Part shown: positions 1 through 64,000 of the stretch, in pieces
Layout: each line of letters begins with the position of its first letter
Numbering within the stretch: position 1 is the first letter of the stretch
DNA from: Nitratiruptor sp. SB155-2
GTDB taxonomy: Bacteria; Campylobacterota; Campylobacteria; Campylobacterales; Nitratiruptoraceae
Direction: 5' to 3'
Length of the DNA stretch: 64,000 bases
NCBI RefSeq assembly: GCF_000010325.1
Contig: NC_009662.1
Location: 950,501-1,014,500, forward strand
The notes under the pieces: model-generated
Told to the model about the DNA's origin: nothing
The model's database searches: none
The model's input: only the letters and a program-made list of their open reading frames with translations
Made by a program: the position numbers and the translations under genes

Positions 1-235
1 TTCCGCTTCCATCCTCTCTTTTTTTAAGAGGATGGGAAGTGGCATCGTATCCGTTGAAATCTCCGACGACACTTACATACTTTGCATTTGGTGCCCATAC
101 GGCAAAATAGACTCCGGGCTCTTCGTCATATTTCATAATATGAGAACCGAATTTTTCATACAGTTTCGTATGGGTCCCCTCTTTAAAAAGATAGATATCA
201 AAATCGCTAAAACGTGTAACCTCGTAGCAGATCAT
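1..235 (-). CDS. glgB: 1,4-alpha-glucan branching enzyme, N-terminal part (cut by window edge)
   Basis: Only the first 78 codons are in the window. The translation begins MICYEVTRFSDFDIYLFK and continues through a 'YFAVWAPNAKYVSVVGDFN' segment, the N-terminal CBM48/branching-enzyme signature. The enzyme makes alpha-1,6 branches in glycogen. The ATG at 235 overlaps the glgA stop in an ATGA arrangement, so it is the last gene of the operon visible here and is probably translationally coupled to glgA. The catalytic GH13 barrel lies outside the window, so its integrity cannot be judged. Confidence 0.9.
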   Translation of the reverse strand, partial: MICYEVTRFSDFDIYLFKEGTHTKLYEKFGSHIMKYDEEPGVYFAVWAPNAKYVSVVGDFNGYDATSHPLKKREDGSG

Positions 236-1686
236 CGTTTTGTCTCCAGTGCCAGTTCATAGACCCTTTCATACTCTTTGGCGCTTCTTTGCCAATCAAA
301 CCGTTTGCTCATAGCGGTGTGGATCATCTTGCCAATGCCCTCTTTATCATGGAGCCAGGTATCTACAGCCCAGCGGACCGTTCCTACAAGTGCATCTTTG
401 GTAGCATCGTAAAATTTAAAGCCATCTCCCGTTTTTGTTTGAGGCTCATAGTTTTGGATTGTATCATCAAGCCCTCCTACCGCCCTCACAATCGGAAGAG
501 TTCCATAGCGAAGAGAGTAGATCTGATTGAGTCCGCATGGTTCAAAAAGGCTTGGCATCAAGAAAAGATCGCTTCCCGCTTCGATCTTGTGTGCCAGTTC
601 GTTGGAATATCCCACAAAACAGCCAACATTTTCATATCGATTGGCAATATCTTGAAAAAAGCCCTCTGCCCACTTTTCACCGATTCCCAAAAAAACCATC
701 TGAAGAGGCAGATGTACCATCTCGTGCGTGGCCGCAGCTATCAGTTCTATACCTTTTTGCTGGGCAAATCGTCCTACAAAACCGATAAGTGGAAGATCCT
801 CTCTTTGAGCAAGTCCTAATGTTTTTTGTAGATCCTGCTTGCATAGTTTTTTGCCATTCAAATCATCAATATCGTAATTTTTGGCTATAAAGGGATCTGT
901 TTTTGGATTCCACTCATCGTAATCAACACCATTCAAAATGCCAAATAGTTTATATGCGTGAGCTTTGATATGCTCTTGCAGACCAAATCCAAACTCTGGT
1001 GTCTGGATCTCCTGGGCATATTTTGGACTTACCGTTGTAATTTTGTCTGCGTGATAGACAGCACCTTTCATGAGATTGAGTGCTCCAAGCGCTTCCATCT
1101 CGTACATATTGAAGTGTTCCCAGCCAATTCCGAGATATTCAAAAGCTCTTTTGGAAAAGATACCTTGATGCTGGAGATTGTGTATCGTAAAAACAGAAGC
1201 AGTTTTTTGAAAGAATGGATCTTGGCGCAATATGGTATTGAGTAGGATCGGCTGAGCTGCCGTGTGCCAATCGTTAGCATGGATGATATCGGGCCTGAAA
1301 TCCAAAGCTCTTGCAAGTTCCAGTGCCGCTTTGGAAAAGAAAATAAAACGTGCATCATTGTCTGGATAGGAGTAGCCGTTATAGTCCGTATAGAGATTGG
1401 CTCTACCAAAAAAGATCTCATAATCGATAAAATAGATCTCTACACCTTCATAAAGAGTTTTGTATGCAGCGCACCATAAAGTCCCAAGAGGGCCCATATC
1501 CACACCAATATTTCCGATAGCGAAGTTCAAATCTGACTTATTGATCGTATAGTAACGAGGTAAAACCACTTTGATGTTGTGTCCCAACTTTTTGAGTTGT
1601 TTTGGCAGAGCTGCGGCCACATCTGCCAGGCCACCCGTTTTTGCAAATGGTGCCATCTCTGAAGCACAAAAGAGAATCTGTTTCAT
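232..1686 (-). CDS. glgA: Glycogen synthase (GT5)
   Basis: A 484-residue protein of normal GlgA length. It carries the N-terminal KTGGLADV nucleotide-sugar loop (K16-V23) and a C-terminal PSLFEPCGLNQ segment with the conserved acidic residue of retaining GT-B enzymes. It elongates alpha-1,4-glucan from ADP-glucose (or UDP-glucose) in the cytoplasm. Its ATG sits exactly where the stop of a frame-restored upstream ROK kinase would fall, and its stop overlaps the glgB start. No ADP-glucose pyrophosphorylase gene of the usual GlgC type is seen in the window. Confidence 0.96.
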   Translation of the reverse strand: MKQILFCASEMAPFAKTGGLADVAAALPKQLKKLGHNIKVVLPRYYTINKSDLNFAIGNIGVDMGPLGTLWCAAYKTLYEGVEIYFIDYEIFFGRANLYTDYNGYSYPDNDARFIFFSKAALELARALDFRPDIIHANDWHTAAQPILLNTILRQDPFFQKTASVFTIHNLQHQGIFSKRAFEYLGIGWEHFNMYEMEALGALNLMKGAVYHADKITTVSPKYAQEIQTPEFGFGLQEHIKAHAYKLFGILNGVDYDEWNPKTDPFIAKNYDIDDLNGKKLCKQDLQKTLGLAQREDLPLIGFVGRFAQQKGIELIAAATHEMVHLPLQMVFLGIGEKWAEGFFQDIANRYENVGCFVGYSNELAHKIEAGSDLFLMPSLFEPCGLNQIYSLRYGTLPIVRAVGGLDDTIQNYEPQTKTGDGFKFYDATKDALVGTVRWAVDTWLHDKEGIGKMIHTAMSKRFDWQRSAKEYERVYELALETKR

Positions 1687-1762
1687 GGAAGCCTTTCTAA
1701 TAGAATTTTTATCCCCTCCAGTGAGGCATCTTCAAGTTTTGTAAGGGTGATTTCACTATTTT

Positions 1763-2458
1763 TCAATGCGAAGGGGGAGCATAAGCATCGATTTTTTGCT
1801 TTATTTGATCGATTATAAACGAGTTATTCTGTATTACCCCTCCTCCCAGTACTAGTATTTTCGGATTACAGAGGGTCAACAAGGTAGAAGATGCATACAA
1901 GAGAGCTTCTAAATAGAGATTGAACAATGTTTGATTCTCCAAAGAAGGCTCTATTTTGAGATAATTTGCCCACTTTTGTAGACCACTCCCCGATGCAAAA
2001 AGTTCTATACAGTTATCTTTTCCACAGCCACAACGAAAAGGAGCCTTCTTATAGGGGATATGTCCTATTTCTCCCGAGAGATTGCGAAATCCACGAACGA
2101 GGTCTCCTTGCTCTATGGTTGCACTTCCCAGACCCGTTCCGGAGTATAAAGCTGTGATAAAAGATGCATTGAAATATCGTGCTTCCGCCAAAACGGCACA
2201 TTTAAGATCGTTTTCCAAAATATAGGGAAGTCCCAATTTTTTAGGATTGAAAGCGGCATGGATATTGGGTGCAGAGAGTATTTCATTATTAAAAACCTGC
2301 CCGGCATAGGCGATGCCTACATGGGTGATTTTACCTTTTTTGATCAATTTCTCAATAAATGTCTGCAATTCAATTCGATCAAGCCGCTCTTTTCCTTTTA
2401 TGCCATTCATCATTTCCCATCTGATATAGGTTCCTCCGATATCAAGAGCCAGTTTCAT
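1763..2458 (-). CDS. ROK-family sugar kinase (glucokinase-like), C-terminus frameshifted
   Basis: The DIGGTYIRW phosphate-binding loop, the END catalytic segment, SGEIGHI and the CGCGKDNC zinc motif identify a ROK kinase, probably phosphorylating glucose released from glycogen. The ATG at 2458 is preferred because AGGAG lies 5 nt upstream; a longer frame reaches 2482. The reading frame ends early at 231 residues. One extra base in the C5 tract (1773-1777) would continue it as PFALKNSEITLTKLEDASLE to a TGA at 1683, a typical ROK ending that overlaps the glgA start by 4 bp. The break is therefore a real mutation, phase variation or a sequence error. Confidence 0.85.
   Translation of the reverse strand: MKLALDIGGTYIRWEMMNGIKGKERLDRIELQTFIEKLIKKGKITHVGIAYAGQVFNNEILSAPNIHAAFNPKKLGLPYILENDLKCAVLAEARYFNASFITALYSGTGLGSATIEQGDLVRGFRNLSGEIGHIPYKKAPFRCGCGKDNCIELFASGSGLQKWANYLKIEPSLENQTLFNLYLEALLYASSTLLTLCNPKILVLGGGVIQNNSFIIDQIKQKIDAYAPPSH
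1773..1777 (-). repeat. C5 homopolymer at the ROK kinase frameshift
   Basis: On the coding strand five C residues occur where the ROK frame departs from its natural C-terminus. A sixth C would join the kinase to the otherwise orphan frame that ends at 1683. Short G/C tracts are known slipped-strand sites in Campylobacterota, but five is short for high-frequency switching. Confidence 0.6.
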
Positions 2459-3449
2459 ACCATCTCCTGAGAAGCTTTGCAACCGTTTCCGGAAGTACAG
2501 GATTGATCATCGATCCTGTGGAAATCTCAAAACCACCAAGTGTATAGATCCTTGGGGTTATACGAATGAAGAAACGAAAAATGTTTTCTGTTTCATGAAA
2601 AAAGGAGCTGTTTTCAAAGTTTTCATTGAGTGGCGGAAGGTAAAAAACAAGATTAAATGGAAAATCTCCAAGCTCTTTTGATAGTGCATGAAACAGCAAG
2701 AGGATATGTGTTGAGAGCTCTTTAAGTTCATTTTGCGAACACTCATCAAACTTTAGATCTTTTGAGAGGATTACGGTCTCAAAAGCAAAAGAGGAGGCAT
2801 AGGGAATATAACTAAAAAAGTTGTCGCTTTCATAAAGATTTCGTTCCTTTTTTTCTATTTCGAAACTTATAATATCTTCATGGAGCGCTCGTCCATGATG
2901 ATGATAGTATCTTTGGCAGTGTTCAAAAAGAGCAAGTTGCGTTTTTGTCATAATCGGCAAAGCTATGATTTGCGTATGGGGATGGGATTGTGTAGCACCC
3001 GCGCTAATTCCATGATTTTTAAATATCTGTAAAGCAATCATCTTCTGATCTTTGCGAAGATCGATAAAGCGCTCTTGAAGTGTAAAAAGCCACCAAAAGA
3101 TCTCCTCTTTGCTCATGGTATGCAAATTTGCATAGTGATTTGGCGTATCTATTACGATTTCATGTGCTCCATATCCTCCCCACATCTCATTAAGACCATC
3201 TCTTTTGGAAAGAAAAGGAGTCTCTATTTGAACCGCTTTATACAGATTCGCAATCACTCTTGTCTGCCAGGTCCCATTCTCTTTGACCGAGAAAATCTCT
3301 TGAGGTGTAAGCTCCTCATTTCCCGGACAGAAAGGGCATTTTTGCGTGGAATGCATCGAAAGAGAGTGTTGGGGCATGGGTCTATGCAACCGCTCTGGAG
3401 CTATAAGGACATATTCGTTGTGCAAAAGATCGTATCTTATTTCAGACAT
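2442..3449 (-). CDS. galT: Galactose-1-phosphate uridylyltransferase family protein
   Basis: A 335-residue histidine-triad-superfamily protein with the zinc motif CPFCPGNE near residue 40 and the nucleotidyl-acceptor motif HPHTQ, which contains the active-site histidine. GalT exchanges UMP between UDP-glucose and galactose-1-phosphate. In a glycogen operon without other galactose genes it may work on glucose-1-phosphate and nucleotide sugars instead; this is inference. It overlaps the GH57 gene upstream by 13 bp and the ROK kinase by 17 bp. Confidence 0.85.
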   Translation of the reverse strand: MSEIRYDLLHNEYVLIAPERLHRPMPQHSLSMHSTQKCPFCPGNEELTPQEIFSVKENGTWQTRVIANLYKAVQIETPFLSKRDGLNEMWGGYGAHEIVIDTPNHYANLHTMSKEEIFWWLFTLQERFIDLRKDQKMIALQIFKNHGISAGATQSHPHTQIIALPIMTKTQLALFEHCQRYYHHHGRALHEDIISFEIEKKERNLYESDNFFSYIPYASSFAFETVILSKDLKFDECSQNELKELSTHILLLFHALSKELGDFPFNLVFYLPPLNENFENSSFFHETENIFRFFIRITPRIYTLGGFEISTGSMINPVLPETVAKLLRRWYETGS

Positions 3450-5386
3450 AGTTTCATATCCCAGTTGAAGTTTTTCGTAAAGGCAAAAGAAAAAGCGATA
3501 CTAATGCCTTGTTGCGTAAGCTCAAATCCCTTTTCGTTTTGCGATACGGTACGAAGAGGAACCGCATAGATCTGTACCGCTTCATTGAATGAAAAATGAA
3601 GTTCTCTTTTTGTAAAAGGATCCTTGATCTCAAGTTTTTTTGAGAAAAACTCCAATTCGTCACAGCAATATTTTGCATTGATAAGCAGTGTTTCATAATG
3701 GGCGAAATGGAGATTCCACTCGCTGATGTAGAGAAGCTCTTCTGTATATGTTGAGTGAAAATCGATTGAGATTTGTAAACAGTCTGTATCGACAAAATAG
3801 TTCTTTTTCAAAGTGGAGGGATATTTTTTGTCTAGATAGAGGCCTCCTTTGCGCTGGAACTCAAGAGGCTTTTGTAATATAAACGGCTGATTTGCAAAGT
3901 CTCCATACTCTTTGAAACTGTTTTGAAAAAAACTCTGCGTATTGAAGGATGCATCACTGAAATGATCGATTGCCGAATTTTTGATATACCAATCAAAAAA
4001 GAGATTTTTTTTAACCTCCTCACTGATCTTTGGAGCCATCTCATGAATTGTAGTAATCCCTTTTACATCTTTTTGATTTTGCGGTTGGAAAATCTTTTCA
4101 TGATAGGCTTCAAATTTTCTTGTGAGAGTATTTTGAAAATTAAAAGAAGATGCAATATCCAATAATTCAATAATCTGTCCTCCCTGTTTTTCATAGAAGC
4201 GCCAGACGAAGCTATCACGTTTCACTTCAATCTCTTTATATCCATCCATATCTTTGTCGCCAACTTCCATCCTATCATCAAGGCTCTTTTCACACTCGGC
4301 AACGAATCGATAGGCGTTGTCTCTTAGATTTGGCAGATAGAGCCCTCCAAAAATACCATGCCAGAAAACATCGTTTGTCTGCAGTTTATACAAATATTCA
4401 CTCTTTTGTTTTTTTGAGAGATCAAGCATTCGTTTGTGCAATCTGTTGGACTCTTCATATTTGACAAAAAAGTTTCTCCAGATACCTCCTCGGATAAATT
4501 TTATGCCGATTGTCTCAAAGTACTCTTTACCCACTGTTGCTTTGAGCTTTTCAAGTTCAAGAGTATCTTTTGACCGCAGGCTCCACTCTCCCATCTCATA
4601 ATAAGAGACATTGCAAAGATAGGCAAGCCCGTTTGCTCTTTTTGACAGCATAGACTCGAAATGCTCTATTTGTACGCTTTGCAAAACTTTTTGAATGAAA
4701 GATTCCAGCCAACCCTCTTTATAGACCCACTCATATGTATTTGGCCACAGACCAAATTTCTCCGCATCGTCGAACAATATGGCATTTTCAAAGGAGCAGA
4801 TAGCCTCAATGGCGTCATTCACAGGATAAAAAGGGATAGCGTAACGAAGTTTTTGTGAGATTGGAAAGAGGGCAAATCTATTGCCACTCTCTTCACTGAA
4901 AAAGTAACCATCAAGCTCTTCTTTGTCAAAGCCGCTTGCAAGAAAGTGGTAATCATCCACCGTCACATACTCGATGTCACACTCTGTAAAATCCGTTGCT
5001 ACGGAGCTTTCCCATACCCGCTCAGTCAACCAAAGTCCTTTTGGCTTTTTGTGAAACAGTTTTTCGATGTAGTTATTCAATTTTTGAATCTGTACGGTAC
5101 GATCCTCTCGTGGTATGCTAGCAAGCACCGGTTCATAGAATCCACCGGTAAAAAACTCGATGCTTCCTTGCTCATTCAGATACAAAATATCTTCAAAGAC
5201 ATCAGGGTATTTTGTACGGATCTCCTCGAAAAGCCATCCACTGCAGTGCAGAGCAAAACGAAAATCGGGATATTTTCTAAGGGTTTGGAAAAGGGGTCTA
5301 TAACATCTTTTTACTGCATTCTCTACAGCCTCTGGCAAATTGTTTGTGGGTTGATGCATATGGAGCCCAAAATAGAAGCTACTCAT
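3437..5386 (-). CDS. GH57 4-alpha-glucanotransferase
   Basis: A 649-residue protein that resembles the Thermococcus litoralis 4-alpha-glucanotransferase along its whole length. It has the N-terminal HMHQP motif, GFYEPVLASIP, the nucleophile region WLTERVW (E122), the acid/base region FDDAEKFG (about D207), the SEWSLR and NDVFWHG segments and a C-terminal beta-sandwich with IHEM and NQPF. It moves maltodextrin segments between glucan chains. The close resemblance to archaeal enzymes suggests thermophily or ancient transfer. It lies 9 bp after the other GH57 gene. Confidence 0.9.
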   Translation of the reverse strand: MSSFYFGLHMHQPTNNLPEAVENAVKRCYRPLFQTLRKYPDFRFALHCSGWLFEEIRTKYPDVFEDILYLNEQGSIEFFTGGFYEPVLASIPREDRTVQIQKLNNYIEKLFHKKPKGLWLTERVWESSVATDFTECDIEYVTVDDYHFLASGFDKEELDGYFFSEESGNRFALFPISQKLRYAIPFYPVNDAIEAICSFENAILFDDAEKFGLWPNTYEWVYKEGWLESFIQKVLQSVQIEHFESMLSKRANGLAYLCNVSYYEMGEWSLRSKDTLELEKLKATVGKEYFETIGIKFIRGGIWRNFFVKYEESNRLHKRMLDLSKKQKSEYLYKLQTNDVFWHGIFGGLYLPNLRDNAYRFVAECEKSLDDRMEVGDKDMDGYKEIEVKRDSFVWRFYEKQGGQIIELLDIASSFNFQNTLTRKFEAYHEKIFQPQNQKDVKGITTIHEMAPKISEEVKKNLFFDWYIKNSAIDHFSDASFNTQSFFQNSFKEYGDFANQPFILQKPLEFQRKGGLYLDKKYPSTLKKNYFVDTDCLQISIDFHSTYTEELLYISEWNLHFAHYETLLINAKYCCDELEFFSKKLEIKDPFTKRELHFSFNEAVQIYAVPLRTVSQNEKGFELTQQGISIAFSFAFTKNFNWDMKLCLK

Positions 5387-5395
5387 TGAATATCC

Positions 5396-7309
5396 TTATA
5401 CGAACCAGTGGATGGAGTAGTCATTGTCGATCCTTATGTAGAGTCTTGTGGTTGATGGCACGATTTGAAGAAGTTTCTTTTTCTTATAGATTTCTATCCT
5501 AACTTCAAACTCCTTTTTTTTGCAACCATTTTTGTCAATTTCGAATTCAATTATTTCATCTTTTGCCATACTGCTTATTTGGATTTCATCTTCATCAAAA
5601 AAAATCCGACAATCAAGGAGCGCTATATCTTCTCCATCCATTCTAAAAAAGATGGAACTCTCGTTCTCTCCCCAAAAAAGCTTTTGAATGGCAAAATTAC
5701 TCTGCATCGTTGAGGATACTTCCTCATTCAAATAGCCACTATCGAGCCATTCGAAAAAGGAGGTCACTTTCCCATCGATTACAGGATATATATAACCTTG
5801 AGGTTCATTGATCGTAGCCTGCATAGAGTGCGATCCTACAATCGGCACCCTTATATCGTTTGGCGGAGTGATACCAAGATGGGTATAGATTGCCATAAGA
5901 TGCATTCGAAAGAGGGTGTCAAACTCTTGCGAAAACTCTGTAAAGTGTCCATATCCATACCACCAAAACCAATCAGAGGTCTCAGCAAGCAGAAATTGGC
6001 GCTGAACATATGCATCTTTTGAGTGATGCAGAGAATCTCTTTTAGTTTGAAACAGAAGTTCCCATGCCCTGTTTTTCTCTTCATCCCCTATCCATGTATC
6101 AAAATTTCCATAGATCCATGAGCCTGGGGCCAACTTTTTTAATCTTTTTGACTGTAGGGAGGAGGCTTCATCAAAAGTGATGGTCTCGTTGTTTTCAAGC
6201 ATGGCATACAAGGCGTTCAAAAAGTCCCAACCGTTTTTGGGATAGTACTCCCAGGCATTTTCACCATCCAATATGATAAAAAGAGTGCCTTTTTGGGGGA
6301 GTCTTTGCGCAAAATCTTTGACTGCTTGATCGGCTGGGAAATTTTTGTAGACGAAGCCCAAAAGATCGCTTAGTTCATGATCACGAAAAAAGATTTTTAC
6401 ACCTTCAAAAGAGTAGGGACTATATTTGTCACTCTCTTCACTCTTATATAAGATTGCCTCATCTGTCGCTATCCATGTGATATTCTCTTTTTTATATAGC
6501 GCTACGCTTTTTTCATCTACCGCCCCTTCAGCGGGCCAAAATCCTTTTGGGTCTTTGCCGAAAACCGCTTTATAAATCTCTTTTGCTTTTTGTATATGCA
6601 AAACAGCGTCATCTTGTAAAGAGAGGGGGTGCTTTGGCAACGGTATAGCCGGATTTGCCTCTTTTGCCACACCAATATCAAGTAGAAGAGGCAGAATCGG
6701 GTGAGAATAGGGGGTGGTTGAAATCGCTATCTTTTTTTCATCCTGCATTTTTTTATAAAGAGGGAGAATAGATGGCAAAAAAGAAAAGAGTGTATCTATC
6801 AAATGCTCTTTTTCACCTTGGGTAAAACTGCTTTTTCGTAGAAGCGATTGGATCAGAGGGTTTGTATTTCTTAAATAATTGCCACACCAGCATAAAAGAA
6901 AATAGACTTCCAGATCGTTGAGTTCTTCATTATTAAGATCCTCTTTTTCAAACAGTGTAAAAAAGCGATCGTCAAGATCGTATCCCATGGTATGAGGATG
7001 CACTGTTTTACACAGTTTTTGAAGAGTCCGCTTCTCTGTTTGTGTCAATTGATCCGTTTTTTTAAGAAGGAGTCGTATATTTTTGTCACAAGAAGGACCT
7101 TTTTGGATGTAGTCTTGTAGCTGTTCGATGAGTATCGGAGTGAGATTGAAACTCACTTTTACACTGTATTGTGAAACGATATATGGCATATCATAGTAAT
7201 CTTTGATTGCATGCAAAAAAACCCAAGGGAGTGTAAAAAAACCCTTTTCATCCCTATAGTCTGGTTGGTGCATATGCCATAGTATCGCTATCTTCACTCG
7301 TTCATCCAC
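5396..7309 (-). CDS. GH57 family glycoside hydrolase (amylase/amylopullulanase type)
   Basis: A 637-residue protein with the GH57 opening WHMHQPDYRD, a WPAEGAV segment that contains the predicted Glu nucleophile, an ILDGENAW segment with the predicted Asp acid/base, and a C-terminal beta-rich region. The DUF1957-like branching-enzyme type is less likely than the alpha-amylase/pullulanase type because of the YRD motif after HQP. It probably trims glycogen or maltodextrins in the cytoplasm, as no signal peptide is present. Its start overlaps the upstream gene by 16 bp. Confidence 0.85.
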   Translation of the reverse strand: MDERVKIAILWHMHQPDYRDEKGFFTLPWVFLHAIKDYYDMPYIVSQYSVKVSFNLTPILIEQLQDYIQKGPSCDKNIRLLLKKTDQLTQTEKRTLQKLCKTVHPHTMGYDLDDRFFTLFEKEDLNNEELNDLEVYFLLCWCGNYLRNTNPLIQSLLRKSSFTQGEKEHLIDTLFSFLPSILPLYKKMQDEKKIAISTTPYSHPILPLLLDIGVAKEANPAIPLPKHPLSLQDDAVLHIQKAKEIYKAVFGKDPKGFWPAEGAVDEKSVALYKKENITWIATDEAILYKSEESDKYSPYSFEGVKIFFRDHELSDLLGFVYKNFPADQAVKDFAQRLPQKGTLFIILDGENAWEYYPKNGWDFLNALYAMLENNETITFDEASSLQSKRLKKLAPGSWIYGNFDTWIGDEEKNRAWELLFQTKRDSLHHSKDAYVQRQFLLAETSDWFWWYGYGHFTEFSQEFDTLFRMHLMAIYTHLGITPPNDIRVPIVGSHSMQATINEPQGYIYPVIDGKVTSFFEWLDSGYLNEEVSSTMQSNFAIQKLFWGENESSIFFRMDGEDIALLDCRIFFDEDEIQISSMAKDEIIEFEIDKNGCKKKEFEVRIEIYKKKKLLQIVPSTTRLYIRIDNDYSIHWFV

Positions 7310-9000
7310 TCACTTATTAGTTTGCTGTATTTGTCGTGCAGCAATTTTCCTTCCTCTTCGTCACTTGCTTGCAAGAAAAGATTGAGATCTTCAGTATACT
7401 GGTCAGGGATCATCAAAACCCAGTCTGTATCGTTTTCCCAGATTTTAACACCATCAATAGTAGAATGGGGCTTGTTATGGGCATATTCTATGAATTTTCG
7501 CATCATTTTTCCCTTCTTACTCTGTGGACAGGGGATTTTGCACTTTTTATAATAAAAATGTTTTACTTCTCTTTCTATTTTAGAGAGCAGGATATTATGG
7601 CGACTTAAAAGCTCCATAATTTTGAGCGTTGCATAGATAGCATCCCTGTGGTATGCAAATTCCGTAAAGGCAAAGTTACCATCAACAGTCGCAATCAGGT
7701 CATACTGTTTGAACTCTTCCCTTTTGAAATTAAAATATTTTCCTCTGTCGATTTCAATATTCTTAAAATCGTTATCCATCATATCCGGTGCCCAAGATGG
7801 TAAAAAAACTTTATATTTTTTCCCTTTTTGAGTCGCATCGATATCCATCAAACGGAGTACCGCAATGAGCGTATCAACTCTATTTAAGACTTCACAATCA
7901 TCACTGATGAGCGTTAATCGCTGGCCGTGTGGATAGATAAGTACCCCGAGCTGAAAATTCAATGCGGTGACGATACGAGACACATCATATTGGGACTCTT
8001 TGGCATAGTGGGTTATATTTTCCAGTTTCAATCTATCATAATAGGCATTCAATAAAATATTTTCTATCTGGATCTCAGAAAGAATGTGCGGGAAAATCTC
8101 TTTTGTAATACCAAACATGAGATCGATCGCTACTTTGAAATTGCTTCCTTTGATGATTTTATGATCTATAAGCTCTTCAATTTTTTGTAGATACATTTTG
8201 CATGCACTCTTTCTTAAACGATCGTCATCAACCAGTTTTCCCATAGCTTTGTAATCAACTTTTCGAAATTTTTCCGTAAAGTAGTTTTTCTCCACATTTT
8301 TTGCCATTTCCGTATCGAGTCTGTGACCTTCATTGGTATACAATATGATTTCCACGCTGGAAGGATCCTGGATACTTTTGCGAAAATAGGCTCCTGCGTC
8401 AATATGATCATTTGCTCGGATGTAATATCTCAATACTGATGGTGGTATTTCCTGAAGGTCTTCAATATTGACGCCCGTTGCAAGAGTTCCACCATCAAAG
8501 GCACGTTTGAGCATCCTGGATGAATCTTCAAAATCACGACCTATAGCGATGGTACTCCCTTCTGGAAGCAAAGATGCAAAAGCCTCTGCGATTTTACACG
8601 ACATCTCACAACCGATTTCGATATTCGCTTTACCACGTATGACGCCTTCATGAAAGATAGCGTTTTTATATTTCGTCCCCCATACAACATTATTTGTAAC
8701 GATGGCGGCGGGTTCTATCTCCTTATTTGGCCATACGGTCACATCTTGATCAAATGTTGCGAATTTCCCAACATGACACCCCTCGGCCAATACGACGCCT
8801 GCTTTTGCAGTGACCATGTCGTCGATACTGTTGTCGTTACATATAACCGCATTATCAAAAGTACATTTTTTCCCGATCGTAATATTGTTCCAAAGAATGG
8901 AGTTTCTCAGTCTACACTCTGGCCCGATGGAGACATTATTGCCTATGGTTACATTGTGCAGTCTTGTATTTTTCCCGATCGTTACGTTATCGCCGATCAC
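7294..9000 (-). CDS. Left-handed beta-helix plus phosphomannomutase-like region (C-terminal part of a split fusion)
   Basis: The first ~110 residues are hexapeptide repeats (IGDNVTIGKN, VTIGNNVSIG, ITIGKK), followed by a phosphohexomutase-like region (AIGRDFEDSSRMLKRAF). This matches the C-terminal portion of long nucleotidyltransferase-PMM fusions. A canonical TASHNP phosphoserine loop is not visible. The frame is continuous with the upstream gene except for one TAA at 9046-9048. The nearest start after that stop is the GTG at 9000, without a convincing Shine-Dalgarno. It may be made by reinitiation, readthrough, or not at all. Confidence 0.75.
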   Translation of the reverse strand: MIGDNVTIGKNTRLHNVTIGNNVSIGPECRLRNSILWNNITIGKKCTFDNAVICNDNSIDDMVTAKAGVVLAEGCHVGKFATFDQDVTVWPNKEIEPAAIVTNNVVWGTKYKNAIFHEGVIRGKANIEIGCEMSCKIAEAFASLLPEGSTIAIGRDFEDSSRMLKRAFDGGTLATGVNIEDLQEIPPSVLRYYIRANDHIDAGAYFRKSIQDPSSVEIILYTNEGHRLDTEMAKNVEKNYFTEKFRKVDYKAMGKLVDDDRLRKSACKMYLQKIEELIDHKIIKGSNFKVAIDLMFGITKEIFPHILSEIQIENILLNAYYDRLKLENITHYAKESQYDVSRIVTALNFQLGVLIYPHGQRLTLISDDCEVLNRVDTLIAVLRLMDIDATQKGKKYKVFLPSWAPDMMDNDFKNIEIDRGKYFNFKREEFKQYDLIATVDGNFAFTEFAYHRDAIYATLKIMELLSRHNILLSKIEREVKHFYYKKCKIPCPQSKKGKMMRKFIEYAHNKPHSTIDGVKIWENDTDWVLMIPDQYTEDLNLFLQASDEEEGKLLHDKYSKLISEWMNE

Positions 9001-9045
9001 TACCGTATCGATAATCTCAACACTTTTATCTATTTCGCTGTCGCC

Positions 9046-9819
9046 TTACAGATAGAGCGTTCCTTCAGGATATTTGATCACTTTGCCAGGAATTTCAAAC
9101 TTCACTTTTTGTAAAAAGATATCTTTGTGTACTTCCCTGTAGCTCTCTGGATTACCCACATCTCTCCAGTATCCGTGTGCTGTATAGCCTAAAAGATCGA
9201 TTCCTTCTTTCATCAACAGAGGAAAAAGATCTTTGGCAAAGTCAAAGGGTTCCGCTTTTGGAATGTAGTTTAAAATTTCTGGTTCGATAACATATATCCC
9301 AGTATTGATCGTATCGCTAAATACTTCTCCCCAGCTCGGTTTTTCCAAAAATTTCTCGATTTTTCCATCTTCATTGACGATGACCACCCCGAATTGCAAC
9401 GGATTATCCTCAGAAGTCAAGGTAATAGTGAGTTTGGATTCTCTTTTTTCATGAAATTGCAAAATTTTTTGAAAATCAAAATCGGTTACCAGGTCGCCAC
9501 TGACTATCATGAAAGTTGTATCCAGATAATCTCTGGCCATACCTACCGCACCCGCCGTTCCATAGTCTGCATCGGGTAATACGTAGTGGATTTTTACGCC
9601 CCATCTGCTCCCATCTTTGAAATGGTCTTTGATGATTTGGGGTTTATAATAAAGAAGAATCACCACCTCATCGATGCCGACTTTGACAAGCTGCTTTAAA
9701 ACATTCTCCATCATGGGAACGTTCATAACAGGGAGCATCGGTTTTGGAAGGGAGTGTGTGAGGGGTTGGATACGGGTCCCAAACCCTCCGGCCATGATAA
9801 CCGCTTTTATTTTTTTCAT
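9046..9819 (-). CDS. Sugar-phosphate nucleotidyltransferase (N-terminal part of a split fusion)
   Basis: A 257-residue nucleotidyltransferase with the signature [12 protein letters not shown], the PKPMLPV segment, and [10 protein letters not shown] with the metal-binding Asp. It joins a sugar-1-phosphate to an NTP to make an NDP-sugar; mannose-1-phosphate or glucose-1-phosphate is plausible in this operon. It ends in YPEGTLYL-stop, and the frame runs on without shift as GDSEIDKSVEIIDTVVIGDN into the beta-helix gene. Without the stop the product would be about 841 residues, the usual size of the fused family. Confidence 0.85.
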
Positions 9820-10079
9820 GGTTTCACCTTCAAAACGGAATTGGAACTCCCGTAAGGAGAAGGGGTGGTAGGAAGAGTTTCATCAGTTATCCAGATACCA
9901 TCGATAAGATATCCAAATTCATACGTCCCCGCCTTCAGGCGTTTCGTTTTTGAAAAAGATCCATCTTTGTTCTTTTTCATCGGCTCTTCTTTCCAGCCGT
10001 TCCAGCTACCTTTGAGGATCACCTCATCTGCATCCGTGTGCACGATAAACGTCACACTTTTTGGGTTTTTTTTGATCAT
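9816..10079 (-). CDS. Stand-alone CBM48 / glycogen-binding domain protein
   Basis: An 87-residue protein made only of a CBM48 (AMPK-beta/isoamylase N-terminal) module. It has [19 protein letters not shown], an aromatic GWKEEPM binding face and YEFGYLIDG near the end. Such domains bind alpha-glucan chains. As a separate polypeptide it may tether glycogen enzymes to the granule or regulate them; no catalytic domain is attached. It overlaps the nucleotidyltransferase start by 4 bp and follows the phosphorylase-like gene by 3 bp. Confidence 0.85.
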
Positions 10080-10082
10080 CTT

Positions 10083-11732
10083 TTACTCCTTATAGGTATA
10101 CATCTTTTTATAGTACTCATCCGCCATTCTCGTGCTATCAAAATAGTGCAAAATATCTCGCATACCGTTTTTGGCAATCTGGAGCCATTTTTTCGGATTG
10201 TTGTAATACATCGGTAAGATAAGGTTTTCAAGCTTTTGCATCATATGTTCATAATCGAGCCTATCAATCTCCTCTATGGGCAGATTCGGATCTGCATGGG
10301 GGATAACAAAAGCGTTTTGACCATCTTTGGCAAATTCCGCGATCCATCCATCGTCAATAGAAAAATTGATACTTGCATTGACGCCCGCACTCATTCCACT
10401 CGTACCACTCGCTTCTCTTCCCCATCTAGGAGTATTGAGCCACAGGTCGCTTCCTTGCTTAAGCAATTTGGAAAGGCGCAGTTCATATCCAATGAGCACG
10501 GCCACATTTTTGAACTCTTTGCTCATCAGCACAAGTTCATTAAAGGCATCAATAGCATTCGTATCGAAAGGATAGGGCTTGCCTGCCCAGATGATTTGGA
10601 TAGGCGTATCGTTGTTTTGCACAAGATTTCGAAAGCGCTCCATATCCCGGATAAGCAACTTTGGTCGTTTATACTCAGCAAATCGTCTAGCCCACACAAG
10701 GGTACATACATCAGGATCAAAAAGTTTCCCCGTCTGATCCGCCACCTCTTCAAAAAGTTTATGTTTGAGATGTTTTTTTCTGCCAATCAACTGATAATCT
10801 TCATGCTCCTGCATCCAGCTCAGCAGTTGTTTGTCGGCCCAGTAGTTCATATCTTGCGCATTGGTGATACTGACGATCTCGCTTCTTCCCTTCACATGAG
10901 ACCACATCTGGTTGGAAACCTTTTCATGAATCTTCGATACTGCATTCGATCTTTTCGATAATTTCAAAGCACCCACCGTCAAAGAAAAATTTTGCGCATG
11001 GTAATCAAGAAGATGTTGCACCTCCTCGGCGTTCAATCCTGCAAAAAACCCCATTCTTGCCAAAAGGCCGATATCATGTTCTTCATTACCCGCCATTTCC
11101 GGAGTGTGGGTCGTAAATACAAGCCGTTTTTTCACCTCTTCGATATTTTTGTAGCTTTGATAAAGCTCGAAAGCAAGTGGTAGAGAGTGCCCTTCGTTCA
11201 TATGATAGATTTCGATATCTTGTCCAAGAGCTTTGAGTACTTTTAAACCGCCGATACCCAAAACAATCTCTTGTGCGATTCTGGTCTCCTCATTGATATC
11301 ATAGAGTCTATGGGATATTGTCTGACTGAGATAATCGTTTTCAAAGATATCGGTAGTCAGTAAAACAACTGGAGCAGTACCAAAAACCGAACCTGGAAGA
11401 AGATAGGCTTTGACTTTTACAGGTTTATTGTTGATCATAACTTCGACCACGATACCGGTCTCTTGTAAAAAGTAGTAGAATTTTCGTCGAAAATCAACCT
11501 TGAGTGTATTGTCTTCGTATCTGTTTTGATCGTAGTATCCGTAGCTCCAAAGCATGCCAATACCGATAATATTCTGACGAAGCTCGCGAGCACTTCGCAT
11601 ATGCGAGCCTGCTAAAAAGCCAAGTCCACCAGAGTAGGTTTTGAGTGCTTGATCGATGGCAAACTCCATAGAAAAGTAGGCAACACTCTTCTGATATTGG
11701 GGATCGATTTGGTAGTGGTGCAACTTTCTCAT
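10083..11732 (-). CDS. GT35 alpha-glucan phosphorylase-like protein lacking the PLP lysine
   Basis: A 549-residue GT35 homologue with YFSMEFAI, YSGGLGFLAGS, HMNEGHS, FTTHTPE, WARRFAEYKRP and the C-terminal LNTPRWGREASGTSGM segments. The residue after EASGTSGM, where phosphorylases carry the lysine that forms the Schiff base with pyridoxal phosphate, is serine (S448, codon 10389-10391). The other phosphorylase in this operon keeps the lysine. Without bound PLP, phosphorolysis is not expected, so it may be a regulatory or glycogen-binding pseudoenzyme, or use different chemistry. The start overlaps pgi by 4 bp. Confidence 0.85.
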   Translation of the reverse strand: MRKLHHYQIDPQYQKSVAYFSMEFAIDQALKTYSGGLGFLAGSHMRSARELRQNIIGIGMLWSYGYYDQNRYEDNTLKVDFRRKFYYFLQETGIVVEVMINNKPVKVKAYLLPGSVFGTAPVVLLTTDIFENDYLSQTISHRLYDINEETRIAQEIVLGIGGLKVLKALGQDIEIYHMNEGHSLPLAFELYQSYKNIEEVKKRLVFTTHTPEMAGNEEHDIGLLARMGFFAGLNAEEVQHLLDYHAQNFSLTVGALKLSKRSNAVSKIHEKVSNQMWSHVKGRSEIVSITNAQDMNYWADKQLLSWMQEHEDYQLIGRKKHLKHKLFEEVADQTGKLFDPDVCTLVWARRFAEYKRPKLLIRDMERFRNLVQNNDTPIQIIWAGKPYPFDTNAIDAFNELVLMSKEFKNVAVLIGYELRLSKLLKQGSDLWLNTPRWGREASGTSGMSAGVNASINFSIDDGWIAEFAKDGQNAFVIPHADPNLPIEEIDRLDYEHMMQKLENLILPMYYNNPKKWLQIAKNGMRDILHYFDSTRMADEYYKKMYTYKE

Positions 11733-12970
11733 TTGTTTACGAACCTTTCTCTCAGCAATTTTTTGCCAAGTTCCACCCCAGGCTGCTTGTAGGTATCAAT
11801 GCCAAACATCTCTCCTACTACAGAAGTGAGCAGTTCATAATAAGCCATCAACTCACCAATACTCTCTTCATTCATAAATGGAAGAACGATTTTATCGACG
11901 GGAATATCTTGACCTTTTATACTCCGCATCGTTGCCTTGCACTCTTCATTGATGAGTCTATTGAATGTGGAGCCATTGACAAAGTCTGTTTTTGACAAAT
12001 GAGGCAAAGCGATATCCGGAATGGTTAGATCCTCTTCAAAATTATCGATACAGATAAAAGTGATCGTTTTGTCCTGCGGACCTTCCATGACGAGCTGCAA
12101 AAAGGAGTGTTGATCCACCGAGCCTATGTGTGCGATCGGTGTAGGACCTACACGGTTGCCGTTTCGATCTTTTTTGCCAAGCGACTCTCCCCAAAGTTGA
12201 ACATACCATTTGTTAAAGTCTTCCAGTTCATCGGCATAGGAAAAAAGAACGTTCATTCTGTACTTTTGCCAATTTTTATAGATAAAAGCCGCTTTTGTAA
12301 GAATGTGCTCTTCATGAAGCATGAAAAAGCGATCGAACATTGCTTTGGCACCTTGCAAAAAGCTCTGCGTATCGTATCCGGCTATCGTCAAGGGAACTAT
12401 GCCGACGGCACTCATGACAGAAAATCGTCCACCAACATTTTTGGGAATTGCGAAACTCTCGATTCCATACTCGTTTGCAAAAGCGTGAAGAGAAGAGTCA
12501 TTGTCGGTAATAACAAGAATCTGATCATTCTCTTTGTCCAGATCGATTTTGTAGTGTGCAAGAACAGCTTTGAAGATAGAGATTGTCTCAATAGTTCCTC
12601 CCGATTTGGAGACAACAACAAAGAGGGTACCCTCTTTTGGAATCTGCTGGAAATTGTGACGAATCGCTACAGGATCTGGGTTTTCTAAAAAATAGATCGG
12701 CTTGCGATCTTTTTTGTATCTTAAAAAATGGTCTATTGCCTTTGTTCCGAGGGATGAACCCCCTATACCGATAACAACTATTCTCTCAAATTTTTGATCA
12801 AGCTCTCTTTTTTTGATCTCTTCAACTATGAGCTGTGACTCTTCGGGCAGATTAAAATATCCCGTCACGCCATTCTCTTTTTCATGCAGTACAGCACCGT
12901 ATGCGTTTACCATAAGGTTTTTTACATCATTGTCAATTTCTAACGGATAGTCTAAATGGTAGGCATTCAT
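11729..12970 (-). CDS. pgi: Glucose-6-phosphate isomerase
   Basis: A 413-residue PGI of the short bacterial type. It shows the VIGIGGSSLGTKA sugar-phosphate loop, VVSKSGGTIET (the phosphate-binding SGGT) and VGGRFSVMSAVG. It interconverts glucose-6-phosphate and fructose-6-phosphate, linking glycogen to glycolysis/gluconeogenesis. It overlaps pgm by 4 bp and the phosphorylase-like gene by 4 bp, so it is firmly part of the glycogen operon. Confidence 0.95.
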   Translation of the reverse strand: MNAYHLDYPLEIDNDVKNLMVNAYGAVLHEKENGVTGYFNLPEESQLIVEEIKKRELDQKFERIVVIGIGGSSLGTKAIDHFLRYKKDRKPIYFLENPDPVAIRHNFQQIPKEGTLFVVVSKSGGTIETISIFKAVLAHYKIDLDKENDQILVITDNDSSLHAFANEYGIESFAIPKNVGGRFSVMSAVGIVPLTIAGYDTQSFLQGAKAMFDRFFMLHEEHILTKAAFIYKNWQKYRMNVLFSYADELEDFNKWYVQLWGESLGKKDRNGNRVGPTPIAHIGSVDQHSFLQLVMEGPQDKTITFICIDNFEEDLTIPDIALPHLSKTDFVNGSTFNRLINEECKATMRSIKGQDIPVDKIVLPFMNEESIGELMAYYELLTSVVGEMFGIDTYKQPGVELGKKLLRERFVNK

Positions 12971-14556
12971 ATGAGATTCCTTACAATGGTTTTTGCTTCT
13001 TCTTGCAGTCCTTCAAGGTGCTCTTTAGATAAAAAACTTTCTGCATAAATTTTGTAGATATCTTCGGTACCGGATGGCCTTAGGGCAATCCAACCGTTTT
13101 CGGTGACGATTTTCACTCCTCCGACACTCATGCCGTTTACTTCCGTAAACAGCTCTTTTATCGGCTCACCCGCCAATGTTTTCAAACCGATTTTTCGAGG
13201 ATCGATTGATTCTATTTTCTTTTTTATCTCCTCATTTGCAGGTACATCGATACGCTCATAGTAACTTTTGCCAAATTGTGCTTCCAACTCCTGATAGATA
13301 AGTGCCGGATCTTTGATTTTGGTTTTGATTTCCGCGGCTAAAAGCGCCATGATAATGCCATCTTTGTCCGTTGTCCAGACAGTCCCATCTTTTCGCAAGA
13401 AACTGGCCCCAGCACTCTCTTCACCGGCAAATCCAAGCCACCCTTCATACAGACCATTCGCAAACCATTTGAACCCAACCGGCGTTTCATATACTTCCAC
13501 TCCCAAAGCCTTTGCCACACGATCAATCATGGAACTGGAAACAAATGTTTTTCCAATCTTGAGGTTTTCTGGCCATTGACGATTGGTAAAGAGATACCAT
13601 ATCGCCACACTCAAGAAGTGGTTTGGATTCATTAGCCCGCCAACAGGAGTAACGATGCCGTGGCGGTCTCCATCGGTATCATTCGCAAAGGCTAGATCGT
13701 ATCTATCTTTTATCTCAAGCAAAGAGGCCATAGCGAAGGGGCTGGAACAGTCCATTCGGATCTTTCCGTCATGATCGAGCGTCATGAAGGAGAAACGGTA
13801 ATCAAGATAGTCGTGACGAAGATCCATCTTCAGACCATAATGCTCCTTGATCTTTCGATAGACCTGCATGGTAGAGCCTCCAAGAGCGTCTGCACAAAGC
13901 TTTAGTCCCCCTTTACGGATCCCTTCCATATCCACTATCTCTTTCAAAGCCTCTACATAGGGAACGATGAAGTCCTCTTGTTTGATATGTGCTTTTTTTA
14001 AAGCATCTTCATAGTCGACTGTTTCGTAGTTTTGGTTTTTCAATATCTCATTTGCCTCTTTTTCGATGATCGAGGTCACATCCGTATCGGCCGGACCCCC
14101 ATGTGGAGGATTGTATTTGTAACCTCCATCCTCCGGTGGATTGTGTGAAGGCGTCAAAACGATACCATCGCACTTTTTGCCACTTCTGTTTTTCTCCAAA
14201 ATCGTAAACGACACAACAGGGGTAGGGGTGAACTTGTCGGTATGGATCACTTCAATCCTGTTTGCTGCAAATACTCGTAACGCACTCATCTTTGCTGGAG
14301 TGGAGAGGGCATGGGTGTCGATTCCTATAATGATTTCTTTGGTATCTATCTTTTTTTTGTAGTTGCAGATTGCCTGAGATATAGCAAAGATATGCTCTTC
14401 ATTGAAGCTACGATTCTCGGCACTTCCTCGGTGCCCACTTGTACCAAATTTTACAGGAGAAAGATCTTTTTTGAGATAAAAATATTCGCTCACCAGTTTT
14501 GCCGTATCTATCAAAATATCTTTGGGGGCTTTCTTGCCCGGTATCAGACTGTTCAT
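12967..14556 (-). CDS. pgm: Phosphoglucomutase (alpha-D-glucose phosphate-specific)
   Basis: A 529-residue alpha-phosphohexomutase. It has KFGTSGHRG, the phosphoserine loop TPSHNPP (Ser137), the metal loop DTDGDRHG, the sugar loop GEESAGASF and the phosphate loop RPSGTEDI. It interconverts glucose-1-phosphate and glucose-6-phosphate, sitting between phosphorylase and isomerase both in the pathway and in the operon. The start overlaps the glgP stop by 4 bp. Confidence 0.96.
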   Translation of the reverse strand: MNSLIPGKKAPKDILIDTAKLVSEYFYLKKDLSPVKFGTSGHRGSAENRSFNEEHIFAISQAICNYKKKIDTKEIIIGIDTHALSTPAKMSALRVFAANRIEVIHTDKFTPTPVVSFTILEKNRSGKKCDGIVLTPSHNPPEDGGYKYNPPHGGPADTDVTSIIEKEANEILKNQNYETVDYEDALKKAHIKQEDFIVPYVEALKEIVDMEGIRKGGLKLCADALGGSTMQVYRKIKEHYGLKMDLRHDYLDYRFSFMTLDHDGKIRMDCSSPFAMASLLEIKDRYDLAFANDTDGDRHGIVTPVGGLMNPNHFLSVAIWYLFTNRQWPENLKIGKTFVSSSMIDRVAKALGVEVYETPVGFKWFANGLYEGWLGFAGEESAGASFLRKDGTVWTTDKDGIIMALLAAEIKTKIKDPALIYQELEAQFGKSYYERIDVPANEEIKKKIESIDPRKIGLKTLAGEPIKELFTEVNGMSVGGVKIVTENGWIALRPSGTEDIYKIYAESFLSKEHLEGLQEEAKTIVRNLI

Positions 14557-16649
14557 TCTTCCCCTATCTTGTCATAAAATTTGTTTTTGTACTCTTTCAT
14601 CATTCTTCGTGCGCAAAAATGTGGTGCTACACTTTTGATGGCTTCTTTCATCATTTTCGTCCATTCCGATGGGATCCCGTTTTCATCTTGATCGTAATAG
14701 AGTGGAATAATTTCGTTTTCCAAAAGATCATACAGTTCATTTGCATCCTTCGCATCATCGCTTGGATCCACGCCAAAAGTCCAGCCATTTTTGCCGTTAA
14801 ACCCTTCTACCCACCATCCATCTTTAGTCGAGCAGTGCAAAACTCCGTTTATGGAGGCTTTCATACCGCTGGTCCCGCAGGCTTCCAGAGGGAGTCTTGG
14901 ATTATTGAGCCAAACATCACATCCTTTGACCATATATTTTGCAAGCTCCTCGCCATAATCTTCTATAAAAGCGATCCTGCCTTGAAACCTCGGATTTTTT
15001 GCCACATTGAAGATCTTTTGGATAATTTTTTTTCCAGGAATATCTGCCGGATGGGCTTTACCTGCAAAGATAATCTGAATAGGCTCTGAAGGATCATTGA
15101 CAATCTTTTCAAGTCTTTCAAGATCATACAGTATCAGATCAGGACGTTTGTATTCTGTCATTCTTCTTGCAAAACCGATGGTGAGGACTTCTGGATCGAG
15201 CATCACACCTTCTGCCAAAAGCACCATAGGATCGGTTCCGCCAGCCGACCATTTTTTACGTCCCTTCTCTTTGATGAAATTGAATAGATCATATTTGTTT
15301 TGCATATGCATCTGCCATAAGAACTTTTCATCGATATCATCAACTTTAAACCAGATGTCGGGATCATCCTGAAATTCGCACCATTCACTCCCAAGTGTCT
15401 TATCGAGCTCTTTTTCCAAATCACCATCCATCCACGTACCCAGATGTACTCCATTGGTTACTGCATCAATCTGGGCATTTTGCTCTTTTAATACTTGTTG
15501 CCAAATCTTTGTAGCGACTTGCTGATGCTTTTTACTTACACCGTTTTTATATTCGCAAAGTTTCAAAGCCAGTACGGTCATGTTGAACCCATTTGATGGA
15601 TTGGCAGGATCGATACCGAAGGAAAGGAGATCGTTTATATTGATATTTAGTTTCTTTGCATACTCTCCAAAATATTTCCCTACCATATCAAATCCATAAA
15701 CATCCGTTGCAGCCATCAACGGTGTATGAGTCGTAAATATGGAACTTTTTTTCACCTTTTCTACTGCATCTTTAAATTCGAGTTTTTCATTTTCCATAAA
15801 GTATCGAAGTCTTTCTATTAAAGCGAAAGCCGGATGCCCTTCATTCAGGTGGAGAATGGAAAACTCAATTGCGAGTCTTTCTAATACCGCATGACCTCCT
15901 ACACCCAAAACAATTTGCTGCCTGAGTCTTTGATGCATATCGGATGTGTAAAGACGGTAGCTGATCATTCGATCCCAGGGATCGTTTTGTTCGATATCTG
16001 TATCGAGAAGATAGAGGCTCACGCGTCCAACATTGACCCTCCATACAGAAACGTAGACTGCTGGAGTGATTAAAGGAACTTGAATGGTCAAATGATTCCC
16101 TTTTTCATCAATAACCTTTTCTATCGGAGCGATCTCTTTTTCGATTTTTTCATTTTCTCCTTTTTGCCATCCATCACTTCCAATCACCTGATGCACATAT
16201 CCACCCGGATACATGAAACCTATGCCCACCATAGGTAGATTCATATCGCTTGCCTCTTTAAGGATGTCTCCGGCCAAAAATCCAAGTCCTCCAGAATAGA
16301 TAGGGAGGGATCTGTGTAGACCATATTCTGCACAGAAATAGGCTATCGTTTGGGATGAGACACATCGATTTTGTATTTGCATATACTGTTTAAAAAGTGC
16401 ATACACATAATGGTATTCATTTATAAAATTTTCATCTACAAGAAGCTTTTCGTAATCTTTTTTTGAAAGTGAACGCAGGAGTTTGATAGGATTGTGGACG
16501 CTCTCTTTCCAAAGATAGGCATCTATCGTTCGAAAAAGTCGTCTGGCTTTTGGGTTCCAGCTCCACCAAAGATTGAGTGCGATCTCTTGGAGTCCTTCGA
16601 GTTCTTTTGGGAGATTCGGAATTCGAATAGATTGCGTGGGGTCGTTCAT
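14553..16649 (-). CDS. glgP: Alpha-glucan (glycogen) phosphorylase
   Basis: First gene of the glycogen operon. The 698-residue protein belongs to the distant alpha-glucan phosphorylase type: N-terminal DUF3417-like LWWSWNPKARRLF, YFCAEYG, YSGGLGFLAGD, HLNEGHPAF, FTTHTPL, ARRMTEYKRP, and LEACGTSGMKASING with the PLP lysine intact. It releases glucose-1-phosphate from glycogen. A longer frame starts at 16676, but the ATG at 16649 is chosen: AAGGAAAC lies just upstream, and a start at 16676 would fall inside the -10 hexamer at 16675-16680. Confidence 0.95.
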   Translation of the reverse strand: MNDPTQSIRIPNLPKELEGLQEIALNLWWSWNPKARRLFRTIDAYLWKESVHNPIKLLRSLSKKDYEKLLVDENFINEYHYVYALFKQYMQIQNRCVSSQTIAYFCAEYGLHRSLPIYSGGLGFLAGDILKEASDMNLPMVGIGFMYPGGYVHQVIGSDGWQKGENEKIEKEIAPIEKVIDEKGNHLTIQVPLITPAVYVSVWRVNVGRVSLYLLDTDIEQNDPWDRMISYRLYTSDMHQRLRQQIVLGVGGHAVLERLAIEFSILHLNEGHPAFALIERLRYFMENEKLEFKDAVEKVKKSSIFTTHTPLMAATDVYGFDMVGKYFGEYAKKLNININDLLSFGIDPANPSNGFNMTVLALKLCEYKNGVSKKHQQVATKIWQQVLKEQNAQIDAVTNGVHLGTWMDGDLEKELDKTLGSEWCEFQDDPDIWFKVDDIDEKFLWQMHMQNKYDLFNFIKEKGRKKWSAGGTDPMVLLAEGVMLDPEVLTIGFARRMTEYKRPDLILYDLERLEKIVNDPSEPIQIIFAGKAHPADIPGKKIIQKIFNVAKNPRFQGRIAFIEDYGEELAKYMVKGCDVWLNNPRLPLEACGTSGMKASINGVLHCSTKDGWWVEGFNGKNGWTFGVDPSDDAKDANELYDLLENEIIPLYYDQDENGIPSEWTKMMKEAIKSVAPHFCARRMMKEYKNKFYDKIGEE

Positions 16650-16674
16650 TTCGTTTCCTTTAAAAATCAAATCC

Positions 16675-16680
16675 ATTATA
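16675..16680 (-). promoter_or_regulatory. Predicted -10 box of the glycogen operon
   Basis: TATAAT on the minus strand, 25 bp upstream of the chosen glgP ATG. The region further upstream is very A+T rich, as is usual for Campylobacterota promoters, which rely little on a -35 box. All genes from glgP to glgB follow with gaps of no more than about 76 bp or with overlaps, so this could drive the whole operon. Confidence 0.55.
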
Positions 16681-16747
16681 CATCATAAATTTTAAATTAA
16701 AATTAACGAAGAATCCCGCATATAGGGAACTATAAGTATGAAATGGA

Positions 16748-16758
16748 TATAATATAAT
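16748..16758 (+). promoter_or_regulatory. Predicted -10 region of purH
   Basis: Two overlapping TATAAT hexamers (16748-16753 and 16753-16758) lie 20-30 bp before the purH ATG, in the divergent gap between glgP and purH. A purine-rich AAAGGAAAA Shine-Dalgarno follows. Confidence 0.5.
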
Positions 16759-16777
16759 CAAAAAATAAAGGAAAAAG

Positions 16778-18298
16778 ATGAGAGCACTTTTAAGTGTCAG
16801 CGACAAAACAGGTATTGTCGATTTTGCAAAAGGGCTTGTGGAGCTAGGCTTCGAGATTGTCAGTACCGGAGGAACCTGGAGAGTTCTTAAAGATGCGGGA
16901 CTCGAAGTAACGGAGATCAGCGAAATAACGAACTTTCCAGAATGTTTCGAAGGAAGGGTGAAAACTCTCAATCCCTATGTTCATGGGGGGATACTTTATA
17001 GAAGAAACAAGCCAGACCATGTCGAAGAAGCGAAAAAACTGGGAATCGAACCGATCGATCTAGTCTGCGTCAATCTCTATCCATTTAAAGAGACGATCGA
17101 AAGAACAGACGATTTTGAAGAGATTATCGAAAATATCGATATTGGCGGCCCTACGATGGTAAGAAGTGCTGCCAAAAACTTTGAAAGCGTCATCATCGTC
17201 ACAGATCCAAACGATTACGACAAGGTTTTGGAAGCTTTGAAAGAGGGCAAAAATAGCCTAGAGTTTAGAAGAGAGCTGATGATAAAAGCGTTTGAGCATA
17301 CGGCTCAATACGATGCAACTATCGCGAACTATATGAATGACAGATTTCATGAAGGATTCGGGAACAAGCAGTTTCTCGTAGGAAAAAAAGTTTTCAATAC
17401 CCGTTATGGAGAGAATCCGCATCAAAAGGGGGCCTTGTATGAGTTTGAAGATTTTTACAATGATCTTAACATTTTAAAAGGCGAGCCAAGTTTCAACAAC
17501 CTCACCGATATCAATGCGGCAACCAAAATCGCTGTAAGCCTCGGTAAAGGAAGCATCGTTATCGTCAAACATGGCAATCCTTGTGGAGCAGCTCTCAAAG
17601 AGGATCTCGTAACTTCATGGCAAAAGGCGCTTGCAGCAGATCCTGTGAGTGCTTTTGGAGGTGTTGTCGCTGTCAATGGCGTGGTAACAAAAGAGCTGGC
17701 TGAAGAGATCAATAAAATTTTCGTAGAAGTTTTGGTCGCTGGGAAAATAACCGAAGAGGCGCAAGAAGTATTCGCAAACAAAAAACGAATCAAACTTTTT
17801 GATCTTGGACAGGCTGAACTTGAAATCAGTGGCGATATGTACGATTTCAAACATATCGAAGGGGGCTTTGTCTACCAGACAGCCGACTTTGTCAAAGACG
17901 AAGAGGTGTTGGAAGCAAAACAGGTCAGCAAGGTGGGCGTTGAAGATAAAAAAGATCTTTTGATGGCGTATAAAATCGCAGCTCTTACAAAATCAAACTG
18001 CGTAGCATACGTCAAAGATGGAGCGCTCGTGGCAATCGGTATGGGGATGACGAGCAGGGTGGATGCAGCGAAATGCGCACTCAAAAAAGCACAGGAGCTT
18101 GGCATCGATGTAAAAGGGGCAGCAATGGCAAGTGAAGCCTTCTTTCCGTTTCGAGACAGTGTGGATGAGGCGGCAAAAGCTGGTATCAAAGCTATTGTAG
18201 AGCCAGGTGGAAGTATCAGAGATGATGAAGTAATAGAGGCCGCCAATGAGCATGGCATCGCCCTTTACTTTACCGGTGTGAGACACTTTTTGCACTGA
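16778..18298 (+). CDS. purH: Bifunctional AICAR formyltransferase / IMP cyclohydrolase
   Basis: A 506-residue protein. The N-terminal MGS-like cyclohydrolase domain reads [19 protein letters not shown], with STGGTWRVL and [10 protein letters not shown]. The C-terminal transformylase domain has [28 protein letters not shown] and a terminal GVRHFLH. It carries out the last two steps of IMP synthesis. It is transcribed away from the glycogen operon, and its stop overlaps the next start. Confidence 0.96.
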
Positions 18299-19029
18299 TG
18301 ATCTATATAGGAACGGCTGGATGGAGCATACCAAAAGAGTATGCCCACCTTTTCCCCAAAGAGGGAACACATCTGGAGCGCTACGCCCATATTTTCAACA
18401 TTACTGAAATCAATAAAACCTTCTATCAGCTTCCTAGAGCTACTACGCTTCAAAAATGGAGCAAAAGCACTCCCGATCATTTTCGATTCAGTGTAAAACT
18501 GCACCGTTCATTCACCCATTTTCACAAACTCAGATCGACCGAAAATTTGCACGAATTTATAGAACGTATGCAAAACCTTGGAGACAAATGGCTTGCTCTT
18601 TTGATTCAGCTTCCACCAAAATTGACTTTTGAAGCAGAAACCGCAACACCATTTTTTTCTACTCTTCGCTCAATCTATCAAGGCCATATCGCTTTGGAAG
18701 CAAGAAATGAGACATGGCTAGAGGTAAAAGAGGTTTTACAACAGTTTAATATATCGCTGGTTGCAGCCGATCCTCCAAGATTTGAAGGAAATAACAAGCC
18801 ACATTTTTATACTGATCTGGTTTACTATAGACTTCACGGCTCTCCAAAAATGTACTACTCAAAATATGATGAAGAGTTTTTAAAACAAATTGCCAAAAAT
18901 ATCATGCGTTTGAAGGCAAAAGATACTCTTGTCATTTTTGACAATACCGCCAGCGGAGCGGCTATAGCAAATGCTTATGAACTACGGCAAATAATCGCTT
19001 CCTTGCAATCCAACGAATCGAACCGGTAA
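18298..19029 (+). CDS. DUF72 (YecE-like) protein
   Basis: A 243-residue DUF72 TIM-barrel protein, opening [19 protein letters not shown] and containing the typical EINKTFYQLP, FRFSVKLHR and YYRLHGSPKMY segments. The family's biochemical role is not established. It begins on the last base of the purH stop, so the two are co-transcribed. Its 3' end overlaps the convergent PepSY-type gene by 68 bp. Confidence 0.88.
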   Translation: MIYIGTAGWSIPKEYAHLFPKEGTHLERYAHIFNITEINKTFYQLPRATTLQKWSKSTPDHFRFSVKLHRSFTHFHKLRSTENLHEFIERMQNLGDKWLALLIQLPPKLTFEAETATPFFSTLRSIYQGHIALEARNETWLEVKEVLQQFNISLVAADPPRFEGNNKPHFYTDLVYYRLHGSPKMYYSKYDEEFLKQIAKNIMRLKAKDTLVIFDNTASGAAIANAYELRQIIASLQSNESNR

Positions 19030-20275
19030 GATAGAGTATTAAAAGTGCAATTGCAGCCAAATCGTTTATCCATATCCACCAAGAAGAGAAGAACTTTCCA
19101 TTGTGCAATCCCAAAAGAATAGAATAGAGTGTGATACTTTTTTCATCTGGCAAGGCAATATCTGTTGATGGAGTGAGATAATAACGTTTCCCTTTATAGA
19201 CAAAAGTATCTTTGAACATATGAGGAGCCAAGAGTTCTTGAACTTTTCCATTTTGTAGAATTCTGTTTTCGGATCCCATCCCACTTATGAAAAGTGTCTT
19301 TTTATCTCGAATGAGCCTATAGACAAAACCCTTGCTCACAAGTTTATAGTTTTTCAAATCTTTTGTTACAAAAAGGCCGAACCTGTTTCCTATATATATT
19401 TTCCCTTTGTATAGATCAATTGCCCAAATGTCGTCACTTAAATTTTTGTATGCAGGCGGTAGAATCAAAAAAGGGATTTTGACACTGTGTAAAAATTGTG
19501 AGAGCCCTTTGGCATGGTCAAGAAATATACCGGTTAGGGCAAGAGTAAAAAGAGGAACAAAAGCGATGAATGTAACAATGTTTGCGTGAGCTTTGATCCA
19601 TCTTTTCGCAACTTTTGCTTTTTTTTGAAGCAGTATAAAGATCAAAGCTCCGCTCAATGATAAAAAAGCCAAAATCAGGGCACCATAGTCGTTGATCAAA
19701 AGTGAAAAATTTGTCATTAGTCCCCTTCCATAATGGAGATCTCGAACAAATCGAGATAGCGTAATGGAATCTTGATAAAGCTTTGGTGGTATTGTTGCAC
19801 GGTATGTTTTGATTGAACCATTTTTATCTATAAGAGCAATCTCTTTTTTTTCTATAACAGCCACTACTTTATCATTCTCAACACTCAAAGCGGTAATAGC
19901 TCTTCCTTGCAACGCGAAAGGTAGCAATGAGCTGTTTTTGTAAAGAAAGAGTCCTTGATCTGCGGCAATGAGATACTCACTATCTCTCTTTTTGATCGCA
20001 TTGACACTGATATCGCTTACTTTTTTAAATTTTTTTCCATTAAAAAGATAAAGACCTTTTTTGGATCCCACTAAGATAGTATCGCCATCAACAAGATAAC
20101 TTTGCAATAACTTTTTATCATAATCTTTCAGTGATGATGGGTAGTGGCTAAATTGAATGGTGTAGAGAAAATGCCACGATTTGTGATCAAGAAAAAAACC
20201 AGTAATTGCAAGATTGAAAAGAAAAAGGAGGGCAAAAAGCCCTACAAATTTATGTAGTTTATAAAGTTTTACCAT
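18962..20275 (-). CDS. PepSY-associated-type inner-membrane protein next to a TonB receptor
   Basis: A 437-residue membrane protein with an N-terminal helix (LHKFVGLFALLFLFNLAITG), a second group of helices in the middle (about 190-215 and 230-255), and a last helix near residue 410. The two halves repeat a helix followed by 'FLDH' and a beta-rich sensor-like stretch. This layout fits PepSY-associated TM proteins, often paired with TonB receptors and thought to act in metal or siderophore reduction. Its start overlaps the receptor's stop by 7 bp. The exact substrate is unknown. Confidence 0.7.
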   Translation of the reverse strand: MVKLYKLHKFVGLFALLFLFNLAITGFFLDHKSWHFLYTIQFSHYPSSLKDYDKKLLQSYLVDGDTILVGSKKGLYLFNGKKFKKVSDISVNAIKKRDSEYLIAADQGLFLYKNSSLLPFALQGRAITALSVENDKVVAVIEKKEIALIDKNGSIKTYRATIPPKLYQDSITLSRFVRDLHYGRGLMTNFSLLINDYGALILAFLSLSGALIFILLQKKAKVAKRWIKAHANIVTFIAFVPLFTLALTGIFLDHAKGLSQFLHSVKIPFLILPPAYKNLSDDIWAIDLYKGKIYIGNRFGLFVTKDLKNYKLVSKGFVYRLIRDKKTLFISGMGSENRILQNGKVQELLAPHMFKDTFVYKGKRYYLTPSTDIALPDEKSITLYSILLGLHNGKFFSSWWIWINDLAAIALLILYLTGSIRWIARKRLFAVVHKHLL

Positions 20276-22293
20276 CGATATGAGAACCCTACATAGATCA
20301 TTCTAGGATCACCTGGTGTATAATCTGTCTTTCCATAGGCATATCGTGCATATGCAGCATAATGTTTATCTATGACATTGTTGATCTTAAAATAGAGTTT
20401 TGCATTTTTTGTCATATCATACGATCCTTTGAGATGCCATAGTGTATAGCCACTATAGCTGTATGTATGGGCATCATCCATCCAGTATCTGCCAACATAG
20501 TTCATTTCCGGCATAAGACTTAATTTATCGTATTTGAAGGTATATCGAAAATTGGCCAGATGATTTGGAGCCTGAGCCATCTCATTGTCACCATATTTTG
20601 GATCATTATGATAGTTGTGTCTTGAGTAACTGTATGCTATGTGGATTTTGTTATGTATATCAATTGCATAGTTACATGTCAGCTCAATTCCCTTGTGGAT
20701 CGTATCGTTACCGTTTGCATAGTATCGCACACCGTTTTCCTCATAGCGTGTTATTGTATTGTCAATGACCATATAATATAAAGCGATACTTGTAAAGAGA
20801 TTCCCAGTCTCTCTTTTCCATCCTATCTCATAGGTATCGCTTGTTTCAGGATCGAGTGAAACGAACTCATACCCTTTTTTCATGGAGTAGAGCCTGGAGG
20901 CTTGGGGAATTCTAAATCCATTTGCATAACGTACATAGAAGTTATTCGCTCCATTGATATATGAGAAGGCCAGTTTTGGACTCAAGTGGGAAAAATTGTC
21001 AGTTCTATCGGCTGGTCTGAAATAGGTTCCAGAGGCATCGTAACTGTCGTCTTCTAGATTATTATTATAATCGAACCTATTGTAATCGTACCGAAGACCT
21101 GCGTGCAAAGACAGGGCAGATGTAAGTTTTCTTTCATATTGAATAAACGGGGCAATAGCGAAATAGTCCACATCATAATCATACAAAGGCCCTGCATAGT
21201 ATGTTGTTGCTCCCCAGCCAGTAGTAGTGATGGTAAAGGGTTGGATATAATCCAAAGTGGAGTGTGTTACTTCCGCATCTATTCCAAACACCATCTTTTG
21301 ATTACTGTCTTCATAAAAGTTTTTATTTCGAAGACCAAAGGTATAGAGTTTGTTGTCGTTTTTCGGAAGGTTTTTCTCCCAAGTGGCAGTGTATCTGTTT
21401 CTGTTATATCGAAGATAGGCAATATTTTGTATCTCAAGATTTTTGAATGAATAGTTGTCCCACTCCAAGGAGATTCTTGCGAAATCAAATTTTCTTGAAA
21501 CATCGGTTAAAGAGAGTGCTTTAAAATAGTTTGGATCGTCACTGGCAGCTTCGGATCTACTGGTTATGTTGTCATAGTCATTAAAACTGTCTGCTTGCAA
21601 AGCATCTGTTTTTGAAGCGTGAAACATCAATTTGAAAAAATTCTCATCGTCTTTTTGCCACTTTGCGCCAATATCCAATTCTCCATGATTTGTGTCGGTA
21701 TGATCCCTCCATCCATCGCTATGCATGATATTGGCTTTTGCTGCAAAATCGGTACCTTGAATCTCTTTAGCCGTTTTGGCTCTGAGTGTAGCATATCCGT
21801 AACTGCCTCCTTCAGCCTTGATTTCACTTTCTTTTTTGTCAAAATCGAGGCTTCTGACATTAATAACTGCTGCAACGGCATCTGACCCATAAAGCGCTGT
21901 CCCTGCACCCTTTAACACTTCAACACTATTTGCATTTTGGAATGTGGTATAGGCAAGGCCATTGTGATTGAAAAAGCCAGAGCTCTGTACAGGAATACCA
22001 TCTTGCATAAAAAGATAGTATGGACCGGTATTGAGAGGCATACGGATACCGGTCATATGTCCCAAAACGGAGCCAGTTTGCTCAATTCGGACTCCACTGA
22101 TGGAATTGAGCAACTCTTTTTGATAGACAACTTGATCCAGATCTATCTCTTTTTCTCCCTTTGACTCGATAGATAAAGGAAGTTTGAAATTCTCCTCTTC
22201 AAGTCCTGTTGCAGTAACGCTAATCTGTTCTATTTCCATAGATCCTGCAATAGCACAAGAGGCAATAACAGAAAAAAACAAACTTTTTCTCAT
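20269..22293 (-). CDS. TonB-dependent outer-membrane receptor
   Basis: A 674-residue receptor: a signal peptide (MRKSLFFSVIASCAIAGS), a plug domain with SVEVLKGAGTALYGSDAVAAVINVRS, then a 22-strand-type beta-barrel that ends in an aromatic residue (GFSYRW). It imports a metal chelate across the outer membrane. The ATG at 22293 is chosen over the preceding TTG because AAGGAG is 7 nt upstream. The overlap with the PepSY-type gene indicates an operon. Iron is likely but copper or another chelate is possible. Confidence 0.88.
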   Translation of the reverse strand: MRKSLFFSVIASCAIAGSMEIEQISVTATGLEEENFKLPLSIESKGEKEIDLDQVVYQKELLNSISGVRIEQTGSVLGHMTGIRMPLNTGPYYLFMQDGIPVQSSGFFNHNGLAYTTFQNANSVEVLKGAGTALYGSDAVAAVINVRSLDFDKKESEIKAEGGSYGYATLRAKTAKEIQGTDFAAKANIMHSDGWRDHTDTNHGELDIGAKWQKDDENFFKLMFHASKTDALQADSFNDYDNITSRSEAASDDPNYFKALSLTDVSRKFDFARISLEWDNYSFKNLEIQNIAYLRYNRNRYTATWEKNLPKNDNKLYTFGLRNKNFYEDSNQKMVFGIDAEVTHSTLDYIQPFTITTTGWGATTYYAGPLYDYDVDYFAIAPFIQYERKLTSALSLHAGLRYDYNRFDYNNNLEDDSYDASGTYFRPADRTDNFSHLSPKLAFSYINGANNFYVRYANGFRIPQASRLYSMKKGYEFVSLDPETSDTYEIGWKRETGNLFTSIALYYMVIDNTITRYEENGVRYYANGNDTIHKGIELTCNYAIDIHNKIHIAYSYSRHNYHNDPKYGDNEMAQAPNHLANFRYTFKYDKLSLMPEMNYVGRYWMDDAHTYSYSGYTLWHLKGSYDMTKNAKLYFKINNVIDKHYAAYARYAYGKTDYTPGDPRMIYVGFSYRW

Positions 22294-22313
22294 CAATACT
22301 CCTTTTTTCGAGA

Positions 22314-22319
22314 ATAGTA
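22314..22319 (-). promoter_or_regulatory. Predicted -10 box of the TonB receptor operon
   Basis: TACTAT on the minus strand, 20 bp upstream of the receptor ATG. The tandem TGTTAAT repeats begin 9 bp further upstream, in the place of a -35 box, an arrangement expected for an activator of the OmpR/PhoB type. Confidence 0.4.
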
Positions 22320-22328
22320 GAAAATGAG

Positions 22329-22367
22329 TGTTAGACAGGTGTTAATTGATGTTAATCAGATGTTAAT
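22329..22367 (+). repeat. Four tandem TGTTAAT-like heptamers (candidate regulator site)
   Basis: TGTTAGA at 22329, then TGTTAAT at 22340, 22350 and 22361: spacings of 11, 10 and 11 bp, one helical turn each. Direct heptamers at 11 bp are the format bound by OmpR/PhoB-family response regulators. The array lies between the divergent TonB receptor and nitrite/sulfite reductase genes and could control either. Confidence 0.6.
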
Positions 22368-22393
22368 TGGGAATTTTTAGTACCATTACTGTT

Positions 22394-23959
22394 ATGAAAC
22401 GAAACAAAATAGAGAAACTAAAAGAGCGGCTGTCTCCTTGGGAGTATTATCATCATCGCTTGCCAAACTTGAAAGAAGAGGAGATTGAAGAGTCGGATAT
22501 CTTCTATCTCAAAAACTTTGGAATTTACACAACAAAACAGAATCCAAAAAATTTCATGCTCCGCTTACGTTTTGATCAAAAAGAGTTGCCTCTAGATTTG
22601 GCAAGGTTCATTTTAGATAATATCAATGCATCTACAAAACTTTTGATTACCGCAAGAGGACAGCTGGAACTGCATGGACTAACTTTTGAAGGAGCCCGAA
22701 CGCTTCACTATCTTTTTCAAAAACAGGGACTAACCAGTTGTCAAACCCTCATGGACAATATCAGGTCCATTGTAAGCGATCCACTTTATGATATCGCTCA
22801 AGATTCCATTTTTAACGTAATGCCATTGATAAAAAAAATGCAGAAACTCTTCTTGGAAAAACAGAAGTGGTGTGGAATGCTTCCAAGAAAGTTCAATACG
22901 GCTATTGCCGCAAACAAAACACTCACTGCACCTTTTTGGGGGAATGACTGCTATTTTGCACTGGCAAATAAAGATGATTCGTATGGATTTCATCTCTATG
23001 TTGGAGGGAAAAATACCCATTTCGCACAAGATTGTGATATTTTCGTTCGTTATGAAGATGTGGTGGAAATGTATGAAGCGGTTTTACAAACATATCTTGT
23101 TCACGGACTTCGTGCCAGCAGAACAAAAGCGAGACTCTACCATCTCATAAAAGATGTGGGTCTTGAAAAATTTAAAGAACTTTTACGGAGCTATTATCCA
23201 AAAAAATGGCAAAGTGGTGGGGAGACTGTTATACACTTTCACGAACCTACCAAACAGTGGTTTATGCTCAAAGATGGTGGCTGGGCATATCGATACTTTA
23301 CAAAATTTGGAGAGGTAACAAAAGCGGAATTTGCCCATATCATAGATCTTGCACAAAAACATCATGCAACTCTCCGCTTGGGAATTGATCAAAATATCTA
23401 TATGATTTCTCTTGCCGAACCAAACATCGAAATCGATTCTAAACCCCACACAGTCTTGGCATGTGCCGGAAGCAAATACTGTATCTACTCTTTGTTCGAT
23501 ACGAAAGAGGCTGCAGCAACTCTCCCAATTGAAAGACTCAATAAAAACGACATTACGGTAGGATATAGCGGCTGTTTGAAAGGATGTGGAAGACATATTG
23601 TAGCCGACATCGGATTTGTTGGAATACGTTTGAATCAATATGGAAAAGTAGAGCGGGGGGTTCGACTCTATATGGGAGCATTGCATTCCAAAGGCACTTT
23701 TCCAGCAAGATTGATTTTCTGGGCTGTACCGCTTCGTAAACTCAACGCTTTAATAGAAACTATCCTCGATATTTTTGAAAGAAGTGGTTATGATTCGTTC
23801 GAAACATTTTGTCAAAATGAGATCAACCAATATGAAGAGGAGAAAGTGGCTTACTTTTTCTTGCTTCGTATGAAAGGGGAAGATATAAAACTATCCAGTC
23901 TTGATCTTCCCTCTCATGAAGCCTTTCTGGCACTTCAAAAAGAGCTCTTCTCTTCCTGA
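22394..23959 (+). CDS. Siroheme-dependent nitrite/sulfite reductase
   Basis: A 521-residue protein with two ferrodoxin-like half-repeats (FMLRLRFDQ and LRLGIDQN) and the coupled siroheme/[4Fe-4S] ligands CAGSKYC (C-x5-C) and CLKGC (C-x3-C). It performs six-electron reduction of nitrite or sulfite in assimilation. The sequence does not settle which. The ATG at 22394 is taken as the start; a TTG 27 nt upstream is possible, and neither has a strong Shine-Dalgarno. It converges on the dynamin-like gene with a 25-bp overlap. Confidence 0.88.
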   Translation: MKRNKIEKLKERLSPWEYYHHRLPNLKEEEIEESDIFYLKNFGIYTTKQNPKNFMLRLRFDQKELPLDLARFILDNINASTKLLITARGQLELHGLTFEGARTLHYLFQKQGLTSCQTLMDNIRSIVSDPLYDIAQDSIFNVMPLIKKMQKLFLEKQKWCGMLPRKFNTAIAANKTLTAPFWGNDCYFALANKDDSYGFHLYVGGKNTHFAQDCDIFVRYEDVVEMYEAVLQTYLVHGLRASRTKARLYHLIKDVGLEKFKELLRSYYPKKWQSGGETVIHFHEPTKQWFMLKDGGWAYRYFTKFGEVTKAEFAHIIDLAQKHHATLRLGIDQNIYMISLAEPNIEIDSKPHTVLACAGSKYCIYSLFDTKEAAATLPIERLNKNDITVGYSGCLKGCGRHIVADIGFVGIRLNQYGKVERGVRLYMGALHSKGTFPARLIFWAVPLRKLNALIETILDIFERSGYDSFETFCQNEINQYEEEKVAYFFLLRMKGEDIKLSSLDLPSHEAFLALQKELFSS

Positions 23960-25299
23960 GGGGGTTCGCTCTTTTTCATCTTAATAAACTGGTCGTTGAG
24001 TTTTTGAATAAAGGATTTTGATTTGTTGATCAATCGCTCAAGCTCTTCTTGCATCGATTTTTTAAGTGGATTTGTCGAAAAGATAGATCGAAACCACCTT
24101 GTCTGCTTTGTAAAAGCTTGCTTGAGTTGCAAATCATCTATTTTTTGACCCATTCTTTGAGAAAGCCAACTTTTTGTTTTAAAATGGAAGATAAAAAAAA
24201 CAATTACACTTACGGCTGAACCTATCATCCATAGTGTCTCATTCTGAAACTGCATCGCTATCCAACCGCCAAGAAACGCCAATATAAGAATATACACAAC
24301 ATCAAAGAATAAAATTTTGTTTCGAAAAGTTATCAGCAGTTCTTGTAATTTTGAAGCGAGACTCATAATCTCTTTTGCACGGTATTCCACATTTTTAACT
24401 ATTCGATAGGCTCTATCGATCAAAACCTTATCCATTTTATGCTTAATTTCTGCAAGATCATGATCTCTTTTCTTTTTGAGTCTCTCTTCAATAGCTGGAT
24501 GCTCGATAGAAGCTGCAGCTTCGTTGTAAATAGCGTAAAACCTACCGCTCACGATCCCCTTTTGACTCAAAGCTCTTTGCCATGCTCCGATAATCTCTTC
24601 TAAATTGTCCTCTTTGGCGCAAGTATCGATTTGATTGAGAATATAGAGTACTTTGTCCGAATCTGCGTGATTCTTGGCAACTTCAACAAGATGGTTCAGG
24701 GTATCTCGCATCGCTCCAGGTTCAGGATGCCTTGCATCAAAAAAGATTAGAACAAGGTCGCTTAGATCGATGATATGCCGAGTAATTCGAAGGGTGGCAT
24801 CCCTTTGAACATCCGCATCAAACCCTGGTGAATCTATGAGAATTTTTCCTTTGATGTTTTCACTATTGACGGCTTTGAGTTGAAGATAGCGATTGATATT
24901 TTTCTCTTCGGGATCGAGTTTTTCGATCTCTTTTGATATATTGTAAAATGGAAATCTAGGATCTGCATCAAGGGCAACACCCGGTAGAGTCGTCACTTCT
25001 TCATTTCTGCTATAACATATAACGGTAAATTTGTCATCGACCGCTTGATTTCCTGTGCTTTGTACTCTTTTACCAAGATATTCGTTTATGAAACTCGATT
25101 TGCCCGCACTGAAGGTTCCAAGAATAGAGATAAGTGGCCACCAGGAAATCGATTCTGTATAGGTTTGTTTGTCGTTTAAAAATCCAACTTTGCGTGCTAT
25201 AGTATCAAGCTCTTTATACTCATCGATCACTTCCATCAAAATGGGATTTTCCTCTTTGAGGTGTTCTTTGAGTTTTGCATATCGCTCTTTTGGCGTCAT
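23935..25299 (-). CDS. Dynamin-like GTPase with two membrane helices
   Basis: A 454-residue protein with the G1 loop GTFSAGKSS (61-69), a G3 DSPGFD motif and a G4 LNQID motif. Two hydrophobic segments follow at about 330-375 (VVYILILAFLGGWIAM and IGSAVSVIVFFIF), then a basic, coiled C-terminus. It fits the bacterial dynamin-like/EHD-type GTPases that act on membranes. Single gene; no partner such as a second dynamin-like protein is adjacent. Confidence 0.8.
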   Translation of the reverse strand: MTPKERYAKLKEHLKEENPILMEVIDEYKELDTIARKVGFLNDKQTYTESISWWPLISILGTFSAGKSSFINEYLGKRVQSTGNQAVDDKFTVICYSRNEEVTTLPGVALDADPRFPFYNISKEIEKLDPEEKNINRYLQLKAVNSENIKGKILIDSPGFDADVQRDATLRITRHIIDLSDLVLIFFDARHPEPGAMRDTLNHLVEVAKNHADSDKVLYILNQIDTCAKEDNLEEIIGAWQRALSQKGIVSGRFYAIYNEAAASIEHPAIEERLKKKRDHDLAEIKHKMDKVLIDRAYRIVKNVEYRAKEIMSLASKLQELLITFRNKILFFDVVYILILAFLGGWIAMQFQNETLWMIGSAVSVIVFFIFHFKTKSWLSQRMGQKIDDLQLKQAFTKQTRWFRSIFSTNPLKKSMQEELERLINKSKSFIQKLNDQFIKMKKSEPPQEEKSSF

Positions 25300-25396
25300 A
25301 GAGTTCCTTTTTACACGTTACTTTTCATTTAATTATAGTACAAATTTTTCCTTTCAAGAATAAATAAATTTGCTAATGATAATTGACATATTTTTT

Positions 25397-25405
25397 TGAT
25401 ATAAT
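25397..25405 (+). promoter_or_regulatory. Extended -10 promoter of htpG
   Basis: TGA-TATAAT lies 29 bp before the htpG ATG, in an A+T-rich upstream region. AAGGAGG precedes the ATG. An ACTCAAG half-site resembling half of an HspR (HAIR) element overlaps the ribosome-binding region, but no matching partner half was found. Confidence 0.5.
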
Positions 25406-25433
25406 TTTATAAAAACATACTCAAGGAGGTTCC

Positions 25434-27245
25434 ATGGCAAAACACCATTTCGAGGCAGAGATATCGAAATTGTTACAACTCATGATCCATTCACTCTATA
25501 CAAACAAAGAGATCTTCCTGCGAGAACTGATCTCCAATGCAAACGATGCCATCGATAAACTGCATCTCTTGACTTTGACAGATGAAAAGTTCAAAAATTT
25601 TGCCTTCGATCCCAAAATAACCATTACGCTGGATGAAGCAGAAAACAGACTTATAGTATCCGATAATGGGATAGGGATGGATGATGTGGATATGGTGGAA
25701 AATCTGGGAACCATCGCAAAGAGTGGAACAAAAAGTTTCTTAGAAAAACTCACAGGCGATACGAAGAAGGATGCACATCTAATAGGCCAATTTGGTGTGG
25801 GATTTTACAGTGCCTTCATGGTGGCAAAACGAGTAGAAGTTGTAAGTAAAAAGGTAGGTGATGAGAAAGCGTGGATATGGAGTAGTGAGGCAAATGGAGA
25901 GTTTGAAATAGATGAAGCGACAAGAAAAGAACAGGGAACCGATGTAATTTTGTATCTTACTGAAGAAAATAAAGAATTCTTGCAAGAGTGGAGAATCAAA
26001 GAGATCGTCAAAAAATACAGCGATCACATTCCATACAAGATCTATCTCAAAATTGATGACAAAGAGGAGCAGATAAATAGTGCAAAAGCGCTATGGCGCA
26101 TGAGTAAAAATGAGATAAAAGAAGAAGAATATAAAGAGTTCTACAAAACGCTTTCCCATGACAACAACGATCCTTTATACTGGATCCATACGAAAGCAGA
26201 AGGAACATTAGAGTACACAACACTTTTTTATATTCCATCTGTACAACCATTCGACCTTTTCAGAGCCGATTATGAACCAGGGGTGAAACTCTATGTAAAA
26301 AATGTCTTCATAATGCAAGATCGCCAATTGCTTCCTACATATCTAAGATTTATTCGGGGAATCATCGATTCAGAAGATTTGCCTCTTAATATATCAAGAG
26401 AGATGCTCCAACACAATGTGGTACTCGAAAAGATCAAAAAAGCCTCTGTGAAAAAAATATTGGGTGAACTCAAGAAACTCAAAGACAAAGATAGAGAAAA
26501 GTATGTCAAAATATGGGAGCTCTTCGGCAAAGTCATAAAAGAGGGCCTTATGAGCGATTTTGAGAACAAAGAGCTTCTGAAAGATCTCATCCTTTTTAAA
26601 ACATCAAAAAGTGACGAGTATATCGACTTTGAAACCTATGTGAAGAACATGAAAGAACATCAAAAATCGATCTATTACTTAATCGGCGAAAAAGATCTCA
26701 AAGACTCGCCACTGCTTGACCGGTTCAACAAAGAGGATTTCGAAGTTATCTTCTTTACTGATGAGATCGATTCTTTCATCATTCCATCTATCTCGGAATA
26801 TAAAGAGAAAAAACTCAAATCCATTGCAAGTACAGAAGTGGATGAGGATTTTGAAACTCCTGAAATTGATGAGAGCAAATATAAGGAGCTGTTAGATGCC
26901 ATCAAAAAGGCACTGGAAGATGAAGTCAAAGATGTCAAAATCACTTCTCGTCTTCAAGAATCACCTGCTTGTTTGGTACATGATAAAAACGATCCAGAGT
27001 TTCAAACCTATGAACTTTTAAAACAGATGGGGCAATATGCTATTGAGCCAAAACCTATTTTGGAAATAAATCCAGAGCACTCCATATTTACAAAACTGCT
27101 TTTGAAAAACGATTTTTCTTTGGCAAAAGATCTGGCCATTGTACTCTACAATGAAGCAAGACTTCTTGAAGGAATGGATCTGAAAGATCCAGGAACCTTT
27201 GCATCCAGTCTCAATAAACTTATTGAAAAAGCCCTCACAAACTGA
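25434..27245 (+). CDS. htpG: Chaperone HtpG (Hsp90)
   Basis: A 603-residue Hsp90 with the N-terminal GHKL ATPase motifs ELISNANDAIDKL, DNGIGM and GQFGVGFYSAFMVA, the middle-domain NISREMLQ segment and a C-terminal dimerisation region. Length is normal for bacterial HtpG. It assists folding under stress. It lies just upstream of the cbpA-hspR pair but has its own promoter and is followed by a terminator-like hairpin. Confidence 0.97.
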   Translation: MAKHHFEAEISKLLQLMIHSLYTNKEIFLRELISNANDAIDKLHLLTLTDEKFKNFAFDPKITITLDEAENRLIVSDNGIGMDDVDMVENLGTIAKSGTKSFLEKLTGDTKKDAHLIGQFGVGFYSAFMVAKRVEVVSKKVGDEKAWIWSSEANGEFEIDEATRKEQGTDVILYLTEENKEFLQEWRIKEIVKKYSDHIPYKIYLKIDDKEEQINSAKALWRMSKNEIKEEEYKEFYKTLSHDNNDPLYWIHTKAEGTLEYTTLFYIPSVQPFDLFRADYEPGVKLYVKNVFIMQDRQLLPTYLRFIRGIIDSEDLPLNISREMLQHNVVLEKIKKASVKKILGELKKLKDKDREKYVKIWELFGKVIKEGLMSDFENKELLKDLILFKTSKSDEYIDFETYVKNMKEHQKSIYYLIGEKDLKDSPLLDRFNKEDFEVIFFTDEIDSFIIPSISEYKEKKLKSIASTEVDEDFETPEIDESKYKELLDAIKKALEDEVKDVKITSRLQESPACLVHDKNDPEFQTYELLKQMGQYAIEPKPILEINPEHSIFTKLLLKNDFSLAKDLAIVLYNEARLLEGMDLKDPGTFASSLNKLIEKALTN

Positions 27246-27251
27246 GGGCTT
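27229..27251 (+). terminator. Intrinsic terminator after htpG
   Basis: Inverted repeat AAGCCCTCA - CAAAC - TGAGGGCTT: a 9-bp stem with a 5-nt loop that overlaps the htpG stop codon. It is followed by a weak T-rich run (ACAATCTTTCT). Confidence 0.65.
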
Positions 27252-27283
27252 ACAATCTTTCTAATATATTTGAATTTATAAAA

Positions 27284-27318
27284 CTTGATTGACTTAGACT
27301 AATATTTTATGCTATAAT
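27284..27318 (+). promoter_or_regulatory. cbpA-hspR promoter with a candidate HspR site
   Basis: TTGACT (27289-27294), 18-bp spacer, TATAAT (27313-27318) with an upstream TG one base away. Overlapping the -35, CTTGATT-N7-ACTAATA (27284-27304) resembles the HAIR operator CTTGAGT-N7-ACTCAAG: 6 of 7 in the left half but only 4 of 7 in the right. The promoter is well supported; the operator is tentative. Confidence 0.5.
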
Positions 27319-27344
27319 CAAAATAAAAAATTTGGAGGTCAAAA

Positions 27345-28244
27345 TTGAGTAAAAGCTTATATGAAACATTGGGGGTGAGTCCCGATGCCTCTGCCGATGA
27401 GATAAAAAAAGCGTATAGAAAATTAGCAAGAAAATACCACCCAGATATCTGTAAAGAACCGGAATGTGAAGAGAAATTCAAAGAGATCAATGCCGCGTAC
27501 GAGATATTGAGTGACCCGGAAAAACGAAAACAGTACGATCAGTTTGGCGATAGTATGTTCGGTGGACAAAATTTCCACGATTTTGCACAGCAAAACTTTC
27601 AAGGCGGCGTTGATCTGGATGAAATTTTGCGAAGTATCTTCGGTGGTGGTGGATTTGGAGGCTTTTCTGGCGGTACAAGTTACAGCAGAGGCGGCTTTGG
27701 CGGTTTTGGAGGCTTTGAAGAGTTCGCTCAACCAGATCTTGATCTCCATGCAAAAATCACTATTCCTTTTAGAACGGCTGTACTTGGAGGAACCCACTCA
27801 CTTACGATCAATGGGGAAACATTCGATGTTCGCATTCCACCGGGACTCAAAAATGGCGATACATTACGTATTCGTGGGAAAGGAAAAAGCTATAACGGGA
27901 AAAGAGGCGATCTACTTCTAAAAGTAGAAGTGGCATCGGATCCCGAGTACGAACGAGTCGGAAACGATTTGTATAAAACGATCGATATTCCTTTAAAAAT
28001 CGCGATGTTTGGTGGAAAAGTCAAAGTGCCGACACTTGAAAAAGAGATTACACTGAAAGTACCTAAAAATACTAAATGTGGTGCGAAGTTTCGAGTCAAA
28101 GGGCTTGGTGTTTTGGATCGAAAAACAAAACAAAAAGGAGATCTCTATTTACGTGCAAATATTGTCTTGCCAAAAGTGGAAGAACTCGATCCAGAACTTG
28201 CTAAAATGATGGAAGAAAAATTGCCAGGAGGCGAAAATGCATAG
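27345..28244 (+). CDS. cbpA: DnaJ-family co-chaperone (CbpA type)
   Basis: A 299-residue J-protein: J-domain 1-70 with the HPD triad (KYHPDIC), a Gly/Phe-rich linker (about 75-130), then two substrate-binding domains. The DnaJ zinc finger is absent, which makes it CbpA rather than DnaJ. The start is TTG at 27345, with GGAGG 6 nt upstream. It overlaps hspR by 8 bp; cbpA-hspR is a known heat-shock operon in Helicobacter and Campylobacter. Confidence 0.9.
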
Positions 28245-28617
28245 ATATGATGAACCTGTATATCTTATAAGTGTAGTAGCGAAGGTACTCAATATCCATC
28301 CACAAACACTACGTCAATATGAACGCGAAGGACTTATTTCACCATCGCGAACACAAGGAAAAACAAGGCTCTATTCTCAAAAAGATATCGATAGGATCAA
28401 AACGATTTTGCGTTTGACCAGAGATCTTGGTGTAAACCTGGCAGGGGTTGATATCATACTTCGACTCAAAGAGCAGATGGCACAGATGGAAAAAGAGATT
28501 GAACATTTACGCTCAGAACTTGAAAAATATGAGAATCAGATGTGTGTTCCTAAGAGCAGGGCAGTCGTTAAAAAGGATTACAATACGGATATAATCATTT
28601 TTGATGAAGAGGAGTGA
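28237..28617 (+). CDS. hspR: MerR-family heat-shock repressor HspR
   Basis: A 126-residue MerR-type regulator: winged helix with [20 protein letters not shown] and [14 protein letters not shown], then a coiled coil (about 80-100) and an acidic tail. HspR represses its own operon and other chaperone genes in Helicobacter and Campylobacter. The gene overlap with cbpA and the HAIR-like site upstream of cbpA fit autoregulation. Confidence 0.88.
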
Positions 28618-28630
28618 TATTTCATCACTC
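28612..28630. terminator. Possible bidirectional hairpin between hspR and murA
   Basis: GAGTGAT - ATTTC - ATCACTC, a 7-bp stem with a 5-nt loop, sits on the hspR stop codon between the convergent hspR and murA genes. It lacks a T tract on either strand, so it is only a weak terminator candidate. Confidence 0.35.
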
Positions 28631-29887
28631 ACTCAAGCGCTGAATATTTGCACCAAGTGCATTGAGTTTTTCTTCAAGCTTTTCATACCCTCTATCGAGA
28701 TGGTAAATTCTATGGACATTGGTAGTTCCCTTCGCTGCAAGTCCTGCCAAAACCAGGGCACTGCTCGCTCTTAAATCCGTCGCCATTACATCTGCACCCC
28801 AAAGTTCCGTCGGTCCAATAACTGTAGCAATATTGCCTTTGAGCTGGATATTGGCTCCAAACCTTTTGAGCTCACTTACATGCATAAATCTATTTTCAAA
28901 AAGCCTCTCTTCTATAATGGAAGCCCCATTGGCCAAAAGAGCCAAAGCCATAAACTGAGCTTGCATATCGGTAGGGAAACCGGGATACTCGGAAGTGACA
29001 ATTTCCACTGGTTCGATCGTTCTTGCAGGATGGATCGTTATGTTTGATTCGTTAACATCCAAAGGAAAACCCATCTGCTTTAGTTTGACTAAAACAGAGT
29101 CGAGATGATGGGGAATAACATTTTCAATCGATAATGTAGAATTTGTTATCGCTCCCGCACACAAATAGGTCCCAGCTTCTATTCGATCAGGAATAACATG
29201 GATCGCTCTCATTTCAATCGGCTCTCTATCAGTACCTTCGATAATCAGTTCATCACTACCGATTCCGTCAATTTGTACGCCCGCATCTTTTAAAACTTCA
29301 CACAACTGTACGACTTCCGGTTCTTTTGCCGCATTTATGATAGTAGTAGTGCCTTTAGCAAGTGCGGCTGCCATCACAATATTCTCTGTTCCCGTGACCG
29401 TAATCTTGTCAAAAATAATTGTAGAACCCTTGAGACCATTAGGCGCTTCAGCTACTACATATCCTGCTTTAATGGTAATCTTCGCTCCCATCTGTTCAAG
29501 TGCCTGTAAATGTAAATCAATCGGTCTTTGACCGATGGCACACCCTCCGGGAAGACTCACTTCACATCGTCCGTACTTCGCCAATATCGGCCCTAAAACC
29601 AAGATAGAAGCCCGCATTGTTCGAACGATATCATACGTTGCAACAGTCGATGTCAGTTTTGAAGCGTCGATCGTTGCCAAACCATCTTCATACTGATAAG
29701 AAGCCCCAAGGTTTTGGAGTAACCGAAGTAGGGTTTTGATATCTTGAACATCGGGGAGATTGTCTATTTGTACGCTCTGTTTCGACAAAATTGTTGAAGC
29801 AATCAATGGAAGTGCCGCGTTTTTTGCACCAGAGATTGGAACAGAGCCATTTAAAGTCTTTCCACCTTCAATACGAAGGAAATCCAT
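28625..29887 (-). CDS. murA: UDP-N-acetylglucosamine 1-carboxyvinyltransferase
   Basis: A 420-residue MurA with the N-terminal [19 protein letters not shown] segment, and [14 protein letters not shown], whose cysteine is the phosphoenolpyruvate-binding and fosfomycin-sensitive residue. It catalyses the first committed step of peptidoglycan synthesis. The ATG at 29887 is preferred to the preceding TTG. A TATAAT at 29909-29914 on the minus strand could be its -10. Confidence 0.96.
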
Positions 29888-29957
29888 CAAGATCCTTTTT
29901 TAAGGTAGATTATACTAAAATCTGCATTGATATTATTTAATATTTACAAGGTTGTTC

Positions 29958-30359
29958 ATGACCAACAATATTGAAAAACTCCACAAACTCGTAGAAAATT
30001 TTGTGAGTTACGAAAAGCTCAGACGAGAGAATAGTCGAAAACTCCGTTCACTATTTCAAGAGCTACAAATCGATCAGAAAGTCGATAACCTAGATACGTT
30101 GCTTAGTTTCTCCGCGATTAATGTTACAGGATTTTCTTTGCAAGAAGATAGTTTTTTAGCTATTCATCCAAAACGCTATATTCAAATTATTGGTATAGCA
30201 AACGGAAAAAATGTTAATTTGCGCTATTTTGGCAGGAGTGAACAGGTAGATGAGCACTTACGAGAAAAAATAGCCGAATTTGTTCTCAGATGGCGCCTGG
30301 AAAAGAACTTTTTAGGAGTTGACCGATACAGAAATCTTCTCAAAAGAGTCGAATCGTGA
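29958..30359 (+). CDS. Hypothetical protein, first gene of the TetR/hydrogenase-like operon
   Basis: A 133-residue soluble, basic protein that I do not recognise. The N-terminal ~45 residues (LHKLVENFVSYEKLRRENSRKL) look helical; the middle contains a beta-like stretch IQIIGIANGKNVNLRYF, and the end is helical. The ATG at 29958 has AAGG about 6 nt upstream; a TTG six bases earlier is the alternative. The stop overlaps the methyltransferase GTG start (GTGA), so the two are coupled. Confidence 0.65.
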   Translation: MTNNIEKLHKLVENFVSYEKLRRENSRKLRSLFQELQIDQKVDNLDTLLSFSAINVTGFSLQEDSFLAIHPKRYIQIIGIANGKNVNLRYFGRSEQVDEHLREKIAEFVLRWRLEKNFLGVDRYRNLLKRVES

Positions 30360-30856
30360 AAGAAAAATGGAACAGAAAATATCTTACAATGCAAGAACCC
30401 AATATCAATGAAAATGTTAAACAGTTCTATTCTTTAGCTAAAAAAGGTAAAGCACTTGACATCGCCTGTGGGCTGGGACAAAATGCCAAATTTTTGGCAC
30501 AAAATGGTTTCGAAGTGGATGCAGTGGATATATCAGAAGTAGCGATTGAAAAACTACAAAACTTTTCAAATATTCACACATTTTGTCAAGATATTGATGC
30601 ATTTGAATTTAAAAAAGAGTATTATAATCTTATTGTTTGTACAAACTTTTTCGATAGGTCCATTGCACATAAAATTATCGAATCCCTGAAAAAAGACGGC
30701 ATTTTCATTTGTGAGGTTTTTACCTATAAATCATCGGTGAATCCTGAGTTTGTTGCCCACAAGAATGAACTGTGTCAACTTTTTTGTGAACTTGAAATTA
30801 TCCATTATAATTTGATAGAAGATGAAACAAAAGCGATATTAGTAGGAAAAAAGTGA
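30356..30856 (+). CDS. Class I SAM-dependent methyltransferase
   Basis: A 166-residue methyltransferase with motif I ALDIACGLGQNAKFLA, the acidic residue in VDAVDIS and a motif IV-like NLIVCTNFF. It resembles small TehB-like enzymes, but the substrate is not predictable. GTG start at 30356, embedded in the preceding stop. It is followed 8 bp later by the tetR gene. Confidence 0.8.
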   Translation: MKEKWNRKYLTMQEPNINENVKQFYSLAKKGKALDIACGLGQNAKFLAQNGFEVDAVDISEVAIEKLQNFSNIHTFCQDIDAFEFKKEYYNLIVCTNFFDRSIAHKIIESLKKDGIFICEVFTYKSSVNPEFVAHKNELCQLFCELEIIHYNLIEDETKAILVGKK

Positions 30857-30864
30857 GGTGAAAA

Positions 30865-31461
30865 TTGGCAAAAATCAACAAAGAGGATCGTAAAAAACAG
30901 ATTATGGATACAGCTTTAAAACTCTTCAGCAAAGAGGGCTTTTTTGAAGTAACGATGGCCGATATCGCAAAGGAACTCCATATGAGTGTAGGCAATCTCT
31001 ATAACTATTTCAGTTCAAAAGACGCTTTGGCAAAAGAACTCATATTATACATTTCCAAACATTTGGCAGAAGAGATTCGAAAAATCAATATGATGCAGAT
31101 CACTTCCAAAGAGAAAATTAGAAAAATCGTAGATTTCTATTTTCATACGGCTAAAGAGCGACCGGAGTTTATAGAGTATTTCTTACGAATATATCTTTCC
31201 AATCGGGAAGTCTTTAAACATGGATGCGAAGGTATGATATGTGTCAGCCCGTTTGTAACGGAGATTATGGTCTTTTTTGAGGAGGGCGTACGTAATGGAG
31301 AGTTGAGAAATCAAGATTTTTTCAGTGCATTTGGACTTTTCATGGGATATCTCGGCGGCATGGTCTTTTTGATGGGGGAAGGACTTCTACCCAACGATAT
31401 AGAGTTTTATTCGCAAGAAATCAGTGAAAATATTTATCGATCATTAAAAAATGAAAGCTAA
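30865..31461 (+). CDS. TetR-family transcriptional regulator (hydrogenase-linked)
   Basis: A 198-residue TetR protein: N-terminal HTH with FEVTMADIAKELHMSVGNLYNYFSSKD, then an all-helical ligand domain. TTG start with GAGGTGA upstream. It overlaps the hydrogenase small-subunit gene by 11 bp, so it is co-expressed with it. The two TGAAT-N4-ATTCA sites at the hyd and nickel/hyp promoters are candidate targets; this link is inference. Repression relieved or assisted by a hydrogenase-related signal is possible. Confidence 0.85.
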   Translation: MAKINKEDRKKQIMDTALKLFSKEGFFEVTMADIAKELHMSVGNLYNYFSSKDALAKELILYISKHLAEEIRKINMMQITSKEKIRKIVDFYFHTAKERPEFIEYFLRIYLSNREVFKHGCEGMICVSPFVTEIMVFFEEGVRNGELRNQDFFSAFGLFMGYLGGMVFLMGEGLLPNDIEFYSQEISENIYRSLKNES

Positions 31462-32311
31462 AAAAATAATATGGCTGCAAGGAGTTACCTGTAATGGCAA
31501 CTCCCACTCATTTCTCAATCTACCTTCTCTAGCATCGCTACTACAACAGTTTGAATTTTTGTACCATCCTCTTCTTCCATCACCACTGCAACTTACCGAA
31601 CTACATAAAGCTGACTGTGATATTTTAGTTGTAGAAGGCGGCTTGAAACAAGGATGGAAGAAAGGTAAACACGATCTTTATGAAATCTTTACCGATTTAG
31701 CAAAAAAAGCAAAGAAAATTGTTGCTGTTGGTAGCTGCGCAGTATATGGCGGAGTCTTTAAAGAGTTTGATCCAACAATCACTGGAGTTTTATTTGATAA
31801 AAACCAAAAAAACAGACTGTACGAACAATTTTTTGATAAAACCGTCAATATTCCCGGCTGTCCGGCTCATCCGGAATGGATCGCTTTTGGAATTCAAAAC
31901 GACTCTTTCTCCTTTGACGAATATCGCAGGCCAAAAGAGATTTTTGCTTTCACTGTTCATAGCGGCTGTACAAGAAATGAGTATTTTGAATGGAAAGTGG
32001 ATGCAAAATCTTTTGGAACAAAAGAGGGATGCCTGTTTTACGAACAGGGGTGCCAAGCTCCTTTTACACACGGTAGCTGCAACAGGATTTTATGGAATGA
32101 GATAAATTCCAAAACTAGGTCTGGAACGCCCTGTTTCGGTTGTACAGAACCAAATTTCCCAAAAACCGGGCTTTTCCATACAAAAACCTACATGGGTATC
32201 CCGGCCGATATGCCTTTAGGAGTTCCCAAAAGAGCCTATCTTACAATCACTGGTATAGCAAAAAGTTTTCAGATTCCAAGACTCACCAAAAGGCTCATCG
32301 ATGAGGATTGA
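31451..32311 (+). CDS. Group-2-type [NiFe]-hydrogenase small subunit (HupS/HupU-like)
   Basis: A 286-residue soluble small subunit without Tat signal or C-terminal anchor. It resembles cyanobacterial HupS: NIPGCPAHPEWI, HSGCTRNEYF, the cluster region GCLFYEQGC...SSCNRILW-type, and PCFGCTEPNFP. The proximal-cluster motif reads C14-N-G-N17, with Asn where most hydrogenases have the second Cys; HupS-like group 2 proteins also have this. It forms a cytoplasmic heterodimer with the next gene. A hydrogen-sensing or cytosolic uptake role is likely. It overlaps its partner by 11 bp. Confidence 0.88.
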   Translation: MKAKKIIWLQGVTCNGNSHSFLNLPSLASLLQQFEFLYHPLLPSPLQLTELHKADCDILVVEGGLKQGWKKGKHDLYEIFTDLAKKAKKIVAVGSCAVYGGVFKEFDPTITGVLFDKNQKNRLYEQFFDKTVNIPGCPAHPEWIAFGIQNDSFSFDEYRRPKEIFAFTVHSGCTRNEYFEWKVDAKSFGTKEGCLFYEQGCQAPFTHGSCNRILWNEINSKTRSGTPCFGCTEPNFPKTGLFHTKTYMGIPADMPLGVPKRAYLTITGIAKSFQIPRLTKRLIDED

Positions 32312-33512
32312 ACTTTTGGAAAAGATAGAAGGCGAAGCTTTTTTAGAATTCCAAAAAGACAAACAGACAATTACTGATGTCAAAGTCCTTTTCCCCCACT
32401 ATAGAGGAATTGAAGAGATTTTACGAGGACGGGATCCATGGGATGCACTCGTGATAAATCCAAGAATATGTGGAATTTGCGGACATGCCCATCTACAAGC
32501 AACTGCCATGGTCTTGGAATCTATTTTCCAGGTCAATATCACTCAAAAAGCCAAAAACATTAGAGAGATTACAAGATTTTGCGAAATCATACAAAACCAT
32601 ATCAAATGGTTCTACCTTGTCATTTTTCATGAGCTCAACATCCCGTACGATTTTACAAAAGTACATCACCTTATTGTTACGATCAACAAACTTTTAGCAC
32701 TTTTTAGCGGACAGTGGCCACACTCATCCTATTGCGTAGTTGGAGGGGTAACATGCGATCCTACCTCTTTGGAAATCCATCAAGCAAAAACGCTCATTCA
32801 ACAAATACGTGATCAATTCATACAACTTATTGGAAAGTTGCATGATCCCCTCAATCTCACCAATGATTTGCAAAAACTCTATCGTACACTCCAAGAAAAA
32901 GAGCTGCTCTTGGTTGGAAAGAGTCATGATCGTTTCATTACCTTTTCCCAAGACTCTCATGTATCAAACATTAAACTGCTTCATGGACAAAAAAGAAAGA
33001 CAAAGCTCACACTCATAGAAGAAAATGAGCAAAAAAGAAGTTATGCAAAAAATGTTACATACAACGGTAAATATTATGAAACCGGACCTCTTGCGAGACT
33101 TATGCAGCAAACTGACCCATTTGTTCGCTATTTTCATAGAAGATTCAAAGATAGTATCACTACAAGAATCATTGCTAGAATTTATGAAGTTTCCCTCCTT
33201 ATAGAAAAAATTATCGATCATTTAGCAACGATCGATCTTTCTCAGCCAAGTGTCGTAGAATCCAAAATGCAAGATGGTACAGCAATCATAAGTATCGAAG
33301 CGGCTCGTGGTTCATTGATTCATCAAGCAACTATCCATCAAGGAAAAATTGAGACCTATAACTTCATTACACCTACTCAGTGGAACCTCTCCAATGGAAC
33401 TTCCCAAAATCCTTCCGTCATACAAAAAGCAATCGTTGGTACTTCAGATGAAAAGATTGCAAATCTCATTTTCCGAAGCTTTGATATATGTAGCGTTTGT
33501 ACAACGCACTGA
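32301..33512 (+). CDS. Group-2-type [NiFe]-hydrogenase large subunit (HupV/HoxC-like)
   Basis: A 403-residue large subunit with both nickel ligand pairs: RICGICGHAH near residue 54 and DICSVCTTH at the extreme end. The protein stops at that final His, so it has no C-terminal peptide to be removed by a maturation protease, a trait of sensory hydrogenases (HoxC, HupV). It is shorter than typical large subunits. No HoxJ-like kinase or HoxA-like regulator is adjacent; the neighbour is a TetR protein. Confidence 0.88.
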   Translation: MRIELLEKIEGEAFLEFQKDKQTITDVKVLFPHYRGIEEILRGRDPWDALVINPRICGICGHAHLQATAMVLESIFQVNITQKAKNIREITRFCEIIQNHIKWFYLVIFHELNIPYDFTKVHHLIVTINKLLALFSGQWPHSSYCVVGGVTCDPTSLEIHQAKTLIQQIRDQFIQLIGKLHDPLNLTNDLQKLYRTLQEKELLLVGKSHDRFITFSQDSHVSNIKLLHGQKRKTKLTLIEENEQKRSYAKNVTYNGKYYETGPLARLMQQTDPFVRYFHRRFKDSITTRIIARIYEVSLLIEKIIDHLATIDLSQPSVVESKMQDGTAIISIEAARGSLIHQATIHQGKIETYNFITPTQWNLSNGTSQNPSVIQKAIVGTSDEKIANLIFRSFDICSVCTTH

Positions 33513-33514
33513 AT

Positions 33515-33536
33515 TGGTCCCATTTTTATAGAAGAT
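33515..33536 (+). promoter_or_regulatory. 22-bp shared element, copy 1 (upstream of hydABC)
   Basis: The 22 bp beginning TGGTCCCATTTT and ending AGAAGAT is identical, base for base and in the same orientation, to 44206-44227 upstream of the nickel permease/hyp operon. Here it begins 69 bp before the -10 box at 33584. It is a candidate activator or repressor site for a hydrogenase regulon. Confidence 0.7.
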
Positions 33537-33583
33537 CGAGAGAGAACAGCTCATTATTTAAAATTGTTATAAGTCCAATACGC

Positions 33584-33607
33584 TACAATTAAATGAATGA
33601 GTATTCA
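33584..33607 (+). promoter_or_regulatory. hydABC promoter -10 with TGAAT-N4-ATTCA operator
   Basis: TACAAT (33584-33589), then the inverted repeat TGAAT-GAGT-ATTCA at 33594-33607, which covers the likely transcription start. The same inverted repeat, with a different centre, lies right after the -10 of the nickel/hyp operon. The position suits a repressor that blocks initiation. Confidence 0.6.
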
Positions 33608-33621
33608 ATCAAGGAGTGATA

Positions 33622-34848
33622 ATGAACAGAGAACACCTTCGCTCGCTCTTCACAACTAAGAGTGCCCGGGTTGAGACAAACAGAGGTGAAGCCTACTATG
33701 CAAGACTCTATGAGCAGTGCAAAGCCAGGCTTGAAGAGCTTAAAAAAATTGAGCCACTTAGAAAAATCTCCATAAAAGAGATTTTGGAAGATGAGGGAGT
33801 TTCTAGAAGAGATTTTTTAAAATGGGCCAGTGCAACTACTGCAATGCTGATGCTTCCTAGCTCTTTTACTCCTCTTGTAGCCGAAGCTGCTGAACTTATG
33901 ACAAGAGTTCCAGTAATTTGGATAGAACTGCAAGATTGTGCCGGTAACTCGGAAGCTTTTATACGGAGTGATGGACCTAAAGTGGACGATATCATTTTAG
34001 AAATCATCTCACTAGAATTTCAAGAGACGCTTATGGCTGCAGCTGGACATCAAGCAGAAGCGCAGCTTGAAGATGCGATGGAGCATTTCAAAGGAAAATA
34101 TCTCCTTTTTGTTGAAGGTGCTATTCCTGTAGGTCCCGGTAGGGAGTGGTGTACGATTGGAGCAAGTGGCGAAACTTTTGAAGAGCATCTCAAAAGAGTG
34201 GCCAATGATGCAGCAGCGATAGTTGCAGTTGGAACGTGCGCCACATTTGGTGGCGTTCCAGCAGCTGCTCCAAATCCGACTGGTGCAGTGGGTGTCATGG
34301 ATGTTGTTAACAACAAGCCAATCATCAACATTCCAGCATGCCCGGCAAATCCTGCGAATATGGTCGGAGTAATCTTACACTATGTACTAACAGGTCAAAT
34401 TCCGGAGCTTGATTCACTGCTTCGACCAAAATTTGCCTTTGGATACAGAATCCACGACAACTGTGAAAGAAGGGCGCACTTTGATGCAGGTGAGTTTGTA
34501 GAGGAGTGGGGCGATGAAGGTGCAAAAAACAACTTCTGCCTTTATAAAATGGGATGTAAAGGTCCGATGACGTTCAACAACTGTTCAATTGTCCGATACA
34601 ACGAATCAGTAAACTGGCCAATCGGTTCAGGACATGGATGTATTGGGTGCAGCGAGCCTGGATTTTGGGATAAATATGCATACGAGCGGCCAATGGCAGA
34701 TGCAAATATAAAAATGGCTCCTGGCGGTGGAGTTGAAAAGAGTGTGGATGAGTTTGGACTGGGTCTTTTGACTGCTGCTGGTGTGGGCATTGCAATTCAT
34801 GCGGCAGCAAGTGCAATTGCAGGTAAGAAAAGTGAAGGAGAAGAGTAA
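33622..34848 (+). CDS. hydA: Membrane-bound [NiFe]-hydrogenase small subunit
   Basis: A 408-residue small subunit with a long Tat leader (SRRDFLKWASA, around residues 61-71), exported folded to the periplasm, and a C-terminal helix (LLTAAGVGIAIHAAASAIAG) as membrane anchor. Cluster ligands include GTCATFGG, IHDNCERRAHF, NNFCLYKMGC and GCIGCSEPGFWD. The proximal motif reads C-A-G-N-S: the second Cys is Asn (codon 33946-33948). The ATG at 33622 has AAGGAG 5 nt upstream. It passes electrons from H2 to the cytochrome b subunit. Confidence 0.93.
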   Translation: MNREHLRSLFTTKSARVETNRGEAYYARLYEQCKARLEELKKIEPLRKISIKEILEDEGVSRRDFLKWASATTAMLMLPSSFTPLVAEAAELMTRVPVIWIELQDCAGNSEAFIRSDGPKVDDIILEIISLEFQETLMAAAGHQAEAQLEDAMEHFKGKYLLFVEGAIPVGPGREWCTIGASGETFEEHLKRVANDAAAIVAVGTCATFGGVPAAAPNPTGAVGVMDVVNNKPIINIPACPANPANMVGVILHYVLTGQIPELDSLLRPKFAFGYRIHDNCERRAHFDAGEFVEEWGDEGAKNNFCLYKMGCKGPMTFNNCSIVRYNESVNWPIGSGHGCIGCSEPGFWDKYAYERPMADANIKMAPGGGVEKSVDEFGLGLLTAAGVGIAIHAAASAIAGKKSEGEE

Positions 34849-36572
34849 TGGGTACTAAACATATTGTCGTTGATCCTATAACAAGAATAGAAGGGCACTT
34901 GCGTATTGAAGCTGTTATCGATGAGAACAACACGATAGTAGACGCTTATAGCTCTTCGACAATGTTTCGAGGAATTGAAGAGATTTTAAAAGGGCGCGAT
35001 CCAAGAGATTGTGGTTTGCTTGCTATGCGAATATGCGGGGTATGTACAGGAACGCATTATCAAAGAAGTATCGAGGCAGTAGAACACGCTTTTGGCGTGA
35101 CCATTCCAAAAAACGCGAGACTTGTAAGAAACCTTATCCAAGGGGCACTCTATTTACATGACCATGTGGTGCACTTTTATCATCTTCATGCCCTTGACTG
35201 GGTTGATATCACAAAAGCTTTGGAAGCTGATCCAACAAAGACAGTAGATGAAGCAAAAAAATGGGCAAATGCTGCTGGAACCACTCCATATGTTGCAGAT
35301 AGTGCAAAGTTTAAAGAGGTGCAAGATCGACTCAAAAAATTTGTCAAACAGGGACGCCTTGGACTTTTTGCCAAAGGATACTGGGGCAATCCCCACTATA
35401 AACTAACCCCAGAACAAAACCTATTGGCGGTTACACACTATCTCCAAGCTCTTGATCTGCAAAGAGACGCCGCGAAGATGATGGCTATCTTTGGCGGGAA
35501 AAACCCACACCCACAAAGTATCGTTGTTGGTGGTGTCACTTGTGTTCAAGATATTAAAAACCCTGCACGAATTGCTCTATATAAAGATCTACTGAAAGGC
35601 TTCACTCGATTTATCAAAGGTGCCTATCTTCCAGATATCTATATGGCAGGTACTATGTATGGTGATGAAGCGCTTGACGGTACAGGCGCAGGTCTGAAAA
35701 ATTACATGGCTTATGGCGGTTTTCGACTTCAAGACAATGGCTTTTACAAATCAGAACTCCTTTTTCCAAGTGGACTTGTAATCGATGGAAAATATCAAGA
35801 GTTTGATCAAGAAAAAGTGGCTGAAGATGTAACGCACTCTTGGTATCACGGAAACGAGCCACTTCACCCATTTGATGGACAAACCCTTCCAAACTATACC
35901 GGCTTTGGGAAAAAAGAGGGAGGCATTGCCTATCTTGATACCAAAGGGAAATACTCCTGGATCAAATCACCTATCTATAACGATACAAGGGTGGAGGTTG
36001 GACCGCTTGCAAGAATGGTTGTAGGTTATACCAAAGGTGATAAAAGAATCAGTGAATATGTCAATAGATTTTTGAAAAATGCAAATCTTCCTGCAAAAGT
36101 TCTCTTCTCCACCGTCGGACGAACTGCAGCGAGAGCAATCGAGACAGAACTTATGGCTGACATGCTCTTTGATTGGGTCGATGAACTAGCGGCAAACACT
36201 GCAGCTGGAGATCTCTCAACCTGGACAGAGTTTGATTTCGATCAAGTAAGTAAAGATGCTCAAGGATATGGTCTTGAAGAGGCTCCAAGGGGTGCACTTG
36301 GACACTGGGTAAAAATCAAAGATTCAAAAGTGGAAAACTATCAAGCAGTTGTACCATCTACTTGGAATGCTGCGCCAAGAGACTATAAAAACAGAATGGG
36401 TGCCTACGAAGCGAGTTTGATCGGTATAAAAGTGGCAAAGCCTGAAGAGCCGTTGGAGATTTTGAGAACTGTTCACAGCTTTGATCCATGTATCGCTTGT
36501 GCAGTTCATATCGTAGATACAAAAGGGAAAAGCCTAGGTGAATTCAAAGTGAACACCTCTTGCTCAATTTAA
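34848..36572 (+). CDS. hydB: Membrane-bound [NiFe]-hydrogenase large subunit
   Basis: A 574-residue catalytic subunit with the ligand motifs RICGVCTGTHYQRS near residue 60 and DPCIACAVH near the end. After that His, 20 more residues (IVDTKGKSLGEFKVNTSCSI) form the peptide cut off by the HydD protease during maturation. It oxidises H2 in the periplasm for respiration. It begins on the last base of the hydA stop codon. Confidence 0.96.
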   Translation: MGTKHIVVDPITRIEGHLRIEAVIDENNTIVDAYSSSTMFRGIEEILKGRDPRDCGLLAMRICGVCTGTHYQRSIEAVEHAFGVTIPKNARLVRNLIQGALYLHDHVVHFYHLHALDWVDITKALEADPTKTVDEAKKWANAAGTTPYVADSAKFKEVQDRLKKFVKQGRLGLFAKGYWGNPHYKLTPEQNLLAVTHYLQALDLQRDAAKMMAIFGGKNPHPQSIVVGGVTCVQDIKNPARIALYKDLLKGFTRFIKGAYLPDIYMAGTMYGDEALDGTGAGLKNYMAYGGFRLQDNGFYKSELLFPSGLVIDGKYQEFDQEKVAEDVTHSWYHGNEPLHPFDGQTLPNYTGFGKKEGGIAYLDTKGKYSWIKSPIYNDTRVEVGPLARMVVGYTKGDKRISEYVNRFLKNANLPAKVLFSTVGRTAARAIETELMADMLFDWVDELAANTAAGDLSTWTEFDFDQVSKDAQGYGLEEAPRGALGHWVKIKDSKVENYQAVVPSTWNAAPRDYKNRMGAYEASLIGIKVAKPEEPLEILRTVHSFDPCIACAVHIVDTKGKSLGEFKVNTSCSI

Positions 36573-36582
36573 GGGGGCAGCG

Positions 36583-37284
36583 ATGAAAAAGCAAAAGTAT
36601 CAAAAAGTCAAAAGAATGACGCTCTTCATGCGTCTTAATCACTGGGTAGTGGCTCTGTGTATGGTCGCGGCAGTCATCACTGGCCTTTATATCGGCCATC
36701 CATATTATCAAACAATGATCAGCGAGCCTGCTGTTCAAAAATTTGTTATGGCATGGAATAGATGGATCCATTTTTATGCAGCGATAATTTTTGATGTAAG
36801 CTCTATCGTCATTGCATATCTCTATTTTTTCAGCAGATTTGAAAAACCTGTCAAAAAACTCATTCCAAATGGAAAAAACCTCAAAGAGTTTTGGGAAGTT
36901 TTTATCAATCTGATCACACTCAATCGCGTCAAAAGATTTGACAGCAGTCATGAAGACAGTTTTCATGTGGTCTATTTCACTATTTTCCATCTACTTTTAG
37001 CCTGGATGCTTCTAACGGGTCTTCAACTCTATGTACACGGTCTGGAATCTGGAATGAGTAGTATAGGATCCTGGTGGCCATGGATGCTACATTTAGTCAC
37101 TGATTGGACAGTACCTGTCTGTGGAGGTACGAAAATGGATGTGCGGTATGTGCATCATATAACAATGTATTTTATTTTAGTTTGGATCATGTTTCATATC
37201 TACTATGTGATATGGAGAACGATCTTTTGGAGAGAGGGAGATATCGCCATAGTATTTGGCGGATACAAATTCAAAAGAGGGTGA
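36583..37284 (+). CDS. hydC: Hydrogenase cytochrome b subunit
   Basis: A 233-residue integral membrane protein with four to five hydrophobic helices and histidines at the helix ends (LNHWVVALCMVAAVITGLYIGHP; IFHLLLAWMLLTGLQLYVHG; HITMYFILVWIMFHIYYV) suited to ligate two b hemes. It anchors the hydrogenase and passes electrons to the quinone pool. It follows hydB by 10 bp. Confidence 0.92.
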   Translation: MKKQKYQKVKRMTLFMRLNHWVVALCMVAAVITGLYIGHPYYQTMISEPAVQKFVMAWNRWIHFYAAIIFDVSSIVIAYLYFFSRFEKPVKKLIPNGKNLKEFWEVFINLITLNRVKRFDSSHEDSFHVVYFTIFHLLLAWMLLTGLQLYVHGLESGMSSIGSWWPWMLHLVTDWTVPVCGGTKMDVRYVHHITMYFILVWIMFHIYYVIWRTIFWREGDIAIVFGGYKFKRG

Positions 37285-37285
37285 G

Positions 37286-37837
37286 TTGAAGACAGCAATT
37301 ATAGGAATAGGCAATATTTTGTTTATGGATGAGGGTATCGGAGTATATGCTTCAAAATATCTCGAGGAAAATTTTGTTTTTGATAAGGATGTTGAAATCG
37401 TCGATGGCGGGACACTGGGGTTTAAGCTTATGCGCTACTATCAAGAGTACGATAAAGTGATCATATTGGATACGGTCTCCATTGAAGATGCACCAGGCTC
37501 CATATATAATCTCCCTAGTGAGGTTTTACTGGGGCTTGGTGAGTATCGAAAAACAGCGCATGAGGTAGAAGTTGTTGAGATGCTTGAGATTTGTAGCATG
37601 CTTGAATCCATTGCCCAAGTAAATATCATAGGCATTGTGCCAAAAGACATCGAAAGCGTAGGTATTGGTTTAACGGATACCATGCGAGAATCCTTTGCCA
37701 GCTACATACAAACTCTTTTGCAAGAGCTGGAAAAAAACGGCATTCACTACCAAAGAAGAGCCAATAAAACAGTTGACTCGATTATCTTTGAGTATGCAAA
37801 CCCCTCAATGAAAGAGTGCAATGACATTACGGTTTGA
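37286..37837 (+). CDS. hydD: Hydrogenase maturation endopeptidase
   Basis: A 183-residue HyaD/HybD-type protease. It has the IIGIGNILFMDEGIG motif, whose acidic residue binds nickel, and a DGGTLGFKL segment. It removes the C-terminal peptide of hydB after nickel insertion. TTG at 37286 is chosen (GAGGGTGAG just upstream, right after the hydC stop); an in-frame TTG 30 nt earlier gives a longer form. It overlaps hydE by 17 bp. Confidence 0.9.
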   Translation: MKTAIIGIGNILFMDEGIGVYASKYLEENFVFDKDVEIVDGGTLGFKLMRYYQEYDKVIILDTVSIEDAPGSIYNLPSEVLLGLGEYRKTAHEVEVVEMLEICSMLESIAQVNIIGIVPKDIESVGIGLTDTMRESFASYIQTLLQELEKNGIHYQRRANKTVDSIIFEYANPSMKECNDITV

Positions 37838-38834
37838 GTATCATTCCCATACAACATATTTTTTAAAGCGTATTCAAGCAGTTGCAGAGCTTACAAATAC
37901 TTCTATAAAATTGGATATAAAATTTCCCTTTATTTATGTAACATTTGAGGAAAATATTGAAGAGTTTACCAAAGCTTTGGACCTGCATCTGTATAACTCC
38001 ATCTTTTTTAAAAATGTCCAGATTTGTGAAGAAAATCCTTCAGCAAAGGATTCACTTACATATATTCCATCTTCTATTGCTCTTTGTCCAAACTGCATCA
38101 AAGAGATGTTAGATCCTGAGTCAAGAAGATTTTACTATCCATTTACCAGCTGTAACTCTTGTGGCTATCAAAGTGGCTTCCTTTTCCACTATCCATTTGA
38201 AAGACCAAATACGCTGTTAAATTTTTTCAAACCCTGTAATGAGTGCCAAGAAGAGCTTAAAACTAATCCTTTTCGCGAAAACTATCCGCTCATTACCTGT
38301 ACAGAGTGCAATATCCCTCTCAAACTGAGCGACAAAAAAGGCTCAAAAGTCCTGTTTGCCAATGAAAAGGAGGAGTATAAACAGATCTTTGACATTGCCG
38401 CCAATGCACTCAAAGATGGGAAGAGGGTTCGCATAAAAACATTTAGAGGATATAAGCGATTCTATTTGGAAAAAGACAATCAAAGCTATGTGCTTATCAA
38501 CCGTCTAAATGAAGAGTTTTTGGTTTTGCCAATGGAAAAAAGAGCCCTTTTTAGTATTGAAAGACCTCGTCTCTATTTAACTTCAAACAGTGGCGAAATA
38601 GTAGAGGCCGTGGGCGTATGGGACGGTTTTACAACCCTTCTTATGGCATCACTGGATGCGGATTACTGCTATTTTGATGAGAAAGAGGATGCGGATCTTT
38701 TCATCGATTTTGATCTTCCTATAACATTTTACGAAGCGCCAAAATATTTTATCAATAAACACTTTTGCTTTTTTCGCCCCAATAGTGATCTTTGTTTCCA
38801 AAATATTGCAAAAGTTCCAAAACGGCTCTTATAG
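37821..38834 (+). CDS. hydE: HydE (HypF paralogue), N-terminal fragment ahead of a frameshift
   Basis: A 337-residue fragment. It has the same zinc-finger pattern as the HypF encoded next door: CPNC-x18-CNSC and CNEC...CTEC, including the matching DPESRRFYYP / DPQSRRYRYP stretch. In Wolinella hydABCDE, HydE is one HypF-like protein needed for hydrogenase maturation. Here the frame ends at 38834, while the C-terminal half continues in the -1 frame. One extra A in the A4 run at 38810-38813 would join them as NIAKSSKTALIGSFLLHDG, giving about 586 residues. Confidence 0.75.
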   Translation: MTLRFEYHSHTTYFLKRIQAVAELTNTSIKLDIKFPFIYVTFEENIEEFTKALDLHLYNSIFFKNVQICEENPSAKDSLTYIPSSIALCPNCIKEMLDPESRRFYYPFTSCNSCGYQSGFLFHYPFERPNTLLNFFKPCNECQEELKTNPFRENYPLITCTECNIPLKLSDKKGSKVLFANEKEEYKQIFDIAANALKDGKRVRIKTFRGYKRFYLEKDNQSYVLINRLNEEFLVLPMEKRALFSIERPRLYLTSNSGEIVEAVGVWDGFTTLLMASLDADYCYFDEKEDADLFIDFDLPITFYEAPKYFINKHFCFFRPNSDLCFQNIAKVPKRLL

Positions 38835-39580
38835 GATCTTTTTTGCTCCATGACGGTATCATCGATAAAGTAGAACATTTTGAGGAAGTAGAAACAGACT
38901 CTATCACAGTCTTTCAAGAAGAGCCCATAGAACACTCCTCCATAAGGGTACAAGACTTGGCAAGAGCCGTTTTTGAAAGCGTTCTCAAAGAGCATGGGAT
39001 AACTGAACCTACTGTTGGGGTCTATTTTTCCAACAGAGTCAAGTTCTTCTATAAAAAACAGGTTACAAAAGAGGTCTTCGATTTTGGCGAGATAAAGTTT
39101 GAACCAGAACGAAAGGTGGTCGAGCAGTTTCAAAAGAGATTTCCCAAGCGTTATGAAGCTTTTGAAAAACAGAAAAATTTTATCTTGAAAGCTGCTAGAC
39201 TTATAGGTTTTGATGGTAATCTCGACTCATTCAATAAACTAAGCCTCTCATTTGGAGGAAAAGGCGGAGTAAGTATTGACTGCAGGGTAGAGGAGAATAG
39301 TTTTGATTACTCAAGTTTTTATGCATCTATCATGAGTTTTGTTTTGGCTGATGCTGATACTAAGCTCATAGCCTACTCCATTTTTGAATCATTAGGTGAT
39401 TTTCTAAGCAATCAAGCTGTCTCAATCTATAGAGAAACAAAGGCAAATCATATTGTTCTATGTGGTGCCTTTATCGCGAACAGTGCATTTTTTAGTAGGT
39501 TTACAAGAAATGCCCCTATGACAAAGGTAAATATCGAGTATCCGATTGATAACGAAAGCGCTCTTTTGGGAGTGCAATGA
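38792..39580 (+). CDS. hydE: HydE, C-terminal fragment after a frameshift
   Basis: A 262-residue open frame that overlaps the N-terminal part by 43 bp. It contains the HypF/Kae1-like end (HIVLCGAFIANSAFFSRF, PIDNESALLGVQ), matching the HypF C-terminus LSGGVFQNKTLL...NDGGISLGQ. The nearest start is a TTG at 38792 without a clear Shine-Dalgarno, so independent translation is doubtful. It overlaps hypF by 4 bp. It probably works only if the two halves are joined or complement each other. Confidence 0.7.
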   Translation: MFPKYCKSSKTALIGSFLLHDGIIDKVEHFEEVETDSITVFQEEPIEHSSIRVQDLARAVFESVLKEHGITEPTVGVYFSNRVKFFYKKQVTKEVFDFGEIKFEPERKVVEQFQKRFPKRYEAFEKQKNFILKAARLIGFDGNLDSFNKLSLSFGGKGGVSIDCRVEENSFDYSSFYASIMSFVLADADTKLIAYSIFESLGDFLSNQAVSIYRETKANHIVLCGAFIANSAFFSRFTRNAPMTKVNIEYPIDNESALLGVQ

Positions 39581-41688
39581 GAATATTTGTCAAAGGGATC
39601 GTCCAAGGAGTGGGCTTTCGTCCCTTTGTCTACAAACTGGCCAATGAACTTGGACTTGCAGGTTTCATCCGTAACTGTAGTGATGGTGTAGAGATTGTTA
39701 TAGAGGGTGAGAATGAGGAGCTTTTTCTAGAGCATCTTCAATCAAATCTTCCGCCTCTTGCCAAAATCTTCTCTTTGAAAATCCAAAGTACTCCGAAACA
39801 AAATTTCCAAAGTTTTACAATTATCAAAAGCCAAGAGGGGCAAAAAGAGACTTTTTTATCCCCAGATATCTCTATTTGTGATGCGTGCTTACAAGATCTT
39901 TTTGATCCTCAAAGCAGACGTTACCGTTATCCTCTCATCAACTGTACCAATTGCGGTCCAAGATTTACTATCATAAAAGATCTTCCCTATGACCGAAAGC
40001 ACACATCCATGGCCAAGTTTCCTATGTGCCAAGAGTGTCAAAGAGAATACCATGATCCAAATAGTCGCTTTTTTCATGCACAGCCGATTGGATGTAACAG
40101 TTGTGGTCCTGAACTCTTTTATGAATCATTGAGCGGATATGAAGCAATCGGAGCAGTTGTAAAGGATATTCTAACTGGTGAGATTGTTGCTATCAAAGGA
40201 GTAGGAGGATACCATCTTGTCTGTTTGCCAAAATCTGCTTATAAACTGCGACAAATCAAAAGAAGACCTAAAAAACCATTTGCTCTTATGTTTAAATCGA
40301 TTGGGAAAATAAAAGAGGTCTGTCATATTAATGAATATGAAGAAAATCTTGTTACATCCAAAGAGCGCCCTATAGTCATCGTCAAAGCAAAAAAAATTTT
40401 TGCGGATGTAGCACCCGATATCGATAGGCTTGGAGTATTTTTACCCTATTCGCCTATTTATTATCTCCTCTTTTCTTTGATTGATTCGCCGCTTGTGGTC
40501 ACAAGTGCAAATATCTCGGATGAGCCAATTGTTAAAGATGAAGAGAATATTAAAAGATTTACGCAAAAAGTTTTATATTACAATCGAGAGATTGTTCGAA
40601 GTTGCGATGACAGTGTGCTAGTTGGTATAGATAATAGGCCACTATTTTATAGACTCAGTAGGGGATATGGTCCAAAAAGTTTTTATCTCTCTAAACAGCT
40701 TCCTGCTATCTTAGCGGTAGGTGCTAGACAAAAAAATACAATTTCTCTTGGTTTTGCAAACAATGTTATTCTTTCTCCTCATATTGGAGATATTAAAAAT
40801 ATTCAAAGCTATAACTATTTTATACAAGTGATTGAAGATTTCAAAAAGATATACGATTTTTCACCGGAAGTTGTCGTATGCGACAAACATCCGGGATATG
40901 AGACTACGCAGTATGCAAAATCTTTGGATATTACAACTGTCGAAGTACAACACCATTTGGCTCATATCTATGCTGCGAAGGCAGAAATGGAGCTTACACA
41001 CCATCCTCTGTCACAAAATCTCTTTTTGGGATTTAGTTGGGATGGAACTGGATATGGTGATGATGGGAAAGTATGGGGTGGGGAGGTGTTTGTAGGTGAT
41101 GAAAGAAAATACCATTTTGACTATCTAAAAATTGCAGGTGGCGAAAAGGCTATTAAAGATATCAGGCTTATTGCTTGGAGTCTATTAAAAAAATATGGGT
41201 TTGAAGTAGAAGACAAGCTCTTTCATCTTGCTTATGAAAAAAATATCAACTGCTTTGAAACGAGCTCCGTGGGAAGACTCTTTGATGCGGTTGCTTTTCT
41301 GGCAGGGCTTTGTACATACCAAGAGTATGAAGGCTATACCGGACTCTTGGTAGAAAAAGCATATCAAGCCAGAGAGGATCGATATGAGTTTTATATTCAC
41401 GATAGGATGATTACAATAGATTTTCTATCCCTTATCAAGGATAAAAAAGCAGATATTCCTGCGAAATTTTTAAATACTCTTACTGCTATTATTGTCGAAA
41501 TCGCAAAAAGAGAGAAACTCCCGGTTATTTTGAGCGGAGGCGTCTTTCAAAACAAAACGTTACTGGAAAATACTATCAAAAAACTGCAACAAAACAGCAT
41601 CCCTTACTTCTTTCCAACACAAATCCCTATAAATGATGGGGGAATCAGCCTGGGACAACTCTGGTATGCTCTCGAAAACTATAAATGA
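39577..41688 (+). CDS. hypF: Carbamoyltransferase HypF
   Basis: A 703-residue HypF: acylphosphatase domain (GIVQGVGFRPFVYKLA, residues 6-21), two zinc fingers (CDAC-x18-CTNC and CQEC-x18-CNSC), YrdC-like domain (KGVGGYHLVC, KRRPKKPFALM), and the Kae1-like domain (VQHHLAH, SWDGTGYG, LSGGVFQN). It makes thiocarboxamide on HypE from carbamoyl phosphate for the Fe cyanide ligands. It ends the hyd operon. Confidence 0.95.
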   Translation: MRIFVKGIVQGVGFRPFVYKLANELGLAGFIRNCSDGVEIVIEGENEELFLEHLQSNLPPLAKIFSLKIQSTPKQNFQSFTIIKSQEGQKETFLSPDISICDACLQDLFDPQSRRYRYPLINCTNCGPRFTIIKDLPYDRKHTSMAKFPMCQECQREYHDPNSRFFHAQPIGCNSCGPELFYESLSGYEAIGAVVKDILTGEIVAIKGVGGYHLVCLPKSAYKLRQIKRRPKKPFALMFKSIGKIKEVCHINEYEENLVTSKERPIVIVKAKKIFADVAPDIDRLGVFLPYSPIYYLLFSLIDSPLVVTSANISDEPIVKDEENIKRFTQKVLYYNREIVRSCDDSVLVGIDNRPLFYRLSRGYGPKSFYLSKQLPAILAVGARQKNTISLGFANNVILSPHIGDIKNIQSYNYFIQVIEDFKKIYDFSPEVVVCDKHPGYETTQYAKSLDITTVEVQHHLAHIYAAKAEMELTHHPLSQNLFLGFSWDGTGYGDDGKVWGGEVFVGDERKYHFDYLKIAGGEKAIKDIRLIAWSLLKKYGFEVEDKLFHLAYEKNINCFETSSVGRLFDAVAFLAGLCTYQEYEGYTGLLVEKAYQAREDRYEFYIHDRMITIDFLSLIKDKKADIPAKFLNTLTAIIVEIAKREKLPVILSGGVFQNKTLLENTIKKLQQNSIPYFFPTQIPINDGGISLGQLWYALENYK

Positions 41689-41692
41689 ACGA

Positions 41693-42388
41693 TCAATACT
41701 CTTCTATCTCCATTACCCATATCTCTTCACTTTTTTTGCTGATAATCTCTTTGAGCCGCAATCCTTTAAAAGAAACATCTCTTAGTTTTTTAAAGCTATC
41801 GATCTGATTTTCAGCAATTTGGCGAAGAATTTTCCCCCTGTATGCCTTTGCCCAGTGGCTCACCACTTTGCCATTTTTGATAAATTTCATCTTCACAGAA
41901 AAGTTTGGTTTGTAAAATTTTTCATAATATCCAGCCCTCAAATCTAAAATCTCTTCATCTTGTAGCAAGTTTTTACAAAGCGGGGCGTACAATTTCTCTG
42001 GTTTTATATCCCCAACTGCTTCGCCTTGTTTCAGTTTGTAAAAGGGAATCAAATCCTTTGCACATAGTGGCCCAAAAAGGTTTGAAAAAATAATGAGATG
42101 CTCATCAATGAATTCTTGATAGAGCGGATGGAGAGAGTCGTAATCGAAATATTCATAAGCAACTCCGGTATATCGCCGTACTGCTTTAAGAGTAGGGGAG
42201 TGAAAAATATCTACATCCAATAACTCTTTTGTACCGAAAAGTTTCAATATCGCCTCTTTATTTCCATGTTTTACAATTTCATCATATTTTTGCAAAATCG
42301 CTTCTCTATCGACATTAAAACAAAACTGCATCTTTTGATGATCGCCGCCTGATCGTTTCGCTTCACTTGGTGCAAAAAGAATCTTCAT
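41693..42388 (-). CDS. YaaA-family protein (DUF328)
   Basis: A 231-residue YaaA-like protein beginning MKILFAPSEAKRSGG, with the family's YTGVAYEYFDYD and SNLFGPL segments and the basic KAYRGKILRQIAEN end. E. coli YaaA limits iron-mediated damage under peroxide stress. Its start overlaps the flavoprotein stop by 4 bp, so it belongs to the minus-strand operon that begins with the zinc-ribbon/HTH gene. Confidence 0.85.
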   Translation of the reverse strand: MKILFAPSEAKRSGGDHQKMQFCFNVDREAILQKYDEIVKHGNKEAILKLFGTKELLDVDIFHSPTLKAVRRYTGVAYEYFDYDSLHPLYQEFIDEHLIIFSNLFGPLCAKDLIPFYKLKQGEAVGDIKPEKLYAPLCKNLLQDEEILDLRAGYYEKFYKPNFSVKMKFIKNGKVVSHWAKAYRGKILRQIAENQIDSFKKLRDVSFKGLRLKEIISKKSEEIWVMEIEEY

Positions 42389-43572
42389 TTTTCTCCTTTA
42401 CACGCCGTTAATTTTTCAAACCCCTGTTTGGCTTTCAATTTAATAGGCCATTTATACCATTTTTCTATCGCTTTTTTGCCAATCCAACCCGGAATCCCAC
42501 TGATTTGAAAACCAAAAGGAGTTACAATTATTGCATATTTTCCACCTAGAGCAATGGCAAGTCCCCGCAGTCTGATATCTGCTCTTTGCAAAGGTTGGTT
42601 GGAAATGGCCTTAAGGATATTTTTAGCGGCAATTACTCCACTTTGCTCAGCACTTTGTGCTGTGGGAGGAATAAGATTTCCTTCTTTATCTTTCAAAACT
42701 GCCACATCACCTACAGCAAAGATATTTTTTTCTACTCGCAAATACTCATCAACGACCAAAAATCCTCTTGCATCTTTTTTATATTCAAGATTTTGAATAA
42801 AAGGTGAGGGTTCTATACCACCGGCAAATATTGCGAAATCAAAATCTATCGTTTCTCCACTACTTAGTATCGCCTTTTGTTCGGTAATTTCATTGACATA
42901 TTGAGGGACTAAAGAAACACCTAATTGTCGCAACCTTTTTACAGTCTTATCGCGTGTTTTCTGATCAAGTCCTTTTAGAATATGTTTCGAAAGAAGTTGG
43001 ATTTCGATATTTCCACAACTCAGGGCATTTTCTTTTACATACTGGTTGAAATAGCATCGCATTTCGGCTGCTATCTCTACCCCACTCAAACCCCCGCCAA
43101 TGACAATGACTCGAAAACTTCTTTGCGCTCTTTTGGGTTCAAGTCTTGCAAAAAGCTCCTCTTCAAAATGCTGTTTTATATGAAGAGCCGCACGCAGACT
43201 TTTGACACCCAAAGAGTGTTTTCCTTTTTTCTCAAATCCTTGCAAAAATTTTGTCACGCTTCCTGTGGCAATAACGCAATAATCAAAAGGATAGGTCCCT
43301 TCTTTGCATACAACTTGATTTTCCTTGATAACAACCGCTTCATCATGGATAAAATGAAAATTTTCGCCAAAACTAGCAACTAACGTGGGAAGATAGATGA
43401 AGCTTTCCTGAATTGGGATTTTCGAAGCAACGAGATCGTAACTTTCTGTTTGAAGATAGTGATAGGTGTGTTGATCAATAAGTGTTACTTCAATATTTTG
43501 ATCATTTCTTGCAAATTCCTCCAAAGCCTTTATCCCTCCGTATCCACCGCCTATGACAACCACTTTTTTCAT
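42385..43572 (-). CDS. NDH-2-like FAD-dependent pyridine nucleotide oxidoreductase
   Basis: A 395-residue two-Rossmann flavoprotein: the FAD loop VVVIGGGYGGIKALEEFA at the N-terminus, the NAD(P) loop VIVIGGGLSGVEIAAEM near the middle, and the FAD-binding FAVGDVA. It resembles type II NADH:quinone dehydrogenases or sulfide:quinone-like enzymes; the redox cysteines of sulfide:quinone reductases are not evident. The ATG at 43572 forms an ATGA overlap with the upstream gene, which decides the start over a longer frame at 43596. Confidence 0.85.
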   Translation of the reverse strand: MKKVVVIGGGYGGIKALEEFARNDQNIEVTLIDQHTYHYLQTESYDLVASKIPIQESFIYLPTLVASFGENFHFIHDEAVVIKENQVVCKEGTYPFDYCVIATGSVTKFLQGFEKKGKHSLGVKSLRAALHIKQHFEEELFARLEPKRAQRSFRVIVIGGGLSGVEIAAEMRCYFNQYVKENALSCGNIEIQLLSKHILKGLDQKTRDKTVKRLRQLGVSLVPQYVNEITEQKAILSSGETIDFDFAIFAGGIEPSPFIQNLEYKKDARGFLVVDEYLRVEKNIFAVGDVAVLKDKEGNLIPPTAQSAEQSGVIAAKNILKAISNQPLQRADIRLRGLAIALGGKYAIIVTPFGFQISGIPGWIGKKAIEKWYKWPIKLKAKQGFEKLTACKGEK

Positions 43573-44204
43573 ACTATTTCCTTTAATTTTTCGCAATCAA
43601 AATTGAACTTGAACTCAGCCTCTTTGAGGTAATAGAAAAAGTTTTCCCTTTTAATCCCTCTATATCTTGGCAATAAATCTTCCAAATAGCTCCAAAAATC
43701 GTAAATGAGCCTGTTTTGACTATTTTTTTGTAGCTTCGAGACACGTAAAAAATTTTTAAACTCTTTGTAATAAACTTCATTGAGTCCGTCTTCACTGAAA
43801 TAGGGTTTAAATCTTGAAAGATCGGGCATCAAAAGGTTGTAGATTCTTCCTCCATAATCAAATGTCAAAAAATTGTATCCATCAAAAATATCTTTTTTTG
43901 GATCCTTTGAGCGTTCCAAGTAGATATACTCTTCATATGCTCTTGTCTCTTGACGGTTCACGTACTCCTCTTCCATAAAAGCCGCAATTTTTTTTCTAAA
44001 CATTTCATAATAATTTTTAATGGTAACATAGTTATAGCCGCTTTGTCTCATACATTCATTGACAGAAAGATTTTCGCAAAAACATTTAACAATTTTCTCT
44101 TTTCTTGCGATTTTTTCTGGACTGAACTTTCTTTTACATCTTTTGCATTTTCTATTGCCGTTACCAAGAAGATAAGTGGGTGCATTACAATAGATACATC
44201 GCAT
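43569..44204 (-). CDS. Zinc-ribbon / helix-turn-helix protein, candidate hydrogenase regulator
   Basis: A 211-residue protein that I cannot assign to a named family. Residues 1-30 form a transposase-type zinc ribbon (CIYC...CKRC), and residues about 35-75 resemble a resolvase-like HTH (ENLSVNECMRQSGYNYVTIKNYYEMF). The remaining ~135 residues are unlike transposase catalytic domains, so it is probably a domesticated DNA-binding protein. The shared 22-bp element begins 1 bp upstream of its start codon, and a TATAAA within that element on the minus strand could be its own -10. It may bind and autoregulate there. Confidence 0.75.
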   Translation of the reverse strand: MRCIYCNAPTYLLGNGNRKCKRCKRKFSPEKIARKEKIVKCFCENLSVNECMRQSGYNYVTIKNYYEMFRKKIAAFMEEEYVNRQETRAYEEYIYLERSKDPKKDIFDGYNFLTFDYGGRIYNLLMPDLSRFKPYFSEDGLNEVYYKEFKNFLRVSKLQKNSQNRLIYDFWSYLEDLLPRYRGIKRENFFYYLKEAEFKFNFDCEKLKEIV

Positions 44205-44205
44205 G

Positions 44206-44227
44206 TGGTCCCATTTTTATAGAAGAT
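44206..44227 (+). promoter_or_regulatory. 22-bp shared element, copy 2 (upstream of nickel permease/hyp operon)
   Basis: Identical to 33515-33536. It lies 57 bp before the -10 of the permease operon, 12 bp (about one helical turn) nearer than copy 1 is to the hyd -10. It also abuts the start codon of the divergent zinc-ribbon/HTH gene, so one bound protein could control both directions. Confidence 0.7.
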
Positions 44228-44262
44228 AATACCATTTTTATTTTTATTTTACCAAACTATCA

Positions 44263-44284
44263 TATAATGATGAATAACTATTCA
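44263..44284 (+). promoter_or_regulatory. Nickel permease/hyp promoter -10 with TGAAT-N4-ATTCA operator
   Basis: TATAAT (44263-44268), then TGAAT-AACT-ATTCA (44271-44284). Its arms match those of the hydABC promoter exactly while the central 4 bp differ, as expected for a dimeric regulator that reads only the arms. Confidence 0.6.
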
Positions 44285-44302
44285 CTCACAAAGGATGGAA
44301 CA

Positions 44303-44944
44303 ATGGATTCTTTGCCGCTTCTATTAATCTTTTGGTATGGGATATTACACGCTTTCGGTCCAGATCATCTTACAGCCATTACCGATTTTAGTATTGGTAA
44401 AAGCAAAAAGAAAACGATGCTGATCACACTCGCTTTTGCCGTAGGACATGGAGTATCTCTTTTTATCTTTGCAAAAATTTTACAGCATATCGATATCAGC
44501 GGAACCATTCTTGCATGGGGCGATTACGCCAGCTCTAGCGTAATTATTGCAATTGGTCTTTTCTTGCTTTTTATGGCATTGACTGGTCGTATCAATGTAG
44601 GGTGGCACGAACATGATGGCAAAAAGCATATTCATATATGGTATGGCAAAAAGCATAAGCATAATGAAAAAAAACAAGTAACATCTGCTTTGACAGTTGG
44701 TACTCTTATGGGTATAGGTGGTGTGCGAGGTATGCTGGTCACGCTAAGTGCTATCGCTCATCATGAAGTAAACCTGATGATGGTCGCTAGTTTTACGATT
44801 GGCGTAATGCTGGTCTTTTTAATGTTTGGATATTTTATATCTTTAATCAATGAGAATCTACTTAAAACACAAAAAAATATACGGGTAGCGTTTGCTACAG
44901 CGGGAGTAATCTCGTTGATAGTTGGAACAAATATGTTTGTCTAA
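44303..44944 (+). CDS. Nickel/cobalt permease (NicO/UreH-like)
   Basis: A 213-residue membrane protein with five to six helices and the metal-transport signature HAFGPDHLTAITDF in the first helix, plus a cytoplasmic His-rich loop (HEHDGKKHIHIWYGKKHKH). It most likely imports Ni2+ for hydrogenase. The ATG at 44303 has AAAGGATGG upstream; the longer frame from 44180 would run through the promoter. It begins the hypBCDE-hypX-hypA operon. Confidence 0.85.
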   Translation: MDSLPLLLIFWYGILHAFGPDHLTAITDFSIGKSKKKTMLITLAFAVGHGVSLFIFAKILQHIDISGTILAWGDYASSSVIIAIGLFLLFMALTGRINVGWHEHDGKKHIHIWYGKKHKHNEKKQVTSALTVGTLMGIGGVRGMLVTLSAIAHHEVNLMMVASFTIGVMLVFLMFGYFISLINENLLKTQKNIRVAFATAGVISLIVGTNMFV

Positions 44945-44953
44945 GGAGTCAAA

Positions 44954-45685
44954 ATGTGCAAAGACTGCGGATGTAGTATAACCGATCACCATCATGATTA
45001 CAAACATGAGCTTCATACAAATCCCCAACTGAGTGATACAAAAACGATTGAAGTGATTACGAAAATCTTGGATAAAAATGATCATGAGGCTTCACACAAC
45101 AGGGCTCATTTTGATAGAGCCCATGTTTTGGCAATCAATCTTATGAGCAGTCCAGGAAGTGGCAAGACAACCCTTCTAGAGAAGTTGGCTGAAATAGATA
45201 GATTCAAATTTGCCGTAATTGAAGGAGATTTGGAAACGAACAGGGATGCAGATCGCATCAGAGCAAAAGGAATTCAGGCTTACCAAATCACTACGGGAAG
45301 TGCATGTCATCTGGATGCTTTCATGGTGCATGATGGATTACACCATATAGATTTAAGTGCTATTGATGTCTGCTTTATCGAAAATGTTGGCAATTTGGTC
45401 TGTCCTGCTAGTTATGATGTAGGGGTACATCTCAATATCGTTTTAGTCAGTGTTCCCGAAGGAGATGACAAGATAGAAAAGTATCCGGTGATGTTTCGAC
45501 AAGCTGATCTGATTTTAATTACAAAAACAGATCTTTTGCCATACTTTGATTTTGATATACAAAAAGCCAAAGAGACAGCAAGAAAACTCAAACCAAACGT
45601 TGATATTTTGGAAGTCTCTACAAAAGATGAAAAGTCTATAAAAAGAGTAGCTCAATGGATTATGTTTAAAAAGGAGATGCGCTGA
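44954..45685 (+). CDS. hypB: Hydrogenase nickel-insertion GTPase HypB
   Basis: A 243-residue HypB with the N-terminal nickel motif CKDCGCS, a short His cluster (DHHHDYKHELH), the P-loop SSPGSGKTT, EGDLETNRDADR and the metal-site Cys-His in GSACHLDAFM, and NVGNLVCPA. It delivers nickel to the large subunit together with HypA. It follows the permease by 9 bp, and its stop overlaps the hypC start. Confidence 0.96.
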   Translation: MCKDCGCSITDHHHDYKHELHTNPQLSDTKTIEVITKILDKNDHEASHNRAHFDRAHVLAINLMSSPGSGKTTLLEKLAEIDRFKFAVIEGDLETNRDADRIRAKGIQAYQITTGSACHLDAFMVHDGLHHIDLSAIDVCFIENVGNLVCPASYDVGVHLNIVLVSVPEGDDKIEKYPVMFRQADLILITKTDLLPYFDFDIQKAKETARKLKPNVDILEVSTKDEKSIKRVAQWIMFKKEMR

Positions 45686-45978
45686 TGTGTCTATCCATTC
45701 CAAGCAAAGTTGTGAGCATCGATCAAGAAAAGTGTACGGCGATTGTTGATACATTGGGTGTGCAAAGAGAAGTTGGAATAGATTTTATCGCAGATGAAGT
45801 CAAAGTGGGTGACTTCGTACTTATCCATATCGGTTATGCTATGAATATCATCGATGAGGAGTATGCAAAAGAATCCATAGCTTTGTATCAAGAGATTATT
45901 GAGAAGATGGAGGAGAGTGAAAAGAAGCTACTTATCAATGAGAGTGACAACTGTCCAGGAGATGGCAGTGGAACTTAA
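45685..45978 (+). CDS. hypC: Hydrogenase maturation chaperone HypC
   Basis: A 97-residue HypC with the invariant N-terminal MCLSIPSKV, whose Cys2 binds the iron, and the GDFVLIHIGYAMNIIDEEYA segment. It works with HypD on the Fe(CN)2CO unit. The last codons overlap hypD by 11 bp. Confidence 0.95.
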   Translation: MCLSIPSKVVSIDQEKCTAIVDTLGVQREVGIDFIADEVKVGDFVLIHIGYAMNIIDEEYAKESIALYQEIIEKMEESEKKLLINESDNCPGDGSGT

Positions 45979-47110
45979 AGATTTTTATGAAAAATTCCGT
46001 GATCCCAAAGCCATCAAAGCTCTTGCGAAAGCAATCAATCAAGAAGCGCAAAAACTTGATCATCCTATCAATATCATGGAAGTATGTGGAGGACATACAC
46101 ACACGATTATGAAGTATGGTCTCTTGCAGCTTTTACCCAAAAATATTCGCTTCATCCATGGTCCAGGATGTCCGGTCTGCATCATGCCAAAGGAGCGGAT
46201 CGATCATGCCTATATTTTGGCTATGCAAGAGGATGTAATTTTATGTACTCTTGGAGATATGATAAAGGTACCTGGTAGCCAAGGAAGCTTGCAAGATGCA
46301 AGAAGCAAGGGAGCAGATGTACGATTTGTATATAGCCCATTGGACGTAATGAAAATAGCTAAAGAGAATCCTACGAAAAAAGTGATCTTTTTTGCTATCG
46401 GTTTTGAGACTACCACACCGATGACGGCGGCACTCATCGAGAATGCCATGAAGCAAAAGATAAGTAATATTCTCTATCACATTAATCACGTTACGGTACC
46501 AGAAGTAATGAGAGAACTGATTGATAGCCGTGATGAGCATATCGACAGCTACAACAACCAAATCGACGCGTTTTTGGGACCAAGTCATGTAAGCGTCATT
46601 ACGGGAAGCAAGATCTATGAAGAGTTTCCAACGAAATACAAACGTCCTGTGGTTGTAGCCGGGTTTGAACCGGTAGATGTGATGGAAGCTGTATTGATGG
46701 TAGTTCGTCAATTTTTGGAAGATCGCTGTGAAGTAGAGATCCAGTATAAAAGAAGTGTGAACCGTGATGGAAATATTAATGCCCAAAAGTTGAACGAAAA
46801 ATATTTTGAAAAAAGAGAACTTTTCAAATGGCGGGGACTTGGAAATATACCAAATAGTGCCTGGAGATTAAAAGATGAGTATGGACATTTGGATGCTGAA
46901 AAGCTTTATAACCTTCCCAAAGAGGAGATTGAGGATCACAAACTCTGTATCTGTGGCGATATTTTGCGTGGCATGGCAAAACCGACTGAGTGTCAGGTCT
47001 TTGGAACTGCCTGTACACCACAAAAGCCATTGGGTAGCTGCATGGTGAGTAGCGAAGGAGCATGTGCTGCATACTATAAGTACGGCAATCTTTTGCAGGA
47101 GGTACAATGA
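45968..47110 (+). CDS. hypD: Hydrogenase maturation protein HypD
   Basis: A 380-residue HypD with MEVCGGHTHTIMKYGL, HGPGCPVCIMP, GFETTTPMTA, and the C-terminal cluster region CICGDILRGMAKPTEC...FGTACTP. It assembles the CN/CO-ligated iron on a [4Fe-4S] scaffold. GTG at 45968 is chosen because AGGAG is 6 nt upstream; the ATG at 45962 touches that Shine-Dalgarno. It overlaps hypE by 4 bp. Confidence 0.93.
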   Translation: MELKDFYEKFRDPKAIKALAKAINQEAQKLDHPINIMEVCGGHTHTIMKYGLLQLLPKNIRFIHGPGCPVCIMPKERIDHAYILAMQEDVILCTLGDMIKVPGSQGSLQDARSKGADVRFVYSPLDVMKIAKENPTKKVIFFAIGFETTTPMTAALIENAMKQKISNILYHINHVTVPEVMRELIDSRDEHIDSYNNQIDAFLGPSHVSVITGSKIYEEFPTKYKRPVVVAGFEPVDVMEAVLMVVRQFLEDRCEVEIQYKRSVNRDGNINAQKLNEKYFEKRELFKWRGLGNIPNSAWRLKDEYGHLDAEKLYNLPKEEIEDHKLCICGDILRGMAKPTECQVFGTACTPQKPLGSCMVSSEGACAAYYKYGNLLQEVQ

Positions 47111-48099
47111 AAAAGGTTGTTACCCTTGCCATGGGCAATGGCGGGATAGAAAATATGGAGCTGATCCAAAAAACGATCCAACGCCATTTGCAAAATGAAT
47201 ATCTTACAAAAGCAGAAGATGCCACACCTTTACCACCACTCGAAAATCCTGCTTTTACGACAGATTCATTTACCATTTCTCCAATCTTTTTCCCTGGTGG
47301 AGATATTGGAAAATTAGCCATTGCCGGAGCTTGTAACGACTTGGCTATGATGGGAGCCAAACCAAAGTATCTAAGTCTTTCCTTTATCATAGAAGAGGGG
47401 TTTTCACTGAGAGATCTTGAAAAGATCGTACGAAGTATGAAAAAAGAGCTTTCCATCAACGGTGCATGGATCGTGACAGGTGATACAAAGGTGGTTCCAA
47501 AAGGAAGTTGCGATGGAGTCTATATAAACGTCTCTGCCATTGGAGAGAGAGTTATCAGCTCTTCACAAAAAAATATTGCAGTAGGAGACAGAGTTTTAGT
47601 AAGCGGTGACATTGCAAGACATGGAGCTGCCATTTTTGCAGGTCGTGAAGGAATTGAACTTGCGAACAGTATTGAAAGTGACTGTAACTCGTTGTGGCCA
47701 ATTGTAGAAGAACTTATTGAAGCAGAGATTGAGATTAAAGCTATGCGTGATGCAACACGAGGAGGAGTTGCCGCAGTTTTAAACGAGTGGGCCAAGGCAA
47801 CCAATACAACGATGGAGATAGAAGAGGGCAGATTTAATATTGATGAAGGGGTACAAGGAATATGCGAGATACTTGGATTTGAACCATTTGTCTTGGCAAA
47901 CGAGGGGACTTTTATGGTAGTGGTTGATCAAAATGATGCAATGAGGGCTCAAGAGATTTTACAAAAACACAATCCTCATGCTGCAATCGTTGGAGAGGTG
48001 AGTGATTCCTATCCGGGTCGTGTAACTCTGCAAAGCGAGTGGGGTACGAAACGTTTTTTGGATATGCCAACAGGGGAGATTCTTCCTAGAATATGCTAA
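47107..48099 (+). CDS. hypE: Hydrogenase maturation protein HypE
   Basis: A 330-residue HypE (PurM-like fold): FTTDSFTISPIFFPGGDIGKLA, GDTKVVPKGSCDGVYIN and RDATRGGVAAVLNEWA. It ends in PRIC, the conserved C-terminal cysteine that carries the thiocarboxamide/thiocyanate. It dehydrates the carbamoyl group from HypF to cyanide. It overlaps hypX by 7 bp. Confidence 0.96.
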   Translation: MKKVVTLAMGNGGIENMELIQKTIQRHLQNEYLTKAEDATPLPPLENPAFTTDSFTISPIFFPGGDIGKLAIAGACNDLAMMGAKPKYLSLSFIIEEGFSLRDLEKIVRSMKKELSINGAWIVTGDTKVVPKGSCDGVYINVSAIGERVISSSQKNIAVGDRVLVSGDIARHGAAIFAGREGIELANSIESDCNSLWPIVEELIEAEIEIKAMRDATRGGVAAVLNEWAKATNTTMEIEEGRFNIDEGVQGICEILGFEPFVLANEGTFMVVVDQNDAMRAQEILQKHNPHAAIVGEVSDSYPGRVTLQSEWGTKRFLDMPTGEILPRIC

Positions 48100-49772
48100 A
48101 AGTGCTTCTATTATGCAATACATTTAACAGCTTAACGCAGAAAATATTTTGTCACCTTAAAGAGCATGGGATTGACGTGAGTGTCGAGTATGCTATCAAT
48201 GAAGAGACGATGATTGAAGGTGTAGATCTTTTTGCTCCAGATCTCATTATAGCCACCTATCTTACAAAAAAGATCCCAAAAGAAATTTTTACCATATACC
48301 CGACCTTTATTATCCATCCTGGTCCCTTCAGAGATAGAGGCGCTTATGCACTCGATAATGCTATATTAAATAATATGAAAGAATGGGGTGTTTCTATTTT
48401 GGAAGCCGAAGATGAGTTTGATGCAGGAGCCATATGGGGACACAGAAACTTCTCTTTGCCCGAACATGCAACAAAAGGATATCTCTATCGAACAGTAGTG
48501 AGCGATTTGGCAATTGAATTGGTAGATGAGCTCCTTGAAAAACTAAAACATAACCAAAAGCCTTTAGAAAATCCAAAAAAGCCTTTGCATGAAAAAGTAA
48601 CGCAGTATAGAAGGGCGATTGATTGGAGTAAAGATATTTCTGAAACAGTCATACGAAAAATTAACGCTTCAGACAACTATCCAGGTGTCAAAGATCGTTT
48701 TTTTGATGTGGATGTTTATCTTTTTGGAGCAGTAAAAGAGCAGACCGGGCTTGAGAAAAAAGAAGCAAAACCAAAAGCAATTTTAGCAAAAAGAGATGGT
48801 GCAGTGTTGGTTAAAACGATCGATGGTGCCGTTTGGATCCAGCAAATGACTGAGATAACAAATGGTATTCGACAAATCAAGCTCCCGTCAACCTATGTCC
48901 TAAAAAATCGTCTTAAAGGAATCAAAGAAAAGCGCATTTCTTTGTATGTGGATCCAGATTTGCCGACATTTAAAGAGATTACCTTTTATAAAAAACAAAA
49001 TGTGGGCTTTTTGGCATTTGATTTCTATAATGGCGCTATGAGTAGTGAGCAGTGTATTCGTCTGAAATATGCGATAGAAACACTAAGGGATGAAGTGGAT
49101 GTTCTTGTTTTAATGGGTGGCGAGCAGTTTTTTAGCAATGGGATTCACTTAACGATTTTGGAAGATAGCAAAAAACAAGGTGAAGATGGTTGGAGCAATA
49201 TCAACGCTATGAATAATCTCATTAAGACGATCCTTTTTAGCGATGATATATTAACAATCACTGCATTCAGGGCAAATGCAGGAGCAGGAGGCGTATTTTT
49301 AGGGATTGCAGGAGACTTTGTTTTTGCTAAAAGAGGCATCGTACTAAACCCGCATTACAGAACGATAGGCCTTAGCGGCAGTGAATATCATACTTATACG
49401 CTACCACGAAGAGTTGGAAAAGAGACAGCACAGAAGCTTTTGGATGAAGCCTTGCCTCTCAATGCACAAGAAGCCAAAAGTATTGGTCTTATTGATGAAG
49501 TTTTCAAAGATTTTCAAGAGGTTGAATCATATGCATTGCAACTGGCACAAGATGAAGAGAGATTTTATAAACTACTTGATCAAAAGAGAGATCGGCTAGA
49601 GCAAGATGAAGAGTATATTCAAGAGTGCGTAGAAAATGAACTTGAGAAAATGTATCCTCAGTTTTGGGATCCAAAAAGTGATTTTCACAAACTGCGCCAC
49701 AATTTTGTCTATAAAATATGCCCAACCAAAACTCCTCTAAGAATTGCAAAACATAGGAGAAAAAATGCATGA
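48093..49772 (+). CDS. hypX: HypX/HoxX carbon monoxide-forming maturation enzyme
   Basis: A 559-residue two-domain protein. Residues 1-270 resemble formyltransferases ([39 protein letters not shown]), and residues 290-500 an enoyl-CoA hydratase fold ([31 protein letters not shown]). HypX makes CO from formyl-tetrahydrofolate for the active-site iron and is linked to hydrogenase maturation in oxygen. Its place between hypE and hypA is consistent. It overlaps hypA by 8 bp. Confidence 0.92.
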
Positions 49773-50112
49773 GTATTCTATAGTGCAAAGTATGCTGGAT
49801 TTAATTGAAGAGAATGCGAAAAAACATAACGCCATGAAAGTAGAAAAAGTCGTTGTGAAAATTGGTGTCATGAGTGGCGTAGAAGCACATCTTTTAAAGA
49901 TTGCATTTGATACATTCAAAGAGGGTACACTTTGCAGCGATGCAGAGCTTGAGATGATCATTCAGCCAATTATTGCAAAATGTCGCGCATGCAAAAAAGA
50001 GAGCCGGTTTGAAAAAAATGAGATATTTTATGAATGCAAACATTGTGGAGATGTAGATTTGGAGATTGTCGATGGAGAAGATATGATTCTCATGCAACTT
50101 GACATGAACTAG
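49765..50112 (+). CDS. hypA: Hydrogenase nickel chaperone HypA
   Basis: A 115-residue HypA with the N-terminal nickel-binding [10 protein letters not shown] and the zinc site CRACKKES...CKHCGD. ATG at 49765 is set by the invariant MHE start and by AGGAG upstream; a frame 21 nt longer exists. It is the last gene of the nickel/hyp operon and converges on the second tetR. Confidence 0.95.
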
Positions 50113-50119
50113 ATTGAGA

Positions 50120-50743
50120 CTACAACATTATACTTTCCCAAAAAAAATCGACATGCTTTTCAAAGATGGATGACAATGCATTCGTCGGCATATTTTCCAA
50201 GCGAAAGAGGGTGATTTGCACCCTATAGTAAAGCAGTGGAGCGAAAAACTCTTGAGCAGTTACAATGGGATCGTTTGATCGTATAAGACCCTCTTGCATC
50301 ATAATAAAAAAAGCGCTTGAGAGATTCTTGATATTCTCTTTAAAAAAGTGCTCAATGAATCCTTTACGTATTTCGCTACTTTTCATTAACTCTTGTAAAA
50401 TAATTCGAAACAGTTTTTCATATTTTTGATCAAAACTGATGAGTTTGACTGTCGATACATACTCCAACAGATATCTTTTTCCTTTTTTAGCATATTCACT
50501 TGGAGGCTTTTTTTCAAAAAAATCATCAAAAGGTGTAGTGAACAGCTGTTTTGCAATGGCTGAAAAGATCTCATCTTTGTTTGCGAAGTGGTTGTAAATA
50601 GCGCTTTCTCGAATTCCGACCGCTTTTGCAATCATCCGAACAGATGCTTTTGAATAACCATGTTCTGCTATCAGATCGAGTGCTGCATCTAAGATTTTTT
50701 GCTTGGTATTTTTTTCTTCATTTTCCAAAGATTGCGTATTCAT
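50120..50743 (-). CDS. TetR-family regulator with an upstream operator array
   Basis: A 207-residue TetR protein: HTH with YSKASVRMIAKAVGIRESAIYNHFANKDEIF, followed by a helical ligand domain. It is alone on the minus strand between hypA and xerH. Four copies of a 14-bp pseudo-palindrome start 20 bp upstream of its ATG, strongly suggesting autorepression. Its function in the cell is unknown; efflux or lipid genes elsewhere are typical targets of the family. Confidence 0.88.
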   Translation of the reverse strand: MNTQSLENEEKNTKQKILDAALDLIAEHGYSKASVRMIAKAVGIRESAIYNHFANKDEIFSAIAKQLFTTPFDDFFEKKPPSEYAKKGKRYLLEYVSTVKLISFDQKYEKLFRIILQELMKSSEIRKGFIEHFFKENIKNLSSAFFIMMQEGLIRSNDPIVTAQEFFAPLLYYRVQITLFRLENMPTNALSSIFEKHVDFFWESIML

Positions 50744-50762
50744 GGGATCTCCGAAAGGTTAG

Positions 50763-50842
50763 TTAACGAATGTTCACAATAAAATGAACAAGTGTTAATA
50801 TATAGATTAACAGCTGTTCATGTATATATTAACATATGTTCA
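50763..50842. promoter_or_regulatory. Array of four TetR-type operators at exact 22-bp spacing
   Basis: TTAACGAATGTTCA (50763-50776), TGAACAAGTGTTAA (50785-50798, reverse orientation), TTAACAGCTGTTCA (50807-50820) and TTAACATATGTTCA (50829-50842). The starts are 22 bp apart each time, so the sites face the same side of the helix. The consensus TTAACANNTGTTCA has a palindromic AACA-NN-TGTT core. The array covers the tetR promoter region and reaches close to the xerH promoter. Confidence 0.8.
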
Positions 50843-50852
50843 CTGAAAAATT

Positions 50853-50861
50853 TGATAGAAT
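50853..50861 (+). promoter_or_regulatory. Predicted xerH promoter (extended -10)
   Basis: TGA-TAGAAT, 90 bp upstream of the xerH ATG and 11 bp beyond the last TetR operator. The transcript would carry the difH-like site and the palindrome in its leader. Confidence 0.4.
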
Positions 50862-50885
50862 AGTGTCAAACAAAACAAAAATAAA

Positions 50886-50912
50886 AGTTTGAAAATTATA
50901 GTTTTCAATACT
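50886..50912 (+). other. difH-like XerH recombination site
   Basis: AGTTTGAAAA - TTATAG - TTTTCAATACT: two inverted arms (10 and 11 bp, differing by one inserted base) around a 6-bp centre, directly upstream of xerH. In Campylobacterota the single recombinase XerH acts on difH, which is usually found beside the gene. The site would resolve chromosome dimers and marks a likely replication terminus region. Confidence 0.7.
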
Positions 50913-50934
50913 AATAAATATGGGCATATTTATT
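50913..50934. repeat. Perfect 22-bp palindrome in the xerH leader
   Basis: AATAAATATG-GG-CATATTTATT: 10-bp arms with a 2-bp centre. It abuts the difH-like site on one side and is followed by TTTT and the xerH start 17 bp later. As RNA it could form an A+U-rich hairpin with a U run (attenuator-like); as DNA it could bind a dimeric protein. Confidence 0.6.
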
Positions 50935-50950
50935 TTTTACGGATGGGCAA

Positions 50951-52012
50951 ATGAAATATCCACTTGATTTCAAAGACAATTTTGAAGATTCGCTTCTGTT
51001 TTGGATAGAAAGATACATACGATCAAAAATTACTACGCTTTCCAATCGGCAAGTCAAAGATCAACAAAAACTTGCCAGTATCATCCATAAACTTACCATT
51101 GGAACAAACTCTATCGAAGTACTTGGAAAGTTGGTAAAAGAAGCACGAAATATAGGTCTCATTGGCGTCAATACTTATTATAAACCTTTAGAAAAACTCT
51201 ACAAACACCTCACTGCATTAGGTCTTGCTTCCATGCAAGAGATTGATGAAGAGATGATCATCGACTTTTTAACCTCTTCTACCGCTGGACTCAGTGACGC
51301 AACAAAAAAAAACTATCGTATAGCAATGATAAACTTCTTCAGATATATCGACAAAAACAATGAAGATAAACATCTGTATGAAATTGAACTGAAAAACTGG
51401 GGCGGCCTAAAAGGAAAAGCAGGTCAAAAACTCCCTGTTTTTTTAAGTGAAGATGAAATAACAAAATTTTTGCATGCTATCGACACCTATCCATTTCGAC
51501 CTGATGTAGCCGCAAGAAACAGGGCCATCATCAAAATGATTCTTTATACAGGTATACGAGTTTCTGAAGCAATGAATTTAGAAATGAAAAATATTATCCT
51601 ACAAAAAGATGTGTATCTGCTAAAAATTACTGGCAAAGGAAATAAAGCAAGAGTTGTTATGATAAAAGCACAAAAGATACGAAAAGATCTTGAAGAGTGG
51701 CTCACGAAAAGAAACTGTGAAAAAGGACTTTTATTTTGTAATAAAAAAGGTTCTCCCCTCACCCAAGCATACATTAGTCGAATGGTCGAAAAGATACTAT
51801 TAAGCTGCGGAATTCGAAAAGAGAAAAATGGAGCCCATATGCTCAGGCATACTTTTGCTACACTATTGTACAATAAGAGCAAAGATCTGGTTTTAGTTCA
51901 AGAAAGCCTGGGTCATGCCAGTTTAGATACATCGAGAATCTACACCCATTTTGATAAAGAAAAACTTTCTAAAGCTGCAAGTATAATGGACGATTTAGAA
52001 AAGGAGAAATGA
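50951..52012 (+). CDS. xerH: Tyrosine recombinase XerH
   Basis: A 353-residue integrase-family recombinase. It has an N-terminal SAM-like core-binding domain (about 70-160) and a catalytic domain with TGIRVSEAMNLE (Arg), the beta-hairpin Lys in GKGNKARVV, HMLRHTFATLL (His-x2-Arg), and LGHASLDTSRIYTHF (His and the nucleophilic Tyr). Length and context, next to a dif-like site, match Campylobacterota XerH, which works alone in place of XerC/XerD. Confidence 0.92.
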   Translation: MKYPLDFKDNFEDSLLFWIERYIRSKITTLSNRQVKDQQKLASIIHKLTIGTNSIEVLGKLVKEARNIGLIGVNTYYKPLEKLYKHLTALGLASMQEIDEEMIIDFLTSSTAGLSDATKKNYRIAMINFFRYIDKNNEDKHLYEIELKNWGGLKGKAGQKLPVFLSEDEITKFLHAIDTYPFRPDVAARNRAIIKMILYTGIRVSEAMNLEMKNIILQKDVYLLKITGKGNKARVVMIKAQKIRKDLEEWLTKRNCEKGLLFCNKKGSPLTQAYISRMVEKILLSCGIRKEKNGAHMLRHTFATLLYNKSKDLVLVQESLGHASLDTSRIYTHFDKEKLSKAASIMDDLEKEK

Positions 52013-52311
52013 TGGAAATAAAAGAGTGTCATAGTCTTGAGGAAGTTCGACAAGAAATCGATTCAATCGATGAAGAAATCGTACGATTGATTGCTAAACG
52101 AAGCAAATATGTAAAAGAGGCTGCAAAATTTAAAGAGAGTGTTGAAGAGATCAAAAGCGATGAGCGAATCAATGATGTGCTAAGTCACGTTCGCCATTTG
52201 GCCGGTAGTCTTGGTATATCACCAAATCTTGTCGCGGATATATTTAAGATACTTATCGATAAAATGGTAGAAATGGAAATTGAAGAGTTCAAAAACGGAG
52301 GAGCATACTAA
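52009..52311 (+). CDS. Chorismate mutase-like (AroQ class) protein
   Basis: A 100-residue all-helical protein with LEEVRQEIDSIDEEIVRLIAKR, the canonical first helix of AroQ-type chorismate mutases, including the active-site Arg and Lys positions, and a final helix with PNLVADIFKILIDKMVEMEIE. It may convert chorismate to prephenate. Isochorismate-pyruvate lyase is a relative with the same fold. It overlaps the xerH stop by 4 bp. Confidence 0.85.
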   Translation: MMEIKECHSLEEVRQEIDSIDEEIVRLIAKRSKYVKEAAKFKESVEEIKSDERINDVLSHVRHLAGSLGISPNLVADIFKILIDKMVEMEIEEFKNGGAY

Positions 52312-52316
52312 CTTCT

Positions 52317-52994
52317 CTATTTTTGATCTACCTCTATATATATTTCCACTCTATCATTCCGTCTATTTAAAAGTGGATTATTCCAACTATATATTGGCCT
52401 TGTATCCCCGTAACCAGATATGAAAAAACGTGAGGGGTCAATCCCCTGCTTCATCAAGTAAAATGCCACTGCTTCTGCTCGTTTTATGCTCAAATCCCAA
52501 GCATCCACGATGTCCGGAGGAAGTTTTGAAGCATCTTTAATAGTAGCATATCCATTTATCTTTATGTAAAATTTTTGATTTTTAGGTAGTTTTTTCAAGA
52601 CTTGAGCAATCTCTTTGAGGGTCTGTTTTGCTCTATCCGTCAATTGATAGGATGTATCTTTAAAGACGATATCGTTAAAAAGACGTATCATCACATATTT
52701 CGTTGTTATACTCAGCTGATACGCATGAGGAGGCAATATCCTTTTGATTCGTTTTTTTACTTTTTTGACTATATTTGTAGAGAATGGAACGATCGGTGGA
52801 ACAACGCTGATACGAATCGGTTTATAATTTGGTTCTCCTTGAAAATAGGAGAGAAATTTTAGCGCCTTTGTCACATCTACAGTACTCATTGCATACAGCA
52901 ATATAAAAAAAGTTAACAGTAGTGACATTAAATCACCGAAGCTAACAAGCCAACCGGGGATACTTGGACACTCTTCGGGCTTCTTCTTCGGCAT
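52317..52994 (-). CDS. MotB-like stator protein, second paralogue
   Basis: A 225-residue protein with a short cytoplasmic lead, one transmembrane helix (GWLVSFGDLMSLLLTFFILLYAMS) with the ion-binding Asp, and a periplasmic OmpA-like domain. The N-terminal ~35 residues are almost the same as in the other MotB upstream. The peptidoglycan-binding motif is degenerate: GYATIKDAS where the paralogue has GYTDNQP, and NDRVE in place of NRRVE. It is the last gene of the mot operon. Confidence 0.85.
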   Translation of the reverse strand: MPKKKPEECPSIPGWLVSFGDLMSLLLTFFILLYAMSTVDVTKALKFLSYFQGEPNYKPIRISVVPPIVPFSTNIVKKVKKRIKRILPPHAYQLSITTKYVMIRLFNDIVFKDTSYQLTDRAKQTLKEIAQVLKKLPKNQKFYIKINGYATIKDASKLPPDIVDAWDLSIKRAEAVAFYLMKQGIDPSRFFISGYGDTRPIYSWNNPLLNRRNDRVEIYIEVDQK

Positions 52995-53003
52995 ACTTCT
53001 CTC

Positions 53004-53708
53004 CTAGATTCCAACTAAATCTACTACAAATTCTACACGCCTGTTTTTTGCCCTGCCCTGAGGCGTATTATTGGGAGCGATTGGATCATATTCCCCTCTT
53101 CCCTCAGCAGTTAAAAACCGTTTATCATAACCACAACTGACGAACAGACGCAAAATATTGATTGCTCTGTAAACGGAAAGTTCCCAATTATTTCTAAATT
53201 CTGCCGTATGAATTGGTTGATTGTCTGTATAGCCTATGATGTTAATGCGAAAACCGCTCTCTTTGAAGCGTTTACAAAACTCCATAAAATATTTGGCCGC
53301 TTCTTTTGTCGGATAGGCACTCCCTGGCAAAAAAAGGTTATCGGCATTAACTCTAAGCAGTACTTTATTACCATGATCCACCACTTCCGCGGCAATTCCA
53401 GCTTTTTGAAGTAAAGCTTTGATCTCGTTCAAAGCTTTGACGACGCGTTTTTTCTTTTTGAGTTTGGGATACATATTTGGAAAGTTGAGATCAACTCGAT
53501 TTTTGATAAGTGATCGCGCTTCTTTTGTCATGGATCTGCCGCCAAAAGCCTCTGTTAGACCTCGGATAGATTGATAAAATTTTTCAACTGAGACAGTACT
53601 CATAGAGTAAAGAAGAATAAAAAAAGTAAGCAACAATGACATCAAGTCACCGAAACTCACCAACCATCCAGGAATACTGGCGCATTCCTGTTTCTTCTTC
53701 TTAGCCAT
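53004..53708 (-). CDS. motB: Flagellar motor stator protein MotB
   Basis: A 234-residue MotB with one transmembrane helix (GWLVSFGDLMSLLLTFFILLYSMS) that holds the essential Asp, a plug-like segment (QSIRGLTEAFGG), and the OmpA-like domain GYTDNQPI...NWELSVYRA...GRGEYDPI...KNRRVEFVV. It anchors the stator to peptidoglycan. It is 3 bp downstream of motA. Confidence 0.93.
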   Translation of the reverse strand: MAKKKKQECASIPGWLVSFGDLMSLLLTFFILLYSMSTVSVEKFYQSIRGLTEAFGGRSMTKEARSLIKNRVDLNFPNMYPKLKKKKRVVKALNEIKALLQKAGIAAEVVDHGNKVLLRVNADNLFLPGSAYPTKEAAKYFMEFCKRFKESGFRINIIGYTDNQPIHTAEFRNNWELSVYRAINILRLFVSCGYDKRFLTAEGRGEYDPIAPNNTPQGRAKNRRVEFVVDLVGI

Positions 53709-53711
53709 ATT

Positions 53712-54470
53712 TTATCCTGTTACTTCTACACCAAACAAAGCAGCAAGCTGCTGTTGCAGCGTATTGGGATTGACTCCTTTTTCAATACTTTTAATTGTCA
53801 GAATGTAAGACTCTTTATAGAGCAAAAGAAGATCTTTGTAATATTTCAGTTTTTTTGCAATAGGAATACATAAGATATTTGCCAAAATTGCACCATATAG
53901 TGTTGTAATCATAGCAACGGCCATACCTGGACCAAGTGCTGCCGGATCAGAGAGATTTTGAAGCATCTGAATAAGTCCGATCAGTGTTCCGATCATACCA
54001 AGTGCAGGGAAAAGTTCTCCAAGGGAATCCCAAACTTTGATTTCTGTATCAAGCTGCGAGTCTTCTTGTGCTATAGCATTTTCAAAATTGGCTTCAATAT
54101 CTTCTATATTTTGACCATCGATGAGCATTCTCATAAGATTTCCCAATATTTTATCCCGCTCATAAAACTGATCGATATCCCCTTCTAGTGCCAAAATCCC
54201 CTCTTTTCTCGCTTTTTTCGTTGCATCCACCAAAAAATCGATGAGATCAAGAGGTTCTGGAACAGTCGGTTTAAATACTTTTTTTATCGCTTTAACGCCA
54301 TTTAAAAAATCTTTCAGAGGAAAAGCTGCTAATGCTGCGGCGAATCCACCTCCGATAACAATCAAAATTGAAGGACCGTTGATAAATGCTCCAGGACTTC
54401 CACCCAATACGATAGAAATGATAACAAGAGCCCATGCACCACCAAGACCGATCAGCGTACCTAAATCCAT
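53712..54470 (-). CDS. motA: Flagellar motor stator protein MotA
   Basis: A 252-residue MotA/PomA-type protein with four membrane helices (LGGAWALVIISIVLGG; ILIVIGGGFAAALAAF; FPALGMIGTLIGLIQML; AVAMITTLYGAILANIL) and a cytoplasmic loop of about 90 residues between helices 2 and 3 that contacts the rotor. The length and the GMIGTLIGL and TTLYGAILAN segments are typical. It leads a motA-motB-motB2 operon. Confidence 0.94.
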   Translation of the reverse strand: MDLGTLIGLGGAWALVIISIVLGGSPGAFINGPSILIVIGGGFAAALAAFPLKDFLNGVKAIKKVFKPTVPEPLDLIDFLVDATKKARKEGILALEGDIDQFYERDKILGNLMRMLIDGQNIEDIEANFENAIAQEDSQLDTEIKVWDSLGELFPALGMIGTLIGLIQMLQNLSDPAALGPGMAVAMITTLYGAILANILCIPIAKKLKYYKDLLLLYKESYILTIKSIEKGVNPNTLQQQLAALFGVEVTG

Positions 54471-54506
54471 GGATTGCGTCCTATTGTTTATTATTCTATG
54501 AACGTT

Positions 54507-54512
54507 ATTATA
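54507..54512 (-). promoter_or_regulatory. Predicted -10 box of the mot operon
   Basis: TATAAT on the minus strand, 36 bp upstream of the motA ATG, with an AGGA ribosome-binding site in between. It lies in the 52-bp gap after the 84-residue hypothetical gene. Confidence 0.45.
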
Positions 54513-54522
54513 TTATCGGATA

Positions 54523-54777
54523 CTAGGAGGATTCTTTTAGTAAATGAAATATTTTTTCAAGAGCTTGCATCATCTCTTCAAAGTCTGGGAAAAAAAGACC
54601 CGATCTTTGACCCCTTTTTGTAATAAAAATGAGCTCATAACCTTTCAATTGTACTTCACTTTTTTTCTCTTGATACCACTCCAGCGAAACAGAAGTCTCT
54701 ACACCTTCATGCTCTATAACGACACTTGGATAGACCCTAGCAATTTCTTTTAGTTCAATACCTTCGGGAAGAATCAA
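54523..54777 (-). CDS. Hypothetical protein downstream of the DksA-like gene
   Basis: An 84-residue acidic-basic protein of unknown function. It looks like a small alpha/beta fold (ARVYPSVVIEHEGVETSVSLEW; YELIFITKRGQRSGLFFPDFEEMMQALEKIF). No signal peptide, membrane helix or metal motif. Its start overlaps the DksA-like stop by 4 bp, so the two are co-translated, and it may be a helper of that regulator. Confidence 0.65.
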   Translation of the reverse strand: MILPEGIELKEIARVYPSVVIEHEGVETSVSLEWYQEKKSEVQLKGYELIFITKRGQRSGLFFPDFEEMMQALEKIFHLLKESS

Positions 54778-55118
54778 TTTGGCTCTTTCTCAACAATCTC
54801 TCTACATGTGATGCAATATTTCGCATAAGGTTTTATTTTGAGACGGAGAGGCTTAATGTTTTCTCCACACATTTCACAAATACCATATTCGCCATTTTCG
54901 ATCTTTTTCAATGCATACTCAATCTCTTCTAGCTCTTTTTGCTGCTGCTCTTGAATCGCCTGCTCGATGAGATTATCGGTACACAAAGCTGCATAATCTC
55001 CCTCATCATTAATCTCTATGTTTTTCAGATCTTCGATATCGTCTGAAGCGACCTTTATATTTTTGATGATCTGCTCTTTGCGCTCCAAAAGTAACATTTT
55101 AAAATATTTTATATCCAT
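54774..55118 (-). CDS. DksA/TraR-type zinc-finger protein
   Basis: A 114-residue protein: a helical hairpin (FKMLLLERKEQIIKNI...LIEQAIQEQQQKELEEIEYALKKI) and a C4 zinc finger (CEMCGENI...CITC). Proteins of this type bind the RNA polymerase secondary channel in the stringent response. The ATG at 55118 has AAGGTAGAG upstream and gives a standard DksA-like N-terminus; the frame is open to 55166. Confidence 0.87.
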   Translation of the reverse strand: MDIKYFKMLLLERKEQIIKNIKVASDDIEDLKNIEINDEGDYAALCTDNLIEQAIQEQQQKELEEIEYALKKIENGEYGICEMCGENIKPLRLKIKPYAKYCITCREIVEKEPN

Positions 55119-55200
55119 GCTCTCTACCTTTCCCCAAATTTTGCGAAATTCTATCATATTAATCATGCTAATAAGTTTAAATCTAAATAAAAGAATAAGA

Positions 55201-55206
55201 TATAAT
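55201..55206 (+). promoter_or_regulatory. Predicted -10 box of the YqeY-family gene
   Basis: TATAAT 25 bp before the ATG at 55232, with AAAGGAG between. It lies in the divergent gap after the DksA-like gene. Confidence 0.5.
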
Positions 55207-55231
55207 TACGAAAAATATCAAAGGAGCCATT

Positions 55232-55675
55232 ATGGAACTAAAAGAACAGTTACAGAATGATTTGAAAGAGGCGATGAAAAGCAAAGATACATTCAAGCGA
55301 GATACTATTCGATTTTTAATGAGTGCCATTAAACAGGTAGAAGTGGATACCAGAAAAGAATTAAGCGACGAAGATATCATCAAAATAATCCAAAAAAGTG
55401 TGAAACAGCGTGAAGAAGCAGCTTCTCAATATAAAGAGGGAGGCCGTGAAGACCTTTATGAAAAAGAGATGAAAGAGGCTGATATCTTGAAAAGTTATCT
55501 TCCCAAGCAATTGAGCGACGAAGAACTAGAAACAGAACTCAAAAAGATCATCGAAGAAGTGGGTGCCTCATCAATGAAAGATATGGGGAAAATCATGGGA
55601 GTCGCCACAAAGAAACTTGCTGGGCGTGCTGATGGAAAACGGATAAACCAGATGGTCAAAAAAATCTTAGGCTAA
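55232..55675 (+). CDS. GatB/YqeY domain protein
   Basis: A 147-residue YqeY-type protein, related to the C-terminal tRNA-binding region of Gat[43 protein letters not shown] and the end [18 protein letters not shown]. Possibly tRNA-linked; the role is not defined. Its last bases overlap the convergent trpC by 9 bp. Confidence 0.9.
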
Positions 55676-56455
55676 GCCTTTGATCTTTTTGACTACTTCA
55701 GCAATGTTATCTTGGCGCATGAAATGCTCACCGATCAAGAATGCATCCACTCCTAACTTATTTAATTCCACAACCTGTTCATGGGAATGAATGCCGCTTT
55801 CAGCAACGATTATTTTCCCATTTGGTATTAGAGGAATAAGCTTTTCACTCAAACTCATATCCATCTCAAATGTTTCTAGATTCCTATGATTGATACCTAT
55901 GATATTGGCCCCTGCAAAAATCGCTTTGATCAAATCGGCTTTGTCATGAATCTCGACAAGTGCCTCCATACCAAGATGCCAGGTATATTCAAGAAGCTCT
56001 TTAAGCTCTTTTCTACTTAACGCTTTTGCTATCAACAAAACAAAATCGGCTCCATATACCAACGCTTCCACCAACTGATACTTGTCGATGATGAAATCTT
56101 TTCGAAGAAGCGGCATGGGTACATAGCGTCTAATCTGTGTAAGGTATTCGATGTGTCCTTGAAAGTAGTGTGGTTCAGTTAACACAGAAATCGCATTCGC
56201 CCCACCCTTTTCATACTCCTTGGCTATAGCGACAGGATCGAAATCCTCTCGTATTACTCCTTTACTGGGACTGGCTTTTTTCACTTCTGCAATGATCTTA
56301 TACGGATCGTCTGGCGTACTTTTTAGTACCTCTTCTACAGGTCGCGGGACAAACGGATTGTATGCAAGACTTCTACCAAGCCACTCCAAAGGATATTCTT
56401 TCTTTCGTTTTTCAAGATCGGCTTTCGTTTTTTTAATAATTTCGTCCAAAATCAA
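55667..56455 (-). CDS. trpC: Indole-3-glycerol phosphate synthase
   Basis: A 262-residue TIM-barrel enzyme: [15 protein letters not shown] (catalytic Lys), [26 protein letters not shown] and [10 protein letters not shown]. It closes the indole ring in tryptophan synthesis. TTG at 56455 is chosen: AAAGGAAAGAG is upstream and TTGA overlaps the stop of the previous gene; a 7-codon longer ATG form is open. It stands alone rather than in a trp operon. Confidence 0.93.
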
Positions 56456-57708
56456 GGTCTCTTTCCTTTTACACATTTTTGGATAGTTTTGAGATGATAT
56501 TCTACCTCAGGCTCTTTTAAACCAAAATCATAATAGACTTTTTTCATAATTTCCAAGGCATCCTTGCACTTTCCGATCTTATAATACCCCCAAGCCAAAG
56601 AGTCTAGAAAATATGGAGAATTCGGATCAGACTCCAAAGCCTTTTGGACAAGTTCTATACCTCTTTTTATGTTGAGATCATGATCAATGTAGAGATACCC
56701 CAAAAAGTTGTAATAGACCGGATCTTTGACATATTTCAAAGCTTTCTCCATTTTTTGTGCCACATCTTCAAGAAGTTTGATATTTTTTTCATTGGCGCTT
56801 TCGTATTCGAAAATTGCAGCATCTGCAAGATATTTATGGTTTTTTGTTTCTTGAAAAAGTTTATTTGCCAGCCGATACGCTTTTTTGTACTCTTTTTTCA
56901 TTCTATACAAATCTAAAAGTACTTTTTTCATTTCTGTTTTTTTTGCCCATACAATCGCTTCATCAATTCTGTTTTGATAGACAAGAAACTCTATTACTTT
57001 TTTGGCATATTGAGGGTTTTTGTATGTTTCATAGAGCCGTTTATAAACAGAAATCATTCCATCGATGTTATTTTGAAGACTGTAAAAAGATGCAAGAGAG
57101 TGACAAACCTGTTTGCTACATCCGTAAATACGCATGTGCGTCTCAAGGTAGGCAATCGCTTCCCTCTTTTTTCCTAGGTAAAAATACATTATATATGCCA
57201 TAGTTGAAAGCGTTGTTGCAGATGGCTTAAGCGCATAAGCGCTTTTATAATATTTTAAAGCAAGTTCATATCGTTTTTGTGTCAAATAGATAGATGCCAA
57301 CAACTCATAGTTTTGTGGGCTTTTTTTGAGCTTTATCGCCTCTTTCACATATTTTTCTGCTTGTATTAGATCTTTTTTTTGTATGTACAATACAGCTGCC
57401 AGTTCGTAGAACCTGGGCTCTTTCGGATATAATTTCAACCCTTTTCGTGCATATTGTAATGCTTTGTCGAATTGTTTGGCACGATAATAGTTTTCAATTG
57501 TTTTGATTAAAAAAAGCCTAGATCCAGTCATCTTGTAAAGCTTTTCGTACATTGACGCTGCTGGTGCAAAATATCCATTTGATTCTAAAAAAGCTGTCTG
57601 TATGAGCGGTCCATCGATTTTAGCACTGTTATTTATTTTCGGCGATTTTAAGCTACATCCACTCCAAAACAATAAAACGATTAAGAGTGTAACAATATAC
57701 CTTTGCAT
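56452..57708 (-). CDS. TPR-repeat lipoprotein
   Basis: A 418-residue protein. It opens with a lipoprotein signal ([18 protein letters not shown]) whose Cys at position 18 would be lipidated, then about ten tetratricopeptide-type helix pairs ([38 protein letters not shown]). Such lipoproteins serve as scaffolds in the envelope. The ATG at 57708 is preferred over the TTG at 57717 because of GAGG spacing. Confidence 0.82.
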
Positions 57709-58067
57709 TCTTGACAAACCTCTTGTAAATTTTTTTTCTCTTTATACCGATCCCAAAAAGGATAAGTACGACACTGCATAGGCCGTACCGGATATATAGT
57801 ACAACCTTTTCCCTCTTCGAAAAAGATACAAAAATGTTCACCATTTATTTTTAGCTCTTTTAAAGAGTAGCGATAGCCAACTTTTATGAGATACTCTTTT
57901 TTGAACTGCTCACTCTTCATTCCTAAAAAATCACTTATTTGGGCTATCTCTTTCGAATTGACCCAAATATATCCGCTTTCACCCCTACAGCAAGCTCCAT
58001 TGCAACTTGTACATGCATTTTGATCAAAACGGAATGCAAAACCTTCTTTTTCTACAATAGATCGCAT
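57681..58067 (-). CDS. YkgJ-family cysteine-cluster protein
   Basis: A 128-residue protein of the zinc/iron-chelating YkgJ type: C-x2-C-x3-CC (CTSCNGACC) near residue 19, then C in GKGCTIYPVRPMQCRTYPFW, and a final CQECKG. The function is unknown; a metal cluster is likely. It overlaps the methyltransferase stop by 16 bp and the TPR lipoprotein by 28 bp. Confidence 0.85.
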   Translation of the reverse strand: MRSIVEKEGFAFRFDQNACTSCNGACCRGESGYIWVNSKEIAQISDFLGMKSEQFKKEYLIKVGYRYSLKELKINGEHFCIFFEEGKGCTIYPVRPMQCRTYPFWDRYKEKKNLQEVCQECKGILLHS

Positions 58068-58753
58068 TTTATACTGTGTACTCCTACTTTTTTAAAAATG
58101 TTATTTGTCTCTTGCGTATATTTCCCATCCTCTCCAAAAACGATAAGGGGTGGAAGGATATTGCACAGCGATTTCGAACTTTTCCTCGCCTGCAATATGA
58201 CAAGTGATGCGTTTTTCTCCCTCTTTGGATGAATAAATTTCATTGTCTCAATCGTAAATTTGTAAAAATGAAGCAGTGTCATGATGGATTGTATCTGCTT
58301 CGCATCATAGCAAAATAGAACCGATCCTCGTGGTTTGAGCAAGGAATTGGCTTTTTTCAAAAATTTGTCCAAAGGAAGATGGCCAGCATACCGGGCGGTA
58401 TCGATCATTTCGTTTTTGCTTCTAAGAACCTCGGTATGATAAAAAGGAGGATTGGATACGATCCAATCAAATCGCTTCTCAAAAACCATATGCAAAAAAT
58501 TGCCGAAATAGATATTGATATCCTTTTTGTTTGCATCTGCATTGATATTTGCCATCTTGACAAAACGCTCTTGTATTTCTATGGCATTGACACTTGCTTT
58601 TGGATAGTCTCGTTTAATAAGCAGTGCCAGGATTCCTGATCCGGTACCTACATCGAGCACTTCTCCTTTAATTTCAAAATTACGGATAAAATCATATAGA
58701 AAAATCGTATCGCTATTGTAACAGTATCCCTCATTGGGCTGATAAATAACCAT
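58052..58753 (-). CDS. tRNA1(Val) (adenine-37-N6)-methyltransferase-like protein
   Basis: A 233-residue class I methyltransferase: VLDVGTGSGILALLI (SAM loop), VNAIEIQERFV, and the N6-adenine motif SNPPFYHT. The order and N-terminal YQPNEGYCYNSDTIFLYDFI segment fit TrmN6/YfiC. It starts the minus-strand operon that continues into the YkgJ-type gene, the TPR lipoprotein and trpC. Confidence 0.85.
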   Translation of the reverse strand: MVIYQPNEGYCYNSDTIFLYDFIRNFEIKGEVLDVGTGSGILALLIKRDYPKASVNAIEIQERFVKMANINADANKKDINIYFGNFLHMVFEKRFDWIVSNPPFYHTEVLRSKNEMIDTARYAGHLPLDKFLKKANSLLKPRGSVLFCYDAKQIQSIMTLLHFYKFTIETMKFIHPKREKNASLVILQARKSSKSLCNILPPLIVFGEDGKYTQETNNIFKKVGVHSIKCDLL

Positions 58754-58766
58754 TCTTCTCCTTTAT

Positions 58767-58775
58767 TGCTATAAT
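58767..58775 (+). promoter_or_regulatory. Extended -10 promoter of kdsB
   Basis: TGC-TATAAT, 22 bp before the kdsB ATG, in the 44-bp divergent gap. AAAAAAGGA provides the ribosome-binding site. Confidence 0.55.
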
Positions 58776-58797
58776 TTTACCTAAAAAAGGATAATCG

Positions 58798-59514
58798 ATG
58801 ATTATCATTCCGGCAAGACTTGCTTCAACAAGATTTCCTCGCAAAGTCCTCCACCCTATCAATGGCATACCTATGATTATTCATACAGCACAGCGTGCTT
58901 CGCAAGTGGATGAAGTTGTTATAGCAACAGACAGTGAAGAGGTTATGAAAATTGCCAAGCAGTATGGGTTTGATGCTGTTTTGACAAGTAAGACGCATGA
59001 GAGTGGAACCGATAGGGTCAATGAAGCGGCAACTCTTTTAGGCCTTGATGCAAAAGAGATCATCATAAACGTCCAAGCAGATGAGCCTTTGATTGAACCG
59101 CAAGTTATTAAAAAAGTGAAAGAACTTACTATAAAACATACAAAATCATGCGAAATTATGCTTTGCAGTGCGTATAAAAAAATATCTTTCGATGCAACCA
59201 ATGATCCCAACAGTGTCAAAGTGGTTCTTGATGCAAGCGATAAAGCACTCTATTTTTCAAGAAGCCAAATTCCTTATCCGCGAAGCGATGTCAAAACCAT
59301 AAATATTCATCTTGGAATCTATGGATATACAAAAGAGATGCTGCAAAAATTTTGTACCCTACCCACTGCTCCATTGGAACAGATTGAAAAACTGGAACAA
59401 CTCAGAGCATTGTATCACGGATACCGCATAGCTATGGTTGAGGTAACTTCGCAAAGTATCGGTATCGATACGCCAGAAGATCTCAAAAAGATCAACGCAT
59501 CTTTTTTCGAATAA
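58798..59514 (+). CDS. kdsB: 3-deoxy-manno-octulosonate cytidylyltransferase
   Basis: A 238-residue CMP-Kdo synthetase: IIIPARLASTRFPRKVL, VVIATDSEEV, the metal/nucleotide QADEPLIEP segment, YFSRSQIPYPR and HLGIYGY. It activates Kdo for lipopolysaccharide, showing a Gram-negative envelope. It converges on the next gene with a 23-bp overlap. Confidence 0.96.
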   Translation: MIIIPARLASTRFPRKVLHPINGIPMIIHTAQRASQVDEVVIATDSEEVMKIAKQYGFDAVLTSKTHESGTDRVNEAATLLGLDAKEIIINVQADEPLIEPQVIKKVKELTIKHTKSCEIMLCSAYKKISFDATNDPNSVKVVLDASDKALYFSRSQIPYPRSDVKTINIHLGIYGYTKEMLQKFCTLPTAPLEQIEKLEQLRALYHGYRIAMVEVTSQSIGIDTPEDLKKINASFFE

Positions 59515-59854
59515 TCTCCTGGGCTTTTGCCCGAATCTCCTTTTTACTCATCTGTTTGATCGTTTTTTCCCTTTCTTGAGGCTTTCTGTTTTCTTTCAAA
59601 CTCTTCTGTTTCCCAAACGTTCTCTTTGCCAAAAAAACGATATATAAAAAGATCACGAAATATACAGACCATTTAACGAAGAAAATAGCCCCCAATACAT
59701 CGGTTTTTTTAACATTTTGAAGATAAGAAAATAGATCTCGATAAAAAAACTCGATCACCAAAACAGTCAAAAGAAGGACGAAGATTTTGTACAGAAAAGC
59801 CCTATACCTGTAAATCTGTGTCCAAATAAAAGCAGATTTGATTTGACGAAACAT
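59492..59854 (-). CDS. Small membrane protein with a basic tail
   Basis: A 120-residue protein of unknown function with two transmembrane helices (FLYKIFVLLLTVLVIEFFY and AIFFVKWSVYFVIFLYIVFLA) and a strongly charged C-terminal helix (KENRKPQEREKTIKQMSKKEIRAKAQEII). It is the last gene of the rsmD operon. No catalytic motif. Confidence 0.65.
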   Translation of the reverse strand: MFRQIKSAFIWTQIYRYRAFLYKIFVLLLTVLVIEFFYRDLFSYLQNVKKTDVLGAIFFVKWSVYFVIFLYIVFLAKRTFGKQKSLKENRKPQEREKTIKQMSKKEIRAKAQEIIRKKMR

Positions 59855-59862
59855 TGTTTATC

Positions 59863-60099
59863 CTAAAAAAGAGAAAGTCCTAAAGCCGCAAGCAAGGCGA
59901 TAAGGCCTTTTGCTTTGAGTTCATCATAGAGTTTGAGACGCTCATCTGCATAGATAATTTCAAGCTCTTCTTGGGTAAACTCCTCTTTTTTAAGATGGTG
60001 TTGCGTTAAGCGGGCTTGAACTCGAAGCTCCACTCTTTTCTCAACTGCTTCTTTTGCCTTTGTCTGCAGGTGTTTTGGGATTTTTTGTAAAAAATTCAT
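59863..60099 (-). CDS. Small hypothetical protein
   Basis: A 78-residue protein, basic and helical (HLQTKAKEAVEKRVELRVQARL), that ends with a short hydrophobic stretch (GLIALLAALGLSLF) which may insert in or touch the membrane. Function not recognised. It overlaps the permease stop by 4 bp and precedes the small membrane protein by 8 bp. Confidence 0.6.
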   Translation of the reverse strand: MNFLQKIPKHLQTKAKEAVEKRVELRVQARLTQHHLKKEEFTQEELEIIYADERLKLYDELKAKGLIALLAALGLSLF

Positions 60100-60902
60100 A
60101 GCATCGTCTCTTTTTTATTGGTCAGTTTTTGTAGATAGTCACTGATATTAATAAGACTCAATGTAACCAAAAAAATCATGAGTCCGGGGAAAAAACTGAC
60201 CCACCAGGCGATATCAATCACCTCTTTCCCTTCGCTCAAAATCGATCCCCAACTCATTTCGGGAGGCAAAACGCCAAGGCCCAAAAAGCTAAGACCCGAC
60301 TCTGCCAAAATGGCTCCTCCAACCCCAAACGTAAAAGAGATAAAAAAAATTGGTGCAATAAGTGGAGTAAAATATTTTAATATTATTTTATATGAAGGGA
60401 CTTTCGCTATTTGCAAAATTTTTGTAAACGGTTTTTTCGCTATGGCAAAACTCTCGCTTCGTATCATCCTTGCCGTACCCATCCAACCCGTCAAAGAGAT
60501 GACGATGATTAAAACAAGCGCAGAAGCCTGGATATAACTCACAAGTGCCAAGAGAAGAAAAAATGTAGGAAAGGTTAAGAAAAGATCTACAATTATCACA
60601 AAAGATTTATCTATAAAACCTCGAAAATATCCCGCACTCACTCCTGCTACCAGACCAATAAACGAAGCGATCACTGCACTTCCTACACCTATTATTAAAG
60701 AGTTCTGTCCACCTTTTATGACCCTTGCCAACAGATCCCGCCCCAATCTATCGGTTCCAAACGGATGATCCATCGACGGAGGAAGCAAAATGGCATTTTT
60801 ATTTAAAAGATAAGGATCTGCAGAATAGACAAATCCACCAAAAAAGATCAAGATAACAATGGCTACAAGTATAGAAATGCTAAAAAATGGTAGTTTTTTC
60901 AT
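60096..60902 (-). CDS. DppC/OppC-type ABC transporter permease
   Basis: A 268-residue inner-membrane permease. N-terminal helix, HPFGTDRLGRDLLARVIKGGQNSLIIG (typical DppC start of the permease domain), five further helices, and the EAA-like loop near ESGLSFLGLGV. It would import dipeptides, oligopeptides or nickel. No ATPase, second permease or binding protein is adjacent; partners must lie elsewhere. It overlaps rsmD by 4 bp. Confidence 0.85.
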   Translation of the reverse strand: MKKLPFFSISILVAIVILIFFGGFVYSADPYLLNKNAILLPPSMDHPFGTDRLGRDLLARVIKGGQNSLIIGVGSAVIASFIGLVAGVSAGYFRGFIDKSFVIIVDLFLTFPTFFLLLALVSYIQASALVLIIVISLTGWMGTARMIRSESFAIAKKPFTKILQIAKVPSYKIILKYFTPLIAPIFFISFTFGVGGAILAESGLSFLGLGVLPPEMSWGSILSEGKEVIDIAWWVSFFPGLMIFLVTLSLINISDYLQKLTNKKETML

Positions 60903-61480
60903 TGATAAAAACTTAATGAACTCTTTCCATATTTTTTTGTTTTTTCTTTCTCATACTTTCCAAGAGAGTTCCCAAAATCGTGAGTGCTCATATGCTCGAT
61001 GATGATAGATTCTACAACCTCTTTAGGAATCTTTTTAATGGTTTGGGCAACTTCGTCATAAATATCCTCATATCCTTCACGGATACTGAATGGGGGATCG
61101 AAATAAAAATAGGCTTTCTCTTTGTTTCTCTTTAACTCCTCAATGACATCCCAAAGCAGTTCAAATGCATCGCCATATCGAACCGAACATGAAGACTCAT
61201 CACAGTTATGTACATTTTTTTTCAAAACTTTATATGAATCTCTGTTCTTTTCTATGAAATAGACCCTTTTTGCTCCACGGCTCAACGCTTCCAAACCGAC
61301 ACTGCCACTTCCACCAAATACTTCTACAAAATTTTTGTCGACAATATCAAATTGCAAAATATTAAACAGCGCTTCGCGTAAAATGTTTTTGGAACTTCTC
61401 GTTACCTCTTTTTGGGGTAGAAGAAGCTTTTTTCCTTTATATTTTCCGCCAATGATACGTGTTGAAAGCTCTTTTTTCAT
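60899..61480 (-). CDS. rsmD: 16S rRNA (guanine-966-N2)-methyltransferase
   Basis: A 193-residue RsmD with IIGGKYKGKKLLLP, RSSKNILREALFNIL, FVEVFGGSGSVGLEALSRGA (SAM loop), and YFDPPFSI (catalytic DPPF). Leads a four-gene minus-strand operon (rsmD, permease, two small proteins) and is divergent from argG. Confidence 0.92.
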   Translation of the reverse strand: MKKELSTRIIGGKYKGKKLLLPQKEVTRSSKNILREALFNILQFDIVDKNFVEVFGGSGSVGLEALSRGAKRVYFIEKNRDSYKVLKKNVHNCDESSCSVRYGDAFELLWDVIEELKRNKEKAYFYFDPPFSIREGYEDIYDEVAQTIKKIPKEVVESIIIEHMSTHDFGNSLGKYEKEKTKKYGKSSLSFYQ

Positions 61481-61555
61481 CTTTGTTCCTTTAGCAAAAT
61501 TTTATCATAAAGATTTTTTGGATAAAATTGTAAAAACTTTATACAAAGGGTGTCA

Positions 61556-62773
61556 ATGACAAAAAAAGTAAACAAAGTTGTTTTGGCATATAGCGGAGGT
61601 TTAGATACTTCCGTCATTTTAAAATGGCTGCAAGAGACATACAATTGTGAAGTCGTTACGTTTACTGCCGATATCGGTCAGGGTGAAGAGGTGGAACCAG
61701 CCAGGGAAAAAGCACTCAAGCTTGGGATAAAACCGGAAAATATCTTTATCGAAGATCTGAAAGAAGAGTTTGTTCGAGATTATGTTTTTCCAATGTTTCG
61801 CGCCAATGCCATCTATGAAGGAGAGTATCTTCTCGGTACTTCCATCGCTCGACCTCTCATTGCGAAAAGACAGATCGAAATCGCTCGACAAGTGGGTGCC
61901 GATGCAGTAGCACACGGTGCCACAGGAAAAGGAAACGATCAAGTACGGTTTGAAATCGCCTATCTCTCTTTAAATCCAGATATCACAGTAATAGCACCAT
62001 GGAGAGAGTGGGATCTCAATTCTCGTGAAAAGCTTCTGAAATTTGCTGAAGAACATAGGATTCCTATCGAGAAACATGGCAAAAAGAGTCCTTACTCCAT
62101 GGACGCCAACTTGCTCCATATCTCATATGAAGGTGGGATTTTGGAAGATCCGTGGGCAGAACCAGAAGAGGATATGTGGCGATGGACAAATTCCATCGAA
62201 AATGCTCCAAATGAACCAGAATATATCACCATCGATTTTGAAAAAGGCGATCCGGTCGCAATCAATGGCGAACCTTTGAGTCCGGCAAAACTTCTAGAGG
62301 CACTGAATGAATATGGGAAAAAGCATGGAATCGGCAGAATCGACATTGTAGAAAACCGATTTGTAGGAATGAAAAGCAGAGGATGCTATGAGACACCAGG
62401 CGGTACTATTTTGCTTAAAGCCCACAGAGCCATGGAGAGCATTACATTAGATAGAGAAGAGGCACATGAGAAAGACAAACTGATGCCAAAATACGCAGAA
62501 CTCATCTATAACGGATTTTGGTTTAGCCCTGAGCGAGAAATGATGCAAGCAGCTATTGATAAAACGCAAGAAAATGTGAGTGGTACGGTACGACTGAAAC
62601 TATATAAAGGGAATGTTTTTGTAGTTGGAAGAAAATCTCCAAACTCTTTATTCGCACCAGAATTCAGCACATTCGAAGAGGATGAAGTCTACAACCAAAA
62701 AGACGCTCAAGGTTTTATCAAATTGAATGCATTGCGGTTTATTATCGAAGGTCATGTAAGGAGAAAAAAATGA
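61556..62773 (+). CDS. argG: Argininosuccinate synthase
   Basis: A 405-residue enzyme: [18 protein letters not shown] (ATP pyrophosphatase loop), [22 protein letters not shown] and [16 protein letters not shown]. It condenses citrulline and aspartate in arginine synthesis. ATG at 61556 is chosen with AAAGGGTG upstream; a GTG two codons earlier is the alternative. It overlaps rplI by 4 bp. Confidence 0.96.
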
Positions 62774-63213
62774 AAGTATTACTTATCAAAGATGTAAAAA
62801 ATTTAGGCAAAGCTGGAGAAGTTAAAGAAGTCAAAGATGGATATGGGAAGAATTTTTTAATTGCACGTGGATTTGCCAAATTGGCCACTCCCGATGTGAT
62901 TGAGGCATGGAAGAAAGAACAAGCGAAAAAAGCCCAAGAAGAGGCAGCTGAGATAGAAAAGCTCAAACAACTTAAAGAAAAAATCGAATCTACAAAACTT
63001 GTTATCAAACATAAAGCTGGAGCCAACGGTGCGCTTTTTGGAGCTATTACAAATAAAGAAGTAGCAGAGGAACTGAAAAAACAAGGCATAGAAATCGATA
63101 AAAAGCATATCGATATTCATCCACCTATCAAGCAAGCAGGTGAATATGAAATTGATGTTAAGCTTGGACATGGCATCCATGCTAAGTTAAATCTTGTGGT
63201 AGAGGCCGAATAA
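62770..63213 (+). CDS. rplI: 50S ribosomal protein L9
   Basis: A 147-residue L9: the N-terminal rRNA-binding domain [20 protein letters not shown] and DGYGKNFLI, a long connecting helix ([18 protein letters not shown]), and the C-terminal domain [20 protein letters not shown]. It overlaps argG by 4 bp, and its last base is the first of hslV. Confidence 0.96.
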
Positions 63214-63749
63214 TGTTTGAAGCCACAACGATACTTGGCTATAAAGGTGACGGCATTGCCGTCATCGGCGGCGATGGACAGGTAACTTTCGGAAATACTG
63301 TCTTAAAAGGCAATGCCACCAAAATAAGAACACTGTACAATGGACAGATCTTGGCCGGATTTGCAGGAAGCACCGCAGATGCTTTTAATCTTTTTGATAT
63401 GTTTGAAAAGATTTTGGAAAACAAAAAAGGCGATTTACTCAAAAGCGTTATTGAGTTTTCTAAAGAGTGGCGAAAAGATAGATATTTACGGCGGCTTGAA
63501 GCTATGATGATCGTACTTAATACAAAACATATCTTTATCCTAAGCGGCACGGGTGATGTGGTTGAGCCGGAAGATGGCAAGATCGCTGCCATAGGCAGTG
63601 GAGGCAATTTTGCACTTTCAGCCGCACGAGCGCTTGACAAACACGCCAATCTTGATGCAAAGACACTCGTAGAAGAGTCTTTAAAAATTGCGGGAGAACT
63701 CTGTATCTACACCAATACGAATATTAAACTCTTAACCTTGGAGGAGTAA
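63213..63749 (+). CDS. hslV: ATP-dependent protease subunit HslV
   Basis: A 178-residue proteasome-like peptidase: [47 protein letters not shown] and [14 protein letters not shown]. The catalytic Thr of HslV is normally residue 2, after Met removal. Here the TT pair is preceded by MFEA, so a short propeptide would have to be cut; Campylobacter/Helicobacter HslV share this start. Its stop overlaps the hslU start. Confidence 0.94.
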
Positions 63750-64000
63750 TGGACTTAACACCAAAAGAGATAGTTTCCTATCTTGATGAATATATCATAG
63801 GACAAAAAGAAGCAAAAAAAGTTATCGCTATTGCTCTTAGAAACCGATACCGACGGATGCAGCTCCCAAAAGAGATGCAAGATGAAATTACTCCAAAAAA
63901 TATCTTAATGATTGGAAGCACCGGAGTTGGTAAAACTGAAATTGCTAGACGCCTTGCAAAAAGTCTTGATCTTCCATTTGTCAAAGTCGAAGCGAGCAAA
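63749..64000 (+). CDS. hslU: HslU ATPase subunit, N-terminal part (cut by window edge)
   Basis: The first 84 codons are present: [29 protein letters not shown] and the Walker A loop [15 protein letters not shown]. It unfolds substrates for HslV. The ATG shares a base with the hslV stop and has GGAGGAG upstream. The rest of the AAA+ domain is outside the window. Confidence 0.95.

Follow-up and report, generated by a model that had tools for sequence, protein, structure and literature searches.

The GT35 protein P0001 of Nitratiruptor sp. SB155-2 has serine in place of the lysine that binds pyridoxal phosphate (PLP), and its aligned homologues from Campylobacterota and Bacteroidota all lack that lysine as well. 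We labelled this lysine-less GT35 subfamily P35S; P0001 is its member in the window, i.e. the whole stretch of 64,000 nucleotides that was analyzed, which belongs to a genome of a single contig of 1,877,931 bases. An invariant PLP lysine is regarded as a hallmark of glycogen phosphorylases. In these enzymes PLP acts through its phosphate, and the reason for the covalent bond has long been an open question. We infer that P0001 is a working alpha-glucan phosphorylase that would hold PLP by another lysine, Lys425 (most likely), or non-covalently, and assign this reading a probability of roughly 0.55. For the lineage, we see about even odds that it moved its PLP-anchoring lysine from the Lys680 position (rabbit numbering) to Lys425 or dropped PLP, and yet is the sole GT35 in most of its genomes. 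A natural subfamily without the PLP lysine makes the question of why the covalent bond is kept directly testable; P35S could also show how PLP is acquired or lost in GT35 as compared with nucleotide-sugar glycosyltransferases, and the automatic glgP annotation hides possibly different cofactor chemistry. No description of a Lys-less GT35 subfamily or of a PLP-independent phosphorylase was found in the literature searched (open-licence papers), where the missing lysine of this already annotated family appears to have gone unremarked.

The P0001 gene and its product

10083..11732, minus strand: P0001 (P35S), GT35 / alpha-glucan family phosphorylase homologue, 549 aa, short form without DUF3417 (profile matches and model)
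10389..10391, minus strand: Ser448, at the position of the PLP Schiff-base lysine (rabbit Lys680, E. coli MalP Lys646; translation and alignment)
14553..16676, minus strand: canonical GlgP paralogue, DUF3417 plus GT35, with Lys606 (profile match)

Translation of the minus strand gave a frame open over the full length of P0001, in which codon 448 is AGT (Ser, plus-strand positions 10391-10389) within the motif NTPRWGREASGTSGMSAGVN (EASGTSGMS). The first-pass annotation had reported this serine in place of the PLP lysine, together with an intact EACGTSGMK in the GlgP paralogue, and both were confirmed, Lys606 lying in EACGTSGMKASING (we place the paralogue start at 16676; the ATG at 16649 is an in-frame alternative). 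P0001 scored above the cutoffs of the GT35 family models TIGR02094 (417.6 bits, cutoff 191.7, E 9.7e-125, profile search) and PF00343 (40.7 bits, cutoff 27, Pfam), and the PLP lysine that ends EA[SC]GTxxMK in the family is absent (Ser448). PF00343 was the only Pfam match at E<=1e-3, without the PF08323 of GT5 glycogen synthases. The best PDB matches of the AlphaFold model (pLDDT 88.7, pTM 0.87) were the glycogen phosphorylases of Segatella copri 9l6i and 20yr (TM 0.87-0.89), followed by E. coli GlgP and MalP; the 50 PDB matches listed were all phosphorylases, consistent with a predicted GT-B phosphorylase fold. RefSeq names the P35S members "alpha-glucan family phosphorylase, glgP".

The TIGR02094 enzymes, such as those of Segatella copri, are alike in fold at ~28% identity and share the glycine loop, RRFAxYKR and EASGTSG motif with P0001, whereas P0001 lacks the PLP lysine and DUF3417, gains Lys425, Ser421 and Glu417, and is ~150-300 residues shorter. 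With E. coli MalP and GlgP and rabbit muscle glycogen phosphorylase, P0001 shares the fold and the equivalent glucose, phosphate and PLP-phosphate residues at ~15-18% identity (structural alignment), but it is ~250-300 residues shorter and has no counterpart of rabbit Lys680 or MalP Lys646. The plasmid GT35 of Simkania, Methylophaga and Pseudorhizobium (547-564 aa, annotated glgP) are of the same length class as P0001; unlike P35S, these short proteins have retained the PLP lysine, and their residue at position 425 is not Lys.

Conservation and age of the substitution

Homologues were collected from GTDB genomes, 298 Campylobacteria genomes and 296 Bacteroidota genomes. Among the 102 aligned P35S homologues, the PLP-lysine column holds Thr in 59, Ser in 38, Ala in 5 and Lys in none (Campylobacterota: Ser 35, Thr 11, Ala 1; Bacteroidota: Thr 48, Ala 4, Ser 3), and Lys occupies it in 26/26 other bacterial GT35 proteins aligned; Ser448 is therefore beyond chance. 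Lys is also kept in the plasmid GT35 of Simkania, Pseudorhizobium, Methylophaga, Stanieria and Phocaeicola, most of them from other phyla, and Thr is found in the plasmid-borne P35S members of Runella and Pontibacter. When 86 proteins were placed in a tree with E. coli MalP and GlgP as the root, P35S formed one clade (SH-aLRT 100) with a long stem of 1.56 changes per site, nested among Lys-bearing GT35. This agrees with a single loss of Lys, although it is uncertain which group is the exact sister of the clade. Judged from these sequences, the Lys-less branch is ancient and spans two bacterial phyla, Campylobacterota and Bacteroidota.

The annotation had argued that the substitution was not simple decay and had named as its refutation sister strains that keep Lys. 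We ran the orthologue alignment and found the opposite, since same-genus orthologues at 87-93% identity carry Ser, Thr or Ala, as do all other aligned homologues. Moreover, comparison with the sister species G029 gave a dN/dS of 0.040/0.85 = 0.047 for P0001 and 0.050/0.98 = 0.051 for canonical GlgP of the same species pair, values that indicate purifying selection. The argument against decay was thus borne out by a substitution conserved over two phyla, a dN/dS of ~0.05 and the retention of every tested active-site residue. A recent loss of function in strain SB155-2, whether by mutation, decay or sequencing error, could be suspected from the in-frame stop that a neighbouring gene has in the window genome, but it was ruled out by the orthologue alignment together with the dN/dS, and its probability is negligible.

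Retained active-site residues

11619..11633, minus strand: Ser34-Gly-Gly-Leu-Gly38 glycine loop (conserved in alignment)
10668..10688, minus strand: Arg349-Arg350...Lys355 (RRFAEYK), PLP-phosphate and substrate-phosphate site; R349, R350 and K355 invariant (MalP equivalents K534, K540)
10401..10415, minus strand: Glu440-Ala-Ser-Gly-Thr444, glucose O3 and PLP-phosphate loop (conserved in alignment)

The substrate and PLP-phosphate residues of GT35 are present in P0001 and 98-100% conserved in the alignment of 102 P35S: Gly loop 34-38, H209, N291, R349, R350, K355, K385, Y416, E440 and T444. We take their rabbit counterparts to be G134-135 (Gly loop), H377, N484, K568, R569, K574, K608, Y648, E672 and T676, respectively. 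The rabbit K568 column is Arg both in P35S and in the 26 canonical bacterial sequences. In E. coli MalP, K646 carries PLP and K534 and K540 help to coordinate its phosphate, with K554 likewise listed (PMC11046441). The P35S equivalents of K534 and K540 are R349, shared with canonical bacterial relatives, and K355, and the K554 column is variable in both P35S and canonical GT35. GlgA (GT5), which is separately encoded, shares the GT-B fold, and its profile comparison with P0001 indicated remote GT-B kinship: R350 and K355 coincide with the R and K that bind phosphate in GlgA, whereas R349 and T444 stand opposite Gly and Leu.

Lys425 and the remodelled pocket

10458..10460, minus strand: Lys425, candidate replacement anchor (Lys in 102/102 P35S, alignment)
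10458..10484, minus strand: helix face Glu417 / Ser421 / Lys425 (i, i+4, i+8), each 102/102, aligned to rabbit Arg649, Ala653 and Ile657

Four columns (31, 84, 319 and 425) are Lys in at least 97% of P35S and seldom Lys in canonical relatives, and 425 is the sole one that is Lys in 102/102 P35S but neither Lys nor Arg in any of the 26 canonical GT35 (Val 22, Thr 3, Ile 1; Ile in E. coli MalP and GlgP). Tyr416 and Glu440 are 24 residues apart in P0001, the paralogue and MalP without any gap, so the alignment register of Lys425 is firm. In the model, Lys425 and Ser421 lie within a predicted helix (418-427) and Glu417 at its start; the Ser421 column is Ala or Gly in canonical GT35. Rabbit Arg649, Ala653 and Ile657 presumably follow Tyr648 beside the PLP ring, as in phosphorylase b geometry, and the Glu417/Ser421/Lys425 face should accordingly be oriented to the ring. 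From the alignment, the predicted helices and this geometry, we propose a shift of the anchor lysine from 448 to 425. In a docking paper (PMC11428413), the residues given for a docked ligand include Arg649 and Val567 next to Gly135/Thr676/Gly677, which lends slight support to placing Arg649 and Val567 near the cofactor site. Further pocket switches relative to canonical GT35 (A292-Q293 for G-V, P386-Y387 for A-H, V346-W347 for G-F, and also S43) indicate that the surroundings of Lys425 were rebuilt too; the three paired changes could mean a different ligand.

Gene neighbourhood

232..7309, minus strand: two GH57, GalT-like, ROK kinase and glycogen synthase GlgA (GT5), the rest of the glucan cluster
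9046..9819, minus strand: sugar-phosphate nucleotidyltransferase half of a normally fused ~840-aa protein (profile match)
9822..10079, minus strand: single-domain CBM48 (AMPK1_CBM), 86 codons (Pfam E 1.6e-15), starting 3 bp downstream of P0001
11729..12970, minus strand: glucose-6-phosphate isomerase (Pgi), overlapping the P35S start by 4 bp (profile match)
12967..14556, minus strand: phosphoglucomutase (Pgm; profile match)

The glucan cluster of the window, GlgA included, extends over 232-16676. In Campylobacterota, Pgm, Pgi and P35S usually come in this order and are followed by either phosphofructokinase or CBM48, by the nucleotidyltransferase/PMM fusion and by GH57 enzymes; pyruvate kinase adjoins P35S in one Campylobacterota group, and GlgA with a ROK kinase in another. 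These neighbours form a glucan-to-glycolysis route, which fits phosphorolysis. Bacteroidota P35S neighbours vary and include universal stress proteins, and a glycogen cluster was not found at the Bacteroidota loci examined. The lone CBM48 gene described in the annotation does start 3 bp downstream, at 10079, and the suggested link to P0001 gained modest support: a CBM48 gene lies within three genes of P35S in 13 Campylobacterota loci (some of which are the window itself) but was not seen near P35S in Bacteroidota loci. In this CBM48, which is of the AMPK-beta type, the Asn and the two aromatic positions that form the glycogen site of AMPK appear to be conserved, and the position matching the glycogen-site Lys is Gly in close relatives. 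At 7294-9819 (minus strand) of the window, the ~840-aa nucleotidyltransferase/hexapeptide/phosphomannomutase-like fusion is split by one in-frame TAA at 9046-9048, and the gene reads through without a stop in same-genus relatives.

Distribution among genomes

P35S was found in 37/298 Campylobacteria genomes. A strong GlgA match was present in 43/298, including 37/37 P35S carriers with one or two GlgA each; five of the six others have canonical GlgP only, and in the sixth (G209) no GT35 of either type was detected. P35S is the only GT35 in 27/37 of these carriers, and 10/37 also have canonical GlgP. Among Bacteroidota, P35S occurred in 33/296 genomes (two of them with two copies), and canonical GT35 was detected in 0/33 of these and in well over half of the remaining sampled genomes. 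P35S is thus the only GT35 in 60/70 carrier genomes checked, which are phylogenetically related so that co-occurrence counts are not independent events, and it apparently replaces the usual enzyme in many genomes. The TIGR02094 search picks up E. coli-type enzymes in the control set, and canonical GT35 would therefore have been detected. GlgA was always present in the carrier genomes checked, which weakens the idea of P35S as a glycogen synthase replacement.

Interpretation of P35S function

As P35S is often the only GT35 of its genome and has gained an invariant lysine close to the lost one, it is probably an active enzyme with another mode of cofactor binding rather than a dead regulator. 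P35S would phosphorolyse storage alpha-glucan to glucose 1-phosphate, which would then feed phosphoglucomutase, glucose-6-phosphate isomerase and glycolysis. Its active site would still use the PLP phosphate, but no Schiff base would form at the usual position; the cofactor would most likely be anchored by Lys425 of the adjacent helix, with Glu417 and Ser421 completing a remodelled pocket for the PLP ring, and purely non-covalent PLP would be the alternative. Counting against this phosphorylase reading are the long stem, which also fits a change of reaction, the paired pocket changes, and the location of Bacteroidota P35S outside glycogen operons.

The main rival explanation is a PLP-free GT35 whose pocket holds another ligand, e.g. 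NDP-glucose or a second phosphate, bound by Lys425; the NDP-glucose version would take the enzyme back to a glycosyltransferase state, the presumed origin of GT35. We consider it unlikely, although the pocket around the ring has been remodelled, the operon in the window includes a nucleotidyltransferase gene, and the PLP lysine corresponds to the second E of EX7E, the motif by which other retaining GT-B enzymes contact the ribose of the nucleotide. Replacement of the nucleotide by PLP in proto-GT35 has been proposed in a review (PMC11046441). However, R349 and T444 are invariant in P35S, unlike GlgA, which argues that a PLP-like phosphate site is retained; in addition, Campylobacteria carriers already possess GlgA, and the P35S gene context is largely catabolic. 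The annotation suggested a pseudoenzyme that regulates or targets glycogen metabolism, i.e. a non-catalytic glycogen-binding or scaffold protein, and this we regard as quite unlikely. The loss of a textbook essential residue, the adjacent CBM48 gene in Campylobacterota and the canonical GlgP in the same operon of Nitratiruptor-type genomes speak for it, but a non-catalytic protein need not keep the tested glucose, phosphate and PLP-phosphate site residues at 98-100%. Regulation of GlgP is not supported either, because the partner is usually missing (no canonical GlgP in 27/37 Campylobacteria and 33/33 Bacteroidota carriers).

Additional loci

P35S is plasmid-borne in the Cytophagales Runella rosea and Pontibacter actiniarum (L194, L195), and the gene next to it on the Runella rosea plasmid encodes a pyridoxamine 5'-phosphate oxidase family protein. 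In a same-family genome without GlgA or P35S, canonical GlgP is broken by several stops (L190, G052:C1:456000-459000), as if the glycogen pathway had been lost. In G142, the full gene is immediately preceded by a partial duplicate of the P35S N-terminus (~48 aa; L076:1199-1330).
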